DNA of 64,000 nucleotides from Pseudomonas sp. FP2196. Its GTDB lineage: Bacteria > Pseudomonadota > Gammaproteobacteria > Pseudomonadales > Pseudomonadaceae. This document shows positions 1-64,000 of the stretch, in pieces. Within the stretch, counting starts at the first letter, position 1. Every line of letters begins with the position of its first letter. The translations under genes and the position numbers were made by a program. The notes below the pieces were generated by a model. That model worked only from the letters and a program-made list of their open reading frames with translations, was not told where the DNA came from and did not search any database. Location of the stretch: assembly GCF_030687715.1 (NCBI RefSeq), contig NZ_CP117445.1, forward strand, positions 375,501-439,500, in the 5' to 3' direction.

Positions 1-360
1 GGCCTCAGTGCCCAGCAGGTTGAAGCGCGCAAACAGAACCACGAGTTCAGCGCGGCGCCGGACATCGCGGCGTCCCACCGCCTCAACGATGTGTTGCAGG
101 CAATCCGCAGTGGCGTGTTCTCGCCGGATGACACTTCGCGCTACACCGGGTTGATCGATTCGCTGGTGGACTACGATCGCTTCCTGGTCTGCGCCGACTT
201 CGATTCGTACTGGGAGGCGCAGAAGCGCGTCGAAGAGCATTGGCACGACAGCGACAACTGGTGGCGTTCGGCGGTGCTCAACACCTCGCGGATGGGCTGG
301 TTTTCCTCTGACCGGACGATTCGCGAGTACGCCACGGATATCTGGAAAGCGCTGGAGTAA
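1..360 (+). CDS. glgP: Glycogen/maltodextrin phosphorylase, C-terminal part
   Basis: The frame is open from the first base of the window and ends in TAA, giving about 119 residues of a protein whose start lies outside. The sequence has the hallmarks of the extreme C-terminus of glycogen phosphorylases: the segment DFDSYWEAQKRVEE, the LNTSRMGWFSSDRTI stretch and the final YATDIWKALE. The family releases glucose-1-phosphate from alpha-1,4-glucans using pyridoxal phosphate in the cytoplasm. The catalytic and cofactor residues are upstream of this fragment and cannot be checked. The identification rests on the C-terminal signature only, but that signature is distinctive. Confidence 0.9.
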   Translation, partial: GLSAQQVEARKQNHEFSAAPDIAASHRLNDVLQAIRSGVFSPDDTSRYTGLIDSLVDYDRFLVCADFDSYWEAQKRVEEHWHDSDNWWRSAVLNTSRMGWFSSDRTIREYATDIWKALE

Positions 361-394
361 CTTTTCGCTCGGCTCGATATACTGGCGCCCCGGA

Positions 395-470
395 AAAGAT
401 CGCAGCCTTCGGCAGCTCCTACACAGGTCATGTGAACCCCTGTAGACGCTGCCGAAGGCTGCGATCTTTT
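395..470. repeat. REP doublet, GATCGCAGCC family
   Basis: Inverted pair with arms of the type AAAAGATCGCAGCCTTCGGC facing its complement around a short centre. It lies between glgP and the next gene. The same arms recur at seven gene boundaries in this window. The hairpin, ending in TTTT, could also act as a terminator for glgP. Confidence 0.85.
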
Positions 471-526
471 TCGATCAGGCTGCGCTAATCTTCCCGGATT
501 GGCCTTTGCGCTTAGGGATATCGACC

Positions 527-3500
527 ATGCAATGGATGTTCATGTTGATCGGGCTGGTGCTCGGCTGGCTGCTCGACGAGTCGTTCAGCGCGGCGTTGTT
601 GGGCGCGCTGCTGGGGCTGGCGATCGGGCAAGCGCTGCGCATCGCGCGGCTTGGCTCGCAGGCTGCGCATCAGCAGCATCAACTTGAACAGGCGAAGGTT
701 GCCTTGCAGGGCATTGAGCAGCGCCTGTTTCTGCTCGAAGGTGCGCCGGTTCGTGCTACTGCCCCACCAAGCGCGGCACCGGTCAGCGAGCCATTGGTCG
801 AACCTGTCAAAGTCGTTGAAGAGGCTCCGGCCCCGGAACTGGTCTGGGAACTGCCGGCCGAACTCGAACCGACATCCGCTGTAGCCAACCAAACCAGCCA
901 ACCCTTGCCGGACGATGTCTGGCGTCTGGACGCCGTCACGCCCGAACCTGAACCACAACGCACCGCCGAACCCCGTGGCCCGAGCCTTATCGAGCGCGGG
1001 ATCAGCGCCGCGCGCAACTGGCTGTTCGGCGGCAACACGGTGTTGCGGGTCGGCGTGGTGCTGTTGTTTTTCGGTCTGGCCTTTCTGCTGCGCTACGCCA
1101 CTGAAGGCATGGTGGTGCCGATCGAATTGCGTTATGCCGGGGTCGCGGCTGCGGCGCTGGGCTTGCTGGCATTGGGCTGGTGGCTGCGGCACCGCAACAA
1201 CAGCTATGCGTTGATGCTGCAAGGCACCGGCATCGCGGTGTTGTACCTGACGGTGTTTGCGGCGATGCGTCTGCATCCGCTGCTTGATCCGTCTGCCGCG
1301 TTGGGATTGCTGGTGGCGGTGACGGTGTTCTCGGCGATTCTGGCGATTACCCAGGATTCCCTGGCGCTGGCGTGTGTCGCCGCGCTGGGCGGGTTTGCCG
1401 CACCGATCCTGACGTCTACCGGCGCCGGCAACCATGTCGCGCTGTTCAGTTATTTCGCTTTGCTTAACGCCGGCATTCTCACCATCGCGTGGTTCAAGGC
1501 CTGGCGGCTGCTCAACCTGATCGGCTTCGTCGGCACCTTCGGTATCGGCTTCGCCTGGGGCCTGCGCTCTTACGCGCCGGAGCTTTTGTGGAGCACCGAG
1601 CCGTTCCTGATTCTGTTCTTCCTGATGTATCTCGCCATCGGCCTGCTGTTTGCCCGGCGGAAACTGCTTGATATGCCCGATGCCCCGGCGGATGGCGATC
1701 GTGAAGCGCTGCTGAAATGGTCGGCGCGCAAGGGCGATTATGTCGACGGCACGATGCTGTTTGGCCCGCCGATTATCGGCTTCGGTTTGCAGTTTGCCTT
1801 GGTCCAGCATCTGGAATTTGCCGCGGCGTTCAGCGCCCTCGCGCTGGGCATGATCTACATGGGCCTGGCCAAGGTGTTGATGGGCGGGCGCGCTGTGTTG
1901 CTGGGCGAAACCTGTCTGGCGCTGGGGGTGATTTTCGCCAGTCTGGCGATTCCGCTGGGTCTCGATGCGCGCTGGACTTCGGCAGCCTGGGCCGTCGAAG
2001 GTGCGGGGATTTTCTGGCTCGGTTTGCGTCAGCATCGACCGTTTGCCCGGGCCTTTGCCTTGCTCCTGCAATCGGGTTCGGCGCTGGCGTTCATCAGTCA
2101 ATTGAATGTCGGCGAAAGCAGCTTGCTCGATGGCGCTCCGCTGGGCGCGCTGATGCTCGGCATGGCGTTGCTGTTCAGTTTCTACCAACTGCGTCAGGCC
2201 TCGCCGGAACAAGTGTCGCCGTGGGAGCGTCAGGCCTTGCCGGTTTTGGCGTGTCTGGGCCTGACCTTCCTTTATCTGCTGGCGCCGTTGTTCTTCTTCG
2301 TCCAAGGCACCGCGATCAGTTGGGCGCTGGCCGGTCTGGCGACGTTGTTTGTCGGCCTGCGCCTGCAATCGCGGACCTTCCTGTTTACCGCGTTTGCTGT
2401 GCAACTGCTGGGTGGCGCGTTGTTCCTGCTGCGGCTGCAAGGCGCGAGCGAGGATTCGGCGGCGGTGTTCAGCGCCGGCTGGAGCGGTTTGCTGAGCGCG
2501 TCCCTGATCGGTCTGGCATTGATCGCTGGCATGCTGATGGCCGCTCGTGACGAGATGGTGCGCGGCGATGTGCGTCTGTTGCGCGGCTTGTCCGTGGTGC
2601 TGCTGGCCGGTCTGGTGCTGATCAATCTGGCGGTGTTGTTTGTCCTGCCTTGGCAGACCGCGAGCGCGGTGTGGGCGGCCAGTGGTTTGCTGATCATCTG
2701 GTTGAGCCTGTACCTCAAGCAGCGCGTGAGTTTTGTCTTCGGTCTGCTGTTGCAGGTGATCGGCGGTGCGGCGTTCTTGCTGGCCGGTCCCGAGTTGCTC
2801 GGGCCGCTGTCCAGCGAAGGTTTGAAACCGTTCGCCCATGGCGGATTCTGGACGCCGCTGGTGCTGGGTCTGGCCGCAATGATCGGCGCATGGCGCCTGC
2901 AACTGGGCAATCACGCCTCGGCGTTTGATGCGCTGAGTTTGCAGCGCTTGTCTGAGGTGTTGCTGGTGTGGGGCGCCGGTTGGTGGGCGTTGGCGTGGGT
3001 CAGTGAGGTGCTGCGTTTTGCCCCGCTGAATCTGCAAGGCACTCTGTTGTTGCTGGTTGCGGCGCTGAGCGTGGCGTTGTGGACGCTGCTATCGCTGCGC
3101 TTTAAATGGCCGGCGCTGGGCCTGCTCTGCACGCTGCTGATTCCGGCAGCCGGGCTGGTGCTGCTGGCAGCCTGGCACTCGCGTTATCACCCGGCGGCAG
3201 ACTTCGGCTGGCTGGCGTGGGCCGCGGTGTTCGCAGTGCATTTCTTCAGTCTGCGGCGCTTGGCGCCGATGCTGCCGGCGCGGGCCTTGAGCGCGGCCCA
3301 TGTACTCGGCTGCTGGCTGCTGATCGGCGTGTTGGCGCTGGAGTTGCGCTACGGCTTGCTGCTGTTGTCCGAGCAATACAACGCCTGGCGCTGGTTGGGC
3401 TGGGCGATTTTGCCGAGCTTGTATCTGTTGCTGGCAGCCGCACCGCGCAACTGGCCGTGGCCGGTGGCAACGTTCGCCCGCGAGTACCGCTTGTACGCCG

Positions 3501-4117
3501 CCGCGCCGCTGGCGGTGTTGATGCTCGGCTGGTTCTGGCTGGCCAACGGCGTCAGCGATGGCAATGCCGAACCGCTGCCGTATGTGCCGCTGCTCAACCC
3601 ACTGGAGCTGGGCCTGCTGTTCGCATTGTTCGGCGTTTACGTGTGGTCGCGCAGTGCGGTGTCGCAACTGTCGATCCGCCAGGACTACGCCGATTACGCC
3701 ACGCAACTGGTCGCCGGCGTGTCGCTGTTCGCCTTCGGCACCGCGCTGGTGACGCGCGCCGCGCACCATTGGGCCGGGATTCCGTTCGAACTCGATCAAT
3801 TGCTCGCCTCGATGTTGGTGCAGGCCGGGTTGTCCATCGTCTGGACGTTGATGGCGCTGGGGCTGATGATTGGCGGGCATCTGCGCCATCGTCGCGAGGT
3901 GTGGCTGATCGGCGCGGCGCTGATTGCGCTGGTGGTGGCCAAACTGATTTTTGTCGAATTGAGCAACCGTGGCGGCCTCGCCCGGATCGTCTCGTTTATC
4001 GGCGTTGGCGTGCTGTTGCTGGTGGTCGGCTACTTCGCGCCGCTGCCACCGAAACGCGGCGAAGCTGAGCCGGCGGCGGACAAACCGGCCCCGGACACCG
4101 AAGGAGTTTCATCTTGA
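527..4117 (+). CDS. DUF2339 family polytopic membrane protein
   Basis: A protein of 1196 residues. It begins with a hydrophobic segment (about residues 1-30), then a Pro/Glu/Ala-rich linker to about residue 145. The rest is a very long run of consecutive hydrophobic helices, well over twenty, separated by short loops with Arg/Lys, down to a charged tail. This is the architecture of the DUF2339 family, whose function is unknown. The ATG at 527 is preferred to an upstream in-frame TTG at 506 because AGGGA sits 8 bases before it. The stop overlaps the start of the next gene, so the two are translationally coupled. A role in the inner-membrane envelope is inference only. Confidence 0.85.
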   Translation: MQWMFMLIGLVLGWLLDESFSAALLGALLGLAIGQALRIARLGSQAAHQQHQLEQAKVALQGIEQRLFLLEGAPVRATAPPSAAPVSEPLVEPVKVVEEAPAPELVWELPAELEPTSAVANQTSQPLPDDVWRLDAVTPEPEPQRTAEPRGPSLIERGISAARNWLFGGNTVLRVGVVLLFFGLAFLLRYATEGMVVPIELRYAGVAAAALGLLALGWWLRHRNNSYALMLQGTGIAVLYLTVFAAMRLHPLLDPSAALGLLVAVTVFSAILAITQDSLALACVAALGGFAAPILTSTGAGNHVALFSYFALLNAGILTIAWFKAWRLLNLIGFVGTFGIGFAWGLRSYAPELLWSTEPFLILFFLMYLAIGLLFARRKLLDMPDAPADGDREALLKWSARKGDYVDGTMLFGPPIIGFGLQFALVQHLEFAAAFSALALGMIYMGLAKVLMGGRAVLLGETCLALGVIFASLAIPLGLDARWTSAAWAVEGAGIFWLGLRQHRPFARAFALLLQSGSALAFISQLNVGESSLLDGAPLGALMLGMALLFSFYQLRQASPEQVSPWERQALPVLACLGLTFLYLLAPLFFFVQGTAISWALAGLATLFVGLRLQSRTFLFTAFAVQLLGGALFLLRLQGASEDSAAVFSAGWSGLLSASLIGLALIAGMLMAARDEMVRGDVRLLRGLSVVLLAGLVLINLAVLFVLPWQTASAVWAASGLLIIWLSLYLKQRVSFVFGLLLQVIGGAAFLLAGPELLGPLSSEGLKPFAHGGFWTPLVLGLAAMIGAWRLQLGNHASAFDALSLQRLSEVLLVWGAGWWALAWVSEVLRFAPLNLQGTLLLLVAALSVALWTLLSLRFKWPALGLLCTLLIPAAGLVLLAAWHSRYHPAADFGWLAWAAVFAVHFFSLRRLAPMLPARALSAAHVLGCWLLIGVLALELRYGLLLLSEQYNAWRWLGWAILPSLYLLLAAAPRNWPWPVATFAREYRLYAAAPLAVLMLGWFWLANGVSDGNAEPLPYVPLLNPLELGLLFALFGVYVWSRSAVSQLSIRQDYADYATQLVAGVSLFAFGTALVTRAAHHWAGIPFELDQLLASMLVQAGLSIVWTLMALGLMIGGHLRHRREVWLIGAALIALVVAKLIFVELSNRGGLARIVSFIGVGVLLLVVGYFAPLPPKRGEAEPAADKPAPDTEGVSS
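4101..4106 (+). promoter_or_regulatory. Shine-Dalgarno fixing a TTG start
   Basis: AAGGAG lies 7 bases before the TTG at 4114. The next in-frame ATG, at 4123, would be 16 bases away, too far. This supports the TTG start that overlaps the preceding stop codon. Confidence 0.7.
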
Positions 4118-5478
4118 GTCGCATGCGTAATCTGGGATGGTTGGCGTTGGGCGTGGTGATGGTTGCCGGCGCCCAGGAAAAACCGGCGGACTTCACCACG
4201 CAGGTGCCGCTGACGGTGACGGGCGATGGCCCGTGGTATCGCCTCGAACTGCCGCTGAATGTGCAATTGCAGGCGCGCCAGACCGATCTCAGCGATCTGC
4301 GCGTCTTCAACGCTGCCGGCGAAGCCCAGGCCTATGCCCTGGCCCGCGAATCGGCGCAAACCCGAGACGACGGCCAGTTGCATGACGTGAAGTGGTTCCC
4401 TCTCTACAACGCAGCCGACGCCACTGAGCGCGCGCCGAATGTGCGCGTGCAATCCACCACCACTGGCACGCTGGTGGAAGTGCAGCCGTCCAGTCAGTTG
4501 GAGGCCGGTGAAGAAGTGCTGCGTGGTTGGCTGCTCGATGCCAGCTCGATCAAGGCGCCGTTGCAGCAACTGATCCTCGACTGGACCAGCGAGCGCGACG
4601 GCTTTCAGCGTTTCAGCATCGAGGCCAGCGACGACTTGCAGCACTGGCAGCCGTGGGGTGAAGGGCAGGTCGCGCGCCTGACCTTTTCCGATGAGCGCAT
4701 CGAGCAGCACGAAGTGACGTTGCCTGGCCAATCGGCGCGTTATTTGCGTTTGTTGTGGGATTCACCGAATTCGGCGCCGATCCTGACTTCGGCACAACTG
4801 AAAAGCAGCGACCCGCGCAATCTGCCGCTGCCATTGGTCTGGTCCCAGGCATTGGCCGGCAGCAGCACCAAGGCCGGGGAATACTCTTGGCAGTTGCCGA
4901 TGGGGCTGAATGTCGAGCGGGTTCAGGTTGAGTTGAAACAACCGAACAGTCTGGCGCCGGTGACGTTGGCCGGGAGGCGTGAAAGCAGCCTGCCTTGGCA
5001 GACGCTGAGCAGTGGCTTGCTCTATCGCCTGACCCAGAATGGTCAGGACGTGGTGCAGAACGAATTGCAACTGTACGGGCAGACCGTGCAGCAGTTGAAG
5101 CTGACGGTGGATGAGCGCGGTGGTGGTCTGGGCGAGCAGGCGCCGAGTGTGAAGTACGCGGTGCGGGCGACGCAGGTGATTTTCCTCGCGCGCGGGGCAG
5201 GGCCTTACAGTCTGGCGCTGGGCAATCCAAGTGTGAAAACCGCTAACTTGCCGTTGTCGACGCTGATCCCGGATTTCAAGCCGGAGAAACTGGCGACGTT
5301 GGGCAAGGCGACGGTGCAGGGTGAGGCGGTAATCACGCAGACTTCGACCGCGACTACGGCGGCCGTGGCCGACACCAATTGGAAGAAGATCGGCTTGTGG
5401 GCGGTGTTGCTGGTGAGTGTGGTGTTTCTCGGAGCGATGGCGTTCAGTCTGCTGCGCAAGCCTCCCGCCAACTCCTGA
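4114..5478 (+). CDS. DUF3999 family envelope protein
   Basis: A protein of 454 residues that starts at TTG and overlaps the end of the DUF2339 gene by 4 bases. The N-terminus (LGWLALGVVMVAGAQE) reads as a signal peptide. The body is beta-rich with discoidin-like stretches such as QRFSIEASDDLQHWQPWG and SARYLRLLWDS. A single membrane helix (about residues 425-447) is followed by a short basic tail. The likely topology is therefore a periplasmic domain anchored by a C-terminal helix. DUF2339 and DUF3999 genes commonly travel as a pair, so they probably form one membrane complex; neither has an assigned activity. Confidence 0.82.
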   Translation: MSRMRNLGWLALGVVMVAGAQEKPADFTTQVPLTVTGDGPWYRLELPLNVQLQARQTDLSDLRVFNAAGEAQAYALARESAQTRDDGQLHDVKWFPLYNAADATERAPNVRVQSTTTGTLVEVQPSSQLEAGEEVLRGWLLDASSIKAPLQQLILDWTSERDGFQRFSIEASDDLQHWQPWGEGQVARLTFSDERIEQHEVTLPGQSARYLRLLWDSPNSAPILTSAQLKSSDPRNLPLPLVWSQALAGSSTKAGEYSWQLPMGLNVERVQVELKQPNSLAPVTLAGRRESSLPWQTLSSGLLYRLTQNGQDVVQNELQLYGQTVQQLKLTVDERGGGLGEQAPSVKYAVRATQVIFLARGAGPYSLALGNPSVKTANLPLSTLIPDFKPEKLATLGKATVQGEAVITQTSTATTAAVADTNWKKIGLWAVLLVSVVFLGAMAFSLLRKPPANS

Positions 5479-5501
5479 AAAAGGCGGGTGCTGCGCACCC
5501 G

Positions 5502-5582
5502 ATCGCGAGCAGGCTCACTCATACAGGCGGCGTATTTCTTCAGATGGAATGCGACCTCTGTAGGCGTGAGCCTGCTCGCAAT
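5502..5582. repeat. REP doublet, CGCGAGCAGGCTCAC family
   Basis: The arm ATCGCGAGCAGGCTCAC at 5502-5518 faces its near-perfect complement at 5566-5582. A GGGTGC/GCACCC hairpin directly precedes it. The doublet sits after the DUF3999 stop and may help end that transcript. Confidence 0.8.
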
Positions 5583-5809
5583 AGCGGTCTATCAGCCAGC
5601 AAAAATCTTCGAACTGTTGCCGTCAGCCAAGCACCACCCGTCTCGAACCGGTCTACGCTAAACCCGGTGCCTGAACTCTCCGGGCCCGAGCACGTCTGAT
5701 AGATGCAATTACACCCCAACGCACGTTACCGGGCGTCTTCGCTCGCTACGTTTTCAGACTCCCTGTAAACTGCGCGGGTTTTTAGCCCCCCATTCCACCG
5801 GAGCCGTCC
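5583..5809. other. Leader region upstream of fbp
   Basis: Together with the REP doublet before it, this makes a 331-base stretch without a gene. I see no open frame with coding character. It should hold the fbp promoter, but no convincing -35/-10 pair could be assigned. The last 20 bases contain CCGGAG, a plausible ribosome binding site for fbp. Confidence 0.4.
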
Positions 5810-6820
5810 ATGTCCCGCGTTACCTTGAGTCGCTATTTGATTGAGCAGACCCGCAGCAACAACACTCCTGCCGATCTGCGCTTCCTGATCGAAGTGGTGG
5901 CGCGTGCCTGTAAGGAAATCAGCCACGCCGTATCCAAAGGCGCCCTGGGCGGTGTTCTGGGCAGCATGGGCACTGAAAACGTGCAAGGCGAAGTGCAGAA
6001 GAAGCTCGACGTGATCTCCAACGAGATCCTGCTCGAAGCCAACGAATGGGGTGGTCACCTGGCCGGCATGGCGTCCGAAGAAATGGACAATGCCTACCAG
6101 ATCCCGGGCAAATACCCGAAAGGCGCCTACCTGCTGGTGTTCGACCCACTGGACGGTTCGTCGAACATCGACATCAACGCCCCGGTCGGTACGATCTTCT
6201 CGGTACTGCGTTGCCCGAACGAATACCTGACCCAGAACGAGCCGCTGAACGAAAAAGCGTTCTTGCAGCCAGGCACTCAGCAAGTGGCTGCCGGTTACGC
6301 GATCTATGGCCCGCAGACCATGCTGGTGCTGACCTTGGGCGACGGCGTCAAAGGCTTCACCCTCGACCGCGAAATGGGCAGCTTCGTGTTGACCCACGAA
6401 GACATCACCATTCCTGAGTCCACTCAGGAGTTCGCCATCAACATGTCCAACCAGCGTCACTGGGAAGCCCCGGTACAGCGCTACGTGGGCGAGCTGCTGG
6501 CCGGTGAAGAAGGTCCGCTGAAAAAGAACTACAACATGCGCTGGGTCGCGGCGATGGTTGCCGACGTGCACCGCATCCTGACCCGTGGCGGTCTGTTCAT
6601 GTACCCGCGCGACAGCCGCGAGCCATCCAAGCCCGGCAAACTGCGTCTGATGTACGAAGCCAACCCGATGTCGTTCCTGGTGGAACAAGCGGGCGGCGCG
6701 TCCACCGACGGTCACCAGCGCATTCTCGACATTCAGCCGGAAGGCCTGCACCAGCGCGTAGCAGTGTTCCTTGGTTCGAAAGAAGAAGTTGCCCGCGCCA
6801 CGGCTTACCACAAGGAATAA
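5810..6820 (+). CDS. fbp: Fructose-1,6-bisphosphatase, class I
   Basis: Hydrolyses fructose-1,6-bisphosphate to fructose-6-phosphate, the committed step of gluconeogenesis, in the cytoplasm. The protein has 336 residues, normal for class I enzymes. Recognisable motifs are KKLDVISNE near the N-terminus, the metal-binding signature [20 protein letters not shown] around residues 112-131, and GGLFMYPRD with [20 protein letters not shown] toward the end. The gene is essential for growth on amino acids and organic acids in pseudomonads, which fits its position near a histidine catabolic locus. A DUF924 gene follows after 3 bases. Confidence 0.97.
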
Positions 6821-6823
6821 ACC

Positions 6824-7426
6824 ATGAACGCGCCCTGGCAGCCGTTGCTCGATTGGTGGTTCGGTCAAGCCGAATCACCGGACGAAGTCGCGGCTGACAA
6901 GGGCAAGTTGTGGTTCGGCAAGCGTGACAGCCAAGACCTCGAAGCGCGGACGCGTTTCGGGGTCTTTGTCGATCAGGCCCTGGCTGGCGAATTGACCGAG
7001 TGGACGCAACGTCCCGAAGGTTGGCTCGCGGTGGTACTGCTGCTCGATCAACTGCCGCGAATGATCTTTCGCGACTCACCCAAAGCGTTCTCCGGTGATC
7101 TGCGTGCGCAGAAGCTCGTCGCGCAAGGCATTGCTGCGGATTTCGATCGGCAGTTAAAGCCGATTCAGCGAGTGTTCATTTATCTGGTGTTCGAACACTG
7201 CGAAAACCTCGCGGTGCAGAACGAAGCGGTTTCCCGATTCATGGAGTTGGTGGCTGAACAGCCGGAAGCGGAGCGGGCAGTGTTTGCCGACAATCTGGAT
7301 TATGCCGAGAGGCATCAGAAGGTGATCGCGCGGTTTGGAAGGTTTCCGCATCGCAATGCAGTGTTGGGGCGAGAGTCTACGGCTGAGGAATTGGTGTTTC
7401 TGTCTGGGCCTGGTTCACGGTTTTAA
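6824..7426 (+). CDS. DUF924 family protein
   Basis: A 200-residue soluble protein starting 3 bases after the fbp stop, so the two are probably cotranscribed. It matches the DUF924 family: an early WWFGQ segment, the LLLDQLPRMIFRD motif near residue 75, the sequence FIYLVFEHCENLAVQNEAV, and the HQKVIARFGRFPHRNAVLGR block close to the C-terminus. The family is all-helical, related to tetratricopeptide-like folds, and has no established biochemical role. No signal peptide is visible, so it is expected in the cytoplasm. Confidence 0.88.
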   Translation: MNAPWQPLLDWWFGQAESPDEVAADKGKLWFGKRDSQDLEARTRFGVFVDQALAGELTEWTQRPEGWLAVVLLLDQLPRMIFRDSPKAFSGDLRAQKLVAQGIAADFDRQLKPIQRVFIYLVFEHCENLAVQNEAVSRFMELVAEQPEAERAVFADNLDYAERHQKVIARFGRFPHRNAVLGRESTAEELVFLSGPGSRF

Positions 7427-7445
7427 ATCTTCTGTTCGGCTGAGG

Positions 7446-7529
7446 CCCAATCGCCAGCAGGCTGGCTCCCGCAATGGATTTGTGAACGACACAGATCAAA
7501 TGTGGGAGCCAGCCTGCTGGCGATTGGGG
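7446..7529. repeat. REP doublet, GCCAGCAGGCTGGCTCCC family
   Basis: Arms built on AATCGCCAGCAGGCTGGCTC (from 7449) face the complement ending at 7528. The doublet lies between the convergent DUF924 and chemoreceptor genes, where it could serve both as a bidirectional terminator and as a mobile repeat. Confidence 0.8.
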
Positions 7530-7542
7530 CAGTGGCAGCGTC

Positions 7543-9435
7543 CTAAATACGGAAACTACCCACCAACTGCTTCAACCGAGCCGCCTGCTGCTCCAGATCC
7601 GAACAAGCCCGCAACGTCGCCTGCAAGTTTTCCACACCTTCCTGATTCAGCGTGTTGATCTCGTTGATATCAACATTGATCGACTCGACCACAGCGGTCT
7701 GTTCTTCAGTCGCGGTCGCTACCGACTGGTTCATCCCGTCGATCTCGCCGATGCGCTGGGTCACACTGCCCAGACGTTCGCCGGCCTGGTTGGCGATGCC
7801 GACGCTGCTTTCGCTCTCGCGCTGGCTCTCGGTCATGATGCTGACCGCCTGACGTGCGCCGACTTGCAGTTCTTCGATCATCTTCTGCACTTGCTGCGCC
7901 GAATCCTGGGTGCGGTGCGCGAGGTTGCGCACTTCATCCGCGACCACAGCAAAGCCACGGCCAGCCTCACCGGCACGGGCGGCTTCGATCGCGGCGTTGA
8001 GGGCGAGCAGATTTGTTTGCTGCGAGATGCTGGTGATCACTTCAAGAATCTGGCCGATGTTCACCGTGTTGCTGTTCAGGGTTTCGATGTTGCCGCAGGA
8101 GTCGCTGATCTTCGCCGACAGTTGCTGCATCGCGTGGATGGTTTTATCCACAACCTGCTGACCGTCGACCGCCAGGCTGCGCGCATCGCTGGAGTGCTGC
8201 GAGGCGAGGGCGGCGTTCTGGGCGATTTCCTGGGCGGCGGCGCCGAGTTGGTTGATCGCCGCCGCCACACTGTTGGTACGGCTGGATTGTTGATCCGAGT
8301 TGTACATCGACGAGTTCGACGCGGCGACCACGCGCAGGGCGACTTCATTGACCTGGCCGGTAGCCGAGGCGACTTCGCGGATCGAGGTGTGGATACGTTC
8401 GACGAAACGGTTGAACGATGTGCCCAGCGCGCCGAATTCATCGTTACCGTGGATCACCAGGCGCTTGGTCAGGTCGCCTTCACCTTCGGCGATGTCATGC
8501 ATGGCTCGGCCCATGGTCAGCAGCGGTTGCATCAGCACGCGGATCAGCATGCCGAGCAGGGCGATGATGATCACCACGGCAATGACCATGGCGATCAGCG
8601 CCGAGGTGCGGAATTCGCTGAGCATGGAAAACGCGGTGTCATTATCCAGCACCAGCGCCACGTACCAGTCGGCCGATGGTACGCCGTTGACGTGGGTGAA
8701 GGAGATCAACTGAGTCTTGCCGTCGAACTCGACTTCCTTCAGGCCCGGGCTGACTTTTGGCGCACCGTTTGGATAGGCCTCGGCGAGGGTCTTGAGCACC
8801 AGTTTGCTGTCCGGGTGGATCAGGATCTTGCCCTCGGCACTGACGATGAACGCATGGCCGTGGCCGCCGAAGTTCAGCGAGTTGATGATTGCACTGACGC
8901 TAGTCAGGTCGATGTCGGCACCGGCGACGCCGAGCATCTGGCCCTGACGCTGTACCGGGGTGGCCACGGTGATCACCAGTTTTCCCGACGAGGCGGCGAT
9001 GTACGGTTCGGTGACGATGGTCTGCTGGGCGCTGTTGGCCGCTTTGTACCAGCCGCGGGCACGCGGGTCGTAATCCGGCGCACGGTTGCCCGCGGGCACG
9101 GAGAACATCACGCCGTCCGCACCGCCGAAGTAGCTGAGCTGGAAGTTTCCGGTGTAGGCGGGCAGGTCGATGATGCGTTTCAGGCTGGCAGGCGCATTGC
9201 CGTCGACGACAACCTGTTGGGACAGCGATTGCAGTAACTGAATGCGGCTTTCCAGCCAGGTCTGGATGTTGCTGGTGGTCAGGCTGCCCAGCTCCTGCAT
9301 CGAGGCTTCGGTGCTGGTGTTCAGGGCTTCGCGTTGTCGATAGTCGTTGAACAAGATGAAACAGGCGAACGCAACGGCCACCACGAGGGCGGCAGCCAAC
9401 AAGATTTTGTGGCTGAATTTCATGTTTCTGGTCAT
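7543..9435 (-). CDS. Methyl-accepting chemotaxis protein with dCache domain, PctA-like amino acid receptor
   Basis: About 630 residues. A membrane helix (about residues 11-30) is followed by a periplasmic dCache domain to about residue 270, a second helix, HAMP, and the methyl-accepting signalling domain with the [19 protein letters not shown] hairpin tip. The dCache domain carries the amino-acid-binding pattern known from PctA-type receptors: Y122, R127, W129 and Y130 (YDPRARGWY) and D174 in GADID. Start choice: ATG at 9435 gives [10 protein letters not shown], which parallels the PctA N-terminus; 9423 is the alternative. It should steer the cell toward L-amino acids, though the exact ligand set cannot be read from sequence. 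Confidence 0.88.
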
Positions 9436-9716
9436 CGAATGAACTACCGCGAAGGTGCTGGTCAAGAAAGGGCGGCAATTTGCCACACTCGGGGGCTTTG
9501 CGCTGCTCTTATTTCGACCGCCGCGCGCCAAAGATTAGGCATCTCTCATGAAATGCGACGAAATGCTCAATAGCCCTACAAAGTGTCTGATTTAAAGGCA
9601 AAAGCCAGACGGGCGGGCTAATAAATAGCCGTCCGCTCAGGGAACCAGATGAGGGTTTTCTCTTCTAAGCTTCTGGTTGGCACCATGCCATCCCCCCTCG
9701 TTCCAGGAGTTACACC

Positions 9717-9971
9717 ATGTCGCTGCGATCTATCGCCCTTCTGTCGTTTTGCGTGCTGTTGGCCGCATGCAGCAAGGTCAATCAGGAAAACTATTCGAAG
9801 CTTTCTGCCGGTATGGCCAAGGCCGAAGTGGAGACGCTGCTCGGCAAACCCACCGATTGTTCGGGCGCGCTTGGCATGTCCAGTTGCACCTGGGGCGACA
9901 AGAACAGCTTTATCAGCGTGCAGTACGCTGGTGACAAAGTGCTGATGTTTTCCGGCCAAGGCCTGAAGTAA
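9717..9971 (+). CDS. Small lipoprotein of BamE/DUF3862-like type
   Basis: An 84-residue protein with a lipoprotein signal peptide ending in the lipobox LLAAC (Cys at about residue 18). The mature part contains YSKLSAGMAKAEVETLLGKP, the helix-turn pattern typical of BamE/OmlA-like and DUF3862 small lipoproteins, then two Cys (CSGALGMSSC) that could form a disulphide. It would be attached to the envelope by its lipid. The gene is followed 30 bases later by the blc-like lipocalin, a second lipoprotein. Family placement is by motif; no specific function is known. Confidence 0.72.
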   Translation: MSLRSIALLSFCVLLAACSKVNQENYSKLSAGMAKAEVETLLGKPTDCSGALGMSSCTWGDKNSFISVQYAGDKVLMFSGQGLK

Positions 9972-10001
9972 ACCGGGGCTTCGCGCCCACGGAGAAGAAA
10001 A

Positions 10002-10571
10002 ATGAAGCGGTTATTGCTAATCCTTTTTGCCGGCCTGGTACTGGCCGGCTGCGCCAGTTCCGGCGTGGATCCGTTGGCGCCGAAAACCGTCAACAGCGTC
10101 AATCTCAAGCGTTACCAGGGCACCTGGTATGAACTGGCGCGCTTGCCGATGTACTTCCAGCGCAATTGCGCGCAATCCGAAGCCCATTACACCCTCAAGC
10201 CTGACGGTAATGTCGCGGTGCTCAATCGCTGCCTGACTCCGGACTGGCAATGGGAAGAAGCCAAGGGCACGGCTTATCCACAGGTGCCGGGCAAGACCGA
10301 CAAGCTATGGGTCGAGTTCGATACCTGGTTCTCACGGTTGATTCCGGGTGTGGCGAAAGGCGAATACTGGGTGTTGTACGTCAGCGATGACTACAAGACT
10401 GCCATCGTCGGCGATCCGAGTCGCAAGTACATGTGGCTGTTGTCGCGCACACCGACCGTCAACGGTGTGGTGCGCGAAGAGCTGTTGAGCAAGGCGCGTC
10501 AGCAGGGTTATGACACCACGCGGTTGATCTGGCGGGCGTCAGATCGGCAGATGGCCAAGACCTCGAATTAA
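10002..10571 (+). CDS. blc: Outer-membrane lipocalin (Blc type)
   Basis: A 189-residue lipoprotein. The signal peptide ends in the lipobox LAGC. The lipocalin signature GTWYELARLP follows at about residue 40, and later strands WVLYVSDDYKTAIVGDPSRKYMWLLSRTP form the rest of the beta barrel. Bacterial Blc proteins bind lysophospholipids or fatty acids and are anchored in the outer membrane. Same strand and close spacing suggest cotranscription with the small lipoprotein upstream. Identification is firm; the natural ligand is unknown. Confidence 0.92.
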   Translation: MKRLLLILFAGLVLAGCASSGVDPLAPKTVNSVNLKRYQGTWYELARLPMYFQRNCAQSEAHYTLKPDGNVAVLNRCLTPDWQWEEAKGTAYPQVPGKTDKLWVEFDTWFSRLIPGVAKGEYWVLYVSDDYKTAIVGDPSRKYMWLLSRTPTVNGVVREELLSKARQQGYDTTRLIWRASDRQMAKTSN

Positions 10572-10576
10572 CAGCG

Positions 10577-10651
10577 AAAAGATCGCAGCCTTCGGCAGCT
10601 ACAGGGTGGACACATTTCCCATGTAGGAGCTGCCGAAGGCTGCGATCTTTT
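10577..10651. repeat. REP doublet, GATCGCAGCC family
   Basis: AAAAGATCGCAGCCTTCGGC and its complement face each other between the convergent blc and hutF genes. The hairpin is flanked by A and T runs on both sides, so it could terminate transcription in either direction. Confidence 0.85.
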
Positions 10652-10657
10652 GCTTTT

Positions 10658-12022
10658 CTAGCCTAAAAGGTCGCGCAGGACTTGGGTGAAGGCGCGAGCG
10701 CTGTCCTCTTCCCCGGCATGCCGCCCATCACGCACCACCCACTGGCCATTGACCAGCACATCGCGAAACTGACGATCGCCGCCGGCAAACAACCAGCGAT
10801 TCAAAATCCCGTCGCCAGTGGCTGTCGCCAGATACGGATCGTTGCCATCGAGCACAATCCAGTCCGCACGTTTGCCAACCTCCAGCGCACCAATCGGTTG
10901 CCCCAGTGCCTGAGCGCCGCCCTCCAGCGCCGCGTCGTACAGAGTGCGCCCGACCATAGGCTGATCCGCGCCATACAAACGGTTGCGTCGCTGATCGCGC
11001 AGACGCTGGCCGTATTCCAGCCAACGCAACTCTTCCACGACGCTGAGCGACACATGGCTGTCGGAACCGATGCCCATGCGCCCGCCCTGTGCGAGGAAAT
11101 CCACCGCCGGGAAAATCCCGTCGCCGAGGTTGGCTTCAGTGGTCAGGCACAGACCGGCGATGGCGCGACTCTTAGCCATCAGCGTGACTTCTTCCGGGTT
11201 GGCGTGAGTGGCGTGAACCAGGCACCAGCGCTGATCGACTTCGGTGTTTTCGTACAGCCATTGCAGCGGACGACGACCGCTCCAGCTCAGGCAGTCATCG
11301 ACTTCCTTCTGCTGTTCGGCGATGTGAATGTGCACTGGGCATTGTTTGTCGCTGGCGGCCAACACTTCACTGATTTGCTGCGGGGTGACCGCGCGCAACG
11401 AGTGGAAACACAGACCCAGCGATTGCGCCTTCTGTTGCGCCAGCAGCGGCTGCAAACGCGATTGCAGATTCAGGTAATTTTCGGTGCTGTTGATGAAACG
11501 GCGCTGGCCATCGTTGGGTAACTGGCCGCCGAAACCGGAGTGGCTGTACAGCACTGGCAGCAAGGTCAGACCAATGCCGCTTTCACTTGCCGCCTGGCTG
11601 ATACGCAAAGCGAGTTCAGCCGGATCCGCATAAGGCTGGCCATTGCTGTCGTGGTGCACATAGTGGAATTCAGCGACCGAGGTGTAACCGGCCTTGAGCA
11701 TTTCGATGTACAGCTGTCGGGCGATGACGCCGAGTTGATCGGGGCTGATTTTTCCGACGAGCCGGTACATCAAATCGCGCCACGTCCAGAAACTGTCGTT
11801 GGGATTACCGGCCACTTCGGCCAAACCGGCCATTGCTCGCTGGAACGCGTGGGAGTGCAGATTGGGCATCCCCGGCAGCAGCGGGCCGCTTAACCGTTCG
11901 GCGCCATCTGCGGTGGAATCGGCCTGGATTTGGGTCAACACGCCATCGGCGCTGACCTCAAGACGTACATTGTTGGCCCATCCGTTAGGCAGCAGCGCGC
12001 GTTCGGCAAAGAAAGCGGACAT
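10658..12022 (-). CDS. hutF: Formimidoylglutamate deiminase
   Basis: Converts N-formimino-L-glutamate to N-formyl-L-glutamate and ammonia, the fourth step of the five-step histidine pathway used by pseudomonads. The 454-residue amidohydrolase shows the metal-binding NLHSHAFQRAMAG motif near residue 54, the metal/substrate region HIHIAEQQKEV (near 232), LVHATHA (near 270) and IGSDSHVS (near 320). It is transcribed away from hutC, leaving a 106-base shared control region with a HutC-type site. Together with hutG downstream in the locus this confirms the HutF/HutG route rather than direct HutG formiminoglutamase chemistry. Confidence 0.96.
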   Translation of the reverse strand: MSAFFAERALLPNGWANNVRLEVSADGVLTQIQADSTADGAERLSGPLLPGMPNLHSHAFQRAMAGLAEVAGNPNDSFWTWRDLMYRLVGKISPDQLGVIARQLYIEMLKAGYTSVAEFHYVHHDSNGQPYADPAELALRISQAASESGIGLTLLPVLYSHSGFGGQLPNDGQRRFINSTENYLNLQSRLQPLLAQQKAQSLGLCFHSLRAVTPQQISEVLAASDKQCPVHIHIAEQQKEVDDCLSWSGRRPLQWLYENTEVDQRWCLVHATHANPEEVTLMAKSRAIAGLCLTTEANLGDGIFPAVDFLAQGGRMGIGSDSHVSLSVVEELRWLEYGQRLRDQRRNRLYGADQPMVGRTLYDAALEGGAQALGQPIGALEVGKRADWIVLDGNDPYLATATGDGILNRWLFAGGDRQFRDVLVNGQWVVRDGRHAGEEDSARAFTQVLRDLLG

Positions 12023-12048
12023 GGTTCAGCACCCCATCGTGTGTTATT

Positions 12049-12058
12049 TGTATATACA
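12049..12058. promoter_or_regulatory. Probable HutC operator in the hutF-hutC intergenic region
   Basis: TGTATATACA is an inverted repeat of the TGTA-N2-TACA type. It is followed by another TATACA half-site ending at 12065. The same core occurs at the hutU promoter in this window. The position between divergent hutF and hutC suits autoregulation by HutC and repression of hutF. Confidence 0.65.
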
Positions 12059-12128
12059 TATACAGACGTTTGCCTGCCCGGTAAACTCCGGCAAGCTAGC
12101 AACCTCTACCGACGAACAAGGATCCACC

Positions 12129-12878
12129 GTGCCGACTCCGCCTCCAGTTTCCCCGTTGGCCGCGAACATGGGCGACAGTCCGGCGCCCTTGTACGCCCGC
12201 GTCAAACAGATGATCACCCAGCAGATCGACAGCGGTAACTGGCCGCCGCACTACCGCGTGCCGTCGGAAAGCGAACTGGTCAATCAGCTCGGTTTCAGCC
12301 GCATGACCATCAACCGCGCGCTGCGCGAGATGACCGCCGACGGCCTGCTAGTGCGTATGCAAGGCGTCGGCACTTTCGTCGCTGAACCGAAGAGCCAGTC
12401 CGCGCTGTTCGAAGTGCACAACATCGCCGACGAAATCGCCTCGCGCGGCCATCGCCACACTTGCCAGGTCATTACCCTCGAAGAAGAGGCCGCCGGCTCC
12501 GAACGCGCACTGGCACTGGACATGCGCGAAGGGCAGAAGGTGTTTCACTCGCTGATCGTGCATTACGAAAACGACATTCCGGTGCAAATCGAAGACCGTT
12601 TCGTCAACGCGCTGGTCGCCCCGGAATACCTCAAGCAGGACTTCACCCTGCAAACGCCTTACGCCTACCTCAACCAGGTCGCGCCGCTGACCGAGGGCGA
12701 GCATGTGGTTGAAGCAATCCTGGCCGAGTCGTCCGAGTGCAAGTTGCTGCAGATCGAAAAAGGCGAGCCGTGCCTGCTGATTCGCCGTCGCACATGGTCG
12801 GGCCGTCAGCCGGTGACTGCGGCGCGGTTGATCCACCCGGGTTCTCGTCATCGTCTGGAAGGTCGGTTCCATAAATAG
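12129..12878 (+). CDS. hutC: Histidine utilization repressor, GntR/HutC family
   Basis: A 249-residue regulator. The N-terminal winged helix-turn-helix (about residues 20-90) has YRVPSESELVNQLGFSRMTI and the GTFVAEPKS end. The C-terminal UTRA effector domain includes FHSLIVHYENDIPVQIEDRFVN and ends in TAARLIHPGSRHRLEGRF. HutC proteins repress hut genes and are released by urocanate (family knowledge). The GTG at 12129 is chosen because AAGGA lies 6 bases before it and the resulting length matches known HutC proteins; a longer frame upstream runs through the intergenic region. hutD follows after 9 bases. Confidence 0.95.
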   Translation: MPTPPPVSPLAANMGDSPAPLYARVKQMITQQIDSGNWPPHYRVPSESELVNQLGFSRMTINRALREMTADGLLVRMQGVGTFVAEPKSQSALFEVHNIADEIASRGHRHTCQVITLEEEAAGSERALALDMREGQKVFHSLIVHYENDIPVQIEDRFVNALVAPEYLKQDFTLQTPYAYLNQVAPLTEGEHVVEAILAESSECKLLQIEKGEPCLLIRRRTWSGRQPVTAARLIHPGSRHRLEGRFHK

Positions 12879-12887
12879 AGAGCATAA

Positions 12888-13457
12888 ATGAGTGAAGTTA
12901 AGGTTTTACGCGCCGAAGGCTATCCGCGCATGCCGTGGAAAAACGGCGGCGGCAGCACCGAAGAAATCACCCGTGACGCTGGCGCAGGGCTTGATGGTTT
13001 TGGCTGGCGCCTGTCGATTGCCGACATCGCCGAGTCCGGCGGTTTCTCAAGCTTCGCCGGATACCAGCGCGTAATCACCGTGCTGCAGGGTGACGGCATG
13101 ACGCTGTGTGTCGACGGTGACGACACCCGCCCATTGTTACCCCTCGACCCGTTTGCTTTCAGTGGTGAGAGCCAGGTTTCCTGCACGCTGCTCGGCGGTT
13201 CGATCCGCGATTTCAACCTGATCTACGCGCCGCAGCGTTACCGCGCGCGGTTGCAATGGCTGGAGGGTGAGCAGCGGTTTTTCAGTTCGGCGGGGACGGT
13301 GCTGGTGTTCAGTGTCAGTGAGTTGCTGCAAGTGCAGGTCGGTGAAAGTGTTTCGCAGTTGGGGCGACATGATTGTCTGCAACTGGACGGTAACAGTGGG
13401 TTGGTCGAAGTTGCCGTTGATGCGGGTTGCTGTGTCATTGAGCTGACGGCACGCTGA
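12888..13457 (+). CDS. hutD: HutD family cupin protein
   Basis: A 189-residue protein of the HutD family. The N-terminal MPWKNGGGSTEEITRD block (about residues 11-26), the FGWRLSIADIAESGGFS segment and the central FNLIYAP stretch are characteristic of this bicupin fold. HutD is needed for fitness on histidine in fluorescent pseudomonads and has been proposed to moderate hut expression, perhaps by binding a pathway metabolite; its biochemical role is not settled. It is cotranscribed with hutC. Confidence 0.93.
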   Translation: MSEVKVLRAEGYPRMPWKNGGGSTEEITRDAGAGLDGFGWRLSIADIAESGGFSSFAGYQRVITVLQGDGMTLCVDGDDTRPLLPLDPFAFSGESQVSCTLLGGSIRDFNLIYAPQRYRARLQWLEGEQRFFSSAGTVLVFSVSELLQVQVGESVSQLGRHDCLQLDGNSGLVEVAVDAGCCVIELTAR

Positions 13458-13469
13458 TCCAAAAATCTT

Positions 13470-13548
13470 AAAAGATCGCAGCCTTCGGCAGCTCCTACAG
13501 GGTGTATATCAATCCCACTGTAGGAGCTGCCGAAGGCTGCGATCTTTT
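13470..13548. repeat. REP doublet, GATCGCAGCC family
   Basis: Inverted arms AAAAGATCGCAGCCTTCGGC and complement lie just after hutD. They separate the hutCD unit from the hutU promoter and may terminate hutCD. The sequence from 13549 to 13740 shows no gene; a TTGTACA half-site occurs near 13719. Confidence 0.85.
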
Positions 13549-13740
13549 GCTTTTAGGGTGTTCCCAACCCACGCACCAACTTGTTACCGAACGCCCCAGC
13601 GTGGCGCAAAATCACGCTTTCGTAACAATCCCCCAACTCCCCAAAATACTCCCGCGAAAAATTTCATCCACGCCAGAACCCTTGATTCAGGCGACCTCCA
13701 GCCCTGCGCGCAATTTTTCTTGTACACCCCTCCAATAAGT

Positions 13741-13756
13741 TGGCCGCTTGATTGCA
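13741..13756 (+). promoter_or_regulatory. Sigma-54 (-24/-12) promoter of the hutU operon
   Basis: TGGCCGCTTGATTGCA has the invariant GG and GC dinucleotides separated by exactly 10 bases and fits the TGGCACG-N4-TTGCA consensus closely. It is the only good promoter candidate in the 435-base gap before hutU. Sigma-54 control fits the known activation of hut genes by CbrB/NtrC-type activators in Pseudomonas. Transcription would start near 13766. Confidence 0.75.
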
Positions 13757-13760
13757 TATG

Positions 13761-13774
13761 CTTGTATGTACAAG
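13761..13774. promoter_or_regulatory. HutC operator overlapping the predicted hutU start site
   Basis: CTTGTATGTACAAG is an inverted repeat, CTTGTA-N2-TACAAG, placed 4 bases after the -12 element so that it covers the predicted transcription start. It shares the TGTA-N2-TACA core with the hutF-hutC site. HutC bound here would block open-complex formation or escape. Confidence 0.78.
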
Positions 13775-13892
13775 TAAAGACGTATGCGTATAAGCCGCAG
13801 CGTCCACTGATTCGCTTGCCGCGCATTGAAGCGCGCAGGCTGCTTGCCCACTGCCAGGGTTGGTTTGAATTGATCGCTGAGGAGTCTTTTTC

Positions 13893-15590
13893 GTGACTGA
13901 CAAGAAAACTACCGCCGCTTCTTATACAAAGCATCGTGACGTTGAAATCCGTGCCGCACGCGGCAACAAGCTGACCGCCAAGAGCTGGCTGACCGAAGCG
14001 CCGCTGCGCATGCTGATGAACAACCTCGACCCGGAAGTGGCCGAGAACCCGAAAGAGCTGGTGGTCTACGGCGGTATCGGTCGCGCCGCCCGTAACTGGG
14101 AGTGCTACGACAAGATCGTCGAGAGCCTGACCAACCTGAATGACGACGAGACCCTGCTGGTGCAATCCGGCAAGCCGGTCGGCGTATTCAAGACCCACAG
14201 CAACGCCCCGCGCGTACTGATCGCCAACTCCAACCTGGTGCCACACTGGGCGAGCTGGGAGCATTTCAACGAACTCGACGCCAAAGGCCTGGCCATGTAC
14301 GGCCAGATGACCGCCGGCAGTTGGATCTACATCGGCAGCCAAGGCATCGTTCAAGGCACCTACGAAACCTTCGTTGAGGCAGGTCGTCAGCACTACAACG
14401 ACAACCTCACCGGCAAGTGGGTGCTGACCGCCGGTCTGGGCGGCATGGGCGGCGCTCAGCCGCTGGCCGCAACCCTGGCCGGCGCCTGCTCGCTGAACAT
14501 CGAATGCCAGCAGGTCAGCATCGATTTCCGCCTGAAAAGCCGTTACGTCGACGAGCAAGCCACCGATCTCGACGACGCGCTGGCGCGCATCGCCAAGTAC
14601 ACCAAAGAAGGTAAAGCGATCTCCATCGCGCTGCTGGGCAACGCTGCAGAAATCCTGCCGGAACTGGTCAAGCGCGGCGTGCGCCCGGACATGGTCACCG
14701 ACCAGACCAGCGCCCATGACCCACTCAACGGCTACCTGCCGGCCGGCTGGACCTGGGACGAATACCGCGCCCGCGCCAAGACCGAACCGGCCGCTGTGAT
14801 CAAGGCTGCCAAGCAGTCGATGGCCGTGCACGTCAACGCGATGCTGGAATTCCAGAAGCAAGGCATCCCGACCTTCGACTATGGCAACAACATCCGTCAG
14901 ATGGCGCAGGAAGAAGGCGTCGAGAACGCGTTCGACTTCCCGGGTTTCGTGCCGGCTTACATCCGTCCGCTGTTCTGCCGTGGCATCGGCCCGTTCCGTT
15001 GGGCGGCGCTGTCGGGTGATCCGCAAGACATCTACAAAACCGACGCCAAGGTCAAAGAGCTGATCCCGGACGACGCCCACTTGCACAACTGGCTGGACAT
15101 GGCCCGCGAGCGCATCAGCTTCCAGGGTCTGCCGGCACGTATCTGCTGGGTTGGCCTGGGCCTGCGCGCCAAGCTCGGTCTGGCGTTCAACGAAATGGTC
15201 CGCAGCGGTGAGCTGTCGGCGCCGATCGTGATCGGGCGCGACCACCTCGATTCCGGCTCGGTGGCCAGCCCGAACCGTGAAACCGAATCGATGCAGGACG
15301 GTTCCGACGCCGTGTCCGACTGGCCACTGCTCAACGCTCTGCTGAATACCGCGAGCGGCGCGACCTGGGTTTCCCTGCACCACGGCGGTGGCGTCGGCAT
15401 GGGCTTCTCCCAGCACTCGGGCATGGTGATTGTCTGCGACGGTACGGACGAAGCGGCCGAGCGTATTGCCCGCGTGCTGCACAACGACCCGGCCACCGGT
15501 GTCATGCGTCACGCCGATGCCGGTTATCAGATCGCCATCGACTGCGCGAAGGAACAGGGCCTGAACCTGCCGATGATTACCGGTAAATAA
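13893..15590 (+). CDS. hutU: Urocanate hydratase (urocanase)
   Basis: Converts urocanate to imidazolonepropionate, the second step of histidine breakdown, using tightly bound NAD+. The protein has 565 residues, the usual length. Visible motifs are [15 protein letters not shown] near residue 50, the nucleotide-binding [18 protein letters not shown] near 180, and FDYGNNIRQ plus [16 protein letters not shown] in the middle of the protein. The start is GTG with GAGGAG 8 bases upstream. It is the first gene of the long catabolic operon behind a sigma-54 promoter and HutC operator. Confidence 0.98.
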
Positions 15591-15602
15591 AACGCAAAAC
15601 CC

Positions 15603-15684
15603 CTGTAGGAGCTGCCGCAGGCTGCGATCTTTTGATGTTGTTTTTTTAAGATCAAAAGATCGCAGCCTGCGGCAGCTCCTACAG
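15603..15684. repeat. Perfect long REP hairpin between hutU and the permease gene
   Basis: Two perfectly complementary 34-base arms (15603-15636 and 15651-15684) of the GATCGCAGCCTGCGGCAG type flank a 14-base centre. It sits inside the predicted hut operon transcript, so it would fold into a stable RNA stem just after hutU. Confidence 0.92.
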
Positions 15685-15713
15685 AGAATCTAACAATCCA
15701 CAGAGGTTGAACC

Positions 15714-17186
15714 ATGGCTGTCAGTCCCGATCGTGCAGGCAACAAACCGTTGATCGAAAGGCGTTCGATCGACTACATCCCGGAAGCGGAAAGACACGGT
15801 CGTCTGTTCAGCCAATTCACCTTGTGGATGGGTGCCAACCTGCAAATCACGGCGATTGTCACCGGGGCGTTGGCCGTGGTGCTGGGCGGTGATGTGTTCT
15901 GGTCGTTGATCGGTCTGTTGATCGGTCAACTGCTGGGCGGCGCGGTGATGGCGCTGCATGCGGCGCAAGGGCCGAAACTGGGTCTGCCGCAGATGATTTC
16001 CAGTCGCGTGCAGTTCGGGGTTTATGGCGCAGCCATCCCGATCGTGCTGGTGTGCCTGATGTACCTGGGCTTCACCGCAACGGGCACGGTGCTTTCCGGC
16101 CAGGCACTGGGCCAGTTGTTTGGCGTCAGCGACAGCATCGGCATTCTGATTTTCGCCAGTGTCATCGTGCTGGTGACGGTGATGGGTTATCGAGTGATCC
16201 ACTGGATTGGCCGCGTCGCCAGCGTCATTGGCGTGATTGCCTTCGTTTTCCTGTTCTGGCGTCTGATGAGCCAGACCGACGTCGGCGCACTGATGCAAAT
16301 CCGCCACTTCAGCTGGAGCAGCTTCCTGCTGGCGGTGTCGCTCGCGGCCTCCTGGCAGATCGCTTTCGGCCCTTACGTGGCGGACTATTCCCGTTACCTG
16401 CCGAGCAAGACCTCAGCGGTGAAAACCTTTTTCGCCGCCGGCGCCGGTTCGGTGATTGGCGCACAAGTGGCGATGATCCTCGGTGTATTCGCTGCCGCTT
16501 CGGCCAACGACCAGTTCGCCGGCCATGAAGTGGCTTACATCGTCGGTCTGGGTGGGACCGGTGCCACCGCAGCGCTGCTGTACTTCAGCATTGCGTTCGG
16601 CAAGGTGACCATTTCGACGCTGAACTCCTACGGCAGCTTCATGTGCATCGCCACCATCATCAGCGGTTTCAAAGGTCATCTGCAGGTCTCGCGCATGCAG
16701 CGTCTGGTGTTCGTGCTGTTCATCGTCGGCGCGGCGACGCTGATCGCGTTGCTCGGTCAGCATTCGTTCCTCGGTGCGTTCAAGTCTTTCATCCTGTTCC
16801 TGCTCGCGTTCTTCACGCCGTGGAGCGCGATCAACCTGGTGGACTACTACTGCATCACTCGCGAGCGCTATGACGTGCCGGCGCTGGCCGATCCGAACGG
16901 TCGCTATGGTCGCTGGAACATGCTCGGTATCAGCGTCTATGTCTTTGGCGTGCTGGTGCAGTTGCCGTTCATCTCCACCAAGTTCTACACAGGTCCCTTG
17001 GTAGCTGCCCTCGGTGATGTGGATATCTCCTGGATCATCGGTCTGGTGCTGCCTGCCGCTGTGTATTACGTGTGCGCAAAAAAATGGCACAGCCCAGTAC
17101 CCGATCAACTGATTCTGCCGGTCGAGCAGGACAGCGTTGTACAACCTAAAACAAGTGGGGCCGTTCGCGCTGCGGCGCAGGCCTGA
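15714..17186 (+). CDS. NCS1-family permease, probable urocanate (or related base) transporter
   Basis: A 490-residue membrane protein with about twelve hydrophobic helices. The pattern resembles cytosine/purine NCS1 symporters: WMGANLQITAIVTGAL at about residues 40-55, ASWQIAFGPYVADYSRYLP near 215 and TPWSAINLVDYYCITRERYDV near 365. In hut loci of other Pseudomonas a protein of this family follows hutU and is regarded as the urocanate importer, so this is the likely role here. The substrate cannot be proven from sequence, and cytosine or another heterocycle remains possible. It is transcribed after hutU past the long hairpin. Confidence 0.85.
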   Translation: MAVSPDRAGNKPLIERRSIDYIPEAERHGRLFSQFTLWMGANLQITAIVTGALAVVLGGDVFWSLIGLLIGQLLGGAVMALHAAQGPKLGLPQMISSRVQFGVYGAAIPIVLVCLMYLGFTATGTVLSGQALGQLFGVSDSIGILIFASVIVLVTVMGYRVIHWIGRVASVIGVIAFVFLFWRLMSQTDVGALMQIRHFSWSSFLLAVSLAASWQIAFGPYVADYSRYLPSKTSAVKTFFAAGAGSVIGAQVAMILGVFAAASANDQFAGHEVAYIVGLGGTGATAALLYFSIAFGKVTISTLNSYGSFMCIATIISGFKGHLQVSRMQRLVFVLFIVGAATLIALLGQHSFLGAFKSFILFLLAFFTPWSAINLVDYYCITRERYDVPALADPNGRYGRWNMLGISVYVFGVLVQLPFISTKFYTGPLVAALGDVDISWIIGLVLPAAVYYVCAKKWHSPVPDQLILPVEQDSVVQPKTSGAVRAAAQA

Positions 17187-17255
17187 TTGGACGTGGACAG
17201 GGCTGGATGCCTCTTGACTGCCGTAAGCCAATTCATGATTAGGAGCGTCGCAATA

Positions 17256-18224
17256 ATGAAATCGAACAAGACCCTGCTGACTACATTGCTGTCCATGGGC
17301 CTGTTGGCCAGCGCTGGCGCAACTCAAGCCGCCGGCTGGTGCGAATCGGGCAAACCGGTGAAATTCGCCGGTCTGAACTGGGAAAGCGGCATGCTGCTGA
17401 CCGACGTCCTGCAAGTGGTGCTGGAAAAAGGTTACGACTGCAAGACCGACAGCCTGCCAGGCAACTCCATCACCATGGAAAACGCCCTGAGCAGCAACGA
17501 CATTCAAGTGTTTGCCGAAGAGTGGGTCGGCCGCAGCGAAGTCTGGAACAAGGCCGAGAAGGCCGGCAAGGTGGTCGGGGTTGGCGCTCCGGTCGTCGGC
17601 GCCGTTGAAGGCTGGTACGTGCCGCGTTACGTGATCGAAGGCGATGCCAAGCGCAAGCTTGAGCCGAAAGCCCCGGATCTGAAAAACATTGCCGATCTGG
17701 GCAAATACGCCGCCGTGTTCAAAGACGCCGAAGAACCCTCCAAAGGCCGTTTCTACAACTGCCCGGCCGGCTGGACTTGTGAGCTGGACAACAGCGAAAT
17801 GCTCAAAAGCTACGGCCTGGAAAGCAGCTACACCAACTTCCGTCCGGGCACGGGACCTGCGCTGGATGCGGCGGTGCTGTCGAGCTACAAGCGTGGCGAG
17901 CCGATCCTGTTCTACTACTGGTCGCCAACCCCGCTGATGGGCCAGGTCGATCTGGTCAAACTGGAAGAAAAACCGGGCGTCGACAAGACCGTGAGCATCA
18001 AGGTTGGCCTGTCGAAAACCTTCCACGACGAAGCCCCGGAACTGGTGGCGGTGCTGGAAAAGGTCAACCTGCCCATCGACCTGCTGAACCAGAATCTCGG
18101 GCGCATGGCGAAGGAACGTATCGAGTCGCCAAAACTGGCGAAAATCTTCCTCAAGGAACATCCTGAAGTCTGGCACGCCTGGGTGAGCGAAGACGCAGCC
18201 AAAAAGATCGACGCGGCCTTGTAG
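17256..18224 (+). CDS. hutX: Histidine ABC transporter, substrate-binding protein
   Basis: A 322-residue periplasmic protein. The signal peptide ends near ATQAAG. The mature protein belongs to the OpuAC/ProX family (substrate-binding proteins of quaternary-amine and histidine/proline importers), with VKFAGLNWESGMLLTDVLQVVLE at its start and FRPGTGPALDAAV in the second lobe. The ATG at 17256 has AGGAG 10 bases upstream; a longer in-frame leader would spoil the signal peptide. Conserved Cys residues (WCESGK; NCPAGWTC) may form disulphides. Its place in the hut operon before permease and ATPase genes points to histidine as substrate. Confidence 0.9.
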   Translation: MKSNKTLLTTLLSMGLLASAGATQAAGWCESGKPVKFAGLNWESGMLLTDVLQVVLEKGYDCKTDSLPGNSITMENALSSNDIQVFAEEWVGRSEVWNKAEKAGKVVGVGAPVVGAVEGWYVPRYVIEGDAKRKLEPKAPDLKNIADLGKYAAVFKDAEEPSKGRFYNCPAGWTCELDNSEMLKSYGLESSYTNFRPGTGPALDAAVLSSYKRGEPILFYYWSPTPLMGQVDLVKLEEKPGVDKTVSIKVGLSKTFHDEAPELVAVLEKVNLPIDLLNQNLGRMAKERIESPKLAKIFLKEHPEVWHAWVSEDAAKKIDAAL

Positions 18225-18294
18225 GTCGAGTTTCTCCGGCTGCCGGCCACGGCAGTCGGACGCTTGATCGCAACCCCTTGATTGAGAGTCTCTT

Positions 18295-19146
18295 ATGTTT
18301 CCCGAAAGCTTTACCTTTTCCATCGCCGACTGGGTCAACGGTTGGGTCGATTCGCTGGTCACCAACTACGGTGATGTGTTCCGTCACATCTCCGACACCC
18401 TGCTGTGGGCCATCGTCAATCTCGAAGGCCTGCTGCGTGCAGCGCCGTGGTGGTTGATGCTGGCGATTGTCGGTGTCGTCGCCTGGCATGCAACGCGCAA
18501 AGTCGTGACCACCGCCGTCATCGTCGGTCTGCTGTTCCTGGTGGGTGCTGTCGGCCTGTGGGACAAGCTTATGCAGACCCTGGCGCTGATGATGGTCGCA
18601 ACGATCATTTCGGTGCTGATCGGCATACCGCTGGGGATTCTCTCGGCGCGCAGCAATCGCCTGCGTTCGGTGCTGATGCCGCTGCTCGACATCATGCAGA
18701 CCATGCCAAGTTTCGTTTACCTGATCCCGGTGCTGATGCTGTTCGGCCTGGGTAAGGTCCCGGCGATTTTCGCCACGGTGATCTACGCCGCGCCACCGCT
18801 GATTCGCCTGACTGATCTGGGTATTCGTCAGGTCGACGGCGAAGTCATGGAAGCGATCAATGCCTTCGGTGCCAATCGCTGGCAGCAACTGTTCGGCGTG
18901 CAACTGCCGCTGGCCCTGCCGAGCATCATGGCCGGGATCAACCAGACCACCATGATGGCCCTGTCGATGGTGGTGATCGCCTCGATGATCGGCGCCCGTG
19001 GCCTGGGTGAAGATGTACTGGTGGGGATTCAGACCCTCAACGTCGGACGGGGTCTTGAGGCCGGTCTGGCGATCGTGATTCTCGCAGTGGTCATCGACCG
19101 CATTACTCAGGCGTACGGTCGGCCACGGCATGAGGTGAGCAAATGA
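18295..19146 (+). CDS. hutW: Histidine ABC transporter, permease
   Basis: A 283-residue integral membrane protein of the ProW type with about six hydrophobic helices. The cytoplasmic coupling loop carries the EAA motif in VMEAINAFGANRWQQLFGVQLPLALPSIMAGINQ. The N-terminal region WVNGWVDSLVTNYGDVFRHI precedes the first helix, as in glycine-betaine permeases. The last 4 bases overlap the ATPase gene, indicating translational coupling. Confidence 0.92.
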   Translation: MFPESFTFSIADWVNGWVDSLVTNYGDVFRHISDTLLWAIVNLEGLLRAAPWWLMLAIVGVVAWHATRKVVTTAVIVGLLFLVGAVGLWDKLMQTLALMMVATIISVLIGIPLGILSARSNRLRSVLMPLLDIMQTMPSFVYLIPVLMLFGLGKVPAIFATVIYAAPPLIRLTDLGIRQVDGEVMEAINAFGANRWQQLFGVQLPLALPSIMAGINQTTMMALSMVVIASMIGARGLGEDVLVGIQTLNVGRGLEAGLAIVILAVVIDRITQAYGRPRHEVSK

Positions 19147-19973
19147 GCAACGCAACCGTGAGCAAGATCGAAGTCAAAAACGTCTTCAAGATTTTCGGCA
19201 ACCGCGCCAAGGACGCCTTGGTCATGGTCGGCCAGGGCAAGACCAAGGATCAGGTGCTGAACGAAACCGGTTGCGTGGTCGGGGTCAACGACCTGTCGCT
19301 GAGCATCGGCACCGGCGAGATCTTCGTGATCATGGGCCTGTCCGGTTCCGGCAAGTCGACGCTGGTGCGCCATTTCAATCGCCTGATCGACCCGACCAGC
19401 GGCGCGATCCTGGTCGACGGCGTGGACATCCTGCAATACGACATGGACGCCCTGCGCGAATTTCGTCGGCACAAGATCAGCATGGTGTTCCAGAGCTTCG
19501 GCCTGCTGCCGCACAAGACCGTCCTCGACAACGTCGCCTACGGCTTGAAAGTGCGCGGCGAGAGCAAGCAGATGTGCAACGAACGCGCGCTGCACTGGAT
19601 CAACACCGTGGGCCTCAAGGGCTACGAAAACAAATACCCGCACCAGCTTTCCGGCGGCATGCGTCAGCGTGTCGGCCTGGCCCGTGCATTGGCGGCAGAC
19701 ACCGACATCATCCTGATGGACGAAGCGTTCAGCGCCCTCGATCCGCTGATCCGCGCCGAGATGCAGGACCAGTTGCTGGAGCTGCAAAAGACTCTGCACA
19801 AGACCATCGTCTTCATCACCCACGACCTCGATGAGGCCGTGCGTATCGGCAACCGCATTGCGATTCTCAAGGACGGCAAGCTGATTCAGGTTGGTACGCC
19901 ACGCGAGATCCTGCATTCGCCGGCGGATGAGTATGTTGACCGGTTCGTGCAGCGGCGGGCGGCGGTGGTCTGA
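19143..19973 (+). CDS. hutV: Histidine ABC transporter, ATP-binding protein
   Basis: A 276-residue ABC ATPase of the ProV type. Walker A is GLSGSGKST, the signature is LSGGMRQRVGLARAL, Walker B is IILMDEAFSALDP and the switch His is in FITHDLDEA. The segment KDQVLNETGCVVGVNDLS before Walker A is typical of ProV-like subunits. Unlike E. coli ProV, it ends at IQVGTPREILHSPADEYVDRF without the two CBS domains, so the osmotic sensing module is absent. ATG overlaps the hutW stop. Confidence 0.93.
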   Translation: MSNATVSKIEVKNVFKIFGNRAKDALVMVGQGKTKDQVLNETGCVVGVNDLSLSIGTGEIFVIMGLSGSGKSTLVRHFNRLIDPTSGAILVDGVDILQYDMDALREFRRHKISMVFQSFGLLPHKTVLDNVAYGLKVRGESKQMCNERALHWINTVGLKGYENKYPHQLSGGMRQRVGLARALAADTDIILMDEAFSALDPLIRAEMQDQLLELQKTLHKTIVFITHDLDEAVRIGNRIAILKDGKLIQVGTPREILHSPADEYVDRFVQRRAAVV

Positions 19974-20003
19974 TCTGGGTTTTGCAGTGCAATGACTGGC
20001 CTC

Positions 20004-20183
20004 ATCGCTGGCAAGCCAGCTCCCACAGGGAATGTGTGAACCCTGAGGACTCTGTAGGGCTGGCAGACCCAGGTCTTACAAAGATTGTGTGAACACTGGG
20101 GGCTCTGTGGGGGCTGGCAGGCCCAGTTCCTACAGAGATTGTGTGAACACTGGAGATCCTGTGGGAGCTGGCTTGCCAGCGAT
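20004..20183. repeat. Tandemly expanded REP element before the first ammonia-lyase gene
   Basis: The outer arms ATCGCTGGCAAGCCAGCTCC (from 20004) and its complement (ending 20183) enclose two and a half direct units that each begin TGTGTGAAC, at 20033, 20086 and 20140, with periods of 53 and 54 bases. The middle units contain decayed arms such as GGGGCTGGCAGGCCC. This fills most of the gap between hutV and the next gene. Confidence 0.8.
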
Positions 20184-20225
20184 AGGGCCAGTGAAACTGC
20201 ATCAATATTATGGTTGAGGTTAAAG

Positions 20226-21749
20226 ATGTCCCAGGCTGAAAAAGTCGTGATCACCGGCGCCCACCTGCGCTGGCAAGACGTAGTCGCCGTTGCCCGTCAC
20301 GGCGCACAACTTGAGCTGTCGGGCGACACGTGGGCGCGCATCGAAAACGCTCAGGCCATCGTCCAGCGCATTGTCGTCAGCGGCGAGCGCGCTTATGGCG
20401 TCAACACCGGTCTGGGCGGGTTGTCCAACGTCTCGCTGAAAGACGAACAACTCAGCCAGCTCTCGCGCAACACCTTGCTCAGCCACGCCTGCGGCGTCGG
20501 TCCGGTACTGCCCGACGAGCAGACCCGCGCCATCATCTGCGCCGCGATCCACAACTACAGCCATGGCAAGTCCGGCCTCCATCGTCGGGTTGTCGAAGGG
20601 CTGCTGGCGTTGCTCAATCGCGGCATCACCCCACAAGTGCCGTCGCAAGGTTCGGTGGGTTATCTGACCCACATGGCACACATCGGCATCACGCTGCTCG
20701 GCGTGGGTAATGTCAGCTATCGCGGACAGGTTGTTTCTGCACAACAGGCCTTGGCCGAAGAGGGCCTGCAGCCGGTGCAACTGGGCGCGAAGGACGGTTT
20801 GTGCCTGGTCAACGGCACGCCGTGCATGACCGGCCTCAGCTGCCTGGCGATTGCCGACGCCACGCGTCTGGTGCAATGGGCCGATGTCATTGGCGCCATG
20901 AGTTTCGAAGCCCAGCGTGGGCAGATTGACGCGTTCGACGCCGAGATCATCGCGTTGAAACCGCATCCGGGCATGCAGCAAGTTGGCGTCAATCTGCGTG
21001 CGTTGCTTGATGGCAGTGAAGTGATTGCTTCGAGCAAGGGCATTCGCACTCAGGATGCGCTGAGCATTCGCTCGATCCCGCAGGTGCATGGCGCCGCGCG
21101 CGATCAACTCGAGCACGCCATCAAACAGGTCGAAGCCGAACTCAACGGCTGCACCGACAACCCGTTGCTGCTGGGTACGCCGGACGATTTCCGGGTCATG
21201 TCCCAGGCCAATCCGCACGGTCAGTCAGTGGCGATGGCGGCGGATCTGCTGGCGATCGCCGTGGCGGAAATCGGCTCGATTGCCGAGCGTCGTCTCGATC
21301 GTCTGGTTAACCCGCACGTCAGCGGTCTGCCGGCATTTCTGGTGGCCAATCCGGGGGTGAACTCCGGGATGATGATCGTGCAATACGTCGCCGCGTCGCT
21401 GTGCGCGGAAAACCGCCAATTGGCGCAACCGGCGGTGCTCGACAACTACGTCACCTCGGGCTTGCAGGAAGACCATCTGAGCATGGGCACCACTGCGGCG
21501 CTGAAGCTGCATCGGGCGCTGGAAAACTGCACGCAGATCCTCGCCATCGAATATCTGCTGGCGGCGCAGGCGTTTGAATTCTTGAAAGCGCAGCGCTTTG
21601 GCACGGGCACTGATATCGCGTGGCGCCTGCTGCGTGAGAAAGTCCCGGCCTACGATCAGGACCGTTGGCTGGCGCCGGATATCGCCGCCGCAGCGAGCGT
21701 TTTGAAAACCCCGAATTTGCTGCACAACGTATTACCGAATTTGCATTGA
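20226..21749 (+). CDS. Ammonia-lyase paralogue lacking the MIO triad (HutH1-like)
   Basis: A 507-residue member of the histidine/phenylalanine ammonia-lyase family, next to the intact hutH. It keeps the family fold signature: YGVNTGLGG (Tyr57), LSHACGVG (His87), LVNGT and QEDHLSM. But at the cofactor site the neighbour reads [14 protein letters not shown], whereas this protein reads GSVG-YLTHMAH: the three residues Ala-Ser-Gly that cyclize to MIO are missing (GSVG at 142-145). The equivalents of Tyr280 and Phe329 are also changed (QDALSIR and NPHGQS). GAGG lies 8 bases before the ATG. The frame is intact, so it is kept under selection, but ordinary MIO lyase activity looks unlikely. A structural, regulatory or different catalytic role is possible. 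Confidence 0.88.
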   Translation: MSQAEKVVITGAHLRWQDVVAVARHGAQLELSGDTWARIENAQAIVQRIVVSGERAYGVNTGLGGLSNVSLKDEQLSQLSRNTLLSHACGVGPVLPDEQTRAIICAAIHNYSHGKSGLHRRVVEGLLALLNRGITPQVPSQGSVGYLTHMAHIGITLLGVGNVSYRGQVVSAQQALAEEGLQPVQLGAKDGLCLVNGTPCMTGLSCLAIADATRLVQWADVIGAMSFEAQRGQIDAFDAEIIALKPHPGMQQVGVNLRALLDGSEVIASSKGIRTQDALSIRSIPQVHGAARDQLEHAIKQVEAELNGCTDNPLLLGTPDDFRVMSQANPHGQSVAMAADLLAIAVAEIGSIAERRLDRLVNPHVSGLPAFLVANPGVNSGMMIVQYVAASLCAENRQLAQPAVLDNYVTSGLQEDHLSMGTTAALKLHRALENCTQILAIEYLLAAQAFEFLKAQRFGTGTDIAWRLLREKVPAYDQDRWLAPDIAAAASVLKTPNLLHNVLPNLH

Positions 21750-21865
21750 CAACTACCCATACCAGCGTGCCAAGGCGTGGATCGTTCACAAGACGAAAAA
21801 CGACGGATAACGGAATGCTCCGGAGCGACTGGTAGTTAATAACAATGTTCAAAAGGAGCATTTTA

Positions 21866-23398
21866 ATGACTGCGCTAAACCTGATCCCCGGCCAACTGAG
21901 CCTGGCTCAACTGCGTGACGTTTTTCAGCATCCGGTCAAGCTGAGCCTCGATAACAGCGCATCGCAGCAGATCGAAGCCAGTGTTGCCTGCGTCGAGCAG
22001 ATCCTCGCCGAAAACCGCACCGCCTACGGCATCAACACCGGTTTCGGCCTGCTGGCCTCGACGCGCATCGCCAGCGAAGACCTGGAAAACCTCCAGCGCT
22101 CGCTGGTGCTGTCGCATGCCGCCGGTGTGGGTCAGCCGATCAGCGATGACTTGGTGCGTCTGATCATGGTGCTCAAGGTCAACAGCCTCAGCCGTGGTTT
22201 CTCCGGCATCCGCCGCGTGGTGATCGATGCGCTGATTGCGCTGATCAATGCCGAGGTCTATCCGCACATTCCGCTGAAAGGTTCGGTGGGGGCTTCCGGT
22301 GACCTCGCGCCACTGGCGCATATGTCGCTGGTGCTGCTGGGCGAGGGCAAGGCGCGTTACAAGGGCGAGTGGATGGAAGCCACTGAAGCGCTGAAAGTGG
22401 CTGGCCTGACGCCGCTGACGCTGGCGGCGAAAGAAGGTCTGGCGCTGCTCAACGGCACTCAGGTGTCGACTGCGTTTGCCTTGCGTGGCCTGTTTGAAGG
22501 TGAAGATCTGTTTGCAGGCGCCATTGCACTGGGTGGTCTGACGGTTGAAGCGGTATTGGGTTCGCGCTCGCCGTTCGACGCACGTATCCATGCCGCCCGT
22601 GGCCAGAAAGGCCAGATCGATGCCGCCGCTGCTTACCGTGATCTTCTCGGTGAGCGCAGCGAAGTGTCCGATTCGCACCAGAACTGCGAGAAGGTCCAAG
22701 ACCCGTACTCGCTGCGTTGCCAGCCACAAGTCATGGGCGCCTGCCTGACCCAGTTCCGTCAGGCTGCTGAAGTGTTGGCCGTCGAAGCCAACGCCGTATC
22801 GGATAACCCGTTGGTGTTCGCCGCTGAAGGCGATGTGATTTCCGGCGGCAACTTCCACGCCGAACCGGTGGCCATGGCCGCTGACAACATGGCCCTGGCC
22901 ATCGCCGAAATCGGCTCGCTCAGCGAGCGCCGCATCTCGCTGATGATGGACAAGCACATGTCGCAACTGCCGCCGTTCCTGGTGGCCAATGGCGGGGTCA
23001 ACTCCGGCTTCATGATCGCCCAGGTGACAGCGGCGGCACTGGCCAGTGAAAACAAGGCGCTGTCCCATCCGCATTCGGTGGACAGCCTGCCGACCTCGGC
23101 CAACCAGGAAGATCATGTGTCCATGGCGCCGGCTGCCGGCAAACGCCTGTGGGAAATGGCCGAGAACACTCGCGGGATTCTTGCGGTGGAGTGGCTCGCT
23201 GCGGTGCAGGGGCTGGACTTGCGTAACGGTCTGAAAACCTCGGCGAAGCTGGAACAGGCCCGGGCGATTTTGCGTCAGGAAGTGCCGTTCTACGAGAAGG
23301 ACCGGTTCTTTGCGCCGGACATCAATGCGGCGACTGAGTTGTTGGCTTCGCGCTGCCTGACCGAGCTGGTGCCGGCGAAATTTTTGCCTAGCCTGTAA
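21866..23398 (+). CDS. hutH: Histidine ammonia-lyase (histidase)
   Basis: Deaminates L-histidine to urocanate and ammonia, the first step of the pathway. The protein has 510 residues, identical in length to the well-studied P. putida enzyme. The MIO-forming triad A143-S144-G145 lies in [14 protein letters not shown]. Active-site residues are present: Tyr54 (YGINTGFG), His84 (LSHAAG), the Asn in LLNGT, QDPYSLR, the Phe in GGNFHAEP and the Glu in [15 protein letters not shown] lies a few bases before ATG 21866; an ATG seven codons upstream is less well placed. It follows the MIO-less paralogue after 116 bases. Confidence 0.98.
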
Positions 23399-23405
23399 GG
23401 GCCTC

Positions 23406-23470
23406 TTCGCGAGCAGGCTCGCTCCCACAGTTGGAATGCGTATCCCTGTGGGAGCGAGCCTGCTCGCGAA
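23406..23470. repeat. REP doublet, CGCGAGCAGGCTCGCTCCCAC family
   Basis: Perfect 25-base arms at 23406-23430 and 23446-23470 surround a 15-base centre, between hutH and hutI and therefore inside the predicted operon transcript. Confidence 0.9.
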
Positions 23471-23500
23471 ATCGATTTTGAATAGTGTGGAGACTAAGGG

Positions 23501-24706
23501 ATGAAAACCCTCTGGCAACACTGCCACGTCGCAACCATGGCGCAAGGCGTCTACTCGATCATCGAGGATGCGGCCATCGTGACGTCCGGTGCGCTGATCG
23601 AGTGGATCGGCCCGCGTAATCAACTGCCCTCGGGCGAATACCCGGCGGTCAATGATCTGCAAGGCGCGTGGGTCACCCCCGGCCTGATCGACTGCCACAC
23701 CCACACCGTGTTTGGCGGCAACCGCAGCGGTGAATTCGAAAAGCGTCTGCAAGGCGTCAGCTATGCCGAGATCGCGGCGCAGGGCGGTGGCATCGCCAGC
23801 ACCGTGCGGGCGACCCGTGAAGCCAGCGAAGACGAATTGTTCGCCAGCGCCGCCAAACGCCTGAAAAGCCTGATGCGCGATGGCGTGACCACGATAGAAA
23901 TGAAGTCCGGCTACGGCCTCGATCTGGCCAATGAACGCAAAATTCTGCGAGTCATCCGTCGCCTGGCCAAAGAGCTGCCGATCAGCGTGCGCAGCACCTG
24001 CCTCGCCGCTCACGCGCTACCCCCGGAATACAAGGATCGCGCCGACGATTACATCGATCACATCTGCGCCGAAATGTTGCCTGCTCTGGCTGCCGAAGGC
24101 CTGGTCGATGCCGTGGATGCGTTCTGCGAATACCTGGCGTTCTCTCCGGAACAGGTCGAGCGCGTGTTCATCACCGCTAAAGAATTAGGTTTGCCGGTGA
24201 AGCTGCATGCCGAGCAATTGTCGTCGCTGCACGGCTCCAGCCTGGCCGCGCGCTACCATGCGTTGTCCGCCGATCACCTGGAGTTCATGGACGAAACCGA
24301 CGCCATCGCCATGGCCGCATCCGACACCGTCGCGGTGCTGCTGCCGGGCGCGTTCTACTTCCTGCGTGAAACCCAGCTGCCGCCGATGGACGCCTTGCGC
24401 AAGCACAAGGTCAAGATCGCCATCGCCAGCGATCTCAACCCCGGCACCTCGCCGGCGCTGTCGTTGCGCCTGATGCTGAACATGGCCTGCACCTGTTTCC
24501 GCATGACCCCGGAAGAAGCATTGGCCGGGGCGACCATTCATGCCGCCCAAGCACTGGGTATGGCCGAGACCCACGGTTCGCTGGAAGTCGGCAAGGTCGC
24601 GGATTTCGTCGCCTGGCACATTGATCGTCCGGCGGATCTGGCCTATTGGCTGGGCGGTGATCTGGACAAACGCGTCGTGCGTCACGGCGTTGAATCAAGT
24701 CTGTAG
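23501..24706 (+). CDS. hutI: Imidazolonepropionase
   Basis: Hydrolyses imidazolone-5-propionate to N-formimino-L-glutamate, the third step. The 401-residue amidohydrolase shows the metal site [16 protein letters not shown] (near residue 65), MKSGYGLDL (near 135), the HAEQLS metal/catalytic stretch (near 236) and [21 protein letters not shown] (near 308). Its stop codon overlaps the ribosome binding site of hutG, so the two are coupled. Confidence 0.97.
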
Positions 24707-24716
24707 GAGAGCGGTT

Positions 24717-25520
24717 GTGGATAAGGTTCTGAGCTTCAAACAAGGTCGCGTGCCGCTGCTGATCAGCATGCCCCATGCAGGTCTGCGCCTGACGCCTGCG
24801 GTCGAGGCTGGGCTGATCCCGGATGCGAAAAGCCTGCCGGACACCGACTGGCATATTCCGCAGTTGTACGACTTTGCAGAAGAACTGGGCGCCAGCACTC
24901 TGGCCGCGCAATATTCACGTTTCGTCATCGACCTCAACCGGCCGTCCGACGACAAGCCGCTGTACGCTGGCGCCACCACCGGGTTGTATCCGGCGACCTT
25001 GTTCGACGGCATCCCGTTGTTCAAGGAAGGTCTGGAGCCTTCGAAAGAGGAGCGCGCGACCTATCTGGAACAGATCTGGACGCCGTACCACCGCACCTTG
25101 CAGGAAGAGCTGGCGCGGCTGAAGGCCGAGTTCGGTTACGCGCTGCTGTTCGACGCGCACTCGATCCGCTCGATCATCCCGCACCTGTTCGACGGCAAGC
25201 TCCCGGACTTCAACCTCGGCACCTTCAACGGCGCGAGCTGCGATCCGCAACTGGCCGCGCAACTGGAAGCCATCTGCGCGCGTCATGGTGAATACAGCCA
25301 TGTGCTCAACGGTCGCTTCAAGGGCGGCCACATCACCCGTCATTACGGCAACCCGGCTGAAAACATCCACGCCGTGCAACTGGAACTGGGCCAGTGCACG
25401 TACATGGAAGAGTTCGAACCGTTCCGCTATCGCGCCGATCTGGCCGAGCCGACGCGGGTGGTGCTCAAGGAGTTGCTGCAAGGCTTCCTCGCCTGGGGCA
25501 AATCCCGCTACGCCGCCTGA
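24717..25520 (+). CDS. hutG: N-formylglutamate deformylase
   Basis: Releases formate and L-glutamate from N-formylglutamate, completing the five-step route begun by HutF. The 267-residue protein belongs to the N-formylglutamate amidohydrolase family, with PLLISMPHAGLRL near the N-terminus, DTDWHI, FVIDLNRPSDDKPLY, LLFDAHSIRS and GRFKGGHITRHYG. It starts at GTG with AGGAG (24705-24709) 7 bases upstream, the SD overlapping the hutI stop. It is the last gene of the hut operon. Confidence 0.95.
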   Translation: MDKVLSFKQGRVPLLISMPHAGLRLTPAVEAGLIPDAKSLPDTDWHIPQLYDFAEELGASTLAAQYSRFVIDLNRPSDDKPLYAGATTGLYPATLFDGIPLFKEGLEPSKEERATYLEQIWTPYHRTLQEELARLKAEFGYALLFDAHSIRSIIPHLFDGKLPDFNLGTFNGASCDPQLAAQLEAICARHGEYSHVLNGRFKGGHITRHYGNPAENIHAVQLELGQCTYMEEFEPFRYRADLAEPTRVVLKELLQGFLAWGKSRYAA

Positions 25521-25668
25521 CCCGCTTCCTGTAGGAGCTGCTGCCTCACCACAGGTTTTGATTCGTGTTCTGAAGCATGCTCATTGACGTAAATCGGGTT
25601 TATGATGCCCAACGGCAGAATAATAGAAGTCCCCCCAGGGATGACCTCGACCCCTTACGGAGCGCGCA

Positions 25669-26640
25669 ATGCAGACTTTGTTTCCGCAGATCAAACCACA
25701 CGCCCGGCACGATCTGGCTGTCGATGACACGCATACGCTGTACGTCGACGAAAGCGGTTCGCCGGAAGGCTTGCCTGTCGTGTTCATCCACGGCGGCCCG
25801 GGTGCCGGGTGCGATGCACAGAGCCGCCGTTATTTCGATCCGAACCTGTACCGCATTGTTACCTTCGACCAGCGCGGCTGCGGACGCTCCACCCCGCACG
25901 CCAGCCTGGAAAACAACACCACCTGGGATCTGGTCGCCGACCTTGAGCGCATCCGCAAACACCTGGGCATCGACAAATGGGTGCTGTTCGGCGGCTCGTG
26001 GGGTTCGACCCTGGCACTGGCCTACGCGCAAACCCATCCGGAGCGCGTTCACGGTCTGATCCTGCGCGGGATCTTTCTCTGCCGTCCGCAGGAAATCGAG
26101 TGGTTCTACCAGGCCGGTGCCAGCCGTCTGTTCCCCGATTATTGGCAGGACTACATTGCGCCGATCCCAGTGGACGAGCGCGACGACCTGCTCAACGCTT
26201 TCCACAAGCGCCTGACCGGCAATGATCAGATCGCCCAGATGCACGCAGCAAAGGCCTGGTCGACCTGGGAAGGGCGCACCGCGACCCTGCGGCCGAACCC
26301 GCTGGTGGTCGATCGTTTCTCCGAACCGCAACGCGCCTTGTCGATTGCGCGGATCGAATGCCACTACTTCACCAACAACGCGTTCCTTGAGCCGAACCAA
26401 CTGATTCGCGATATGGGCAAGATTGCTCACTTGCCCGGCGTGATCATCCACGGCCGTTACGACGTGATCTGCCCGTTGGATAACGCTTGGGAATTGCACC
26501 AGGCATGGCCGAACAGTGAGCTGCAAGTGATCCGCGATGCCGGTCACGCTGCGTCCGAACCCGGTATCACCGACGCATTGGTACGTGCCGCCGGTCAAAT
26601 GGCCCGACGCCTGCTCGACCTGCCGCCCGAAGAAGCATGA
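25669..26640 (+). CDS. pip: Proline iminopeptidase
   Basis: Removes N-terminal proline from peptides in the cytoplasm. The 323-residue alpha/beta hydrolase has the oxyanion HGGPGAGC (about residues 42-49), [12 protein letters not shown], the nucleophile elbow [10 protein letters not shown] (Ser near residue 110), the catalytic Asp in [10 protein letters not shown] and the His in [10 protein letters not shown]. Length and motifs match the S33 family Pip. Its stop overlaps the dtd start by 4 bases. Confidence 0.96.
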
Positions 26641-27074
26641 AGGGGCTTTTACAACGCGTGCGTGGCGCGCGAGTCGAAGTGGCGGGAGAGGTGGTTGGCG
26701 CGGTCGATCAGGGTTTGCTGGTGCTGGTGGCGGTCGAACCCGACGACACGCGTGCCAGCGCCGACAAACTTCTGCATAAGCTGCTTAACTATCGTGTATT
26801 CAGTGACGCTGAGGGCAAGATGAACCTGTCCCTCGCGGATGTGGGCGGTGGGTTGCTGCTGGTCTCTCAGTTCACCCTCGCTGCCGACACCAAAAGCGGG
26901 TTGCGCCCGAGTTTCTCGACCGCCGCCCCTCCGGCGCTGGGCGAGGAATTATTCGACTATCTATTAAGCAAAGCGAAACAGGTGCATGGCACTGTGGCAT
27001 CAGGTAGATTCGGCGCCGATATGCAGGTGCATTTGGTCAACGATGGCCCGGTTACCTTTTTGTTACAGACCTGA
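26637..27074 (+). CDS. dtd: D-aminoacyl-tRNA deacylase
   Basis: Hydrolyses D-aminoacyl-tRNAs, protecting translation from D-amino acids. The 145-residue protein has the two cross-subunit motifs of the family: SQFTLAADT (about residues 78-86) and [11 protein letters not shown] at the C-terminus, the latter carrying the Gly-Pro pair that enforces chirality. The N-terminal [15 protein letters not shown] is also characteristic. ATG overlaps the pip stop, so the pair is coupled. Confidence 0.97.
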
Positions 27075-27395
27075 AAGCGCCTGAAACACCTTTTTAGGAA
27101 ATTTCGACTGTTTTTAGGGTGTTTTCGCGATAAATACTTTGTTACCCCTGATGCGTTGTCACGCGGGCTACTAGATAATCGCGCGCTATGGGGATCAGCG
27201 TTCGTTGGTCCATTTTTGACTTAGGTAGAGACTTGTCTGGATCCGATTGGGGAATCATTTTGCCCCAGCGGAGTCGGAACAATGCTCGCCAACTTGGCAA
27301 GGGTGCTCTGGTAGGTCGGTTTTTCAATGCCGATACCTTTAAAGACACTTCATCTGGCCGTTGGTTTTTTGATCTGTTTTCGGCGAGGGTTGCTC
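27075..27395. other. Gap between dtd and opgG
   Basis: 321 bases without a gene. The first part has AAACACC and, 26 bases later, GGGTGTTTT, a possible weak terminator for dtd. The remainder should hold the opgGH promoter and a long leader, but no promoter could be assigned with confidence. No REP doublet is present, unlike most gaps here. Confidence 0.4.
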
Positions 27396-29210
27396 GTGAT
27401 CGTTAGTCCCTGTAATGCAGCAAAAATGTCTGCCAAACGCATGCGAAGTGCCCTGGTAGCGGGTTCGGCGCTCCTGTGCCTGCTCAGCGCCGGTCAGCTT
27501 TGGGCGTTCAATCTTGACGATGTATCCGCCAAGGCTAAAGAGCTGGCCGGGCAGAAATTCGAAGCCCCGCGCAGCAACCTGCCGAACGAGTTCCGCGACA
27601 TGAAGTTCGCGGATTATCAGAAAATCCGCTTCCTCACCGAAAAGGCTGAGTGGGCTGATCAGAAGACGCCGTTCAAACTGTCCTTCTATCACCAGGGTAT
27701 GCACTTCGATACACCGGTGAAAATCAACGAAATCACGGCGAACACCGTCGAAGAGATCAAATACGATCCTTCGCGCTTCGATTTCGGCGACCTGAAATTC
27801 GATCCGAAGGCCACCGAACAACTGGGTTATGCCGGTTTCCGTGTGCTGTACCCGATCAACAAGGCCGACAAGCAAGACGAAATCATGACCATGCTCGGCG
27901 CGAGCTACTTCCGCGTCGTTGGCAAGGGCCACACATACGGTCTGTCGGCCCGTGGTCTGGCGGTCGATACCGCGCTGCCGTCGGGCGAAGAATTCCCGCG
28001 TTTCCGCGAGTTCTGGATTCAACAGCCGAAGCCGGGCGACAAGCATCTGGTGATCTTCGCCCTGCTGGATTCGCCGCGTGCCACCGGTGCCTACCGTCTG
28101 ATCCTGCGTCCGGGCAGCGACACCATTGTCGACGTCAAGGCGCAGATGTTCCTGCGTGACAAGGTCGGCAAACTGGGCATCGCGCCGCTGACCAGCATGT
28201 TCCTGTTCGGCGCCAACCAGCCATCGAAAGTCCTCAACTACCGTCGTGAGCTGCACGACTCCAGCGGTCTGTCGATCCATGCCGGCAACGGCGAGTGGAT
28301 CTGGCGCCCACTGAACAACCCGAAACACCTGGCCGTGAGCAACTTCAGCGTCGAGAACCTGCGTGGTTTCGGTCTGCTGCAGCGTGGCCGTGACTTCAGC
28401 CACTACGAAGACCTCGACGACCGCTACGACAAGCGCCCAAGCGCCTGGATCGAGCCGAAGGGCGATTGGGGCAAAGGCACCGTCGATCTGGTCGAGATTC
28501 CGACCGCCGACGAAACCAACGACAACATCGTTGCGTTCTGGAGCCCGGAAAAAATGCCGGAGCCAGGCCAGCCGCTGGACTTCGCTTACCGCATGCACTG
28601 GACCATGGACGAAGCGGCGATTCACGCGCCGGACAGCGCCTGGGTTGCGCAGACTCTGCGTTCCACCGGTGACGTCAAACAATCGAACCTGATCCGTCAG
28701 CCGGACGGCAGCGTTGCCTACCTGGTCGACTTCGAGGGCCCATCGCTGGCCGCTCTGGCGCCGGATGCCGACGTGCGCAGCCAGGTCAGCGTTGGCGACA
28801 ATGCCGAACTGGTCGAGAACAGCGTGCGCTACAACCCGGAAACCAAGGGCTGGCGCTTGACCCTGCGGATGAAGATCAAGGACGCGAGCAAGTCGACCGA
28901 GATGCGTGCCGCACTGGTGCAGCCAGTCGTGACCGCTGATCTGGCCAAGTCTTCGGTGCCGGCGTCCAACTCGTCCGTCGCCAAGGCCGACAAGGTTGCC
29001 GCCAAGCAACAAGAGAAACTCGACAAGGAAGCCAAGGCAGCCGAGGCCAAGCAGGCCGACGCCAAGCCAGCCGCAGATGCCAAGGACAAGGCCAACAAAG
29101 ACGCCAAGCAGCCAGTCGCTGCGGACGCGGCCCCAGCCACACCGGAATCGGCGCCGACTGAAGAAGTCCTGACCGAGACCTGGAGCTATCAGTTGCCTGC
29201 CGATGAGTAA
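27396..29210 (+). CDS. opgG: Glucan biosynthesis protein G, periplasmic
   Basis: Periplasmic factor needed to make osmoregulated periplasmic glucans from the backbone exported by OpgH. It has 604 residues from the GTG at 27396, which has GAGGG 6 bases upstream; ATG 27426 is an alternative. A signal peptide ([21 protein letters not shown]) precedes the large beta-sandwich domain with [23 protein letters not shown] typical of the family. It is longer than E. coli MdoG: a Lys/Ala/Asp-rich stretch (about residues 525-590, rich in [16 protein letters not shown]) interrupts the C-terminal domain just before the conserved ending [10 protein letters not shown]. Its end overlaps opgH by 8 bases. Confidence 0.94.
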
Positions 29211-31773
29211 CTCTCAAGTACAGCCAGAGACTCTGTCCGAGTATCTGGCGCATCTGCCGATGACCGACCAGCAGCGCGCGGAACTCGCGGGCTGCCAGTC
29301 GTTCAGCGAACTGCATCAACGCCTGTCGTCCTCGACGTTCGACGCTCCTGCCGAAGCCGCCCAGGCTTCGGTGGGCAAGCGCCTGACCCTGAGCACCGCC
29401 GAAGAGCTCGAAGAAGCGGAAATGCTGGTGCTCGACGCCAGCGGTCGAGTCAGCCTCAAGGCAACGCCGCCGATTCGTCGGACCAAGGTCGTGCCGGAGC
29501 CATGGCGCACCAATATTCTGGTGCGTGGCTGGCGTCGTATGACCGGCCGCACCAATCCGCCGCAGCCGCCGAAGGACGAGAATGTCCTGCCGGCCGCGCG
29601 TTGGCGCACCGTCGGTTCGATCCGTCGCTACATTCTGTTGCTGCTCATGCTCGGCCAGACCATCGTCGCCGGCTGGTACATGAAAGGCATCATGCCGTAC
29701 CAGGGCTGGTCGTTCGTCGATCTGGAAGAAGTCCTGCACCAGCCGCTGCTGCAAACCGCCACGCAAGTGCTGCCGTATGCGTTGCAAACGAGCATCCTGA
29801 TTCTGTTCGGGATTCTGTTCTGCTGGGTGTCGGCCGGTTTCTGGACGGCGCTGATGGGCTTTCTGGAGTTGCTCACCGGTCACGATAAATACCGCATCTC
29901 CGGTAAAAGTGCCGGCAACGAGCCGATTGCCAAAGACGCCCGTACCGCGCTGGTCATGCCGATCTGCAACGAAGACGTGCCACGGGTATTTGCCGGTCTG
30001 CGTGCGACATTCGAATCGGTTGCCGCTACCGGTGATCTGGATCGTTTCGACTTCTTCGTACTCAGCGACAGTAACGACACCGACATCTGCGTGGCCGAGC
30101 AACAGGCCTGGCTGGACGTCTGCCGCGAAGCCAAGGGCTTCGGCAAGATCTTCTATCGCCGCCGCCGCCGCCGCGTAAAACGCAAAAGCGGCAACCTCGA
30201 CGACTTCTGCCGTCGTTGGGGCGGTGACTACAAGTACATGGTCGTCCTCGACGCTGACTCGGTCATGAGCGGCGAGTGCCTGACCAGTCTGGTGCGCTTG
30301 ATGGAAGCCACACCGGACGCCGGGATCATCCAGACCGCGCCGCGTGCGTCGGGCATGGACACCCTTTATGCGCGCATGCAGCAGTTCGCCACACGCGTTT
30401 ATGGCCCGCTGTTTACCGCCGGTCTGCACTTCTGGCAGTTGGGTGAATCCCACTACTGGGGTCACAACGCGATCATTCGCATGAAGCCGTTCATCGACCA
30501 CTGCGCCTTGGCGCCGTTGCCGGGCAAGGGTGCGTTCTCCGGGGCGATCCTGTCTCACGACTTCGTTGAAGCCGCGTTGATGCGTCGTGCCGGTTGGGGC
30601 GTGTGGATTGCCTACGACCTGCCAGGCAGCTACGAAGAACTGCCGCCGAACCTGCTCGACGAACTCAAGCGTGACCGCCGCTGGTGCCACGGTAACTTGA
30701 TGAACTTCCGTCTGTTCCTGGTCAAAGGCATGCACCCGGTACACCGCGCGGTGTTCCTCACTGGCGTGATGTCGTACCTGTCGGCGCCGTTGTGGTTCTT
30801 CTTCCTGGTGCTGTCGACCGCGCTTCTCGCGGTGAATACGCTGATGGAGCCGCAGTACTTCCTCGAACCGCGTCAGCTCTATCCGCTGTGGCCACAATGG
30901 CACCCGGACAAGGCGATTGCGCTGTTCTCGACGACCATCGTGCTGCTGTTCCTGCCGAAACTGTTGAGCATCATCCTGATCTGGGCCAAGGGCGCGAAAG
31001 AGTTCGGCGGCAAGTTCAAAGTGACGCTGTCGATGCTGCTGGAAATGCTGTTCTCCATGCTGCTGGCGCCGGTGCGGATGATTTTCCACACCCGTTTCGT
31101 CCTGGCCGCGTTCCTCGGCTGGGCCGCGACCTGGAACTCGCCGCAACGTGACGACGACTCGACGCCATGGAGCGAGGCGGTCAAGCGCCACGGTCCGCAG
31201 ACCCTGCTGGGTTTCTGCTGGGCGCTGCTGGTGATCTGGCTGAACCCGAGCTTCCTGTGGTGGCTGGTGCCGATTGTCGGTTCGCTGATGCTGTCGATCC
31301 CGGTGTCGGTGATTTCCAGCCGTGTCGGTCTGGGCCTGAAGTCCCGTGACGAGAGCCTGTTCCTCATCCCTGAGGAATACAATCCGCCGCAGGCGCTGCT
31401 GGCGACTGACCAGTACACCCACGAGAACCGTTGGCATGCGCTGAATGACGGCTTTATCCGTGCAGTGGTCGATCCGCAGCAGAACGCCTTGGCGTGCTCG
31501 CTGGCGACGTCCCGTCACGGCCAGGCCGAGCCGATCGAATGGCTGCGTCAGGAGCGTGTTCGTCACGCGATCAAGGTTGGCCCTGCCGGGTTGAATAACC
31601 ATGATCGTCTGCAACTGCTGAGCGACCCGGTTGCTCTGGCGCGCTTGCACGAGCAGGTTTGGGGCGAAGGCCATGCCGAGTGGCTGGATGCATGGCGGGC
31701 TTCGGTGAAAGCCGATCCGCATGCGCCGTTACTGCCGCTGCGACCGGTGAGCATGCAGGCTCAACCGGCCTGA
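29203..31773 (+). CDS. opgH: Glucan biosynthesis glucosyltransferase H
   Basis: Inner-membrane glycosyltransferase that polymerizes the beta-glucan backbone from UDP-glucose and passes it to the periplasm. The protein has 856 residues. An N-terminal cytoplasmic region leads into two hydrophobic segments (about residues 142-160 and 190-222), then the GT2 catalytic domain with LSDSNDTD (near 287), [11 protein letters not shown] (near 347) and [10 protein letters not shown] (near 490, the R-x-x-R-W-type motif), followed by a multi-helix membrane region. A hairpin terminator follows directly, closing the opgGH operon. Confidence 0.96.
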
Positions 31774-31777
31774 TAAG

Positions 31778-31804
31778 AAGCCCCGCGAAAGCGGGGTTTT
31801 TTTT
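31778..31804 (+). terminator. Rho-independent terminator of opgGH
   Basis: CCCCGCGAAAGCGGGG forms a perfect 6-bp GC stem with a GAAA tetraloop, followed by eight T residues. It starts 7 bases after the opgH stop. Confidence 0.93.
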
Positions 31805-31962
31805 GCCCTGACGACAGTGGGCGCTGATCTGTAATCGATCAAAAAACCTTGTGCAAACGAACGAGTGCGTTAGCATCCGTCCCCGAATTGGCGCACCCGG
31901 GCTTTTTTGCCCGTCTCTGTTGGTTTTCGCGCCGCAAACGCAATGGTTTTGGGGACTTGAAG

Positions 31963-32760
31963 ATGAAGAAGTATCTGTCGATGCTGCTGGTCGGCGTCAC
32001 GGCACTCGTTGCAGTCACTGCGGCGCAAGCTGGCGCAATTGATGACGCGGTCAAGCGCGGCACCTTGAAAGTCGGCATGGATCCGACCTATATGCCGTTC
32101 GAGATGACCAACAAGCGCGGCGAGATCATCGGCTTTGAAGTCGACATCCTCAAAGCCATGACCAAGGCCATGGGCGTCAAGCTGGAGCTGGTCTCCACCG
32201 GTTACGACGGCATCATCCCGGCGCTGATGACCGACAAGTTCGACATGATTGGCAGCGGCATGACCCTGACTCAGGAACGCAACCTGCGCCTGAACTTCAG
32301 CGAACCGTTCATCGTCGTCGGCCAGACCCTGCTGATCCGCAAGGAACTGGAAGGCACCATCAAGTCGTACAAAGACCTGAACACCGCCGACTACCGCATC
32401 ACCTCCAAGCTCGGCACCACCGGCGAGATGGTCGCCAAGAAGCTGATCTCCAAAGCCAAGTACCACGGCTACGACAACGAGCAGGAAGCCGTGCTCGACG
32501 TGGTCAACGGCAAGGCCGACGCCTTCATCTACGACGCGCCATACAACGTTGTCGCGGTGAACAAGGTCGGTGCCGGCAAACTGGTGTTCCTCGACAAGCC
32601 GTTCACTTACGAGCCACTGGCCTTCGGTCTGAAGAAGGGTGACTACGACAGCCTCAACTTCATCAACAACTTCCTGCACCAGATCCACGAAGACGGCACC
32701 TACGATCGCATCCATGACAAGTGGTTCAAGAGCACCGCGTGGCTCAAGGACATGGAATAA
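31963..32760 (+). CDS. Amino acid ABC transporter, periplasmic binding protein
   Basis: A 265-residue family 3 solute-binding protein. The signal peptide ends at VTAAQAG. The mature domain has LKVGMDPTYMPFEMTNKRGEIIGFEVDI, then DGIIPALMTDKFDMIGSGMTLTQER, the typical ligand-pocket regions, and YDAPYNVVAVNK in the hinge/second lobe. The ATG at 31963 gives a proper signal peptide. The transporter genes for the permease and ATPase follow. The substrate is probably a polar amino acid; it cannot be fixed from sequence. Confidence 0.9.
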   Translation: MKKYLSMLLVGVTALVAVTAAQAGAIDDAVKRGTLKVGMDPTYMPFEMTNKRGEIIGFEVDILKAMTKAMGVKLELVSTGYDGIIPALMTDKFDMIGSGMTLTQERNLRLNFSEPFIVVGQTLLIRKELEGTIKSYKDLNTADYRITSKLGTTGEMVAKKLISKAKYHGYDNEQEAVLDVVNGKADAFIYDAPYNVVAVNKVGAGKLVFLDKPFTYEPLAFGLKKGDYDSLNFINNFLHQIHEDGTYDRIHDKWFKSTAWLKDME

Positions 32761-32788
32761 GCCCGGTCAGATAGACCGCGTTGCCTCG

Positions 32789-32852
32789 ATCGCGAGCAGG
32801 CTCACTTCTACAGGGGAACGCATTCCAATGTAGGAGTGAGCCTGCTCGCGAT
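32789..32852. repeat. REP doublet, CGCGAGCAGGCTCAC family
   Basis: ATCGCGAGCAGGCTCAC and its complement GTGAGCCTGCTCGCGAT form a perfect 17-base pair of arms between the binding protein and the permease gene. Its place inside the operon could lower expression of the distal genes relative to the binding protein. Confidence 0.88.
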
Positions 32853-32889
32853 GAGGGCCTCCAAGGCGATACAGAATCCGGAACCTGCA

Positions 32890-33849
32890 ATGAAACATAA
32901 AAAAGCCCAATGGCCCTGGCACGTCCTCACCGTGCTGGTGCTGATCGGCCTGGCCGGCGCGTTGTATTACGCCACGTCGCTGATGTCTTACGAATGGCGC
33001 TGGAATCGCGTGCCGCAGTACTTCGCCTATCAGGCCGAAGAAACCCAGCGCGCCGCCGACATTTCCACCGTCACAGAACTGGTGCGCAAGGGCAGTAGCG
33101 CGCAAGTCACTCTGCGCAACGATGCCGGTGACGAGCAGCACCTGACCGTCGACGAGAACAGCCTGCAATTCGCTCAGGGCGACGATGTGGCCGAAGGCGA
33201 CGTCGTGGGTGTCACTCGGCATTGGGCGGCAGGGCCGCTGTTGTGGGGCCTGTGGACGACGCTTTGGCTGTCGGTGGTCTCCGGCATTCTCGGTTTGCTG
33301 ATCGGTCTGGTTACCGGGCTGTGCCGCTTGTCGAGCAACCCGACGTTGCGCGACCTGTCGAGCATCTACGTCGAACTGGTGCGCGGTACGCCGCTGCTGG
33401 TGCAGATCTTCATTTTCTACTTCTTCATCGGCACGGTGATGAACCTGTCCCGGGAGTTCGCCGGGATCGCCGCGCTGTCGCTGTTCACCGGCGCCTATGT
33501 GGCCGAGATCATTCGTTCTGGCGTGCAGTCGATTGCCCGTGGCCAGAACGAAGCCGCTCGCTCGCTGGGCCTGAGCGCCGGTCAGTCGATGCGCCACGTG
33601 GTGCTGCCGCAAGCGTTCAAGCGCGTGCTGCCACCGTTGGCCGGGCAGTTCATCAGTCTGGTCAAGGACACCTCGCTGGTGTCGGTGATCGCCATCACCG
33701 AGCTGCTCAAAAGCGGCCGTGAAGTCATCACCACCTCGTTCTCGCCGTTCGAAATCCTGTTCTGCGTTGCCGGCCTGTACCTGTTGATCAACCTGCCGCT
33801 GTCGAAAATCGCCAGCCGGCTTGAGCGGAGGCTCGCGCAAAGTGATTGA
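32890..33849 (+). CDS. Amino acid ABC transporter, permease
   Basis: A 319-residue HisMQ-type permease. After a first helix (about residues 12-30) comes an unusually long soluble insert to about residue 120, then the conserved [20 protein letters not shown] helix and the EAA loop [33 protein letters not shown]. The periplasmic insert of about 90 residues ([20 protein letters not shown]) distinguishes it from the minimal family. ATG 32890 is used; longer starts run back into the REP doublet. It overlaps the ATPase gene by 8 bases. Confidence 0.9.
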
Positions 33850-34576
33850 AGTCCGCGATCTGGTAAAAGTCTTCGACACCCGTGGCCAGGTAGTGCGCGC
33901 GGTGGATAACGTCAGCACCACGGTCGGCAAGGGCGAAGTGCTGGTGGTGATCGGCCCGTCCGGCTCTGGCAAGTCGACCTTCCTGCGTTGCCTCAATGGC
34001 CTGGAAGAGTTCGATTCGGGTTCGGTGAGCATCGACGGTCTGCAACTGGCTGACCCGAAAACCGACGTGAATGCCTACCGCCGCGAAGTCGGCATGGTGT
34101 TCCAGCATTTCAACCTGTTCCCACACATGACCGTGCTGGAAAACCTCTGTCTGGCGCAGAAAGTCGTGCGCAAGCGCGGCAAGAAAGAGCGCGAGGCCAA
34201 GGCCATGGAGTTGCTGAAAAAGGTCGGTATTGCGCAGAAGGCCAACGAGTTTCCGTCACGCCTGTCCGGCGGTCAGCAGCAGCGCGTGGCGATTGCTCGG
34301 GCGCTGGCGATGGAGCCGAAGGTGATGTTGTTCGATGAGCCGACCTCGGCCCTCGACCCGGAAATGGTCGGCGAAGTACTGGATGTGATGAAAAACCTGG
34401 CCGTGGAAGGCATGACCATGGTCTGCGTCACCCACGAAATGGGCTTCGCCCGGGAAGTGGCGGACCGGGTGCTGTTCTTCGATCACGGCAAACTGCTGGA
34501 AGATGCGTCGCCGGCGGAGTTCTTTGATGCGCCGAAGGATCCGCGGGCGCAGGCCTTCTTGCGCCAGGTCCTGTAA
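33842..34576 (+). CDS. Amino acid ABC transporter, ATP-binding protein
   Basis: A 244-residue GlnQ-type ATPase: Walker [21 protein letters not shown]-loop [16 protein letters not shown], signature [15 protein letters not shown], Walker [15 protein letters not shown] and switch His in VTHEMGFA. The GTG at 33842 gives the usual N-terminus [11 protein letters not shown] and overlaps the permease stop. With the two genes before it, it completes one importer, syntenic with a P. aeruginosa set beside opgGH. Confidence 0.93.
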
Positions 34577-34598
34577 TTTCAGCGTCTCTCAGGACGCC

Positions 34599-34679
34599 TT
34601 CGCGAGCAGGCTCGCTCCCACAGTTGACCGAGTTGTCCAAGCGGACGCGGTCCAATGTGGGAGCGAGCCTGCTCGCGAA
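34599..34679. repeat. REP doublet, CGCGAGCAGGCTCGCTCCCA family
   Basis: TTCGCGAGCAGGCTCGCTCC and its complement lie between the convergent ABC-transporter ATPase and chemoreceptor genes. Confidence 0.88.
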
Positions 34680-34723
34680 TGGCATCACCCCGGTTCAGAG
34701 CGAACCGAGGCAAATCAATCACC

Positions 34724-36640
34724 TCAAACCTTGAATCGACCGACCAGTGTCTGCAGATGCGTCCCCAGCCGCGCCAGCTCAACGCTGGAGGCCGCCGTCT
34801 CTTCACTCGCCGCCGATGTCTGATCCGACACATCGCGCACATTCAGCACGCTACGGTTGATCTCCTCAGCCACAGCGCTTTGCTGCTCAGCTGCTGCAGC
34901 AATCTGTTGGTTCATCGCCTGAATCGCCGAAACAGTGCGGGTGATGCTTTCCAGCGAACCACCGGCCCGACGGGTCAGCTCGACGCTGCTGTCGGTCAGG
35001 GTGCGGCTGTTGTCCATGATCGTCGCGACTTGCTGGGTGCCGTTTTGCAGGCCGACGATCAGCTCTTCGATCTCTTCGGTGGACTTTTGTGTGCGCTGGG
35101 CGAGGCTGCGCACTTCGTCGGCGACCACGGCGAATCCACGTCCGGCTTCACCGGCACGCGCCGCTTCGATGGCCGCGTTGAGCGCCAGCAGGTTGGTTTG
35201 CTGGGCCACGGATTTGATCACGTCGAGGACGCTGCCGATCTTGTCGCTTTCACGCTTGAGTTCGCCCATGGCTTCGGTGGAGTGGCCGACTTCAACCGCC
35301 AGACGCTCGATCTGCGCAATGGCTTCGCCGACGACTTTGTCGCCTTCGCGGGCCTGTTGGTCCGCTGCGACAGCGGCTTCGGAAGCCTCTTCAGCGTTGC
35401 GCGCAACTTCCTGAACGGTGGCAGCCATTTCGTTCATGGCGGTGGCGACCTGATCGGTCTCGATTTTCTGATTGTTGACCCCGGCGCTGGTCTGCTCGGT
35501 CACGGCGGACAGTTCTTCGGCAGCGCTGGCAATCTGGGTGACGCCGTCGCTGATCCCGCCGATCAGCTCGCGCAGGCCTTGAGTCATGCTCTGCATCGAA
35601 CGCTGCAACTGGCCTAGTTCGTCGCGGCGCAGCGAAACCAGGTTGTGGGTCAGGTCGCCAGCGGCTACGCGCTCGGCGACTTTCAGGGTCTGGTTCAGCG
35701 GAATGATGATTTGCCGGGTGATCGCCCAAGCCGCCAGCAGGCCGAAGGCCAAGGCCAGCAGAGTGGCGATCATCAGCATGTTTTTGGCGTGGGCGGCATC
35801 GGTGTCGCGCACGATAGTTTGCGAAGCCGTCAGCTTCTTGCTGAGGTCGATCAAGATGTCGCCCTGAGCGGACATGCGCGCGAGTGACTTGGCATTGGTG
35901 ACCTGCGAATCGCGGAACTGAGCGACTGCCGCGCGATAGGCTTTGATCGATTCGGTGGCCTGTTGCAGGTTGGCGATATGTTGTTCCGGCAGTGTCGCCG
36001 GCAGGCTTTCAAGATATTTGAGGGCATTGTCGATGGCATTGAGTGCCGGTTGCTCTGCTTCAGCCTTGCCGCTGTAGGTGTAGCCGCGCACTTGATAACG
36101 CGCCTGCTGGAGCAGTTTGCTCAGTTCGATCACGCTGTTGAACTGCGCGACGCTGTCCCCTTGCAGCAAGGATTTTTCAACTTCCGATACCTTTGCCACG
36201 GCGTTGTCGGCGTTTGCACCCAGCTTGCTGCGGGCGTCTTCGCGCTGCACGGTGGCCTGAGTCATGTCGGCAAAAGCACGTTTGTATTCGGCAACGGCGG
36301 CCAATTGCTGATCGACCATGGCGGCGTCGGAGGGTTGTTCAATCAGGCCGCGTGCGGTTTGCAGGCCGCTGTCGAGTTTGTTCAGCAACTCGTTGACCGC
36401 GCCCGGGCCTTGTTCGCCACGGCGTGCGTCATAGTCCACGCGCGCCAGGCGCAGGTCCTTGGTCAGCTCGTTGAGGCTGGAGATGAACCCCAGCTTGTCG
36501 CCACGACTGATGATGCCGCTCATGCCGGTCCAGCCGGTAAAGGTGATCAACAGCGTCAGCAGCAGCACCAGGCCGAAACCGATTCCCAGTTTGCGTTTGA
36601 CGCTGACGTTTCCAAGACTCTCGGCTAACCAACGGTACAT
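34724..36640 (-). CDS. Methyl-accepting chemotaxis protein with HBM sensor domain (McpK-like)
   Basis: A 638-residue receptor. A membrane helix (about residues 17-38) is followed by a long all-helical periplasmic domain to about residue 285, rich in heptad-like Leu/Ala/Gln, matching the helical bimodular (HBM) class. A second helix ([17 protein letters not shown]), HAMP and the signalling domain with [19 protein letters not shown] come next. By position beside rsmE-tat and the amino acid transporter it corresponds to P. aeruginosa PA5072 (McpK), a 2-oxoglutarate receptor. The ligand assignment is inference from synteny; other HBM receptors bind organic acids or polyamines. Confidence 0.85.
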
Positions 36641-36750
36641 GCGACGACTCCCCGACCACTAATTGGACTTATGGGGACTGTATCGGCTGAGTGATGGCAA
36701 TCTGTAACGCCATTTGTTCGGGAAGACACCACATTCTGCAGATGCTGATC

Positions 36751-36833
36751 TGTAGGAGCTGTCGAGTGAAACGAGGCTGTGATCTTTTGATTTTTTAGAA
36801 GCAAAAGATCGCAGCCTGCGGCAGCTCCTACAG
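36751..36833. repeat. REP doublet with one variant arm
   Basis: The right arm is the standard AAAAGATCGCAGCCTGCGGC type. The left arm reads TGTAGGAGCTGTCGAGTGAA then ACGAGGCTGTGATC, a longer variant with an inserted GAGTGAAACGA segment. It lies between the chemoreceptor promoter region and the rsmE end. Confidence 0.78.
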
Positions 36834-36849
36834 GGGATCGGTGTTGTGC

Positions 36850-37557
36850 TTAGAAGAGGCGCGCGAGGAGGGCGGTGACGGCGGTTTCGACGCGCAGGAT
36901 GCGCTCGCCCAGTTGCACCGGTTGCAGGCCGGACTTGGCCAGCAGATCGATTTCGTAGGGAATCCAGCCGCCCTCGGGGCCGATGGCCAGAGTGACCGGT
37001 TCGTTCAATGCGCGCGGGCAGGGCGGGTAGTTGCCAGGATGGCCGACCAGACCCAATGTGCCTTCGGTGATTGCCGGCAGCCGGTCTTCGACAAACGGCT
37101 TGAAGCGTTTCTCGATGATGATTTGCGGCAGCACCGTATCCCGCGCCTGTTCGAGGCCGAGGATCAGTTGTTCGCGGATTGCTTCAGGTTCGAGAAACGG
37201 TGTCTGCCAGAAGCTCTTCTCGACGCGGTAGCTGTTGACCAGAATGACCTTCGGCACGCCCATGGTCGCCACGGTCTGGAACACCCGACGCAGCATCTTT
37301 GGGCGCGGCAGGGCCAGCACCAATGTCAGCGGCAGCTTGGCCGGTGGCGGCTGGTCGAGGGTGACGCGCAGTTCCGCTTCACCGGCCTCCAGCCGCAAAA
37401 GCTCAGCCGAACCCATCAGACCATTGATCCGTCCGACCCGCAGGCTGTCACCGACTTCCGAGCGGTGGACTTCCTGCATGTGCGTCAGGCGTCGATCACG
37501 CAGCACCACACGGTCGGCCGCAATGAAGTCGGCCTCTTCGAGTAACAGCAGGTTCAT
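36850..37557 (-). CDS. rsmE: 16S rRNA m3U1498 methyltransferase
   Basis: Methylates N3 of U1498 in 16S rRNA using S-adenosylmethionine. The 235-residue protein is of the SPOUT class: an N-terminal PUA-like domain ([17 protein letters not shown]) and a C-terminal knotted domain with the AdoMet site [17 protein letters not shown] and final [16 protein letters not shown]. Its start overlaps the tatC stop by 4 bases, so it is the last gene of the hisIE-tatABC-rsmE run. Confidence 0.95.
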
Positions 37558-38345
37558 GCCTGGGTCGCTGGCGGCTGGTCGTTGTGGTCGTCGGCTGAAT
37601 TTTCATCCGGGCGTTCGCGCTTGCTGACCAGGCCACCGAACAGAATGCCGATTTCAAACAGCATCCACATCGGCACGGCCAACAGAGTCTGCGAGAAAAT
37701 ATCCGGCGGCGTGAGGATCATGCCGACCACGAAGCAGCCAATGATCACGTACGGGCGGATCTTTCTCAGGTATTGGACATCGACCACACCGATCCACACC
37801 AGCAGCACCACGGCCACCGGAATTTCGAACGCCACGCCGAAAGCGAAGAACAGCGTCATGACGAAATCGAGGTAGCTGGCGATGTCGGTCATCATTTCCA
37901 CGCCCGCCGGGGTGGCGGCAGCGAAGAACTTGAAGATCAGCGGGAACACGAAGTAATAGGCGAAGGCCATGCCGGTGTAGAACAGCAGGATGCTGGAGAC
38001 CAACAGTGGCACCGCGATGCGCTTCTCATGCTTGTACAGGCCTGGCGCGATGAAGCCCCAGATCTGATGCAGGATCACCGGAATCGCAAGAAACAGCGAG
38101 ACCATCATCGTCAGCTTCAGCGGCGTCAGGAACGGCGACGACACGTCGGTGGCGATCATCGTCGCGCCGACCGGCAGGTACTGGCGCAGCGGCGTCGAGA
38201 CGAAGGTGTAGATCTGCTGGGTGAAGGCGAACAGCCCGGCGAAGATGATGAAGATCGCCGCCACGCAACGCAGCAGGCGGGTGCGCAACTCGGTTAGATG
38301 CGAAACCAGCGGCATGTGCTGGTCGTTTTCGGGAAGATCGCTCAT
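37554..38345 (-). CDS. tatC: Sec-independent protein translocase TatC
   Basis: Core of the twin-arginine translocon, binding RR signal peptides in the inner membrane. The 263-residue protein has six hydrophobic segments; the N-terminal [12 protein letters not shown], the periplasmic region with [21 protein letters not shown] and the family segment [21 protein letters not shown] are all present. A hydrophilic tail rich in Asp/Asn follows. It overlaps tatB and rsmE by 4 bases on each side. Confidence 0.97.
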
Positions 38346-38794
38346 GGGGCTCGCGGCGGCAGTGTAGGGTCGTGAGGCGCTGGTGTGATCGGCGCGGCGG
38401 TCGGAGCTACGTGTTCAACCGAATTGTCTGCGACAGTGGGTGCAGGTTCTGTCGGCGCTACAACGGGAGCGGGTACAGGTGAAGCCGGCGCGGTTGGCGC
38501 ATGAATTGTCTGCTGGCCCACATGTTCAACCGGCGTCGGCTCTTGCTGAACCGGATTGAAAATCTTCCGTGCTTCCTGCTCCAGCGACAGAATGTGCTCG
38601 TTGTGCAGTTGCCGACGGATCTCGTCGGCACCGATTTCACGTTCAACTTCCTGTTTGATCGCGTTGAAGCTGCGCTTCAGCCGTCCGACCCACAGGCCGG
38701 CGGTGCGTGCAGCGCCCGGCAGACGCTCGGGCCCCAGCACCAGCAGGGCGACGAGGCCGACAAGCAGCAGTTCAGAGAAGCTGATACCAAACAT
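38342..38794 (-). CDS. tatB: Sec-independent protein translocase TatB
   Basis: Single-span partner of TatC in signal recognition. The 150-residue protein begins [30 protein letters not shown], the classic TatB helix-hinge-amphipathic helix layout with the conserved Glu at residue 8. The C-terminal third is a Pro/Ala/Val-rich, presumably disordered tail. It lies 10 bases after tatA and overlaps tatC. Confidence 0.96.
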
Positions 38795-38804
38795 TAGTCA
38801 GTGC

Positions 38805-39086
38805 TCACACGTCTTTGCGGATCGGCTCTTCGACTTTCTGCGCCTGCACGTCGATGGTGTGCGGCGGATTGGCCTGAGCGGTGGCTTGCGGCTGCACCGG
38901 TGGCACCGGCTGCGCAGGCGTCACGGTTGGATCGGCGGCCGGCTTCTCGTCGTCGTTCATGGCTTTGCGGAAGCCCTTGATCGACTCGCCAACGTCGGTG
39001 CCGAGGTTTTTCAGTTTCTTGGTGCCGAACACCAGCACCACGACTACCAGAATGACGATCCAGTGTTTCCAGTCAAAAATGCCCAT
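38805..39086 (-). CDS. tatA: Sec-independent protein translocase TatA
   Basis: Pore-forming component of the Tat system. From ATG 39086 the protein has 93 residues: [21 protein letters not shown], the hinge [10 protein letters not shown], an amphipathic helix ([12 protein letters not shown]) and a Pro/Gln/Ala-rich tail. A longer in-frame leader is discounted since the TatA N-terminus is invariant. It lies 25 bases after hisE. Confidence 0.96.
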
Positions 39087-39111
39087 GTTGCTGTTCCTCT
39101 CTAATAGTTGT

Positions 39112-39444
39112 TCAGGCGGACGGACGCGAGGCTTTCTCGACGTGTCCGGACAGGCCGAAGCGACGATCCAGTTCATCGAGTACAGCCTGCGGATGCTGCC
39201 CCAGTTGGGCGAGCATGACCATGCTGTGGAACCACAGGTCGGCGGTCTCGTAGATCACGTCGCTGCAGTCGCCGCTGATGGCGGCGTCCTTGGCGGCAAT
39301 AATGGTTTCGACCGACTCTTCGCCGACTTTCTCCAGAATCTTGTTCAGACCCTTGTGATACAGGCTGGCGACATAGGAGCTGTCGGCCGCTGCGCCTTTG
39401 CGCTCTTCGAGCACTTCGGCCAGGCGGGTCAGGGTGTCACTCAT
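39112..39444 (-). CDS. hisE: Phosphoribosyl-ATP diphosphatase
   Basis: Second step of histidine biosynthesis: hydrolyses PR-ATP to PR-AMP. The 110-residue MazG-like helical protein has the metal-binding [16 protein letters not shown] and [14 protein letters not shown] segments. ATG 39444 overlaps hisI by 8 bases. In Pseudomonas hisI and hisE are separate genes, as here, rather than fused as in enterics. The window thus holds two biosynthetic steps as well as the whole degradative route. Confidence 0.95.
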
Positions 39445-39838
39445 GTTTGTGTCCTGCGGAATAAATAGCGTGCGGATCTTTGAGGACCGGGTCGACTGTT
39501 TTCCAGTCGCCGTTTTCGAAGACGCGGTAAAAGCAGCTTTGACGGCCGGTATGGCAAGCAATGTCGCCGATCTGTTCAACCATCAGGATGATCACGTCGG
39601 CGTCACAGTCCAGACGCATCTCATGCAAGGTCTGTACGTGGCCGGACTCTTCGCCCTTGCGCCACAGCTTGCCACGGGAACGTGACCAGTAGATTGCACG
39701 GTTTTCCGCGGCGGTCAGTTCGAGCGCTTCGCGGTTCATCCAGGCCATCATCAGTACGCGTCCGGTCTTGTGATCCTGGGCAATCGCCGGCACCAGGCCG
39801 TCCGCGTCCCACTTGATCTCGTCCAGCCAGTTTTTCAT
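39437..39838 (-). CDS. hisI: Phosphoribosyl-AMP cyclohydrolase
   Basis: Third step of histidine biosynthesis, opening the adenine ring of PR-AMP. From ATG 39838 the protein has 133 residues: [21 protein letters not shown], the WRKGEESGH motif, the Mg site [12 protein letters not shown] and the Zn cysteines in [10 protein letters not shown]. The first Met of the open frame is eight codons upstream, but [11 protein letters not shown] is the family N-terminus. Confidence 0.96.
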
Positions 39839-39919
39839 CTTCGACTCCGACAGCGAACCCACACTTCAAATAGTCGGGTTCAGGCGTTGAAACAGTGTGC
39901 CAGCCGATTACGGAACTGG

Positions 39920-41524
39920 CTATCGGCGAACGACCAGATACAAGCCCACGGCCACCATGAGCCCGGCGGGCCAATGCCCCAATTCGTTCAGTGGGCCACC
40001 GGCGGCGAGGATCGCACCGCCCGCCAGATGGGCGCAACCGAGCAGGCGCAGGAACCAATCGTCCTTGCGCTTGTGCCACGGTGGTGGCGGGTCGTTGGCG
40101 TGGGGCTGGGACATGCGTTCGAGCAGATCTCGGGCCATGTTGGCCAGATGCGGAATCTGTTCGAACTGGCTCTGTACGTTGCCCAGCAGGGCTTTCGGGC
40201 TGACGCGCTCGCGCATCCAGCGCTCAAGGAACGGTTGTGCGGTGTTCCACAGATCCAGATCCGGATAGAGCTGACGACCGAGGCCTTCGATGTTCAACAA
40301 GGTCTTTTGCAGCAGCACGAGTTGCGGCTGCACTTCCATGTTGAAGCGGCGCGCAGTCTGGAACAGACGCATCAGCACCTGGCCAAATGAAATATCTTTT
40401 AACGGTTTTTCGAAGATCGGTTCGCACACGGTGCGGATTGCCGCTTCGAACTCGTTGAGCTTGGTTTCCGCCGGTACCCAGCCCGAATCGATGTGCAATT
40501 GCGCCACGCGGCGGTAGTCACGCTTGAAGAAGGCGAACAGGTTACGCGCCAGATAGTCCTGGTCTTCCGGGGTCAGGCTGCCGACGATGCCGCAGTCGAT
40601 CGCGATGTACTGCGGGCTCCACGGATTGACGGTGCTGACGAAGATGTTGCCCGGGTGCATGTCGGCGTGGAAGAAACTGTCGCGGAACACCTGGGTGAAG
40701 AAAATCTCCACGCCGCGTTCGGCGAGCATTTTCATGTCGGTGCGCTGGTCGGCGAGGGTCGCCAGATCCGTCACCTGAATCCCGTAGATGCGCTCCATCA
40801 CGAGTACTTTCGGTCGGCACCAGTCCCAATAGACTTGCGGCACATAGAGCAGCGGCGAGCCTTCGAAATTGCGCTTCAACTGGCTGGCGTTGGCCGCCTC
40901 GCGCAGCAGGTCGAGTTCGTCGTAGATGGTTTTTTCGTAGTCCTGGACCACGTCCACCGGGTGCAGCAGGCGCGCGTCGGCAGAGACCTTTTCGGCAGCG
41001 CGAGCGAGGATGAACAGCCACGCCAGATCCTGGGCGATGATCGGTTTCAGACCCGGGCGGATCACCTTCACCACCACTTCTTCGCCGGTTTTCAACTGCG
41101 CGGCATGGACCTGCGCCACCGAGGCCGAGGCCAGCGGTTCGACATCGAAACGGCTGAACACTTCGCTGATTTTCTTGCCGAGCTGCTCTTCGATCAGCTT
41201 GATCGACAGCTGCGAATCGAACGGCGGCACGCGATCCTGCAGCAGCATCAGCTCATCGGCGATGTCTTCCGGCAGCAGGTCGCGGCGGGTCGAGAGAATC
41301 TGCCCGAACTTGATGAAGATCGGCCCCAGATCCTGCAACGCCAGGCGCAGGCGCGCGCCACGGCTCAGCTCCAGCGGCTTGCGCGGGAACCAGCGCCACG
41401 GCAGCGCATAGCGCAGCGCCAGGAGGAACCAGGGCAGCGGCAGATCGAACAGCAGATCATCGAGGCGGTAGCGGATCACGACGCGCTGGATGCGCAACAG
41501 ACGGCGGACGGCAAGCAGCTTCAT
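39920..41524 (-). CDS. ubiB: Ubiquinone biosynthesis atypical kinase/ATPase UbiB
   Basis: Needed for ubiquinone synthesis, probably extracting lipid intermediates with its ATPase activity. The 534-residue protein has the KxGQ motif in [16 protein letters not shown] (near residue 70), the Ala-rich loop [15 protein letters not shown], the catalytic [10 protein letters not shown] (near 285) and the metal-binding IDCGIVG, with two hydrophobic segments at the C-terminus. Its start overlaps the ubiJ stop by 4 bases; the order ubiE-ubiJ-ubiB is the standard operon. Confidence 0.97.
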
Positions 41525-42144
41525 GCGTTATCGCTTGGGTCGAGGGATCGGGAAAGGCGCTCGAAACGCGCCTCGAGACGTTCCAGATCAAGTTTGATCC
41601 GGTCCAGTTCGCTGAACCGTGCTTCGGCTTCGCGCTGCCCGACGAGGGTGCGCGATTCTTCGGCAAGGTATTCGGCGAGGTTCTGGTTGAGGCTGGAAAA
41701 TCCTTGTTGATACCAGCGTGCGCGGCTGCGCAAATGACCGCCAACCAGTTGCGTGGCGACAGGTCCCAGCCAGCGCGAGAGTTCGTACTCCCAGTCCAGC
41801 TCCAGATCCTGCAGCACACCGGCCAGTTCCAGCAGCACGCCGCTGTCGCCATCGAGCTCGACTTCCGGTGCGTGCAGCACCGCGGTCTTGTCTTTGCTCA
41901 CGGTCAGTTTGATCAGGCTGGATGCTGGTGCACGCAGGGTGCAGTCGACACCGGTTTCCCAGTGGGACGCGAGCATCAAACCTTCATCGCTGGGCAGAAT
42001 GAACAGTTGCAGCGCCGGGCTGCGGCAATCGATGGCAATAACTTTGCCGGTCAGATGCGCCAGCCGCGGCAGCGCCGTGCTGTCGAGACGCAGCACCCGG
42101 TTCAGACCGAGTTCGACGCTGGCGAGCAGCCCGGTGAGCAGCAT
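41521..42144 (-). CDS. ubiJ: Ubiquinone biosynthesis accessory factor UbiJ (SCP2 domain)
   Basis: A 207-residue protein with an N-terminal SCP2 sterol-carrier-like lipid-binding domain ([17 protein letters not shown] through [13 protein letters not shown] region) and a C-terminal coiled-coil-like helix ([24 protein letters not shown]). UbiJ helps organize the soluble Ubi complex and binds lipid intermediates. Its position between ubiE and ubiB, overlapping both by 1-4 bases, settles the identity. Confidence 0.93.
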
Positions 42145-42914
42145 CAGGGCTTGATGCCGCGGTGCAGGGCGACGATGCCTGCGGTCATGTTGTGATAAGT
42201 CACGCGGTCGAAACCGGCGTCGACCATCATCGACTTCAGGGTTTCCTGATTCGGGTGCATGCGGATCGATTCGGCCAGGTAGCGATAGCTTTCCGAGTCG
42301 TTGGTGATCAGCTTGCCCATCAGCGGCATGAAGGCGAACGAGTAGGCGTCGTAGGCTTTGGACATCAGCGCGTTGGTTGGCTTGGAGAATTCCAGCACCA
42401 GCAAGCGACCACCGGGCTTGAGCACGCGCAGCATGGAGCGCAGGGCGTCTTCCTTGTGCGTCACGTTGCGCAGGCCGAAAGCGATGGTCACGCAGTCGAA
42501 ATGGTTGTCCGGGAACGGCAGTTTTTCAGCGTCCGCCTGAACGAATTCGACGTTGCCGGCCACACCCAGATCCAGCAGGCGGTCGCGGCCGACCTTGAGC
42601 ATGGATTCGTTGATGTCGGCCAACACCACCTGACCGGTAGGGCCTACCAGATGGGAGAATTTTTTGGTCAGGTCACCAGTGCCGCCGGCGATGTCCAGAA
42701 CGCGATTGCCGCTGCGCACGCCGGACAGTTCGATCGCGAAACGCTTCCACAAGCGGTGCATGCCGCCCGACAGAAGGTCGTTCATCAGGTCGTACTTGGC
42801 GGCTACGGAGTGGAACACCTCAGCGACTTTTTCCGCTTTCTGGCTCTCCGGAACGTCTTTGAAGCCGAAGTGAGTGGTGGGTTCGGCATCGCTGCCTTTG
42901 CGCTGATCAGTCAT
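42144..42914 (-). CDS. ubiE: Demethylmenaquinone/2-methoxy-6-polyprenylbenzoquinol methyltransferase
   Basis: C-methylates the benzoquinol ring in ubiquinone synthesis. The protein has 256 residues from ATG 42914; a longer frame upstream enters the intergenic region. Motifs: [22 protein letters not shown]-binding [12 protein letters not shown] (near residue 75), [13 protein letters not shown] and the family signature LVLEFSKP followed by [12 protein letters not shown]. First gene of the ubiEJB run. Confidence 0.97.
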
Positions 42915-43068
42915 ATCGCTGTCACCAAAAGAGAATGCGCGACATTCTAATCCCCAAGCCATGCTTTGTCTTGGAATGGCTAAAGGTAAGATGGACAACC
43001 TTCGGGACGATTTGCCGCAGACGCGGTCAAGATTTACCGACACTTCTTCATAAATCAGGAGTCATCCA

Positions 43069-43344
43069 ATGGCCAAAATCAGTGTTGAGCGTGCCCACAA
43101 CCTGGGCAAGGAAGCCGCCCGCGAGAAGGCCGACAAGCTGGCGCAGAAACTGTCCGAGCAATACGGCCTGGAGCCGCAGTGGTCGGGCGACACCCTGAAC
43201 CTCAAGCGTTCGGGCGTTAAAGGCGCGGTGCATGTGGCTGACGATTCGATCAAGGTCGACGTGGAACTGGGCCTGATGATGTCGGCCATGAGCGGCATGA
43301 TCAAAGCCGAGATCGAGAAGGCTTTGGACAAAGCCCTGGTCTGA
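43069..43344 (+). CDS. Polyhydroxyalkanoic acid system family protein (PHA granule region)
   Basis: A 91-residue protein: ISVERAHNLGKEAAREKADKLAQKL at the start, EPQWSGDTLNLKRSGVKG in the middle and a C-terminal amphipathic helix MIKAEIEKALDKAL. This matches the small PHA_gran_rgn family often encoded near phasin genes; its role is not established. It is transcribed divergently from ubiE and is followed by a REP doublet and the phaI-phaF operon. Confidence 0.85.
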   Translation: MAKISVERAHNLGKEAAREKADKLAQKLSEQYGLEPQWSGDTLNLKRSGVKGAVHVADDSIKVDVELGLMMSAMSGMIKAEIEKALDKALV

Positions 43345-43355
43345 AACATGATCCC

Positions 43356-43444
43356 CTGTAGGAGTGAGCCTGCTCGCGATAGCGGTCTGTCAGTCACTAG
43401 GAATTTGACTGAAAGATTGCTATCGCGAGCAGGCTCACTCCTGC
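43356..43444. repeat. REP doublet, CGCGAGCAGGCTCACTC family
   Basis: CTGTAGGAGTGAGCCTGCTC faces its complement, which ends at 43444. It separates the small PHA-region gene from the phaI promoter region (43445-43576). Confidence 0.87.
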
Positions 43445-43576
43445 ATTTGTTTTGTGCTGTGCGCACCTGTTTATGTCAGTTGTTAGGGTGCCGTTTCTAA
43501 TTTTTCTACCTACTTTGTGCCAGAGCCCGACACTTTCGCGGGCAGTTCCTCAAACCTTCTGCGCGTGAGGTGCACC

Positions 43577-43999
43577 ATGGCCAAAGTTATTTTGAAGAAA
43601 AAAATCGACGCTTCGACAACCGCTCTGAGCGACGTCAAATCCTATGCCCGCAAGATCTGGCTGGCAGGCCTGGGTGCCTACGCCAAGGTCGGCCAAGAGG
43701 GTAGCGACTACTTTCAAGAGTTGATCAAGGCTGGTCAAACTGTTGAAAAGAAAGGCAAAAAAGCCGTCACCGAAAAACTCGAAGCGGCCAACGCCGAGAT
43801 CGATGAAGCCAAGGACGAAGTCAGTTCTTTCAAAGGTCGTGTCGAAGTTCAGCTCGACAAGGTCGAGAAGGCGTTCGACAGCCGCGTAGCAAGCGCCTTG
43901 AATCGTATCGGCATTCCGTCTAAACATGACGTTGAGACACTCTCTGCTAAGCTCGATGAGCTGACGGCATTGCTCGAACGCGTCGCGCGTAAATCTTAA
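43577..43999 (+). CDS. phaI: Phasin PhaI
   Basis: Granule-associated protein that coats medium-chain PHA inclusions. It has 140 residues from ATG 43577. The phasin domain begins with a TTALSDVKSYARKIWLAGLGAYAKVGQEG block, followed by long amphipathic helices (EKLEAANAEIDEAKDEVSSF) and a C-terminal leucine-zipper-like segment (VETLSAKLDELTALLERV) used for oligomerization in this family. It is cotranscribed with phaF 10 bases downstream. Confidence 0.95.
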   Translation: MAKVILKKKIDASTTALSDVKSYARKIWLAGLGAYAKVGQEGSDYFQELIKAGQTVEKKGKKAVTEKLEAANAEIDEAKDEVSSFKGRVEVQLDKVEKAFDSRVASALNRIGIPSKHDVETLSAKLDELTALLERVARKS

Positions 44000-44009
44000 G
44001 GAGAACGGG

Positions 44010-44918
44010 ATGGCTGGTAAAAAGAACACCGATAAAGAAGGCAGCTCGTGGATTGGGAAAGTCGAAGACTACTCCCGCAAAATCTGGCTGGCTGGTTTAG
44101 GCGTGTACTCGAAGATCGACACTGACGGCAGCAAGCTCTTCGATACATTGGTCAAAGACGGCGAGAAAGCCGAGAAGCTCACCAAGTCGGCAGTCGGCAA
44201 AAAAGTCGATGCCGCCAAGGACTCCGCTTCCTCGGCCAAATCGCGCATCAGCGGCGTGAAAGATCGCGCACTGGGCAAGTGGGACGAGCTGGAAGGGGCT
44301 TTCGACAAGCGCCTGAACAGTGCGATTTCGCGCCTGGGTGTGCCAAGCCGCAATGAAGTCAAAGCGCTGCACAGCAAGGTGGAAACCTTGACCAAGCAGA
44401 TCGAAAAACTGACGGGTCTGAAAACCCAGCCTGTGGCGGCGAAAACCGCAGCAGCAAAACCGGCGGCGAAAACGGCTGCTGCCAAACCAGCGGCCAAGTC
44501 TGCTGCCAAGCCACTGGCCAAAGCGGCAGCTAAACCTGCTGCAAAAGCCGCGGCTAAACCGGCTGCGAAAACCGCTGCCGCCAAGCCAGCAGCAAAAGCA
44601 GCAGCCAAACCGGTTGCCGCCAAAGCCGCTGCCAAACCGGCAGCAAAACCTGCGGCCAAAACTGCAGCAAAACCTGCCGCCAAGCCAGCCGCGAAAACCG
44701 CTGCCAAGCCTGCGGCCAAACCGGCAGCAGCGAAGAAACCAGCGGTGAAAAAACCGGCCGCACCGAAAGCCGCAGCGCCGAAGCCAGCAGCATCTGCTGC
44801 AGTCAAACCTGCCGCTTCGGCAGCCCCGGTGAGCGCGTCGAACTCCGCCGCGGCACCGACTCCGGTGGCTACCCCGACTGTTGCATCGACGCCGTCGACG
44901 CCAACCAGTCAGTCCTGA
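44010..44918 (+). CDS. phaF: Phasin PhaF with histone-like C-terminal domain
   Basis: A two-domain granule protein of 302 residues. The N-terminal half (to about residue 140) is a phasin domain like PhaI (YSRKIWLAGLGVYSKIDTDG). The C-terminal half is built of AAKPA-type repeats, highly basic and histone H1-like, known in P. putida PhaF to bind DNA nonspecifically and help partition granules at division. AAGGAG precedes the ATG. A strong hairpin terminator follows. Confidence 0.95.
   Translation: MAGKKNTDKEGSSWIGKVEDYSRKIWLAGLGVYSKIDTDGSKLFDTLVKDGEKAEKLTKSAVGKKVDAAKDSASSAKSRISGVKDRALGKWDELEGAFDKRLNSAISRLGVPSRNEVKALHSKVETLTKQIEKLTGLKTQPVAAKTAAAKPAAKTAAAKPAAKSAAKPLAKAAAKPAAKAAAKPAAKTAAAKPAAKAAAKPVAAKAAAKPAAKPAAKTAAKPAAKPAAKTAAKPAAKPAAAKKPAVKKPAAPKAAAPKPAASAAVKPAASAAPVSASNSAAAPTPVATPTVASTPSTPTSQS
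44440..44760 (+). repeat. Coding repeats for AAKPA units in PhaF
   Basis: Degenerate tandem triplet-based repeats encode about twenty-five copies of KPAAK/AAKTA-like units. The DNA varies at wobble positions, so selection acts on the protein rather than the DNA. Length change by slippage is possible. Confidence 0.85.
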
Positions 44919-44934
44919 TTCATCAGGGAAAAAC

Positions 44935-44970
44935 AAAACGCCCGGCCTGTGAAGGTCGGGCGTTTTTGTT
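44935..44970 (+). terminator. Rho-independent terminator of phaIF
   Basis: ACGCCCGGCCT-GTGA-AGGTCGGGCGT forms a long GC-rich stem followed by TTTTTGTTT, with a run of A before it that would also serve the opposite strand (phaD end). Confidence 0.92.
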
Positions 44971-45024
44971 TGTGCCGTTTTTAAAGCTTGCTCTCACCCC
45001 AGCCCTCGGGAGGGGCTCTTGATT

Positions 45025-45645
45025 TCAGTCGTGATCTTCGAGGTATTGCAGAGCCATCCGTTCGGTAGCGGCTTTGACCGGCGGCAGCAGATGCGGCGCC
45101 ACTAGCATCATGATCTGATAAACGACCAATCTCACCTCATCCTCACGATCCAGAATCCGCTGATAATCCAGCGAAAACAGCAGCGTCATGGTGATCTGTT
45201 CAACCAACTGCCCCAACGCCTGCGTATCACTGACCAACTGCCCCGACGCTTTCAACCGCGCGAGCAACGACGCCAGCGTACGCTTCAGCGCATTGAGTAA
45301 ATGTCGAATCCCCTTCGCCAGTTTCGGCAGGCGTCCGGCCAGGTTCGACAGGTCCTGAAACAGGAACCGGTACTGCGCCAGGCGCTCGACGATCAAATGC
45401 AAAAACAGCCAGTAATCCTCCGGCGCCAACTCCACATCCGACGGTGGATCGAGCAGCGGCGCGAGTTCATTCTGGAAGCGTTCGAACAACCCGAGTATCA
45501 GCGGCTCCTTGCCGTGGAAGTGGTAATAGAGGTTGCCGGGGCTGATCCCCATTTCGTTGGCAACCTCCATGGTGGAGACGTTCGGCTCGCCCTTTTCGTT
45601 GAACAGTTGCAGAGCACATTCGAGAATCCGGTCGCGGGTTTTCAT
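45025..45645 (-). CDS. phaD: TetR-family regulator PhaD
   Basis: A 206-residue TetR-type protein. The DNA-binding domain (about residues 1-50) reads TRDRILECALQLFNEKGEPNVSTMEVANEMGISPGNLYYHFHGKEPL. The rest is an all-helical effector-binding domain. In P. putida PhaD acts as an activator of the pha genes, responding to acyl-CoA-type ligands. It is the last gene of phaC1-phaZ-phaC2-phaD, 30 bases after phaC2, and meets phaF tail to tail. Confidence 0.94.
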   Translation of the reverse strand: MKTRDRILECALQLFNEKGEPNVSTMEVANEMGISPGNLYYHFHGKEPLILGLFERFQNELAPLLDPPSDVELAPEDYWLFLHLIVERLAQYRFLFQDLSNLAGRLPKLAKGIRHLLNALKRTLASLLARLKASGQLVSDTQALGQLVEQITMTLLFSLDYQRILDREDEVRLVVYQIMMLVAPHLLPPVKAATERMALQYLEDHD

Positions 45646-45675
45646 CCAGTCTTCTTAGAAAAGTTCGGTTAAGCG

Positions 45676-47358
45676 TCAGCGCACACGCACGTAAGTACCG
45701 GGTGCTGCCTCCATCGGTGGATAGTTCGGGTTACCGAGGGTCATCTGGGTTTCGTGCTGGGCGCCCGAGCGCTGCTGAATCCATTCCAGCCACTGCGGCC
45801 ACCAGCTGCCGTCGACGTGTTTGCCGTCGTAGTACCAGGCGCGCGGGTCGCTGCTCATCTTGTCGTTCTCGACGTAAGCGGCTTTCGGGTTGCTTGGCGG
45901 GTTGAGGATGCTTTGCACGTGGCCGCTGTTGGACAGCACGAAGCGCTTGTCACCACCCAGCAGCAGGGTCGAGCGATACACCGCGTCCCACGGCGTGATG
46001 TGGTCGTTCATACCGGCGACGCTGAAACTGTCGACAGTGACTTTCTGCAGATCGATCGGCGTGCCGCACACTTCCAGACCGCCGGGGTGGGTCAGCGGGT
46101 TGTGCTTGAAGAAGTCCAGCAAGTCGCCGTGAAACGCGGCGGGGAGGCGGGTGTTGTCGTTGTTCCAGTAAAGAATGTCGAAGGCTGGCGGCTCTTTGCC
46201 CAACAGGTAGTTGTTGACGAAGTAGCTCCAGATCAAATCGTTGGGGCGCATCCAGGCAAAGATCCTGGCCATGTCGCGACCGTCCAGCACGCCTTTCTGA
46301 TAGGAGCGACGCTTGGCGGCCTCCAGTGTCTGCTCATCGGCAAACAATGTGGCCGGGGTGTCGATCTGGCTGTCGAGCAGGCTGACCAGATAGGTCGCAC
46401 TGGAGATGCGGCGCAATTGCCGCTTGGCCTGCAAATGACCTTGCAGCGCAGCGATGGTCAGACCGCCGGCACAGGCGCCCATCAGGTTGATCTCGCGGGC
46501 GCCGGTAATCGCCCGGCACACGTTCATCGCTTCTTCTACCGCTTCGACGTAGGTCGAAAGGCCCCATTCGCGATGGCGCACATCGGGGTTGCGCCAACTG
46601 ATCATGAACGTCTGCAAGCCGTTCTTCAGGGCGTACTGGACGAAGCTGTTTTGCGGGCTGAGGTCGAAAATGTAGTACTTGTTGATTTGCGGTGGCACCA
46701 CCAGCAGCGGCTTGGCGTATTGCTTTTCGCTCATCGGTCGGTACTGGATCAGTTCCAGCATTTCGTTGCGAAACACCACCGAGCCGGTGGTGGTAGCGAC
46801 GGTCTTGCCGACCTCGAAAGCCTGTCGGGTGACTTGCCGTGGCAGACCGTCGTTGTGAAGCAAATCATCGAACAAATGACTAAGACCGCGCACCAGACTG
46901 TTGCCACCGGAGTTGAACAACTCCTTGATCGCCAGCGGGTTGAGCAGGGTGTTTGACGGCGCCACGGCGTCGTTGAGCAGCGTGAAGGCAAACTGCGCCC
47001 GGGCGCGATCGTCCGGAGTCATGTCGCTGTCGTCGATCCAGCTTTTGACCTGTTTCTGCCAGGCCAGATAGGCCTGCAGGCTGCGCCGGTAAAACGGATT
47101 CAGGCTCCACGCCGGGTCGGCAAAACGAGTGTCCTGTGGATTGGTCGGGTGCAGGGTTTCGCCCAAGAGCACGCGGCCGAGCTGGCCGCCAAGTTTCAAG
47201 GCGTGCTTGGCACTGTGGATCGGATTTCGCAGGCCATGGGCTGCGACGCTGCGCAGGGTCGAGAGCAGGTCCCGACCACGCAAACCGGTGATCGCACTTT
47301 GTGCGTTGATGAACACGGCGGGGCTGGGGACCACGCCCGTCGCTGGTTTCTCGCGCAT
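45676..47358 (-). CDS. phaC2: PHA synthase, class II, PhaC2
   Basis: Polymerizes 3-hydroxyacyl-CoA into medium-chain PHA on granules. The 560-residue protein has the lipase-like box GACAGG with the nucleophile Cys, the family blocks VVPPQINKYYIFDLSPQNS and WSYFVNNYLLGKEPPAFDILYWNND, the catalytic Asp in NDHITPWD and His in NSGHVQSILNPP. It differs from PhaC1 throughout but shares all motifs, so the two are old duplicates. It follows phaZ on the same strand. Confidence 0.96.
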   Translation of the reverse strand: MREKPATGVVPSPAVFINAQSAITGLRGRDLLSTLRSVAAHGLRNPIHSAKHALKLGGQLGRVLLGETLHPTNPQDTRFADPAWSLNPFYRRSLQAYLAWQKQVKSWIDDSDMTPDDRARAQFAFTLLNDAVAPSNTLLNPLAIKELFNSGGNSLVRGLSHLFDDLLHNDGLPRQVTRQAFEVGKTVATTTGSVVFRNEMLELIQYRPMSEKQYAKPLLVVPPQINKYYIFDLSPQNSFVQYALKNGLQTFMISWRNPDVRHREWGLSTYVEAVEEAMNVCRAITGAREINLMGACAGGLTIAALQGHLQAKRQLRRISSATYLVSLLDSQIDTPATLFADEQTLEAAKRRSYQKGVLDGRDMARIFAWMRPNDLIWSYFVNNYLLGKEPPAFDILYWNNDNTRLPAAFHGDLLDFFKHNPLTHPGGLEVCGTPIDLQKVTVDSFSVAGMNDHITPWDAVYRSTLLLGGDKRFVLSNSGHVQSILNPPSNPKAAYVENDKMSSDPRAWYYDGKHVDGSWWPQWLEWIQQRSGAQHETQMTLGNPNYPPMEAAPGTYVRVR

Positions 47359-47494
47359 GACTCAACACTCCTTCGTCTTCAGGCTAAAAACAAACTCACC
47401 GAACCAGAACACCATAGACGCTGTTGTGGCTTGTTGCCTGCGCGGCGTCCTGCCGCGCACGTTGTTAAGCCCTGCATAAAGCCTGCCGCGGCGG

Positions 47495-48349
47495 TTAACC
47501 GCCCAGCGGTGACGGATGCGGGTGCATCACCGCGCGCTGGCGCTCCTCTTCGAGGAATTTCATGATGATCGGCGCCACCGCTTCGGCGCGGGTAATCAGG
47601 AACAGATGACCGTCGTCGATGATATGCAACTGAGCATTGGGAATCCGCCAGGCGAGCATGCGCATGTTGATCAACGGGATCAGCGGATCGTCATCGCCGG
47701 CCAGCACCAGCGTCGGTTGATTGATCTTGTGCAGCCAGTGAATGCTGGTCCAGCCAAGGCCGGCGAACAGTTGCCAGTAGTAACCGAGCTTGCCCGCCGA
47801 ACGCACTTTCGCTGCATGGCTGGCGGCCAAGGTCGGGTCGCGGCGGAACGAACCGCCGTAGATCAGCGGCGCGATGCGGATCACGTGGGACGGCTGAATG
47901 TAGCGCCGGGGGCTGGCCATCATCCACAGGACTTTCGGCTTGCCCGGCACCATCACTGCACCGGCCGCGGTCGCGGCCAGCACCAGTTTCTTGCAGCGCT
48001 CGGGGTAGTCGTAGGCGAATTGCTGCGCGAGTGCGCCGCCCCACGACACACCAATCACATTGACCTGGCCGTAGTCGAGGTAATCGAGCATCCGCGCAGT
48101 CAGTTTGGCGAGTCCGGGAAAGCGATACGGCCGGTTCGGCGTCGAGGAGCCACCGACACCGGGCACGTCGAAGGCGATCACTTCCAGATCCGGGTCCAGC
48201 GCTGCGACAAACGGAAACACCAGCTCCAGGTTGGCGCCGATGCCGTTGAAAATCAGCAAGGGCGTCAAGTGAGGCTTGCCGGGGCGTACCGCCGTGCGGA
48301 GGGTCTGGCCATCCAGGTCGACGGTACGAAAGATGAACGGTTGCGGCAT
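47495..48349 (-). CDS. phaZ: Intracellular PHA depolymerase PhaZ
   Basis: Mobilizes stored PHA. The 284-residue alpha/beta hydrolase has the nucleophile elbow GVSWGGALAQQFAYDYPERC (Ser near residue 102), LVLAGDDDPLIPLINM with the Asp, and the DDGHLFLITRAEAV His. It sits between the two synthase genes, the standard class II arrangement. The gap to phaC1 holds a long inverted repeat that could separate expression of phaC1 from phaZC2D. Confidence 0.95.
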   Translation of the reverse strand: MPQPFIFRTVDLDGQTLRTAVRPGKPHLTPLLIFNGIGANLELVFPFVAALDPDLEVIAFDVPGVGGSSTPNRPYRFPGLAKLTARMLDYLDYGQVNVIGVSWGGALAQQFAYDYPERCKKLVLAATAAGAVMVPGKPKVLWMMASPRRYIQPSHVIRIAPLIYGGSFRRDPTLAASHAAKVRSAGKLGYYWQLFAGLGWTSIHWLHKINQPTLVLAGDDDPLIPLINMRMLAWRIPNAQLHIIDDGHLFLITRAEAVAPIIMKFLEEERQRAVMHPHPSPLGG

Positions 48350-48401
48350 GCTTCAGGCCCTGTGAATTTTAAGTACCCCGATCCCTTTCAGGAGTGAGCC
48401 T

Positions 48402-48534
48402 TGTGGCGAGGGGATTTATCCCCGTTCGGCTGCGCAGCAGTCGCAAAATCATCGCACGCGGTGCTTCAGAAATACCGCGTCAGTCGGTTTTGGGGTCGCT
48501 TCGCAACCCAACGGGGATAAATCCCCTCGCCACA
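48402..48534. repeat. Long inverted repeat, GTGGCGAGGGGATTTATCCCC family
   Basis: Perfect 25-base arms at 48402-48426 and 48510-48534 enclose an 83-base centre which itself contains shorter facing segments (GCTGCGCAGCAG; GGGGTCGCTTCGCAACCC). It lies between phaC1 and phaZ inside the pha operon. A related element occurs at 53044-53179. Confidence 0.88.
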
Positions 48535-48568
48535 GATCCGCTCCCACAATGGAAGTGAGGTGTGTCAG

Positions 48569-50248
48569 TTACCGCTCGTGTACATAAGTGCCCGGCGATG
48601 CTTCACCTGGCGCATACGCCTTGTTACCCAGTTTGGTCGGGGCTTTTTTCAGGTTGCCCGAACGCTCGGCCTGCCACGCCTGCCAGTACAGCCACCAGGA
48701 ATCGGTGTGCTTGGTCGAGTTCTCTTGCCAGTCATTGGCATTGGCGGCCATTTCTTCGCCAGTCATGTAACGCGATTTCGGGTTGCCCGGCGGGTTCAGA
48801 ATGCTCTGGATATGTCCGCTGCTCGACAACACGAATTCCACCTTGCCGCCGAACAACTGCGCCGACTTGTAGCAGGACTTCCACGGGGTGATGTGGTCGT
48901 TGGTGCCGGCCAGCGAGAAGATGTCCGCCGTTACCTGTTTCAGGTCGATCGGTGTACCGCACACTTCCAGTGCATTGGGACGAATCAGTGGATTGTTTTT
49001 GAACATCTCGATCAGGTCGCCGTGGAACGCTGCCGGCAACCGTGTGGTGTCGTTGTTCCAGAACAGGATGTCGAACACCGGTGGCTCGTTGCCGAGCAGG
49101 TAATTGTTGACCCAGTAGTTCCAGATCAGGTCGTTGGGGCGCATCCACGCGAAGACCTTGGCCATGTCTTTGCCTTCGAGCACGCCGGCCTGATAGGAGT
49201 GGCGCTTGGCGGTCTCAAGGGTCTGCTCATCGACGAACAGGGCAACGTCGCTGTCCAGGGTGGTGTCGAGCACGCTGACCAGCAGCGTGAGGGCATTGAC
49301 CTTCTTCTGGCCAAGCGCTGCGTAATGGCCGAGCAGGGCGGTGCAGGTGATGCCGCCGGAGCAGGCGCCGAGCATGTTGATGTCTTTACTGCCGGTGATC
49401 GCGGTGACCACATCGACCGCCTCTTTGAGCGCGTCGATGTACGTCGACAGGCCCCACTCGCGCTGCGCCTTTGTCGGGTTGCGCCAGCTGACGATGAACG
49501 TCTGCACGTTATTGCGCAGGCAGAAACGCGCCAGACTCTTGTCTGGGCTCAAGTCGAATACGTAGAACTTGTTGATCTGTGGCGGCACTACCAGCAGAGG
49601 TCGCTCGTGGACTTGCTCGGTGATCGGCTTGTATTGGATCAGCTCCAGCACATCGTTGCGAAACACCACCGCGCCTTCGGTCACGCCCAGGCTCTTGCCG
49701 ACCTCGAACGCGCCCATGTTGACCTGGCTCGGCATGCCGCCGTTGTGCACCAGATCCTTGGCCAGATGCGAGAGCCCGTCGAGCAGGCTCTTGCCGCCGG
49801 TCTCGAAGAAGCGCTTGACCGCCGCCGGGTTGGCCGCCGTGTTGGTCGGGGCCATGGCTTCGGTCATCAGGTTGATGACGAAGTGGCCACGGGCGATGTC
49901 TTTGGGTGAAAGGCTGCTGTCGTCGATCCAGGAATGGAGTTCCTTGCGCCACGCCAGGTAAGTTTGCAGATAACGTTTGTAGAGCGGGTTCTGGCTCCAC
50001 GCGGGATCGGCGAAGCGACGGTCATCGCCGGCCGGTTGCAGTTCGGATTTGCCTAACAGCACGTTCTTCAGTTCAAGGCCGAAATGGGTGACGTGCTTGA
50101 CGCTATGGATAGGTTGTCTGATGGCCTGTTTCAGCACCATACGAGCAGAGGCCAGCAGATCCTTTCCGCGCAGCCCAACGACGGGATTAAGCCCCAGGGT
50201 GTTTTCCGAGGCTTGGTACTTCAGGTCATCGTTATTCTTGTTACTCAT
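48569..50248 (-). CDS. phaC1: PHA synthase, class II, PhaC1
   Basis: First synthase of the cluster, 559 residues. It has the nucleophile box GACSGG (Cys near residue 296), VVPPQINKFYVFDLSPDKS, WNYWVNNYLLGNEPPVFDILFWNND, catalytic Asp in NDHITPW and His in SSGHIQSILNPPGNP. The N-terminus MSNKNNDDLK and total length are those of Pseudomonas PhaC1. It leads the phaC1-Z-C2-D operon behind a 258-base upstream region containing a possible sigma-54 site. Confidence 0.97.
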   Translation of the reverse strand: MSNKNNDDLKYQASENTLGLNPVVGLRGKDLLASARMVLKQAIRQPIHSVKHVTHFGLELKNVLLGKSELQPAGDDRRFADPAWSQNPLYKRYLQTYLAWRKELHSWIDDSSLSPKDIARGHFVINLMTEAMAPTNTAANPAAVKRFFETGGKSLLDGLSHLAKDLVHNGGMPSQVNMGAFEVGKSLGVTEGAVVFRNDVLELIQYKPITEQVHERPLLVVPPQINKFYVFDLSPDKSLARFCLRNNVQTFIVSWRNPTKAQREWGLSTYIDALKEAVDVVTAITGSKDINMLGACSGGITCTALLGHYAALGQKKVNALTLLVSVLDTTLDSDVALFVDEQTLETAKRHSYQAGVLEGKDMAKVFAWMRPNDLIWNYWVNNYLLGNEPPVFDILFWNNDTTRLPAAFHGDLIEMFKNNPLIRPNALEVCGTPIDLKQVTADIFSLAGTNDHITPWKSCYKSAQLFGGKVEFVLSSSGHIQSILNPPGNPKSRYMTGEEMAANANDWQENSTKHTDSWWLYWQAWQAERSGNLKKAPTKLGNKAYAPGEASPGTYVHER

Positions 50249-50373
50249 CTACGACGCTCCATTGTCCTGAGACGAGTACCCGGTTTTCTGCTGTGCAGTT
50301 CCACAGCCAATGCCAGGTACTACTGCTCGGGTGACCGTTAATTCTGCATAGCTGCTTTACAGTCGTAGAGCAT

Positions 50374-50389
50374 TGCAGGGAACTTGCCA
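50374..50389 (-). promoter_or_regulatory. Possible sigma-54 promoter of phaC1
   Basis: On the minus strand TGGCAAGTTCCCTGCA has GG and GC spaced by exactly 10 bases, 126 bases before the phaC1 start. It fits the -24/-12 pattern less fully than the hutU site (CTGC rather than TTGC). RpoN involvement in pha expression has been reported for some pseudomonads. Confidence 0.45.
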
Positions 50390-50506
50390 GCTCCATTGGT
50401 TACCCGAGTTTAATTTTTTTCGCAAGCAGGCCGATCCTCGACCACGCAGCAGAGCATTCAAACAGATGAATTTAGAAAATGCCCTCTAAAGAGCAAGACG
50501 CTTGGA

Positions 50507-50884
50507 CTAGAGCATCAGCTTTACGATCGACTGGTCAGGGTCGCGGGTTTTGCCGGCGGCTTTGAGCTCGGCCAAATAATCGGCCCAGAGTGCGTCATGA
50601 CGACGCCCCAGCTCGTAGAGATAGTCCCAGGTGAACAGGCCGCTGTCGTGGCCATCGTCGAAGGTCAGTTTCAGTGCGTAGTGACCGGCCGGTTCCAGCT
50701 TGGTCAAGCCGACGTTGAGCTTGCCGAATTGCAGGATCGGCTTGCCGTGGCCCTGGACCTCGGCGGAGGGGGAATGCACACGCAGGAATTCGGCCGGCAG
50801 GGTGAATTCCTCGCCGGACGCGTAGGTGAGCGTCAGGGTTTTAGAGGCTTTGTGCAGTTTGATGTCGGTGGGGGTAGTAGTCAT
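50507..50884 (-). CDS. DUF971 family protein
   Basis: A 125-residue protein of the DUF971 (gamma-butyrobetaine hydroxylase-like N-terminal) family. Visible signatures: LTLTYASGEEFTLPAEFLRVHSPSAEVQGHG and LKLTFDDGHDSGLFTWDYLYELG, the latter the family hallmark. Such small domains are linked to iron-sulphur or metal chemistry, but the role of this stand-alone protein is unknown. It is conserved beside hslVU in Pseudomonas. Confidence 0.88.
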   Translation of the reverse strand: MTTTPTDIKLHKASKTLTLTYASGEEFTLPAEFLRVHSPSAEVQGHGKPILQFGKLNVGLTKLEPAGHYALKLTFDDGHDSGLFTWDYLYELGRRHDALWADYLAELKAAGKTRDPDQSIVKLML

Positions 50885-50912
50885 TGCAGGTCATCCGACT
50901 GAGTGAAACACC

Positions 50913-50999
50913 CTGTAGGAGCTGCCGAAGGCTGCGATCTTTTGACTTTGCTCTTCAAAAAACAAGATCAAAAGATCGCAGCCTGCGGCAGCTCTACAG
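50913..50999. repeat. Hybrid REP doublet, GATCGCAGCC family
   Basis: The left arm is the complement of GATCGCAGCCTTCGGCAG; the right arm is GATCGCAGCCTGCGGCAG. The two arms therefore belong to different subtypes. It lies between the hslU end and the DUF971 promoter region. Confidence 0.85.
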
Positions 51000-51010
51000 G
51001 GAGAAGTGAC

Positions 51011-52348
51011 CTACAGGATATAACGGGACAGGTCTTCGTTCTGTGCCAATTCGCCGAGGTGGCTGTTGACGTATTCAGCGTCGATCAGGATGGCCTTGTC
51101 ATCATGGGCGCTGGCCAGATCGCCGGCACTGAACGACACCTCTTCGAGCAGACGCTCAAGCAGCGTGTGCAGGCGACGGGCCCCGATGTTCTCGGTCTTC
51201 TCGTTGACCTGCCAGGCGATTTCCGCCAGACGCTTGATGCCCTCTGGCTGGAACTGGATGTTCAGGCCTTCGGTTTTCAGCAGTGCGCAATATTGCTCGG
51301 TGAGCGAGGCATGCGGTTCGCTGAGGATGCGTTCGAAGTCTTCCGGGCTCAGGGCCTTGAGTTCGACGCGGATCGGCAGACGGCCTTGCAGTTCAGGCAC
51401 CAGATCGCTCGGCTTGCTCAGGTGGAAGGCACCAGAAGCGATGAACAGGATGTGGTCAGTCTTGACCATGCCCAGTTTGGTATTGACGGTGCAGCCTTCG
51501 ATCAGCGGCAGCAGGTCGCGCTGTACGCCTTCACGGGACACATCAGCGCCGCCGACGTTGCCACGCTTGGCGACTTTGTCGATTTCGTCGATGAACACGA
51601 TACCGTGCTGCTCGACGGCTTCCAGGGCCTTGGCCTTCAACTCTTCTTCGTTGACCAGACGCCCGGCTTCTTCGTCGCGCACCATCTTCAGCGCTTCTTT
51701 GACCTTGAGCTTACGAGCTTTCTTCTTGCCCTTGCCCATGTTGGCAAACAGGCTCTGCAACTGGTTGGTCATCTCTTCCATGCCCGGCGGCGTGGCGATC
51801 TCGATGCCGGCTACTTCAGCGACTTCGATTTCGATTTCCTTGTCATCCAGCTGACCTTCGCGCAGGCGCTTGCGGAACAGCTGGCGAGTGTTGGAATCCG
51901 AGCTTGGCGCTTCTTCGTTGCTGAAGCCCATGCGTGCCGGCGGCAGCAGTGCGTCGAGGATGCGGTCTTCGGCGGCGTCTTCGGCGCGGTGGCGAACCTT
52001 GGTCATTTCCTGCTCGCGCAGCATCTTGATCGCGGCATCGGCCAGATCACGGATGATCGATTCGACATCACGGCCGACGTAGCCGACTTCGGTGAACTTG
52101 GTCGCTTCGACCTTGATGAACGGTGCGTTGGCCAGTTTCGCCAGACGACGGGCGATCTCGGTTTTACCGACACCGGTCGGGCCGATCATCAGGATGTTTT
52201 TCGGGGTCACTTCAACGCGCAGCTCTTCAGGCAGCTGCATCCGGCGCCAACGGTTGCGCAAGGCAATCGCGACGGCGCGCTTGGCATCGTCCTGGCCGAT
52301 GATATGGCGGTTGAGTTCGTGGACGATTTCGCGGGGAGTCATGGACAT
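51011..52348 (-). CDS. hslU: HslUV protease ATPase subunit
   Basis: AAA+ unfoldase that feeds proteins to HslV. The 445-residue protein starts [25 protein letters not shown], has Walker [17 protein letters not shown] (near residue 60), the pore motif region [14 protein letters not shown], the intermediate I-domain (about 110-240), Walker B IVFIDEID and the C-terminal ending with LSRYIL, which inserts into HslV. It follows hslV on the same strand by 54 bases. Confidence 0.98.
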
Positions 52349-52402
52349 AGTAGTTGACGGTCCTCAAGCAGAAACAAGCCGTGGCACAGGGCCGCGTCAG
52401 GC

Positions 52403-52933
52403 TTATTCAGCGAGATCCTGCTCCTCAATGGTCTGAGTGTGGTTGGTAAATACACAAATGTCGCCGGCGATGCCGAGGGCGGTTTCGACGATTTCACGGG
52501 CCGACAGGTCAGTCTTTTTCAGCAGTGCGCTGGCCGCAGCTTGTGCGTAGCCGCCGCCGGAACCCATGGCGATCAGGCCGTCTTCGGGTTCGACCACGTC
52601 ACCGTTGCCGGTGATGATCAGCGAGGCGTCCTTGTTGGCGACCGCGAGCATGGCTTCGAGGCGGCTGAGGGAGCGGTCGGTACGCCATTCTTTGGCGAGT
52701 TCGACAGCGGCGCGCACCAGGTGGCCCTGATGTTTCTCAAGTTGGCCTTCGAAACGTTCGAAGAGGGTAAAGGCGTCGGCGGTGGCACCGGCAAAACCGG
52801 CGATGACCTGGCCGTGGTACAGGCGACGCACTTTTTTCGCGTTGCCTTTCATCACGGTATTGCCGAGAGAAACCTGGCCGTCGCCGCCCATGACGACTTT
52901 GCCGTGACGGCGGACTGAAACGATGGTGGTCAA
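52403..52933 (-). CDS. hslV: HslUV protease proteolytic subunit
   Basis: Threonine protease of the proteasome-like HslUV complex. Starting at TTG 52933 gives 176 residues with mature N-terminus [19 protein letters not shown]; Thr2 becomes the catalytic N-terminal nucleophile after Met removal. GGAG lies 9 bases upstream of this TTG, and an earlier ATG in the same frame would bury the catalytic Thr, so TTG is chosen. [15 protein letters not shown] is also typical. Confidence 0.97.
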
Positions 52934-53043
52934 GGGAAGAGTCTCCACACTGCGGGGCGAAAATGCCTTATGCCCATTCATATGGGGGTGGTGGAGAGGA
53001 TTTCAACCGGGGAGGGCAATGGGAGACGAATGGCGTGTAATGA

Positions 53044-53179
53044 CTGTGGCGAGGGGCTTTATCCCCGTTGGGGTGCGAAGCGGTCCTGAAACCGACACAT
53101 ACGGTGTATCAGGTACAACTTGAGATGCAGGTATGGCGACTGCTGCGCAGCTGAACGGGGGTAAATCCCCTCGCCACAG
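53044..53179. repeat. Long inverted repeat, GTGGCGAGGGG family
   Basis: CTGTGGCGAGGGGCTTTATC (from 53044) faces AACGGGGGTAAATCCCCTCG (from 53154), with 84 bases between. It fills most of the 289-base gap between the SPOR-protein gene and hslV. It is a diverged relative of the element between phaC1 and phaZ. Confidence 0.85.
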
Positions 53180-53222
53180 AATTTGAAGGTCACCTGCAAG
53201 TTGCAGGTGACCTTTGAGAGCG

Positions 53223-53933
53223 TTAGCGGCTCTGGCGTTGTTGTAACAACAGGTTGCTGAAACCGCTGCCGGCCAGTTGTTTCTGCGCGGTGGTCAGTTG
53301 TTCGCGGTTGCTGAACGGGCCGACCAGTACGCGGTACCAGGTTTCGTCCTTCACCGTGCCCGACTCAACCGAAACGGCCTGGCCAAGCAGAATGATCTGC
53401 GCGCGCACCTTGTCCGCATCCGCCTCTTTGCGGAAAGAGCCGGCCTGGAGGAAGAACTTGGTCACGGGTGCCGCTTTGCTGACAGGAGGTGCTGGCGGCG
53501 GGGTAATCCCGGCCAGTGCTGCCTGAGCGCGTGCGGTGTCGATCTTCGCCGCTTCCGCCGGGGTCACCGGCGTGGTCGGGATGGCCGGCACTTGTGGCGT
53601 CGGCAGGGTTTTCTCCGGCACGGCGTCCGGCGGCACGATCACTTCCGATTCCGGCAGCAGGGTGTAGAAATCGTACTTCGGCTTCACCGGTTGCGTCGGA
53701 CTTGGCGGGGTCTTGTTGGCCTCGGCGATTTTCGACGCTTTCTGCTGTTGCTCGACCTTCTCACGCTTGACCGTGTCACTGCCTTTGCCCGGTTCCAGCT
53801 TCATCAGAAACACGATGAACGCACCGACCGTCAGGCCGATGGCCATCCACAGCCAACCCGGAATCGGTTGCTTGGCAGGAGCTTGGTAACGGCTGGCGCC
53901 ACGCTTGGGTGCAGGTTTTTTCTTGGCAGCCAA
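53223..53933 (-). CDS. SPOR domain-containing protein (FtsN-like)
   Basis: A 236-residue protein with the FtsN layout: basic cytoplasmic N-terminus (AAKKKPAPKRGASRYQ), one membrane helix (about residues 27-42), a long Pro/Ala/Lys periplasmic linker and a C-terminal SPOR domain (FFLQAGSFRKEADADKVRAQIILLG through WYRVLVGPFSNREQ). SPOR domains bind denuded glycan strands at division sites. It starts 1 base after the argS stop, so it is cotranscribed. It may be the functional FtsN of this organism; short length leaves that open. Confidence 0.88.
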   Translation of the reverse strand: MAAKKKPAPKRGASRYQAPAKQPIPGWLWMAIGLTVGAFIVFLMKLEPGKGSDTVKREKVEQQQKASKIAEANKTPPSPTQPVKPKYDFYTLLPESEVIVPPDAVPEKTLPTPQVPAIPTTPVTPAEAAKIDTARAQAALAGITPPPAPPVSKAAPVTKFFLQAGSFRKEADADKVRAQIILLGQAVSVESGTVKDETWYRVLVGPFSNREQLTTAQKQLAGSGFSNLLLQQRQSR

Positions 53934-53934
53934 C

Positions 53935-55671
53935 TTACATACGCTCCAGAGTTTCCAGACCCAACAGCTCCAGGCCTTGCTTGAGGGTGCGACCGGTCAG
54001 TGCGGCCAGGCGCAGACGGCTCTGCATCTGTGCCGGGGTTTCGGCGGCGAGGATCGGGCAGTTCTCGTAGAAGCTGGAGAACAGGCCGGCAACGTCGTAC
54101 AGGTAAGTGCAGAGAATGTGCGGGGTGCCTTTGTCGGACACGTTGTTGAGCACTTCGCCGAACTGCGCCAGCTTCGCCGCCAGCTCTTGTTCGTGCACCG
54201 CTTCGAGGACGATCTGGCCGTCGACTTCGCTGAAGTCCTTGCCCAGTTTGCGGAACACGCCGGCCACGCGGGTGTAGGCGTACAACAGGTATGGCGCGGT
54301 GTTGCCTTCGAAATTCAGCATCAGGTCGAAGTTGAAGCTGTAGTCGCTGGTGCGGTGCTTGGACAGATCGGCGTATTTAACTGCGCCGATGCCGACGACC
54401 TTGGCGATGTTGCGCAGTTCTTCTTCGGCAAGCTCCGGGTTCTTCTCTTTCACCAGGTTGTAGGCGCGCTCTTGCGCTTCGGTCAGCAGATCGATCAGCT
54501 TTACGGTGCCGCCGTCACGGGTCTTGAACGGACGGCCATCTGCGCCGTTCATGGTGCCGAAGCCCATGTGTTCCATCTCCATCGGATGGGTCACGAAACC
54601 GGCCTTGCGCGCCACGGCGAACACTTGCTGGAAGTGCAGGGCCTGACGCTGGTCGACGAAGTACAGCGCGCGATCGGCTTTCAGTTTGCCGCTGCGGTAG
54701 CGCACGGCCGCCAGGTCGGTTGTGGCGTAGAGGTAACCGCCGTCAGCCTTGACGATGATCACCGGCAACGGGTCGCCATCGGCGTTCTTGAACTCGTCGA
54801 GGAACACGCACTGAGCGCCGTTGCTCTCGACCAGCATGCCAGCGGCTTTAAGGTCGTTGACCACGTTGATCAGGTCGTCGTTGTAGGCGCTTTCGCCCAT
54901 CACGTCGGCCATGGTCAGTTTGACGTTGAGCAGTTCGTAGATCTTCTGGCAGTGCGACAGCGAGATGTCCTTGAACTTGGTCCACAGCGCCAGGCACTCG
55001 GCATCGCCGGCCTGCAACTTGACCACCAGACCACGGGCGCGGTCGGCAAACTCTGCGGACTCGTCGAAACGCTGCTTGGCGGCACGGTAGAAGTTTTCCA
55101 GATCGGACAGCTCATCGCTGGTGATCGGGTTTTCCTGCAGGTAAGCCATCAGCATGCCGAACTGGGTGCCCCAGTCGCCGACGTGGTTCTGGCGGATCAC
55201 TTCGTCGCCGAGGAATTCGAGAACGCGCGCCACGCCGTCGCCAATGATGGTCGAACGCAAGTGGCCGACGTGCATCTCTTTGGCCAGGTTCGGTGCCGAC
55301 AGGTCGACCACGGTGCGTTGTGCAGGGCCGGCCTTGCGCACGCCAACACGGGCGTCGGCCAAGGCGGTGTCGAGGCGGCTGGCCAGGGCCTGGGTGTTCT
55401 GGAAGAAGTTGATGAAGCCCGGGCCGGCGATTTCGGCCTTGGTGACGTTCTCGTCGGCCGGCAGCGCGGCGATGATTTTTTCCGCCAGATCGCGCGGCTT
55501 CATGCCCGCAGGCTTGGCCAGCATCATCGCGATGTTGCTGGCGAAGTCGCCGTGAGTCTTGTCACGGGCGTTCTCCACCTGGATCGCCGGCGACAGGCCT
55601 TCAGGCAACACACCTTCGTTGACGAGTTGGGTGAGGGCTTGTTGGATCAGCTGGCGAATGGTGTCTTTCAT
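53935..55671 (-). CDS. argS: Arginyl-tRNA synthetase
   Basis: Class I aminoacyl-tRNA synthetase charging tRNA-Arg; 578 residues from ATG 55671. The N-terminal Add1 domain leads to the HIGH motif as HVGHLRST (near residue 130), the [15 protein letters not shown] region replaces KMSKS as in most ArgRS, and the C-terminal anticodon-binding domain has [13 protein letters not shown] and ends [13 protein letters not shown] longer frame upstream is unlikely because [13 protein letters not shown] is the family N-terminus. Confidence 0.97.
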
Positions 55672-55801
55672 GGTCTTCTCTTTCGACCGCAAGCGCGGCG
55701 GCGCATCGATGCGCGGGTGGAAAAACTGGGCATTATCCGTTGCGAAGACGGCCTTGCCAACCTTAGCAGGCAGCTTATGGATATGTGGTGACATTAAGAG
55801 C

Positions 55802-55876
55802 AAAAGATCGCAGCCTGCGGCAGCTCCTACAGATAAATGCGAATCCTTCTGTAGGAGCTGCCGCAGGCTGCGATTT
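55802..55876. repeat. REP doublet, GATCGCAGCC family
   Basis: CAAAAGATCGCAGCCTGCGG and its complement face each other between the priA end and the argS promoter region; near-perfect arms. Confidence 0.87.
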
Positions 55877-55884
55877 TTAGATTT

Positions 55885-58104
55885 TCAGTACAAATCGACC
55901 GGATCGACGTCCAGAGACCAGCGCACCGCCCGCCCGCTTGGCATTTGCTCAAGCACCAGCAACCAACTGGCCAGCAACCGATGCAATGGCGCTCGCGCTG
56001 TCGCTTGCAACAGTAGCTGTGCGCGATAACGCCCGGCACGACGCTCCATCGGCGCCGGCACTGGCCCCAGCAGTTCGATGCCGGTCAAATTCTGCTCAGC
56101 CAACAAGCGCTCAGCCTCGCTGCACGCCTCATCGAGAAAACCTTCAGCCTGCCCCGGCTTGTGTGCTTCGGCGCGCAACAACGCCAGATGCGCAAACGGC
56201 GGCAGCCCGGCAGCGCGGCGCTCGCTCAAGGCCTGTTCGGCAAAGGCGAAGTAACCCTGTTCGGTCAGTTGCACCAATAAAGGATGGTCGGCGAGGTGGG
56301 TCTGGATGATCACTTTGCCCGGCTCCTCCGCGCGCCCGGCACGCCCGGCAACCTGCACGATCAACTGCGCCATGCGCTCACTGGCGCGGAAGTCGCCGGA
56401 GAACAGCCCGCCGTCGGCATCAAGGATCGACACCAGCGTCACTCGCGGAAAGTGGTGCCCCTTGGCCAACATCTGGGTGCCGACCAGAATGCACGGCTGA
56501 CCTTTTTGAATCGTTGCGAACAGCTGATTCATCGCGTCCTTGCGCGAAGTGCTGTCGCGGTCGACCCTTAGCACCGGGTAATCGGGGAACAGAATCGCCA
56601 GGCGTTCTTCAGCACGCTCGGTGCCGGCGCCGACGGGGCGCAGATCGACCTTGTTGCACTTCGGACACTGGCGCGGGGTGCGTTCGACGTAGCCGCAGTG
56701 GTGGCAGCGCAGTTCGCCGTGGCGCTGGTGCACGGTCATCCGCGCATCGCAGCGCGAACATTCGGACATCCAGCCGCAATCGTGACAAAGCAGCGTTGGT
56801 GCAAAACCGCGACGGTTGAGGAATACCAACACCTGTTGCCCATTTGCCAGGGTCTGGCCAATGGCTTGCTGCATCGGCCCGGAAATCCCGCTGTCCAGTG
56901 GGCGGCTTTTCACATCCAGACGCAGGAAGCGCGGTTGCTTGGCACCGCCGGCCCGCTCGTTCAGGCGTAGCAGGCCATAACGGCCGGTGTAGGCGTTGTG
57001 CAGGCTCTCCAGCGAAGGCGTGGCTGAGCCGAGGACAATCGGGATGTTTTCCTGTCGTGCGCGCACCAGCGCCAGATCACGGGCGTGGTAGCGCAAGCCT
57101 TCCTGCTGTTTATAGGAGCCGTCGTGTTCTTCGTCGATGATGATCAACCCCGGATTCTTCATCGGGGTGAACAGTGCCGAGCGGGTGCCGATAATAATGT
57201 CGGCCTCGCCGTCGCGGGCGGCGAGCCAGGCCTCGAGGCGCTCGCGATCGTTGACGGCCGAGTGGATCAGGGCGATCCGCGCGTTGAAACGTTGCTCGAA
57301 GCGCGCCAGCGTCTGCGGACCGAGGTTGATCTCCGGGATCAGCACCAGCGCCTGTTTGCCGGCTTCGAGGGTTTCGCGGATCAGTTGCAAATAGACTTCG
57401 GTTTTGCCGCTGCCCGTGACGCCGGCCAGCAGGAACGCGTGATAACTGTCGAAGCCTGCGCGAATCGCCTCATACGCGGCGCGCTGCTCGGGGTTGAGCG
57501 GCAACTCCGGCTGTGCGAGCCAATGCTCGTGGCGCGCGCCGGGTGCGTGGCGACGGATTTCAACCTGGACCAGATTCTTCGCCAGCAACAGGTCGAGGCT
57601 GTCCTTGCTCAACATCAGTTTGCTCAGCAACTGATGGGCAACGCCGTGCGGGTGTTGGGCGAGCGTTGTCAGCGCCTCACGCTGGCGCGGTGCTCGGGCG
57701 ATGCGCGGATCATCCACACTGGCGCCGGGAACGATTGACCAGAAGCGTTCCTGGCGGGCCTCGGCCAGTTCGCCCTGACGCAACAGCACCGGCAGCGCCC
57801 AACTCAAGGTGTCGCCGAGACTGTGCTGATAATATTGCGACGTCCACAGGCACAGCTTGAACAGCGCTGGGGGCAGCGGCGGGGTGGCATCGAGCAAGGC
57901 CAGCGCCGGTTTGAGTTTTTCCACCGGTACTTCGCTGGTATCGGTCACTTCGACCAGAATCCCGATCATCTCCCGCCGGCCGAACGGCACCCGCAAGCGC
58001 ATACCCGGCTGCAATTGGGCACGCAGCACGCCGGCCGGGGCTCGATAGTCGAACAGGCGGCGCAAGGGCGAAGGCAGGGCGAGGCGCAGAATGGCGTCGG
58101 GCAC
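55885..58104 (-). CDS. priA: Primosomal protein N' (replication restart helicase)
   Basis: Recognizes stalled forks and loads the replisome. The 739-residue SF2 helicase has the N-terminal DNA-binding part, Walker A GVTGSGKTEVYL (near residue 230), DEEHDGSYKQQ, the VLVFLNRRGFAPTLLCHDCGW segment opening the zinc domain with eight Cys in the pattern CHDC, CSRC, CHHC and CPKC, and the final helicase motif VAGRAGRAEEPG. It is divergent from rpmE. Confidence 0.97.
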   Translation of the reverse strand: MPDAILRLALPSPLRRLFDYRAPAGVLRAQLQPGMRLRVPFGRREMIGILVEVTDTSEVPVEKLKPALALLDATPPLPPALFKLCLWTSQYYQHSLGDTLSWALPVLLRQGELAEARQERFWSIVPGASVDDPRIARAPRQREALTTLAQHPHGVAHQLLSKLMLSKDSLDLLLAKNLVQVEIRRHAPGARHEHWLAQPELPLNPEQRAAYEAIRAGFDSYHAFLLAGVTGSGKTEVYLQLIRETLEAGKQALVLIPEINLGPQTLARFEQRFNARIALIHSAVNDRERLEAWLAARDGEADIIIGTRSALFTPMKNPGLIIIDEEHDGSYKQQEGLRYHARDLALVRARQENIPIVLGSATPSLESLHNAYTGRYGLLRLNERAGGAKQPRFLRLDVKSRPLDSGISGPMQQAIGQTLANGQQVLVFLNRRGFAPTLLCHDCGWMSECSRCDARMTVHQRHGELRCHHCGYVERTPRQCPKCNKVDLRPVGAGTERAEERLAILFPDYPVLRVDRDSTSRKDAMNQLFATIQKGQPCILVGTQMLAKGHHFPRVTLVSILDADGGLFSGDFRASERMAQLIVQVAGRAGRAEEPGKVIIQTHLADHPLLVQLTEQGYFAFAEQALSERRAAGLPPFAHLALLRAEAHKPGQAEGFLDEACSEAERLLAEQNLTGIELLGPVPAPMERRAGRYRAQLLLQATARAPLHRLLASWLLVLEQMPSGRAVRWSLDVDPVDLY

Positions 58105-58174
58105 GCGGGGGGATCTCGATTTCGGACGGTGAACAAGGCCGGGAGCCTAGCAGACGGTCGGTCTAAGGGACAGC

Positions 58175-58202
58175 TTGCGTGATTGACATTGTCTGGTAGA
58201 AT
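58175..58202 (+). promoter_or_regulatory. Probable sigma-70 promoter of rpmE
   Basis: TTGCGT and TAGAAT are separated by 16 bases and lie 70 bases before the rpmE start. The -10 box is strong; the -35 box is moderate. This is the best match in the priA-rpmE divergent gap. Confidence 0.5.
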
Positions 58203-58271
58203 CCGCGGCCTAATTACGTGCGGTATTCAACAATAGTGTTGGATGGCGGCACGCTAGCTGAGGAAGACACC

Positions 58272-58499
58272 ATGAAAGCTGATATCCACCCGAACTACCC
58301 AGAAATCGCTGTTACCTGCAGCTGCGGTAACAAATTCGAAACTCGTTCGACCTTCGGCAAAGCCCTGTCGATCGACGTTTGCAACGAATGCCACCCGTTC
58401 TACACCGGTAAGCAAAAGACTCTGGACACTGGCGGCCGCGTTCAGCGCTTCGCCGACCGTTTCGGTGCTTTCGGCAAGAAACCTGCTGCTGCAGAGTAA
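58272..58499 (+). CDS. rpmE: 50S ribosomal protein L31, zinc-binding form
   Basis: A 75-residue ribosomal protein, [20 protein letters not shown] at the start. It has the four zinc-ligand cysteines (CSC and CNEC), so it is the C+ form that is replaced by RpmE2 when zinc is scarce. GAGGAAG precedes the ATG. A hairpin terminator lies 36 bases after the stop but within the next gene. Confidence 0.98.
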
Positions 58500-58501
58500 G
58501 G

Positions 58502-59314
58502 TTGAAGAGCCCGGTGGGCTTTTCCTCACTGCTGAAAAAGGCGTCCCTCGCGGGCGCCTTTTTTGTGTCCGCGATTTGGCTGTCCGCTGCGCACGCCTTC
58601 TGCCTCGCGCCTGCGGGATTATCCACGGTCGCGGTGCAGCGCGTTGTCGATGGCGACACGGTGCGCCTGAGCGACGGCCGCAGCGTGCGCATGGTCGGTC
58701 TCAATACGCCTGAACTGGGCAAACAGGGCCGCAGCGACGAACCCTTCGCCGTGATGGCACGCAAACGCCTGGAAACATTGGTAGCTGACAGCGGCGGACG
58801 CGTCGGTTTACTCCCCGGCAAGCAAGCGAAAGACCATTATGGGCGTACGCTTGCCCACCTCTATAGCGTCAGCGGCAGCAATCTCGAAGCTCAGATGCTC
58901 GCCGACGGCCTCGGTTTTCAAGTCGCCGTGGCACCGAATGTCGATCTGGTCGCCTGTCAGCAAGCCGCCGAGCGCAGTGCGCGACAGGCTGGACTGGGTA
59001 TCTGGCGACACTCACCTGTACTGAAAGCAGAGCAGATCGAGCGCTCGGGTTTCGCCGTGGTCAGCGGTCGTGTGAGCAAGGTGCAACGCAATCGTGGCGG
59101 AATCTGGATCGAGTTGCAGGACTCGCTTGTATTGCGCGTTGCACCCAATCTGGTCGGACAATTCGACAATGCCCGCCTGCAAGCGCTGAAGGGCAAGCAG
59201 ATCGAAGCGCGCGGTTGGGTGGTCGATCGTTCGCGGCGCGGCGGATTGCAATCGGGTCAGTCGCGTTGGCTGTTGCCGCTGACTGATCCTTCGATGCTGC
59301 AAATTTCCCGCTGA
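58502..59314 (+). CDS. Secreted thermonuclease-family (SNase-like) protein
   Basis: About 270 residues. A signal peptide (LLKKASLAGAFFVSAIWLSAAHA, cleaved before FCLAP) precedes a staphylococcal-nuclease fold with VVDGDTVRLSDG (about residues 50-61), RMVGLNTPELGK, DHYGRTLAHLYS and ADGLGFQV. The family hydrolyses DNA or RNA with calcium; the Asp, Arg and Glu positions appear present. The start is uncertain: TTG 58502 and GTG 58514 are both in frame and neither has a strong ribosome binding site. Unusually, a terminator-like hairpin falls within the signal-peptide codons. It corresponds to the nuclease gene beside rpmE in P. aeruginosa. Confidence 0.85.
   Translation: MKSPVGFSSLLKKASLAGAFFVSAIWLSAAHAFCLAPAGLSTVAVQRVVDGDTVRLSDGRSVRMVGLNTPELGKQGRSDEPFAVMARKRLETLVADSGGRVGLLPGKQAKDHYGRTLAHLYSVSGSNLEAQMLADGLGFQVAVAPNVDLVACQQAAERSARQAGLGIWRHSPVLKAEQIERSGFAVVSGRVSKVQRNRGGIWIELQDSLVLRVAPNLVGQFDNARLQALKGKQIEARGWVVDRSRRGGLQSGQSRWLLPLTDPSMLQISR
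58535..58564 (+). terminator. Terminator-like hairpin of rpmE inside the nuclease gene
   Basis: AAAAAGGCG and CGCCTTTTTT face each other around a CTCGCGG-containing loop, the form of a rho-independent terminator. It lies 36 bases after the rpmE stop and encodes part of the signal peptide of the downstream nuclease. Confidence 0.82.
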
Positions 59315-59497
59315 AGAAAAATTGTAGACATTTTTTCTGTCGATTGTGAACAGTCAAGCCCTTGTGCCACGTGGCTCTTGGCCCAAAGTCGTAGGGCAGG
59401 GCGCTTGACAGTGGTGACCGCTCAGTCTTGTGGGGACTTTGCGAGGCGCGTATCCTCGCTGACCAGTCTGTCCAACAGTAAAAAGCGGAATGCCAAA

Positions 59498-60766
59498 ATG
59501 TCTGATCTGAAAACTGCCGCTCTCGAATATCATGCCCATCCTCGTCCAGGGAAGCTGAGTGTCGAGCTCACCAAGGCCACTGCTACCGCCCGCGACCTGT
59601 CGCTGGCCTACAGCCCCGGCGTAGCTGAACCAGTGCGTGAGATCGCTCGCGATCCTGAACTGGCCTACAAATACACCGGCAAGGGCAACCTGGTTGCAGT
59701 CATTTCCGATGGCACCGCGATTCTGGGTCTGGGTAACCTCGGCCCACTGGCTTCCAAGCCCGTCATGGAAGGTAAAGGCGTGCTGTTCAAGCGCTTCGCC
59801 GGCATCGATGTTTTCGACATCGAAGTCGACTCCGAAAGCCCGCAAGCCTTCATTGACACCGTAAAACGCATCTCCATCACCTTCGGTGGCATCAACCTGG
59901 AAGACATCAAGGCGCCTGAGTGCTTTGAGATCGAACGCGCTCTGATCGAGCAGTGTGACATTCCGGTATTCCACGATGACCAGCACGGCACCGCTATCGT
60001 GACCGCTGCCGGCATGATCAACGCCCTGGAAATCGCTGGCAAAACCCTGCCGGACGCCAAGATCGTCTGCCTGGGCGCCGGCGCAGCCGCCATCTCCTGC
60101 ATGAAATTGCTGGTGAGCATGGGCGCACGCATCGAAAACATCTTCATGGTTGACCGCACCGGCGTGATTCACTCCGGCCGTGACGACCTGAACCAGTACA
60201 AAGCCGTGTTCGCTCACGCCACCGACAAGCGCAGCCTGGCTGACGCTCTGAAAGGCGCTGACGTGTTCGTCGGCCTGTCCGGTCCGAACCTGCTGAGTGC
60301 TGAAGGCCTGCTGTCGATGGCTGCCAACCCGATCGTGTTCGCCTGCTCGAACCCGGATCCGGAAATCTCCCCGGAGCTGGCGCACGCCACCCGTAGCGAC
60401 GTGATCATGGCCACCGGCCGTTCGGACTACCCGAACCAGGTCAACAACGTACTGGGCTTCCCGTTCATCTTCCGTGGTGCTCTGGACGTTCGCGCCAAGC
60501 GCATCAACGAAGAAATGAAAGTGGCTGCCGCCAACGCCCTGCGTGAACTGGCCAAGCTGCCTGTGCCACAGGATGTGTGCGACGCCTACGGCGGTGCCCC
60601 GCTGGAATTCGGTCGTGAGTACATCATTCCGAAGCCAATGGACAAGCGCCTGATCACCCTGATCTCCGACGCTGTGGCCAAGGCCGCCATCGAGACCGGT
60701 GTGGCCACCCTGCCGTATCCGAAGAACTACCCGCTGAAAAGCGTGGATGACGTGTTCAACGGCTAA
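59498..60766 (+). CDS. maeB: NADP-type malic enzyme
   Basis: Decarboxylates malate to pyruvate, supplying NADPH. The 422-residue protein corresponds to the malic domain plus NAD(P)-binding domain only, without the phosphotransacetylase-like domain of the long MaeB form. Motifs: the catalytic-Tyr region [34 protein letters not shown], the metal-binding FHDDQHGTA and the nucleotide-binding [14 protein letters not shown] 59498 begins the usual [15 protein letters not shown]. It is the last gene of the conserved synteny block. Confidence 0.95.
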
Positions 60767-60791
60767 GTCGTTGTAGCGCTTCAAACAAAAG

Positions 60792-60843
60792 CCCCGGCTC
60801 ACAAAGACTTTTACCCTAATGGTACATAGTTTCGTGAGCGGGG
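60792..60843. terminator. Probable terminator region after maeB
   Basis: CCCCGGCTCAC at 60792-60802 faces GTGAGCGGGG at 60834-60843 around a 31-base AT-rich loop. The stem has a one-base bulge and no T tract. It may be a maeB terminator split by inserted sequence. Confidence 0.45.
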
Positions 60844-60883
60844 ACCTCAGATCTAACCGGTGCGGGCATTCGACCATCATCGT

Positions 60884-60909
60884 CATACGATGTAGAAATA
60901 CATCGTATG
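60884..60909. repeat. Perfect 11-bp inverted repeat, possible operator
   Basis: CATACGATGTA and TACATCGTATG surround GAAA with no mismatch. It is unlike every other repeat in the window. The size and symmetry suit a dimeric repressor site or an element end. It lies in a gene-free stretch about 900 bases before the accessory gene. Confidence 0.7.
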
Positions 60910-60960
60910 GCATCGCACTGTTATGCGCGGCGGGTGATGCCGGCAGTTTCGGGGATGCCT

Positions 60961-61392
60961 CTAACTTTGATCGTTGATGTCTACCTGCCTAGGACCGTAA
61001 AGCCAATCGAAGCAGGCTTGATCGAACCACACAGCCAAGCGCTCGACCTCGTTAAGGACTGTATCGAGCTTTTCCGCATCGACGTGCAGAGTGGGTTTGA
61101 TCATCCACATCGAATCCAAATCAAAACCGCCTACTTCGAGGTGAGCGAGTAAGTCGCGTTCATGCTCAGCAAGGAAGAAGGGGCTTTAATGCTTCTTCAG
61201 ATCCGTCGCTGCATGCGTTGGAGTGACACGTGTCAGACTTCCTGGGTGCTGCGCCCGATTCCTGGCCAACACGAGCTGGTCAAGCGCTCCCAGATCTGCA
61301 CCGCTGTCGTCGAACCGCACGTTAGTGGAGTTCGAAAACATAGTCCTGTAACCGTGTAGGGCTGCTTCTTTGGTCTTTCTTCGTCGACACAT
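60961..61392 (-). pseudogene. Remnant of a small hypothetical gene, minus strand
   Basis: One minus-strand frame runs through 144 codons with a single in-frame TAA at 61186-61188. The part before it contains DLGALDQLVLARNRAQHPGS; the part after it contains SPFFLAEHERDLLAHLEVGG and TLHVDAEKLDTVLNEVERLA, which read as real protein with an amphipathic helix, and ends at TAG 60961. The RNRAQHP-like segment recalls a hypothetical family seen in accessory regions, but I cannot name it. A further coding-like stretch in another frame (61322-61615) suggests frameshifts upstream. It looks like a decayed accessory gene. Confidence 0.45.
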
Positions 61393-61615
61393 TCAAACCG
61401 GTTGTCGATAGCGATAATTGCGCGATGCGGCCAAATCGCACGAAAAAATGGACAAGGGGCACCTTCTCCACGCGAGCATTGATCGGTGCTGCGCGATCTT
61501 TCGCCCAGCGTGGTCGCCATCCCCAGCGCCCCAACTCAGCATGTAGATACTGACCTACTTGGTGGAGGATGGCCAAGTGCGTGCTCGGTTCGGCGTTGTA
61601 GCGCCCGACACTCAC

Positions 61616-61801
61616 CTACGAAAAACCCAAAAAACACAATTTAAAAACCCCCAGCCTTATCCGCCTGCGCTCTAAAAAAATATCCGTAAGCGCTACCAAT
61701 TTGTGCATAACCTGCAGTTCCTTCGGCCAAGCCGTCTCGCTACTATACGGGGCCACCTGCCAGTGGTGCCCCGCGCGCCGAATCGCTTGAAGGGATTCAT
61801 A
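61616..61801. other. AT-rich leader before the accessory gene
   Basis: Poly-A/T tracts around 61620-61685 and a TACTAT box near 61741 suggest a promoter for the following gene. No -35 partner is convincing. Nothing else is seen between the pseudogene remnants and ATG 61802. Confidence 0.35.
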
Positions 61802-63769
61802 ATGATTAGAAGGTTCCGGCTTGAGCAGAAAGGCCGCTACGAAAAGCTGGTGATTGCTCAGCATTTGTCGGACATGGTGGATAAATTTCTGGATGGGCGC
61901 CCTGCCCCCTTAGGCATTGGCGCCGAGCAAGGCGGTATTGCTGAATGGGACGATGTGGTCATTTATCACAGTGATGAACACTGGGAGCACCTGCAAATCA
62001 AGCGGCAAACCAGCGGCTTCAGTGAAAAGCACCTGGACAAGGCTGACTATCTAGCTTCCTACAAGCCACGCAAGACCGCGAAAGCCACCAAAATCACGGA
62101 AACCGCGACCGCCGAAGAAAAACCCAAGGCGCCATCTGATGATGAGTTCGACTCAGAGCTCGAAAAAGTGTTTAAGAGTCTGGCGACCTGGCAACCGCCC
62201 GGTATCGGCGTGAAACCGTCCAGGCGCACCTTTTCGTTGACTCTGCCCGGGCCTGAGGTTCTGATCAAGGGCAAGGGTAAGGACATTATCAAGATCACCC
62301 ATCTGCGCGAGGTGTGGGATCTCTGTCGCAAGGATGGCGTAGATCTTGCGGGGCTTTCCAAGCGCGATGATAAGCCCACCCAGAATGTCTATACGTGGCT
62401 GACCACGTGGTGCGGGTTCATTGACTGGGCCCATATCGTCGAAAAGATGCGGATGCTGGAAATCCACTGTATTGGCGATGAAAGTACATTGGAGGTAAGA
62501 GCGCGTGAGTCGCTAGATAGACATTTCAGTGACTCAGCCATGGCCTTGAGTGTGCTGCTGGACTATATCGCGGACAGCACCACTGATACTAACGCGGTGA
62601 GTTGCCATACCGCGGCCAAGCACCTACAGAAGTTGCTTCTACCAGGTGTTCAGACCTGGACGCAGTACCTGGCAAACCCTATACCCGGTCAAAGTTGGAC
62701 GGTCACCGGCACGCACGACATCGGCAGTACACCGACCGTTCCTCATCGTAGCCCTGCCGAGCAAATCGTTAGCCATCACTGGGCGGAGAGCATTCCGAAC
62801 AGGCGGCTTCGACTGCATGCTAAATATGCCCGCCCCACCAAGGCGCTCACGCTGCCCTCCGCCATCCTTCGACTGGCGTTGCATCTGAAAAAGGGCAGTG
62901 AATCCATGCTTTTGGGGGAGCCCGCCTGGCGCCAAGGTGCGCACAATGAATTGAGGAGTACGCTTGGTGACACTGACCGTGATCTCGATGACCTCCCATG
63001 GTTTGATAATTCCGAGGCACTTTCTTGCGCCATGGGGCGCGAACTCTCCTTCCCCGCAAACACCAAAGACGAGTCGGATGCGCTTCATAGCGCGATGAAT
63101 GATCTTGTATGGCATCAGCTCCAGATTTGCGTCGATAAGAAGCTGAACGAGATCGCTGACCATGATTTGTCGACTGCCGTGGCAGAAAAGTGGCAGATCT
63201 GGCGAGCCGATTTAGACAAAGATCCAGATGCCCGCCTGCTTCTTTTCGAGCAGATGATGTATCCCCAGACCGAAGGCATCAATGCCAAGCATGCGCTGCG
63301 TATTGGGCCTCGCACGGTGGAACTGATGGAATCCGCAACCATCATGCTGCTATTAGCGTGTGTGGGGCTTGGCGGCATTGACTGGCGTTCGATCGAGCCG
63401 ATTGGTGATGTGCTAAGCATCGCCCTGCGCCACTGGTCTGGAGAACCTACCGACCATGACGGGCCTCGGCGCCTGGGTGATGACAATCTACGCAAGCTGT
63501 TGGGCCAGGCCCCACCACCTGTAGTCATCCTTTCGGGTGTAGAGGAGTCTGCGACTGAGTTGCTTGAGGCAGGTATGGCTGAGGATTTGGAAGCCGGTCA
63601 TAGCATGGCAGCCGAGCGACAGCCACGCCTCCTCGTCACCCGATTCCAAGTTTATAAGCAGCTACGAACCGGGACGCTGGTCAAGCTGCAAGCACATTTT
63701 CAAAAGCACTGGAACGCCTGGCTTCAGGCGCGCGAAGCGGCAATCGAAGCTTGTGGGAAAGGACACTGA
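61802..63769 (+). CDS. Unrecognised 655-residue protein with possible PD-(D/E)xK-like N-terminal motif
   Basis: The function is not recognised. From ATG 61802 the protein begins MIRRFRLEQKGRYEKLVIAQ, then EWDDVVIYHSDEH (D50, D51) and LQIKRQTSGFS (Q65, K67). An Asp followed about 14 residues later by Q/E-x-K on a beta strand is the layout of restriction-endonuclease-like folds, including the Cap4/DUF4297 nuclease type of some defence effectors. A charged linker (about 85-125) follows, then some 500 residues of mixed helical sequence including a hydrophobic helix ATIMLLLACVGLG (near 515), and VVILSGVEESA near 580. No membrane anchor or signal peptide is evident. The DNA is visibly less GC-rich than the host genes. 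A second gene starts 2 bases after its stop, so it belongs to an operon cut by the window end. An anti-phage role is inference. Confidence 0.7.
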   Translation: MIRRFRLEQKGRYEKLVIAQHLSDMVDKFLDGRPAPLGIGAEQGGIAEWDDVVIYHSDEHWEHLQIKRQTSGFSEKHLDKADYLASYKPRKTAKATKITETATAEEKPKAPSDDEFDSELEKVFKSLATWQPPGIGVKPSRRTFSLTLPGPEVLIKGKGKDIIKITHLREVWDLCRKDGVDLAGLSKRDDKPTQNVYTWLTTWCGFIDWAHIVEKMRMLEIHCIGDESTLEVRARESLDRHFSDSAMALSVLLDYIADSTTDTNAVSCHTAAKHLQKLLLPGVQTWTQYLANPIPGQSWTVTGTHDIGSTPTVPHRSPAEQIVSHHWAESIPNRRLRLHAKYARPTKALTLPSAILRLALHLKKGSESMLLGEPAWRQGAHNELRSTLGDTDRDLDDLPWFDNSEALSCAMGRELSFPANTKDESDALHSAMNDLVWHQLQICVDKKLNEIADHDLSTAVAEKWQIWRADLDKDPDARLLLFEQMMYPQTEGINAKHALRIGPRTVELMESATIMLLLACVGLGGIDWRSIEPIGDVLSIALRHWSGEPTDHDGPRRLGDDNLRKLLGQAPPPVVILSGVEESATELLEAGMAEDLEAGHSMAAERQPRLLVTRFQVYKQLRTGTLVKLQAHFQKHWNAWLQAREAAIEACGKGH

Positions 63770-63771
63770 TT

Positions 63772-64000
63772 ATGATGACGCTCCAACAATTGACCGCGGC
63801 GATAAGCCTGCGTGCCGAGGGTCGGTATGAGGTACAACTGGCGGATGCGATGGAGCTTCCAGAGGTTGATCACGCCTCACAAATTCTGCGACTAAAACGC
63901 GCTCGTATAGACAAGGCCGGCTGGCGAACTGTTTTGTTGATCGAGCTTCCATCTCACGCAGTACAAGCGGCTCACCAGTGGGCTGCCAATGTTCGCGACG
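63772..64000 (+). CDS. Unrecognised protein, N-terminal part, second gene of the accessory operon
   Basis: Open from ATG 63772 (a second ATG follows at once) to the window end, 76 residues seen. It begins MMTLQQLTAAISLRAEGRYEV and continues with SQILRLKRARIDKAGWRTVL, LIELPSHAVQAAHQWAANVRD, a pattern suggesting an alpha/beta domain. No family could be named. It begins 2 bases after the stop of the preceding gene, so the two are certainly cotranscribed and probably work together. Confidence 0.75.
   Translation, partial: MMTLQQLTAAISLRAEGRYEVQLADAMELPEVDHASQILRLKRARIDKAGWRTVLLIELPSHAVQAAHQWAANVRD

What the first reader, a model, noticed from the sequence alone, without database searches (positions are those of the whole stretch)
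20226..21749. Intact ammonia-lyase paralogue that has lost the MIO cofactor triad
Two adjacent genes encode members of the histidine ammonia-lyase family. Aligned on the shared GSVG before the site and the L-x-x-x-A-H after it, the second protein has Ala-Ser-Gly and the first has nothing there: a clean three-residue deletion. The equivalents of the active-site Tyr280 and Phe329 are also replaced (QDALSIR; NPHGQS), while Tyr53, His83, Asn195 and Glu414 equivalents remain. MIO is required for known family chemistry, yet the frame is undamaged over 507 codons. This suggests a retained non-canonical function: sensing histidine/urocanate, forming mixed tetramers with HutH, or a different reaction.
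Basis: partly seen in the sequence, partly recalled or inferred. Interest (0 to 1): 0.75.

Follow-up and report, generated by a model that had tools for sequence, protein, structure and literature searches.

The report
Cofactor-less histidase paralogue, probable betaine lyase
Next to the ordinary histidine-degrading enzyme, this Pseudomonas-type genome carries a related enzyme that lacks the built-in cofactor of its family; relatives in other bacteria share the loss and mostly sit beside an importer, and the enzyme probably strips trimethylamine from histidine betaine.

Summary
The 507-codon gene at 20226-21749 ("H1") is a histidine ammonia-lyase (HAL) relative without the Ala-Ser-Gly that makes the MIO cofactor (GSVG---YLTHMAH against [14 protein letters not shown]). 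It is not a lesion: the gap is in all 249 H1 proteins aligned and in 11 of 11 further relatives at 47-70% identity. H1 is under purifying selection (median dN/dS 0.09) and forms a clade apart from HutH. In 79 of 79 named loci with upstream sequence, the gene before H1 belongs to a transporter: betaine-type HutXWV ABC system (62), BCCT carrier (15), amino-acid ABC system (2). Two Salinicola assemblies (one a metagenome bin) have H1 and hutU but no recognisable HutH. H1 keeps HAL's imidazole- and carboxylate-binding residues; the changes lie around the leaving amino group, and Tyr280-to-Leu is shared with ergothionase, a known MIO-less trimethylamine-lyase of this fold. Best reading: H1 eliminates trimethylamine from imported hercynine (histidine betaine), giving urocanate for HutU. 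This is inference without an assay. [quoted passage not shown] A regulatory pseudoenzyme or HutH partner fits less well.

The parts
20226..21749 (+). H1: MIO-less PF00221 protein, 507 aa (position of hutH1)
20649..20681 (+). GSVG---YLTHMAH: site of the three-residue deletion (between codons 145 and 146); Tyr146 and His149 conserved
21060..21062 (+). Leu279 in place of HAL Tyr280; Leu also in ergothionase
21384..21386 (+). Tyr387: Val in HutH, Lys in ergothionase and its relatives
21866..23398 (+). canonical HutH with Ala-Ser-Gly
17253..18224 (+). HutX, glycine-betaine-type substrate-binding protein (PF04069 OpuAC)
18295..19146 (+). HutW, ABC permease (not scanned with Pfam)
   Evidence: name recalled
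19143..19973 (+). HutV, ABC ATPase, the gene directly upstream of H1 (not scanned with Pfam)
   Evidence: name recalled
15714..17186 (+). PF02133 permease (urocanate transporter HutTu by position, after PMC8871633)
13893..15590 (+). HutU, urocanase
   Evidence: name recalled
23501..24706 (+). HutI
   Evidence: name recalled
24717..25520 (+). HutG (start not settled)
   Evidence: name recalled
12888..13457 (+). HutD
   Evidence: name recalled
12129..12878 (+). HutC repressor (start not settled)
   Evidence: name recalled
10658..12022 (-). HutF
   Evidence: name recalled

Best explanation
H1 is a working, MIO-independent lyase of the HAL fold. HutXWV (or a BCCT or amino-acid ABC importer in other species) brings in an N-methylated histidine, most likely hercynine (N-alpha-trimethylhistidine, histidine betaine). 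H1 holds its imidazole and carboxylate as HutH holds histidine's. Because the amine is already quaternary and a good leaving group, no MIO is needed to activate it; the space left by the MIO loop and by Tyr280 takes the trimethylammonium group. A base removes the beta proton, trimethylamine leaves, and the product, urocanate, enters the pathway at HutU. Shown here: conserved deletion, kept pocket residues, purifying selection, importer neighbourhood, predicted fold. Inferred: substrate, products, catalytic roles, and that the importer carries the substrate.
For: (2) Median dN/dS 0.092 over 17 orthologues. (3) A transporter gene directly upstream, same strand, in 79 of 79 loci with upstream sequence (62 HutV, 15 BCCT, 2 amino-acid ABC). 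HutX of the window is OpuAC; two of the BCCT proteins were checked and are PF02028, the others are called by similarity to one of these. (4) Imidazole side kept: His84, Met383, Glu415 are 249/249 in H1 and 27/27 in HutH; relatives of the S. corii ergothionase-like protein have Arg at 84 (121/121) and Ala/Gly/Ser at 383 (121/121; 6s7j has His and Gly). Carboxylate side kept: Asn196, Arg284. (5) Leaving-group side changed: MIO gone, Tyr281 to Leu 249/249, the same Leu in 6s7j and the 121 relatives. (6) Salinicola corii and Salinicola sp. EAC73 have hutU, hutI, hutF, hutG and H1 but no HutH-like match above 38%. (7) In S. corii a second MIO-less PF00221 protein, closest in PDB to ergothionase, sits beside an OpuAC protein. 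[quoted passage not shown]
Against: No biochemical datum. Transporter neighbours are not special to H1 in hut operons: hutI is preceded by an amino-acid permease in 30 of 64 cases in the same loci, and the 80 loci are mostly Pseudomonas and related. Two of 79 loci, and 7 of the 11 more distant relatives, have an amino-acid-type rather than a betaine-type importer; 2 of these 11 have no importer directly upstream. HutXWV is reported to take part in histidine uptake in SBW25, so the importer need not imply a betaine. Where 6s7j and 121 of 121 ergothionase-type sequences have Lys, H1 has Tyr. Grouping of H1 with ergothionase is weak (82, long branches). One paper reports that deleting PA5093 of P. 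aeruginosa, which it calls hutG, impairs growth on histidine and on urocanate; if PA5093 is the H1 orthologue (recalled), this does not fit, though polarity or mislabelling is possible. H1 evolves about twice as fast as HutH by dN/dS.
Confidence: 0.55

Rival explanations
1. H1 is an ergothionase: it removes trimethylamine from ergothioneine to give thiourocanate.
Against: 28-29% identity; Met383 as in HutH, Gly in 6s7j; Tyr instead of the Lys; a hutU gene in 61 of 80 loci; S. corii carries a separate ergothionase-like protein as well.
Confidence: 0.12
2. H1 acts on another histidine-like substrate that gives urocanate or a Hut intermediate without MIO, such as mono-/dimethylhistidine or imidazole-lactate (dehydration).
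For: Imidazole and carboxylate residues kept, amino-group side changed; amino-acid ABC importers in some loci.
Against: BCCT and OpuAC importers point to a quaternary amine.
Confidence: 0.18
3. H1 is a pseudoenzyme: a sensor, or a structural/regulatory partner of HutH in mixed tetramers.
For: MIO lost; often adjacent to hutH (48 of 53 hutH genes in these loci directly follow H1); HAL is a homotetramer (recalled).
Against: Substrate-contact columns invariant; units without hutH in the flanks and two assemblies without a recognisable HutH; constant importer neighbour. Complex formation with HutH could not be tested here.
Confidence: 0.1
4. H1 is a decaying duplicate of HutH.
For: dN/dS is about twice that of HutH.
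Against: Median dN/dS 0.092; frame intact; separate clade (H1 with H1b 99, HutH 98 in SH-aLRT); same gap in the relatives read.
Confidence: 0.02

Closest known systems
Histidine ammonia-lyase HutH (P. putida HAL, PDB 1b8f)
   Different: No Ala-Ser-Gly, Tyr280 to Leu, Phe329 to Pro (Ala in most of the distant relatives), Tyr at the Val of HutH; an importer gene directly upstream
Ergothionase of Treponema denticola (PDB 6s7j)
   Same: HAL fold without MIO; Tyr280-equivalent is Leu; Tyr53, Gln277, Arg283, Glu414 equivalents kept
   Different: 28-29% identity; one-residue deletion with Glu-Gly-Asp instead of three missing residues; Lys where H1 has Tyr; Gly where H1 has Met; that its product is no substrate of plain urocanase is recalled
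SBW25 hutH1 (review PMC8871633)
   Same: Same place by the review's description: hutTu, hutXWV and hutH1 between hutU and hutH
   [quoted passage not shown] MIO loss not mentioned in the passages seen; its own sequence was not fetched here, so its identity with H1 is inferred from order

Membership tests
Aromatic amino acid lyase family PF00221 | Profile score over the curated cut-off and the HAL fold | tested here: met
Histidine ammonia-lyase (HutH, EC 4.3.1.3) | Ala-Ser-Gly precursor of MIO | tested here: not met
   Absent in H1 and in 249 of 249 aligned H1 proteins; Ala, Ser and Gly present in 27 of 27 HutH, 23 of which were picked by this motif
Histidine ammonia-lyase (HutH, EC 4.3.1.3) | NCBIfam TIGR01225 equivalog cut-off | tested here: met
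   543.1 against 539.15 bits; the cut-off does not exclude this MIO-less protein
Histidine ammonia-lyase (HutH, EC 4.3.1.3) | Histidine to urocanate activity, MIO absorbance | not testable with these tools
   Needs purified protein
Ergothionase | No MIO; Leu at the Tyr280 position | tested here: met
Ergothionase | Lys at column 387 and small residue at column 383 (6s7j and 121 of 121 ergothionase-type sequences; catalytic role of Lys recalled; activity of the 121 not known) | tested here: not met
   Tyr and Met in 249 of 249 H1
Ergothionase | Monophyly with 6s7j | tested here: inconclusive
   Support 82, long branches
Catalytically dead paralogue (pseudoenzyme) | Loss or relaxation of active-site residues other than the cofactor triad | tested here: not met
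   Tyr54, His84, Asn196, Gln278, Arg284, Met383, Glu415 columns invariant in 249 of 249, although Tyr281 and Phe330 are changed

The most novel reading that the evidence does not exclude
A large family of MIO-independent lyases, annotated as histidase or HAL/PAL/TAL lyase, opens a route for histidine betaine (hercynine) in many proteobacteria: importer, trimethylamine elimination, urocanate, Hut pathway. Its MIO site was lost by another deletion than in ergothionase, so the cofactor may have been discarded more than once when the leaving group changed from ammonia to trimethylamine.
Probability: 0.5. Interest if true: 0.85.

Novelty: new variant of a known kind. Interest (0 to 1): 0.72.

Why it matters
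It would give a function to hutH1, described in a review as a histidase dispensable for growth on histidine. It also offers a way to test why and when a built-in cofactor becomes dispensable.

Tried and rejected
Isolated lesion or sequencing error: rejected, since relatives share the deletion. Fusion of H1 with an ABC ATPase (P0188, P0190): looked at because it would show coupling; P0190 reads like a frame-shift between two genes, so neither was used as evidence. Folding the single sequence gave pLDDT 35 and was not used; the model from a 44-row alignment was. Fold search does not separate H1 from HAL, aminomutase and ergothionase. Rfam: nothing over gathering score at 13000-24000. Literature, listings only: searches (11 papers, none holding the word hercynine; 25 of 51 papers listed) showed no title or abstract start on a urocanate-forming hercynine lyase; the library is open-licence only, and the SBW25 hut paper and a Hut review were not held. 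I recall that the Sinorhizobium Hut ABC system also takes betaines; searches did not show it, so it is not used. Gene calls in the context scripts are longest ORFs, some with wrong starts; the ORF picker hid H1 in 2 of 20 loci (L082, L085), so motifs there are 18 of 20. The 80 named loci are the best 80 of 591, ranked on a Halomonas-type H1, mostly Pseudomonas, so not independent. The three-residue gap was also part of how some were found (one of two search patterns holds the motif). By regular expression 232 of 233 listed proteins show GSVGYL.HMAH; one gave another GSVG; all align with the gap. One distant match (G611, L180) was listed with one TGA inside the matched stretch; not followed.

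Full report
What is there. The window carries a hut operon: hutF (minus strand), hutC, hutD, hutU, a PF02133 permease, hutX, hutW, hutV, H1, hutH, hutI, hutG (most hut names recalled). H1 (20226-21749) is an intact PF00221 protein of 507 aa. Where HutH has [15 protein letters not shown]1 has GSVG---YLTHMAH.

Is the deletion conserved? H1 and the 120 homologues listed (of 7486 found; at least 85% identical) share it. In 248 genomes of the family, 68 have a match of 49% identity or more; the next matches are 43% or less, the level of HutH (not all read). Motifs read in 18 of 20 fetched loci of that set lack ASG in H1. Eleven further relatives at 47-70% identity, from a search of 398 genomes of the phylum, all read GS[VA]GY with the same gap. 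Over 249 aligned H1 proteins the gap is universal.

Is it under selection? Window H1 against 17 orthologues: median dN/dS 0.092 (range 0.072-0.107); adjacent HutH 0.045. The tree (quick method, SH-aLRT) puts HutH (98) and H1 with H1b (99) in separate clades; ergothionase joins H1 with support 82 only and with very long branches, so whether MIO was lost once or twice is open. H1 looks like an old sister lineage, not a recent duplicate.

What goes with it? In 79 of 79 loci with upstream sequence the preceding gene belongs to a transporter: HutV (62), BCCT (15), an amino-acid ABC ATPase (2). Controls in the same loci: hutH is preceded by H1 in 48 of 53 cases and by no same-strand transporter gene; hutU by hutD (22 of 61) or others; but hutI is preceded by an amino-acid permease in 30 of 64, so transporter neighbours are common in hut operons and the constancy, not the mere presence, is what marks H1. 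In 13 HutXWV-type loci neither hutU nor hutH lies in the fetched flank; in P. soli a LysR-type regulator stands divergently in front, and an ORF of the same size and orientation stands there in all 13. In the Halomonas-type loci the order is mostly hutU-BCCT-H1-hutI or hutU-BCCT-H1-hutH. HutX is an OpuAC protein whose PDB matches are glycine-betaine/proline- and choline-type binding proteins. Of the eleven distant relatives seven have an amino-acid ABC system upstream, two HutXWV, two neither.

Without HutH. Of 18 genomes behind these loci, 16 have a HutH-like match of 50% identity or more; the two Salinicola assemblies do not (best 38%, which is H1 itself). The further PF00221 protein of S. 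corii that has ASG is 33% identical to HutH and groups with the third PF00221 protein of the window's genome; that it acts as a histidase is not excluded. The corresponding protein of the second Salinicola was not read. In the Pseudomonas genomes looked at, H1 mostly comes with a HutH.

Active site. In HutH_window numbering (PpHAL plus one), H1 and HutH share Tyr54, His84, Asn196, Gln278, Arg284, Met383 and Glu415 without exception (249 and 27 sequences). They differ at the MIO site, at Tyr281 (Leu in all 249 H1, in 6s7j and in all 121 ergothionase-type relatives), at Phe330 (Pro in 247 of 249; Ala in most of the eleven distant relatives) and at Val387 (Tyr in all H1, Lys in 6s7j and all 121). 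The ergothionase types are 120 database relatives plus the S. corii protein; their activity is not known. They differ from H1 at Met383 (Ala, Gly or Ser) and His84 (Arg; 6s7j keeps His). From recalled work on PpHAL, His83, Met382 and Glu414 meet the imidazole, Asn195 and Arg283 the carboxylate, and MIO, Tyr280 and Phe329 lie by the amino group. So the changes fit a substrate that keeps histidine's ring and carboxylate and differs at the amine.

Mechanism. Ergothionase shows that a HAL relative without MIO eliminates trimethylamine (PMC13405746, passages; structure 6s7j). A quaternary amine needs no electrophile to leave. An importer of betaine type, a histidine-like pocket and HutU in the same operon together point to hercynine, giving trimethylamine and urocanate. 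This is inference; confidence 0.55.

Literature. [quoted passage not shown] it says the module is also in P. aeruginosa. PMC12772324 (passages, and one section) deletes PA5093 under the name hutG and reports growth defects on histidine and urocanate; by recall PA5093 is the H1 orthologue, so this counts against my reading unless polar or mislabelled. PMC8069873 (passages) reports both hutH copies of Pseudomonas sp. J380 up-regulated under iron limitation. The listings (the latter 25 of 51 papers) showed no paper on a urocanate-forming hercynine lyase.

Verdict. Observation confirmed; interpretation partly supported. A conserved, MIO-less lyase family beside importers, probably acting on an N-methylated histidine. 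New variant of a known kind (ergothionase is the known MIO-less precedent).

Noticed in passing
window 20007-20172: A 54-bp tandem repeat (3.1 copies) lies between hutV and H1, a gap of 252 bp where the 79 named loci have a median of 12 and at most 170 bp by longest-ORF calls; it may part H1 from the upstream transcript.
   Followed up: partly
L038:6510-8045 (-), Salinicola corii: A second MIO-less PF00221 protein (GSLGAADLAQLAQ), best PDB match ergothionase, beside an OpuAC binding protein and ABC genes: likely an ergothionase locus. Of 120 listed relatives (many in Rhizobium by name) 102 read GSIGAADLAPLAH[MLV]; where named they are called histidine or HAL/PAL/TAL ammonia-lyase, one aromatic amino acid lyase.
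   Followed up: partly
L073:8065-9636 and L074:8237-9820: A 48-49% identical subgroup (H1b) with the same deletion but without the NPHG motif, beside a LysR-like gene (by eye) and other genes, no hut gene recognised nearby: perhaps another substrate.
   Followed up: no
P0188, P0190: Database proteins that join an ABC ATPase to H1; P0190 looks like a frame-shift artefact.
   Followed up: partly
NCBIfam TIGR01225: The HutH equivalog cut-off admits a protein without the MIO triad.
   Followed up: no
PMC12772324: PA5093 is called hutG there; by recall it is the HAL-like gene of the P. aeruginosa hut locus.
   Followed up: no
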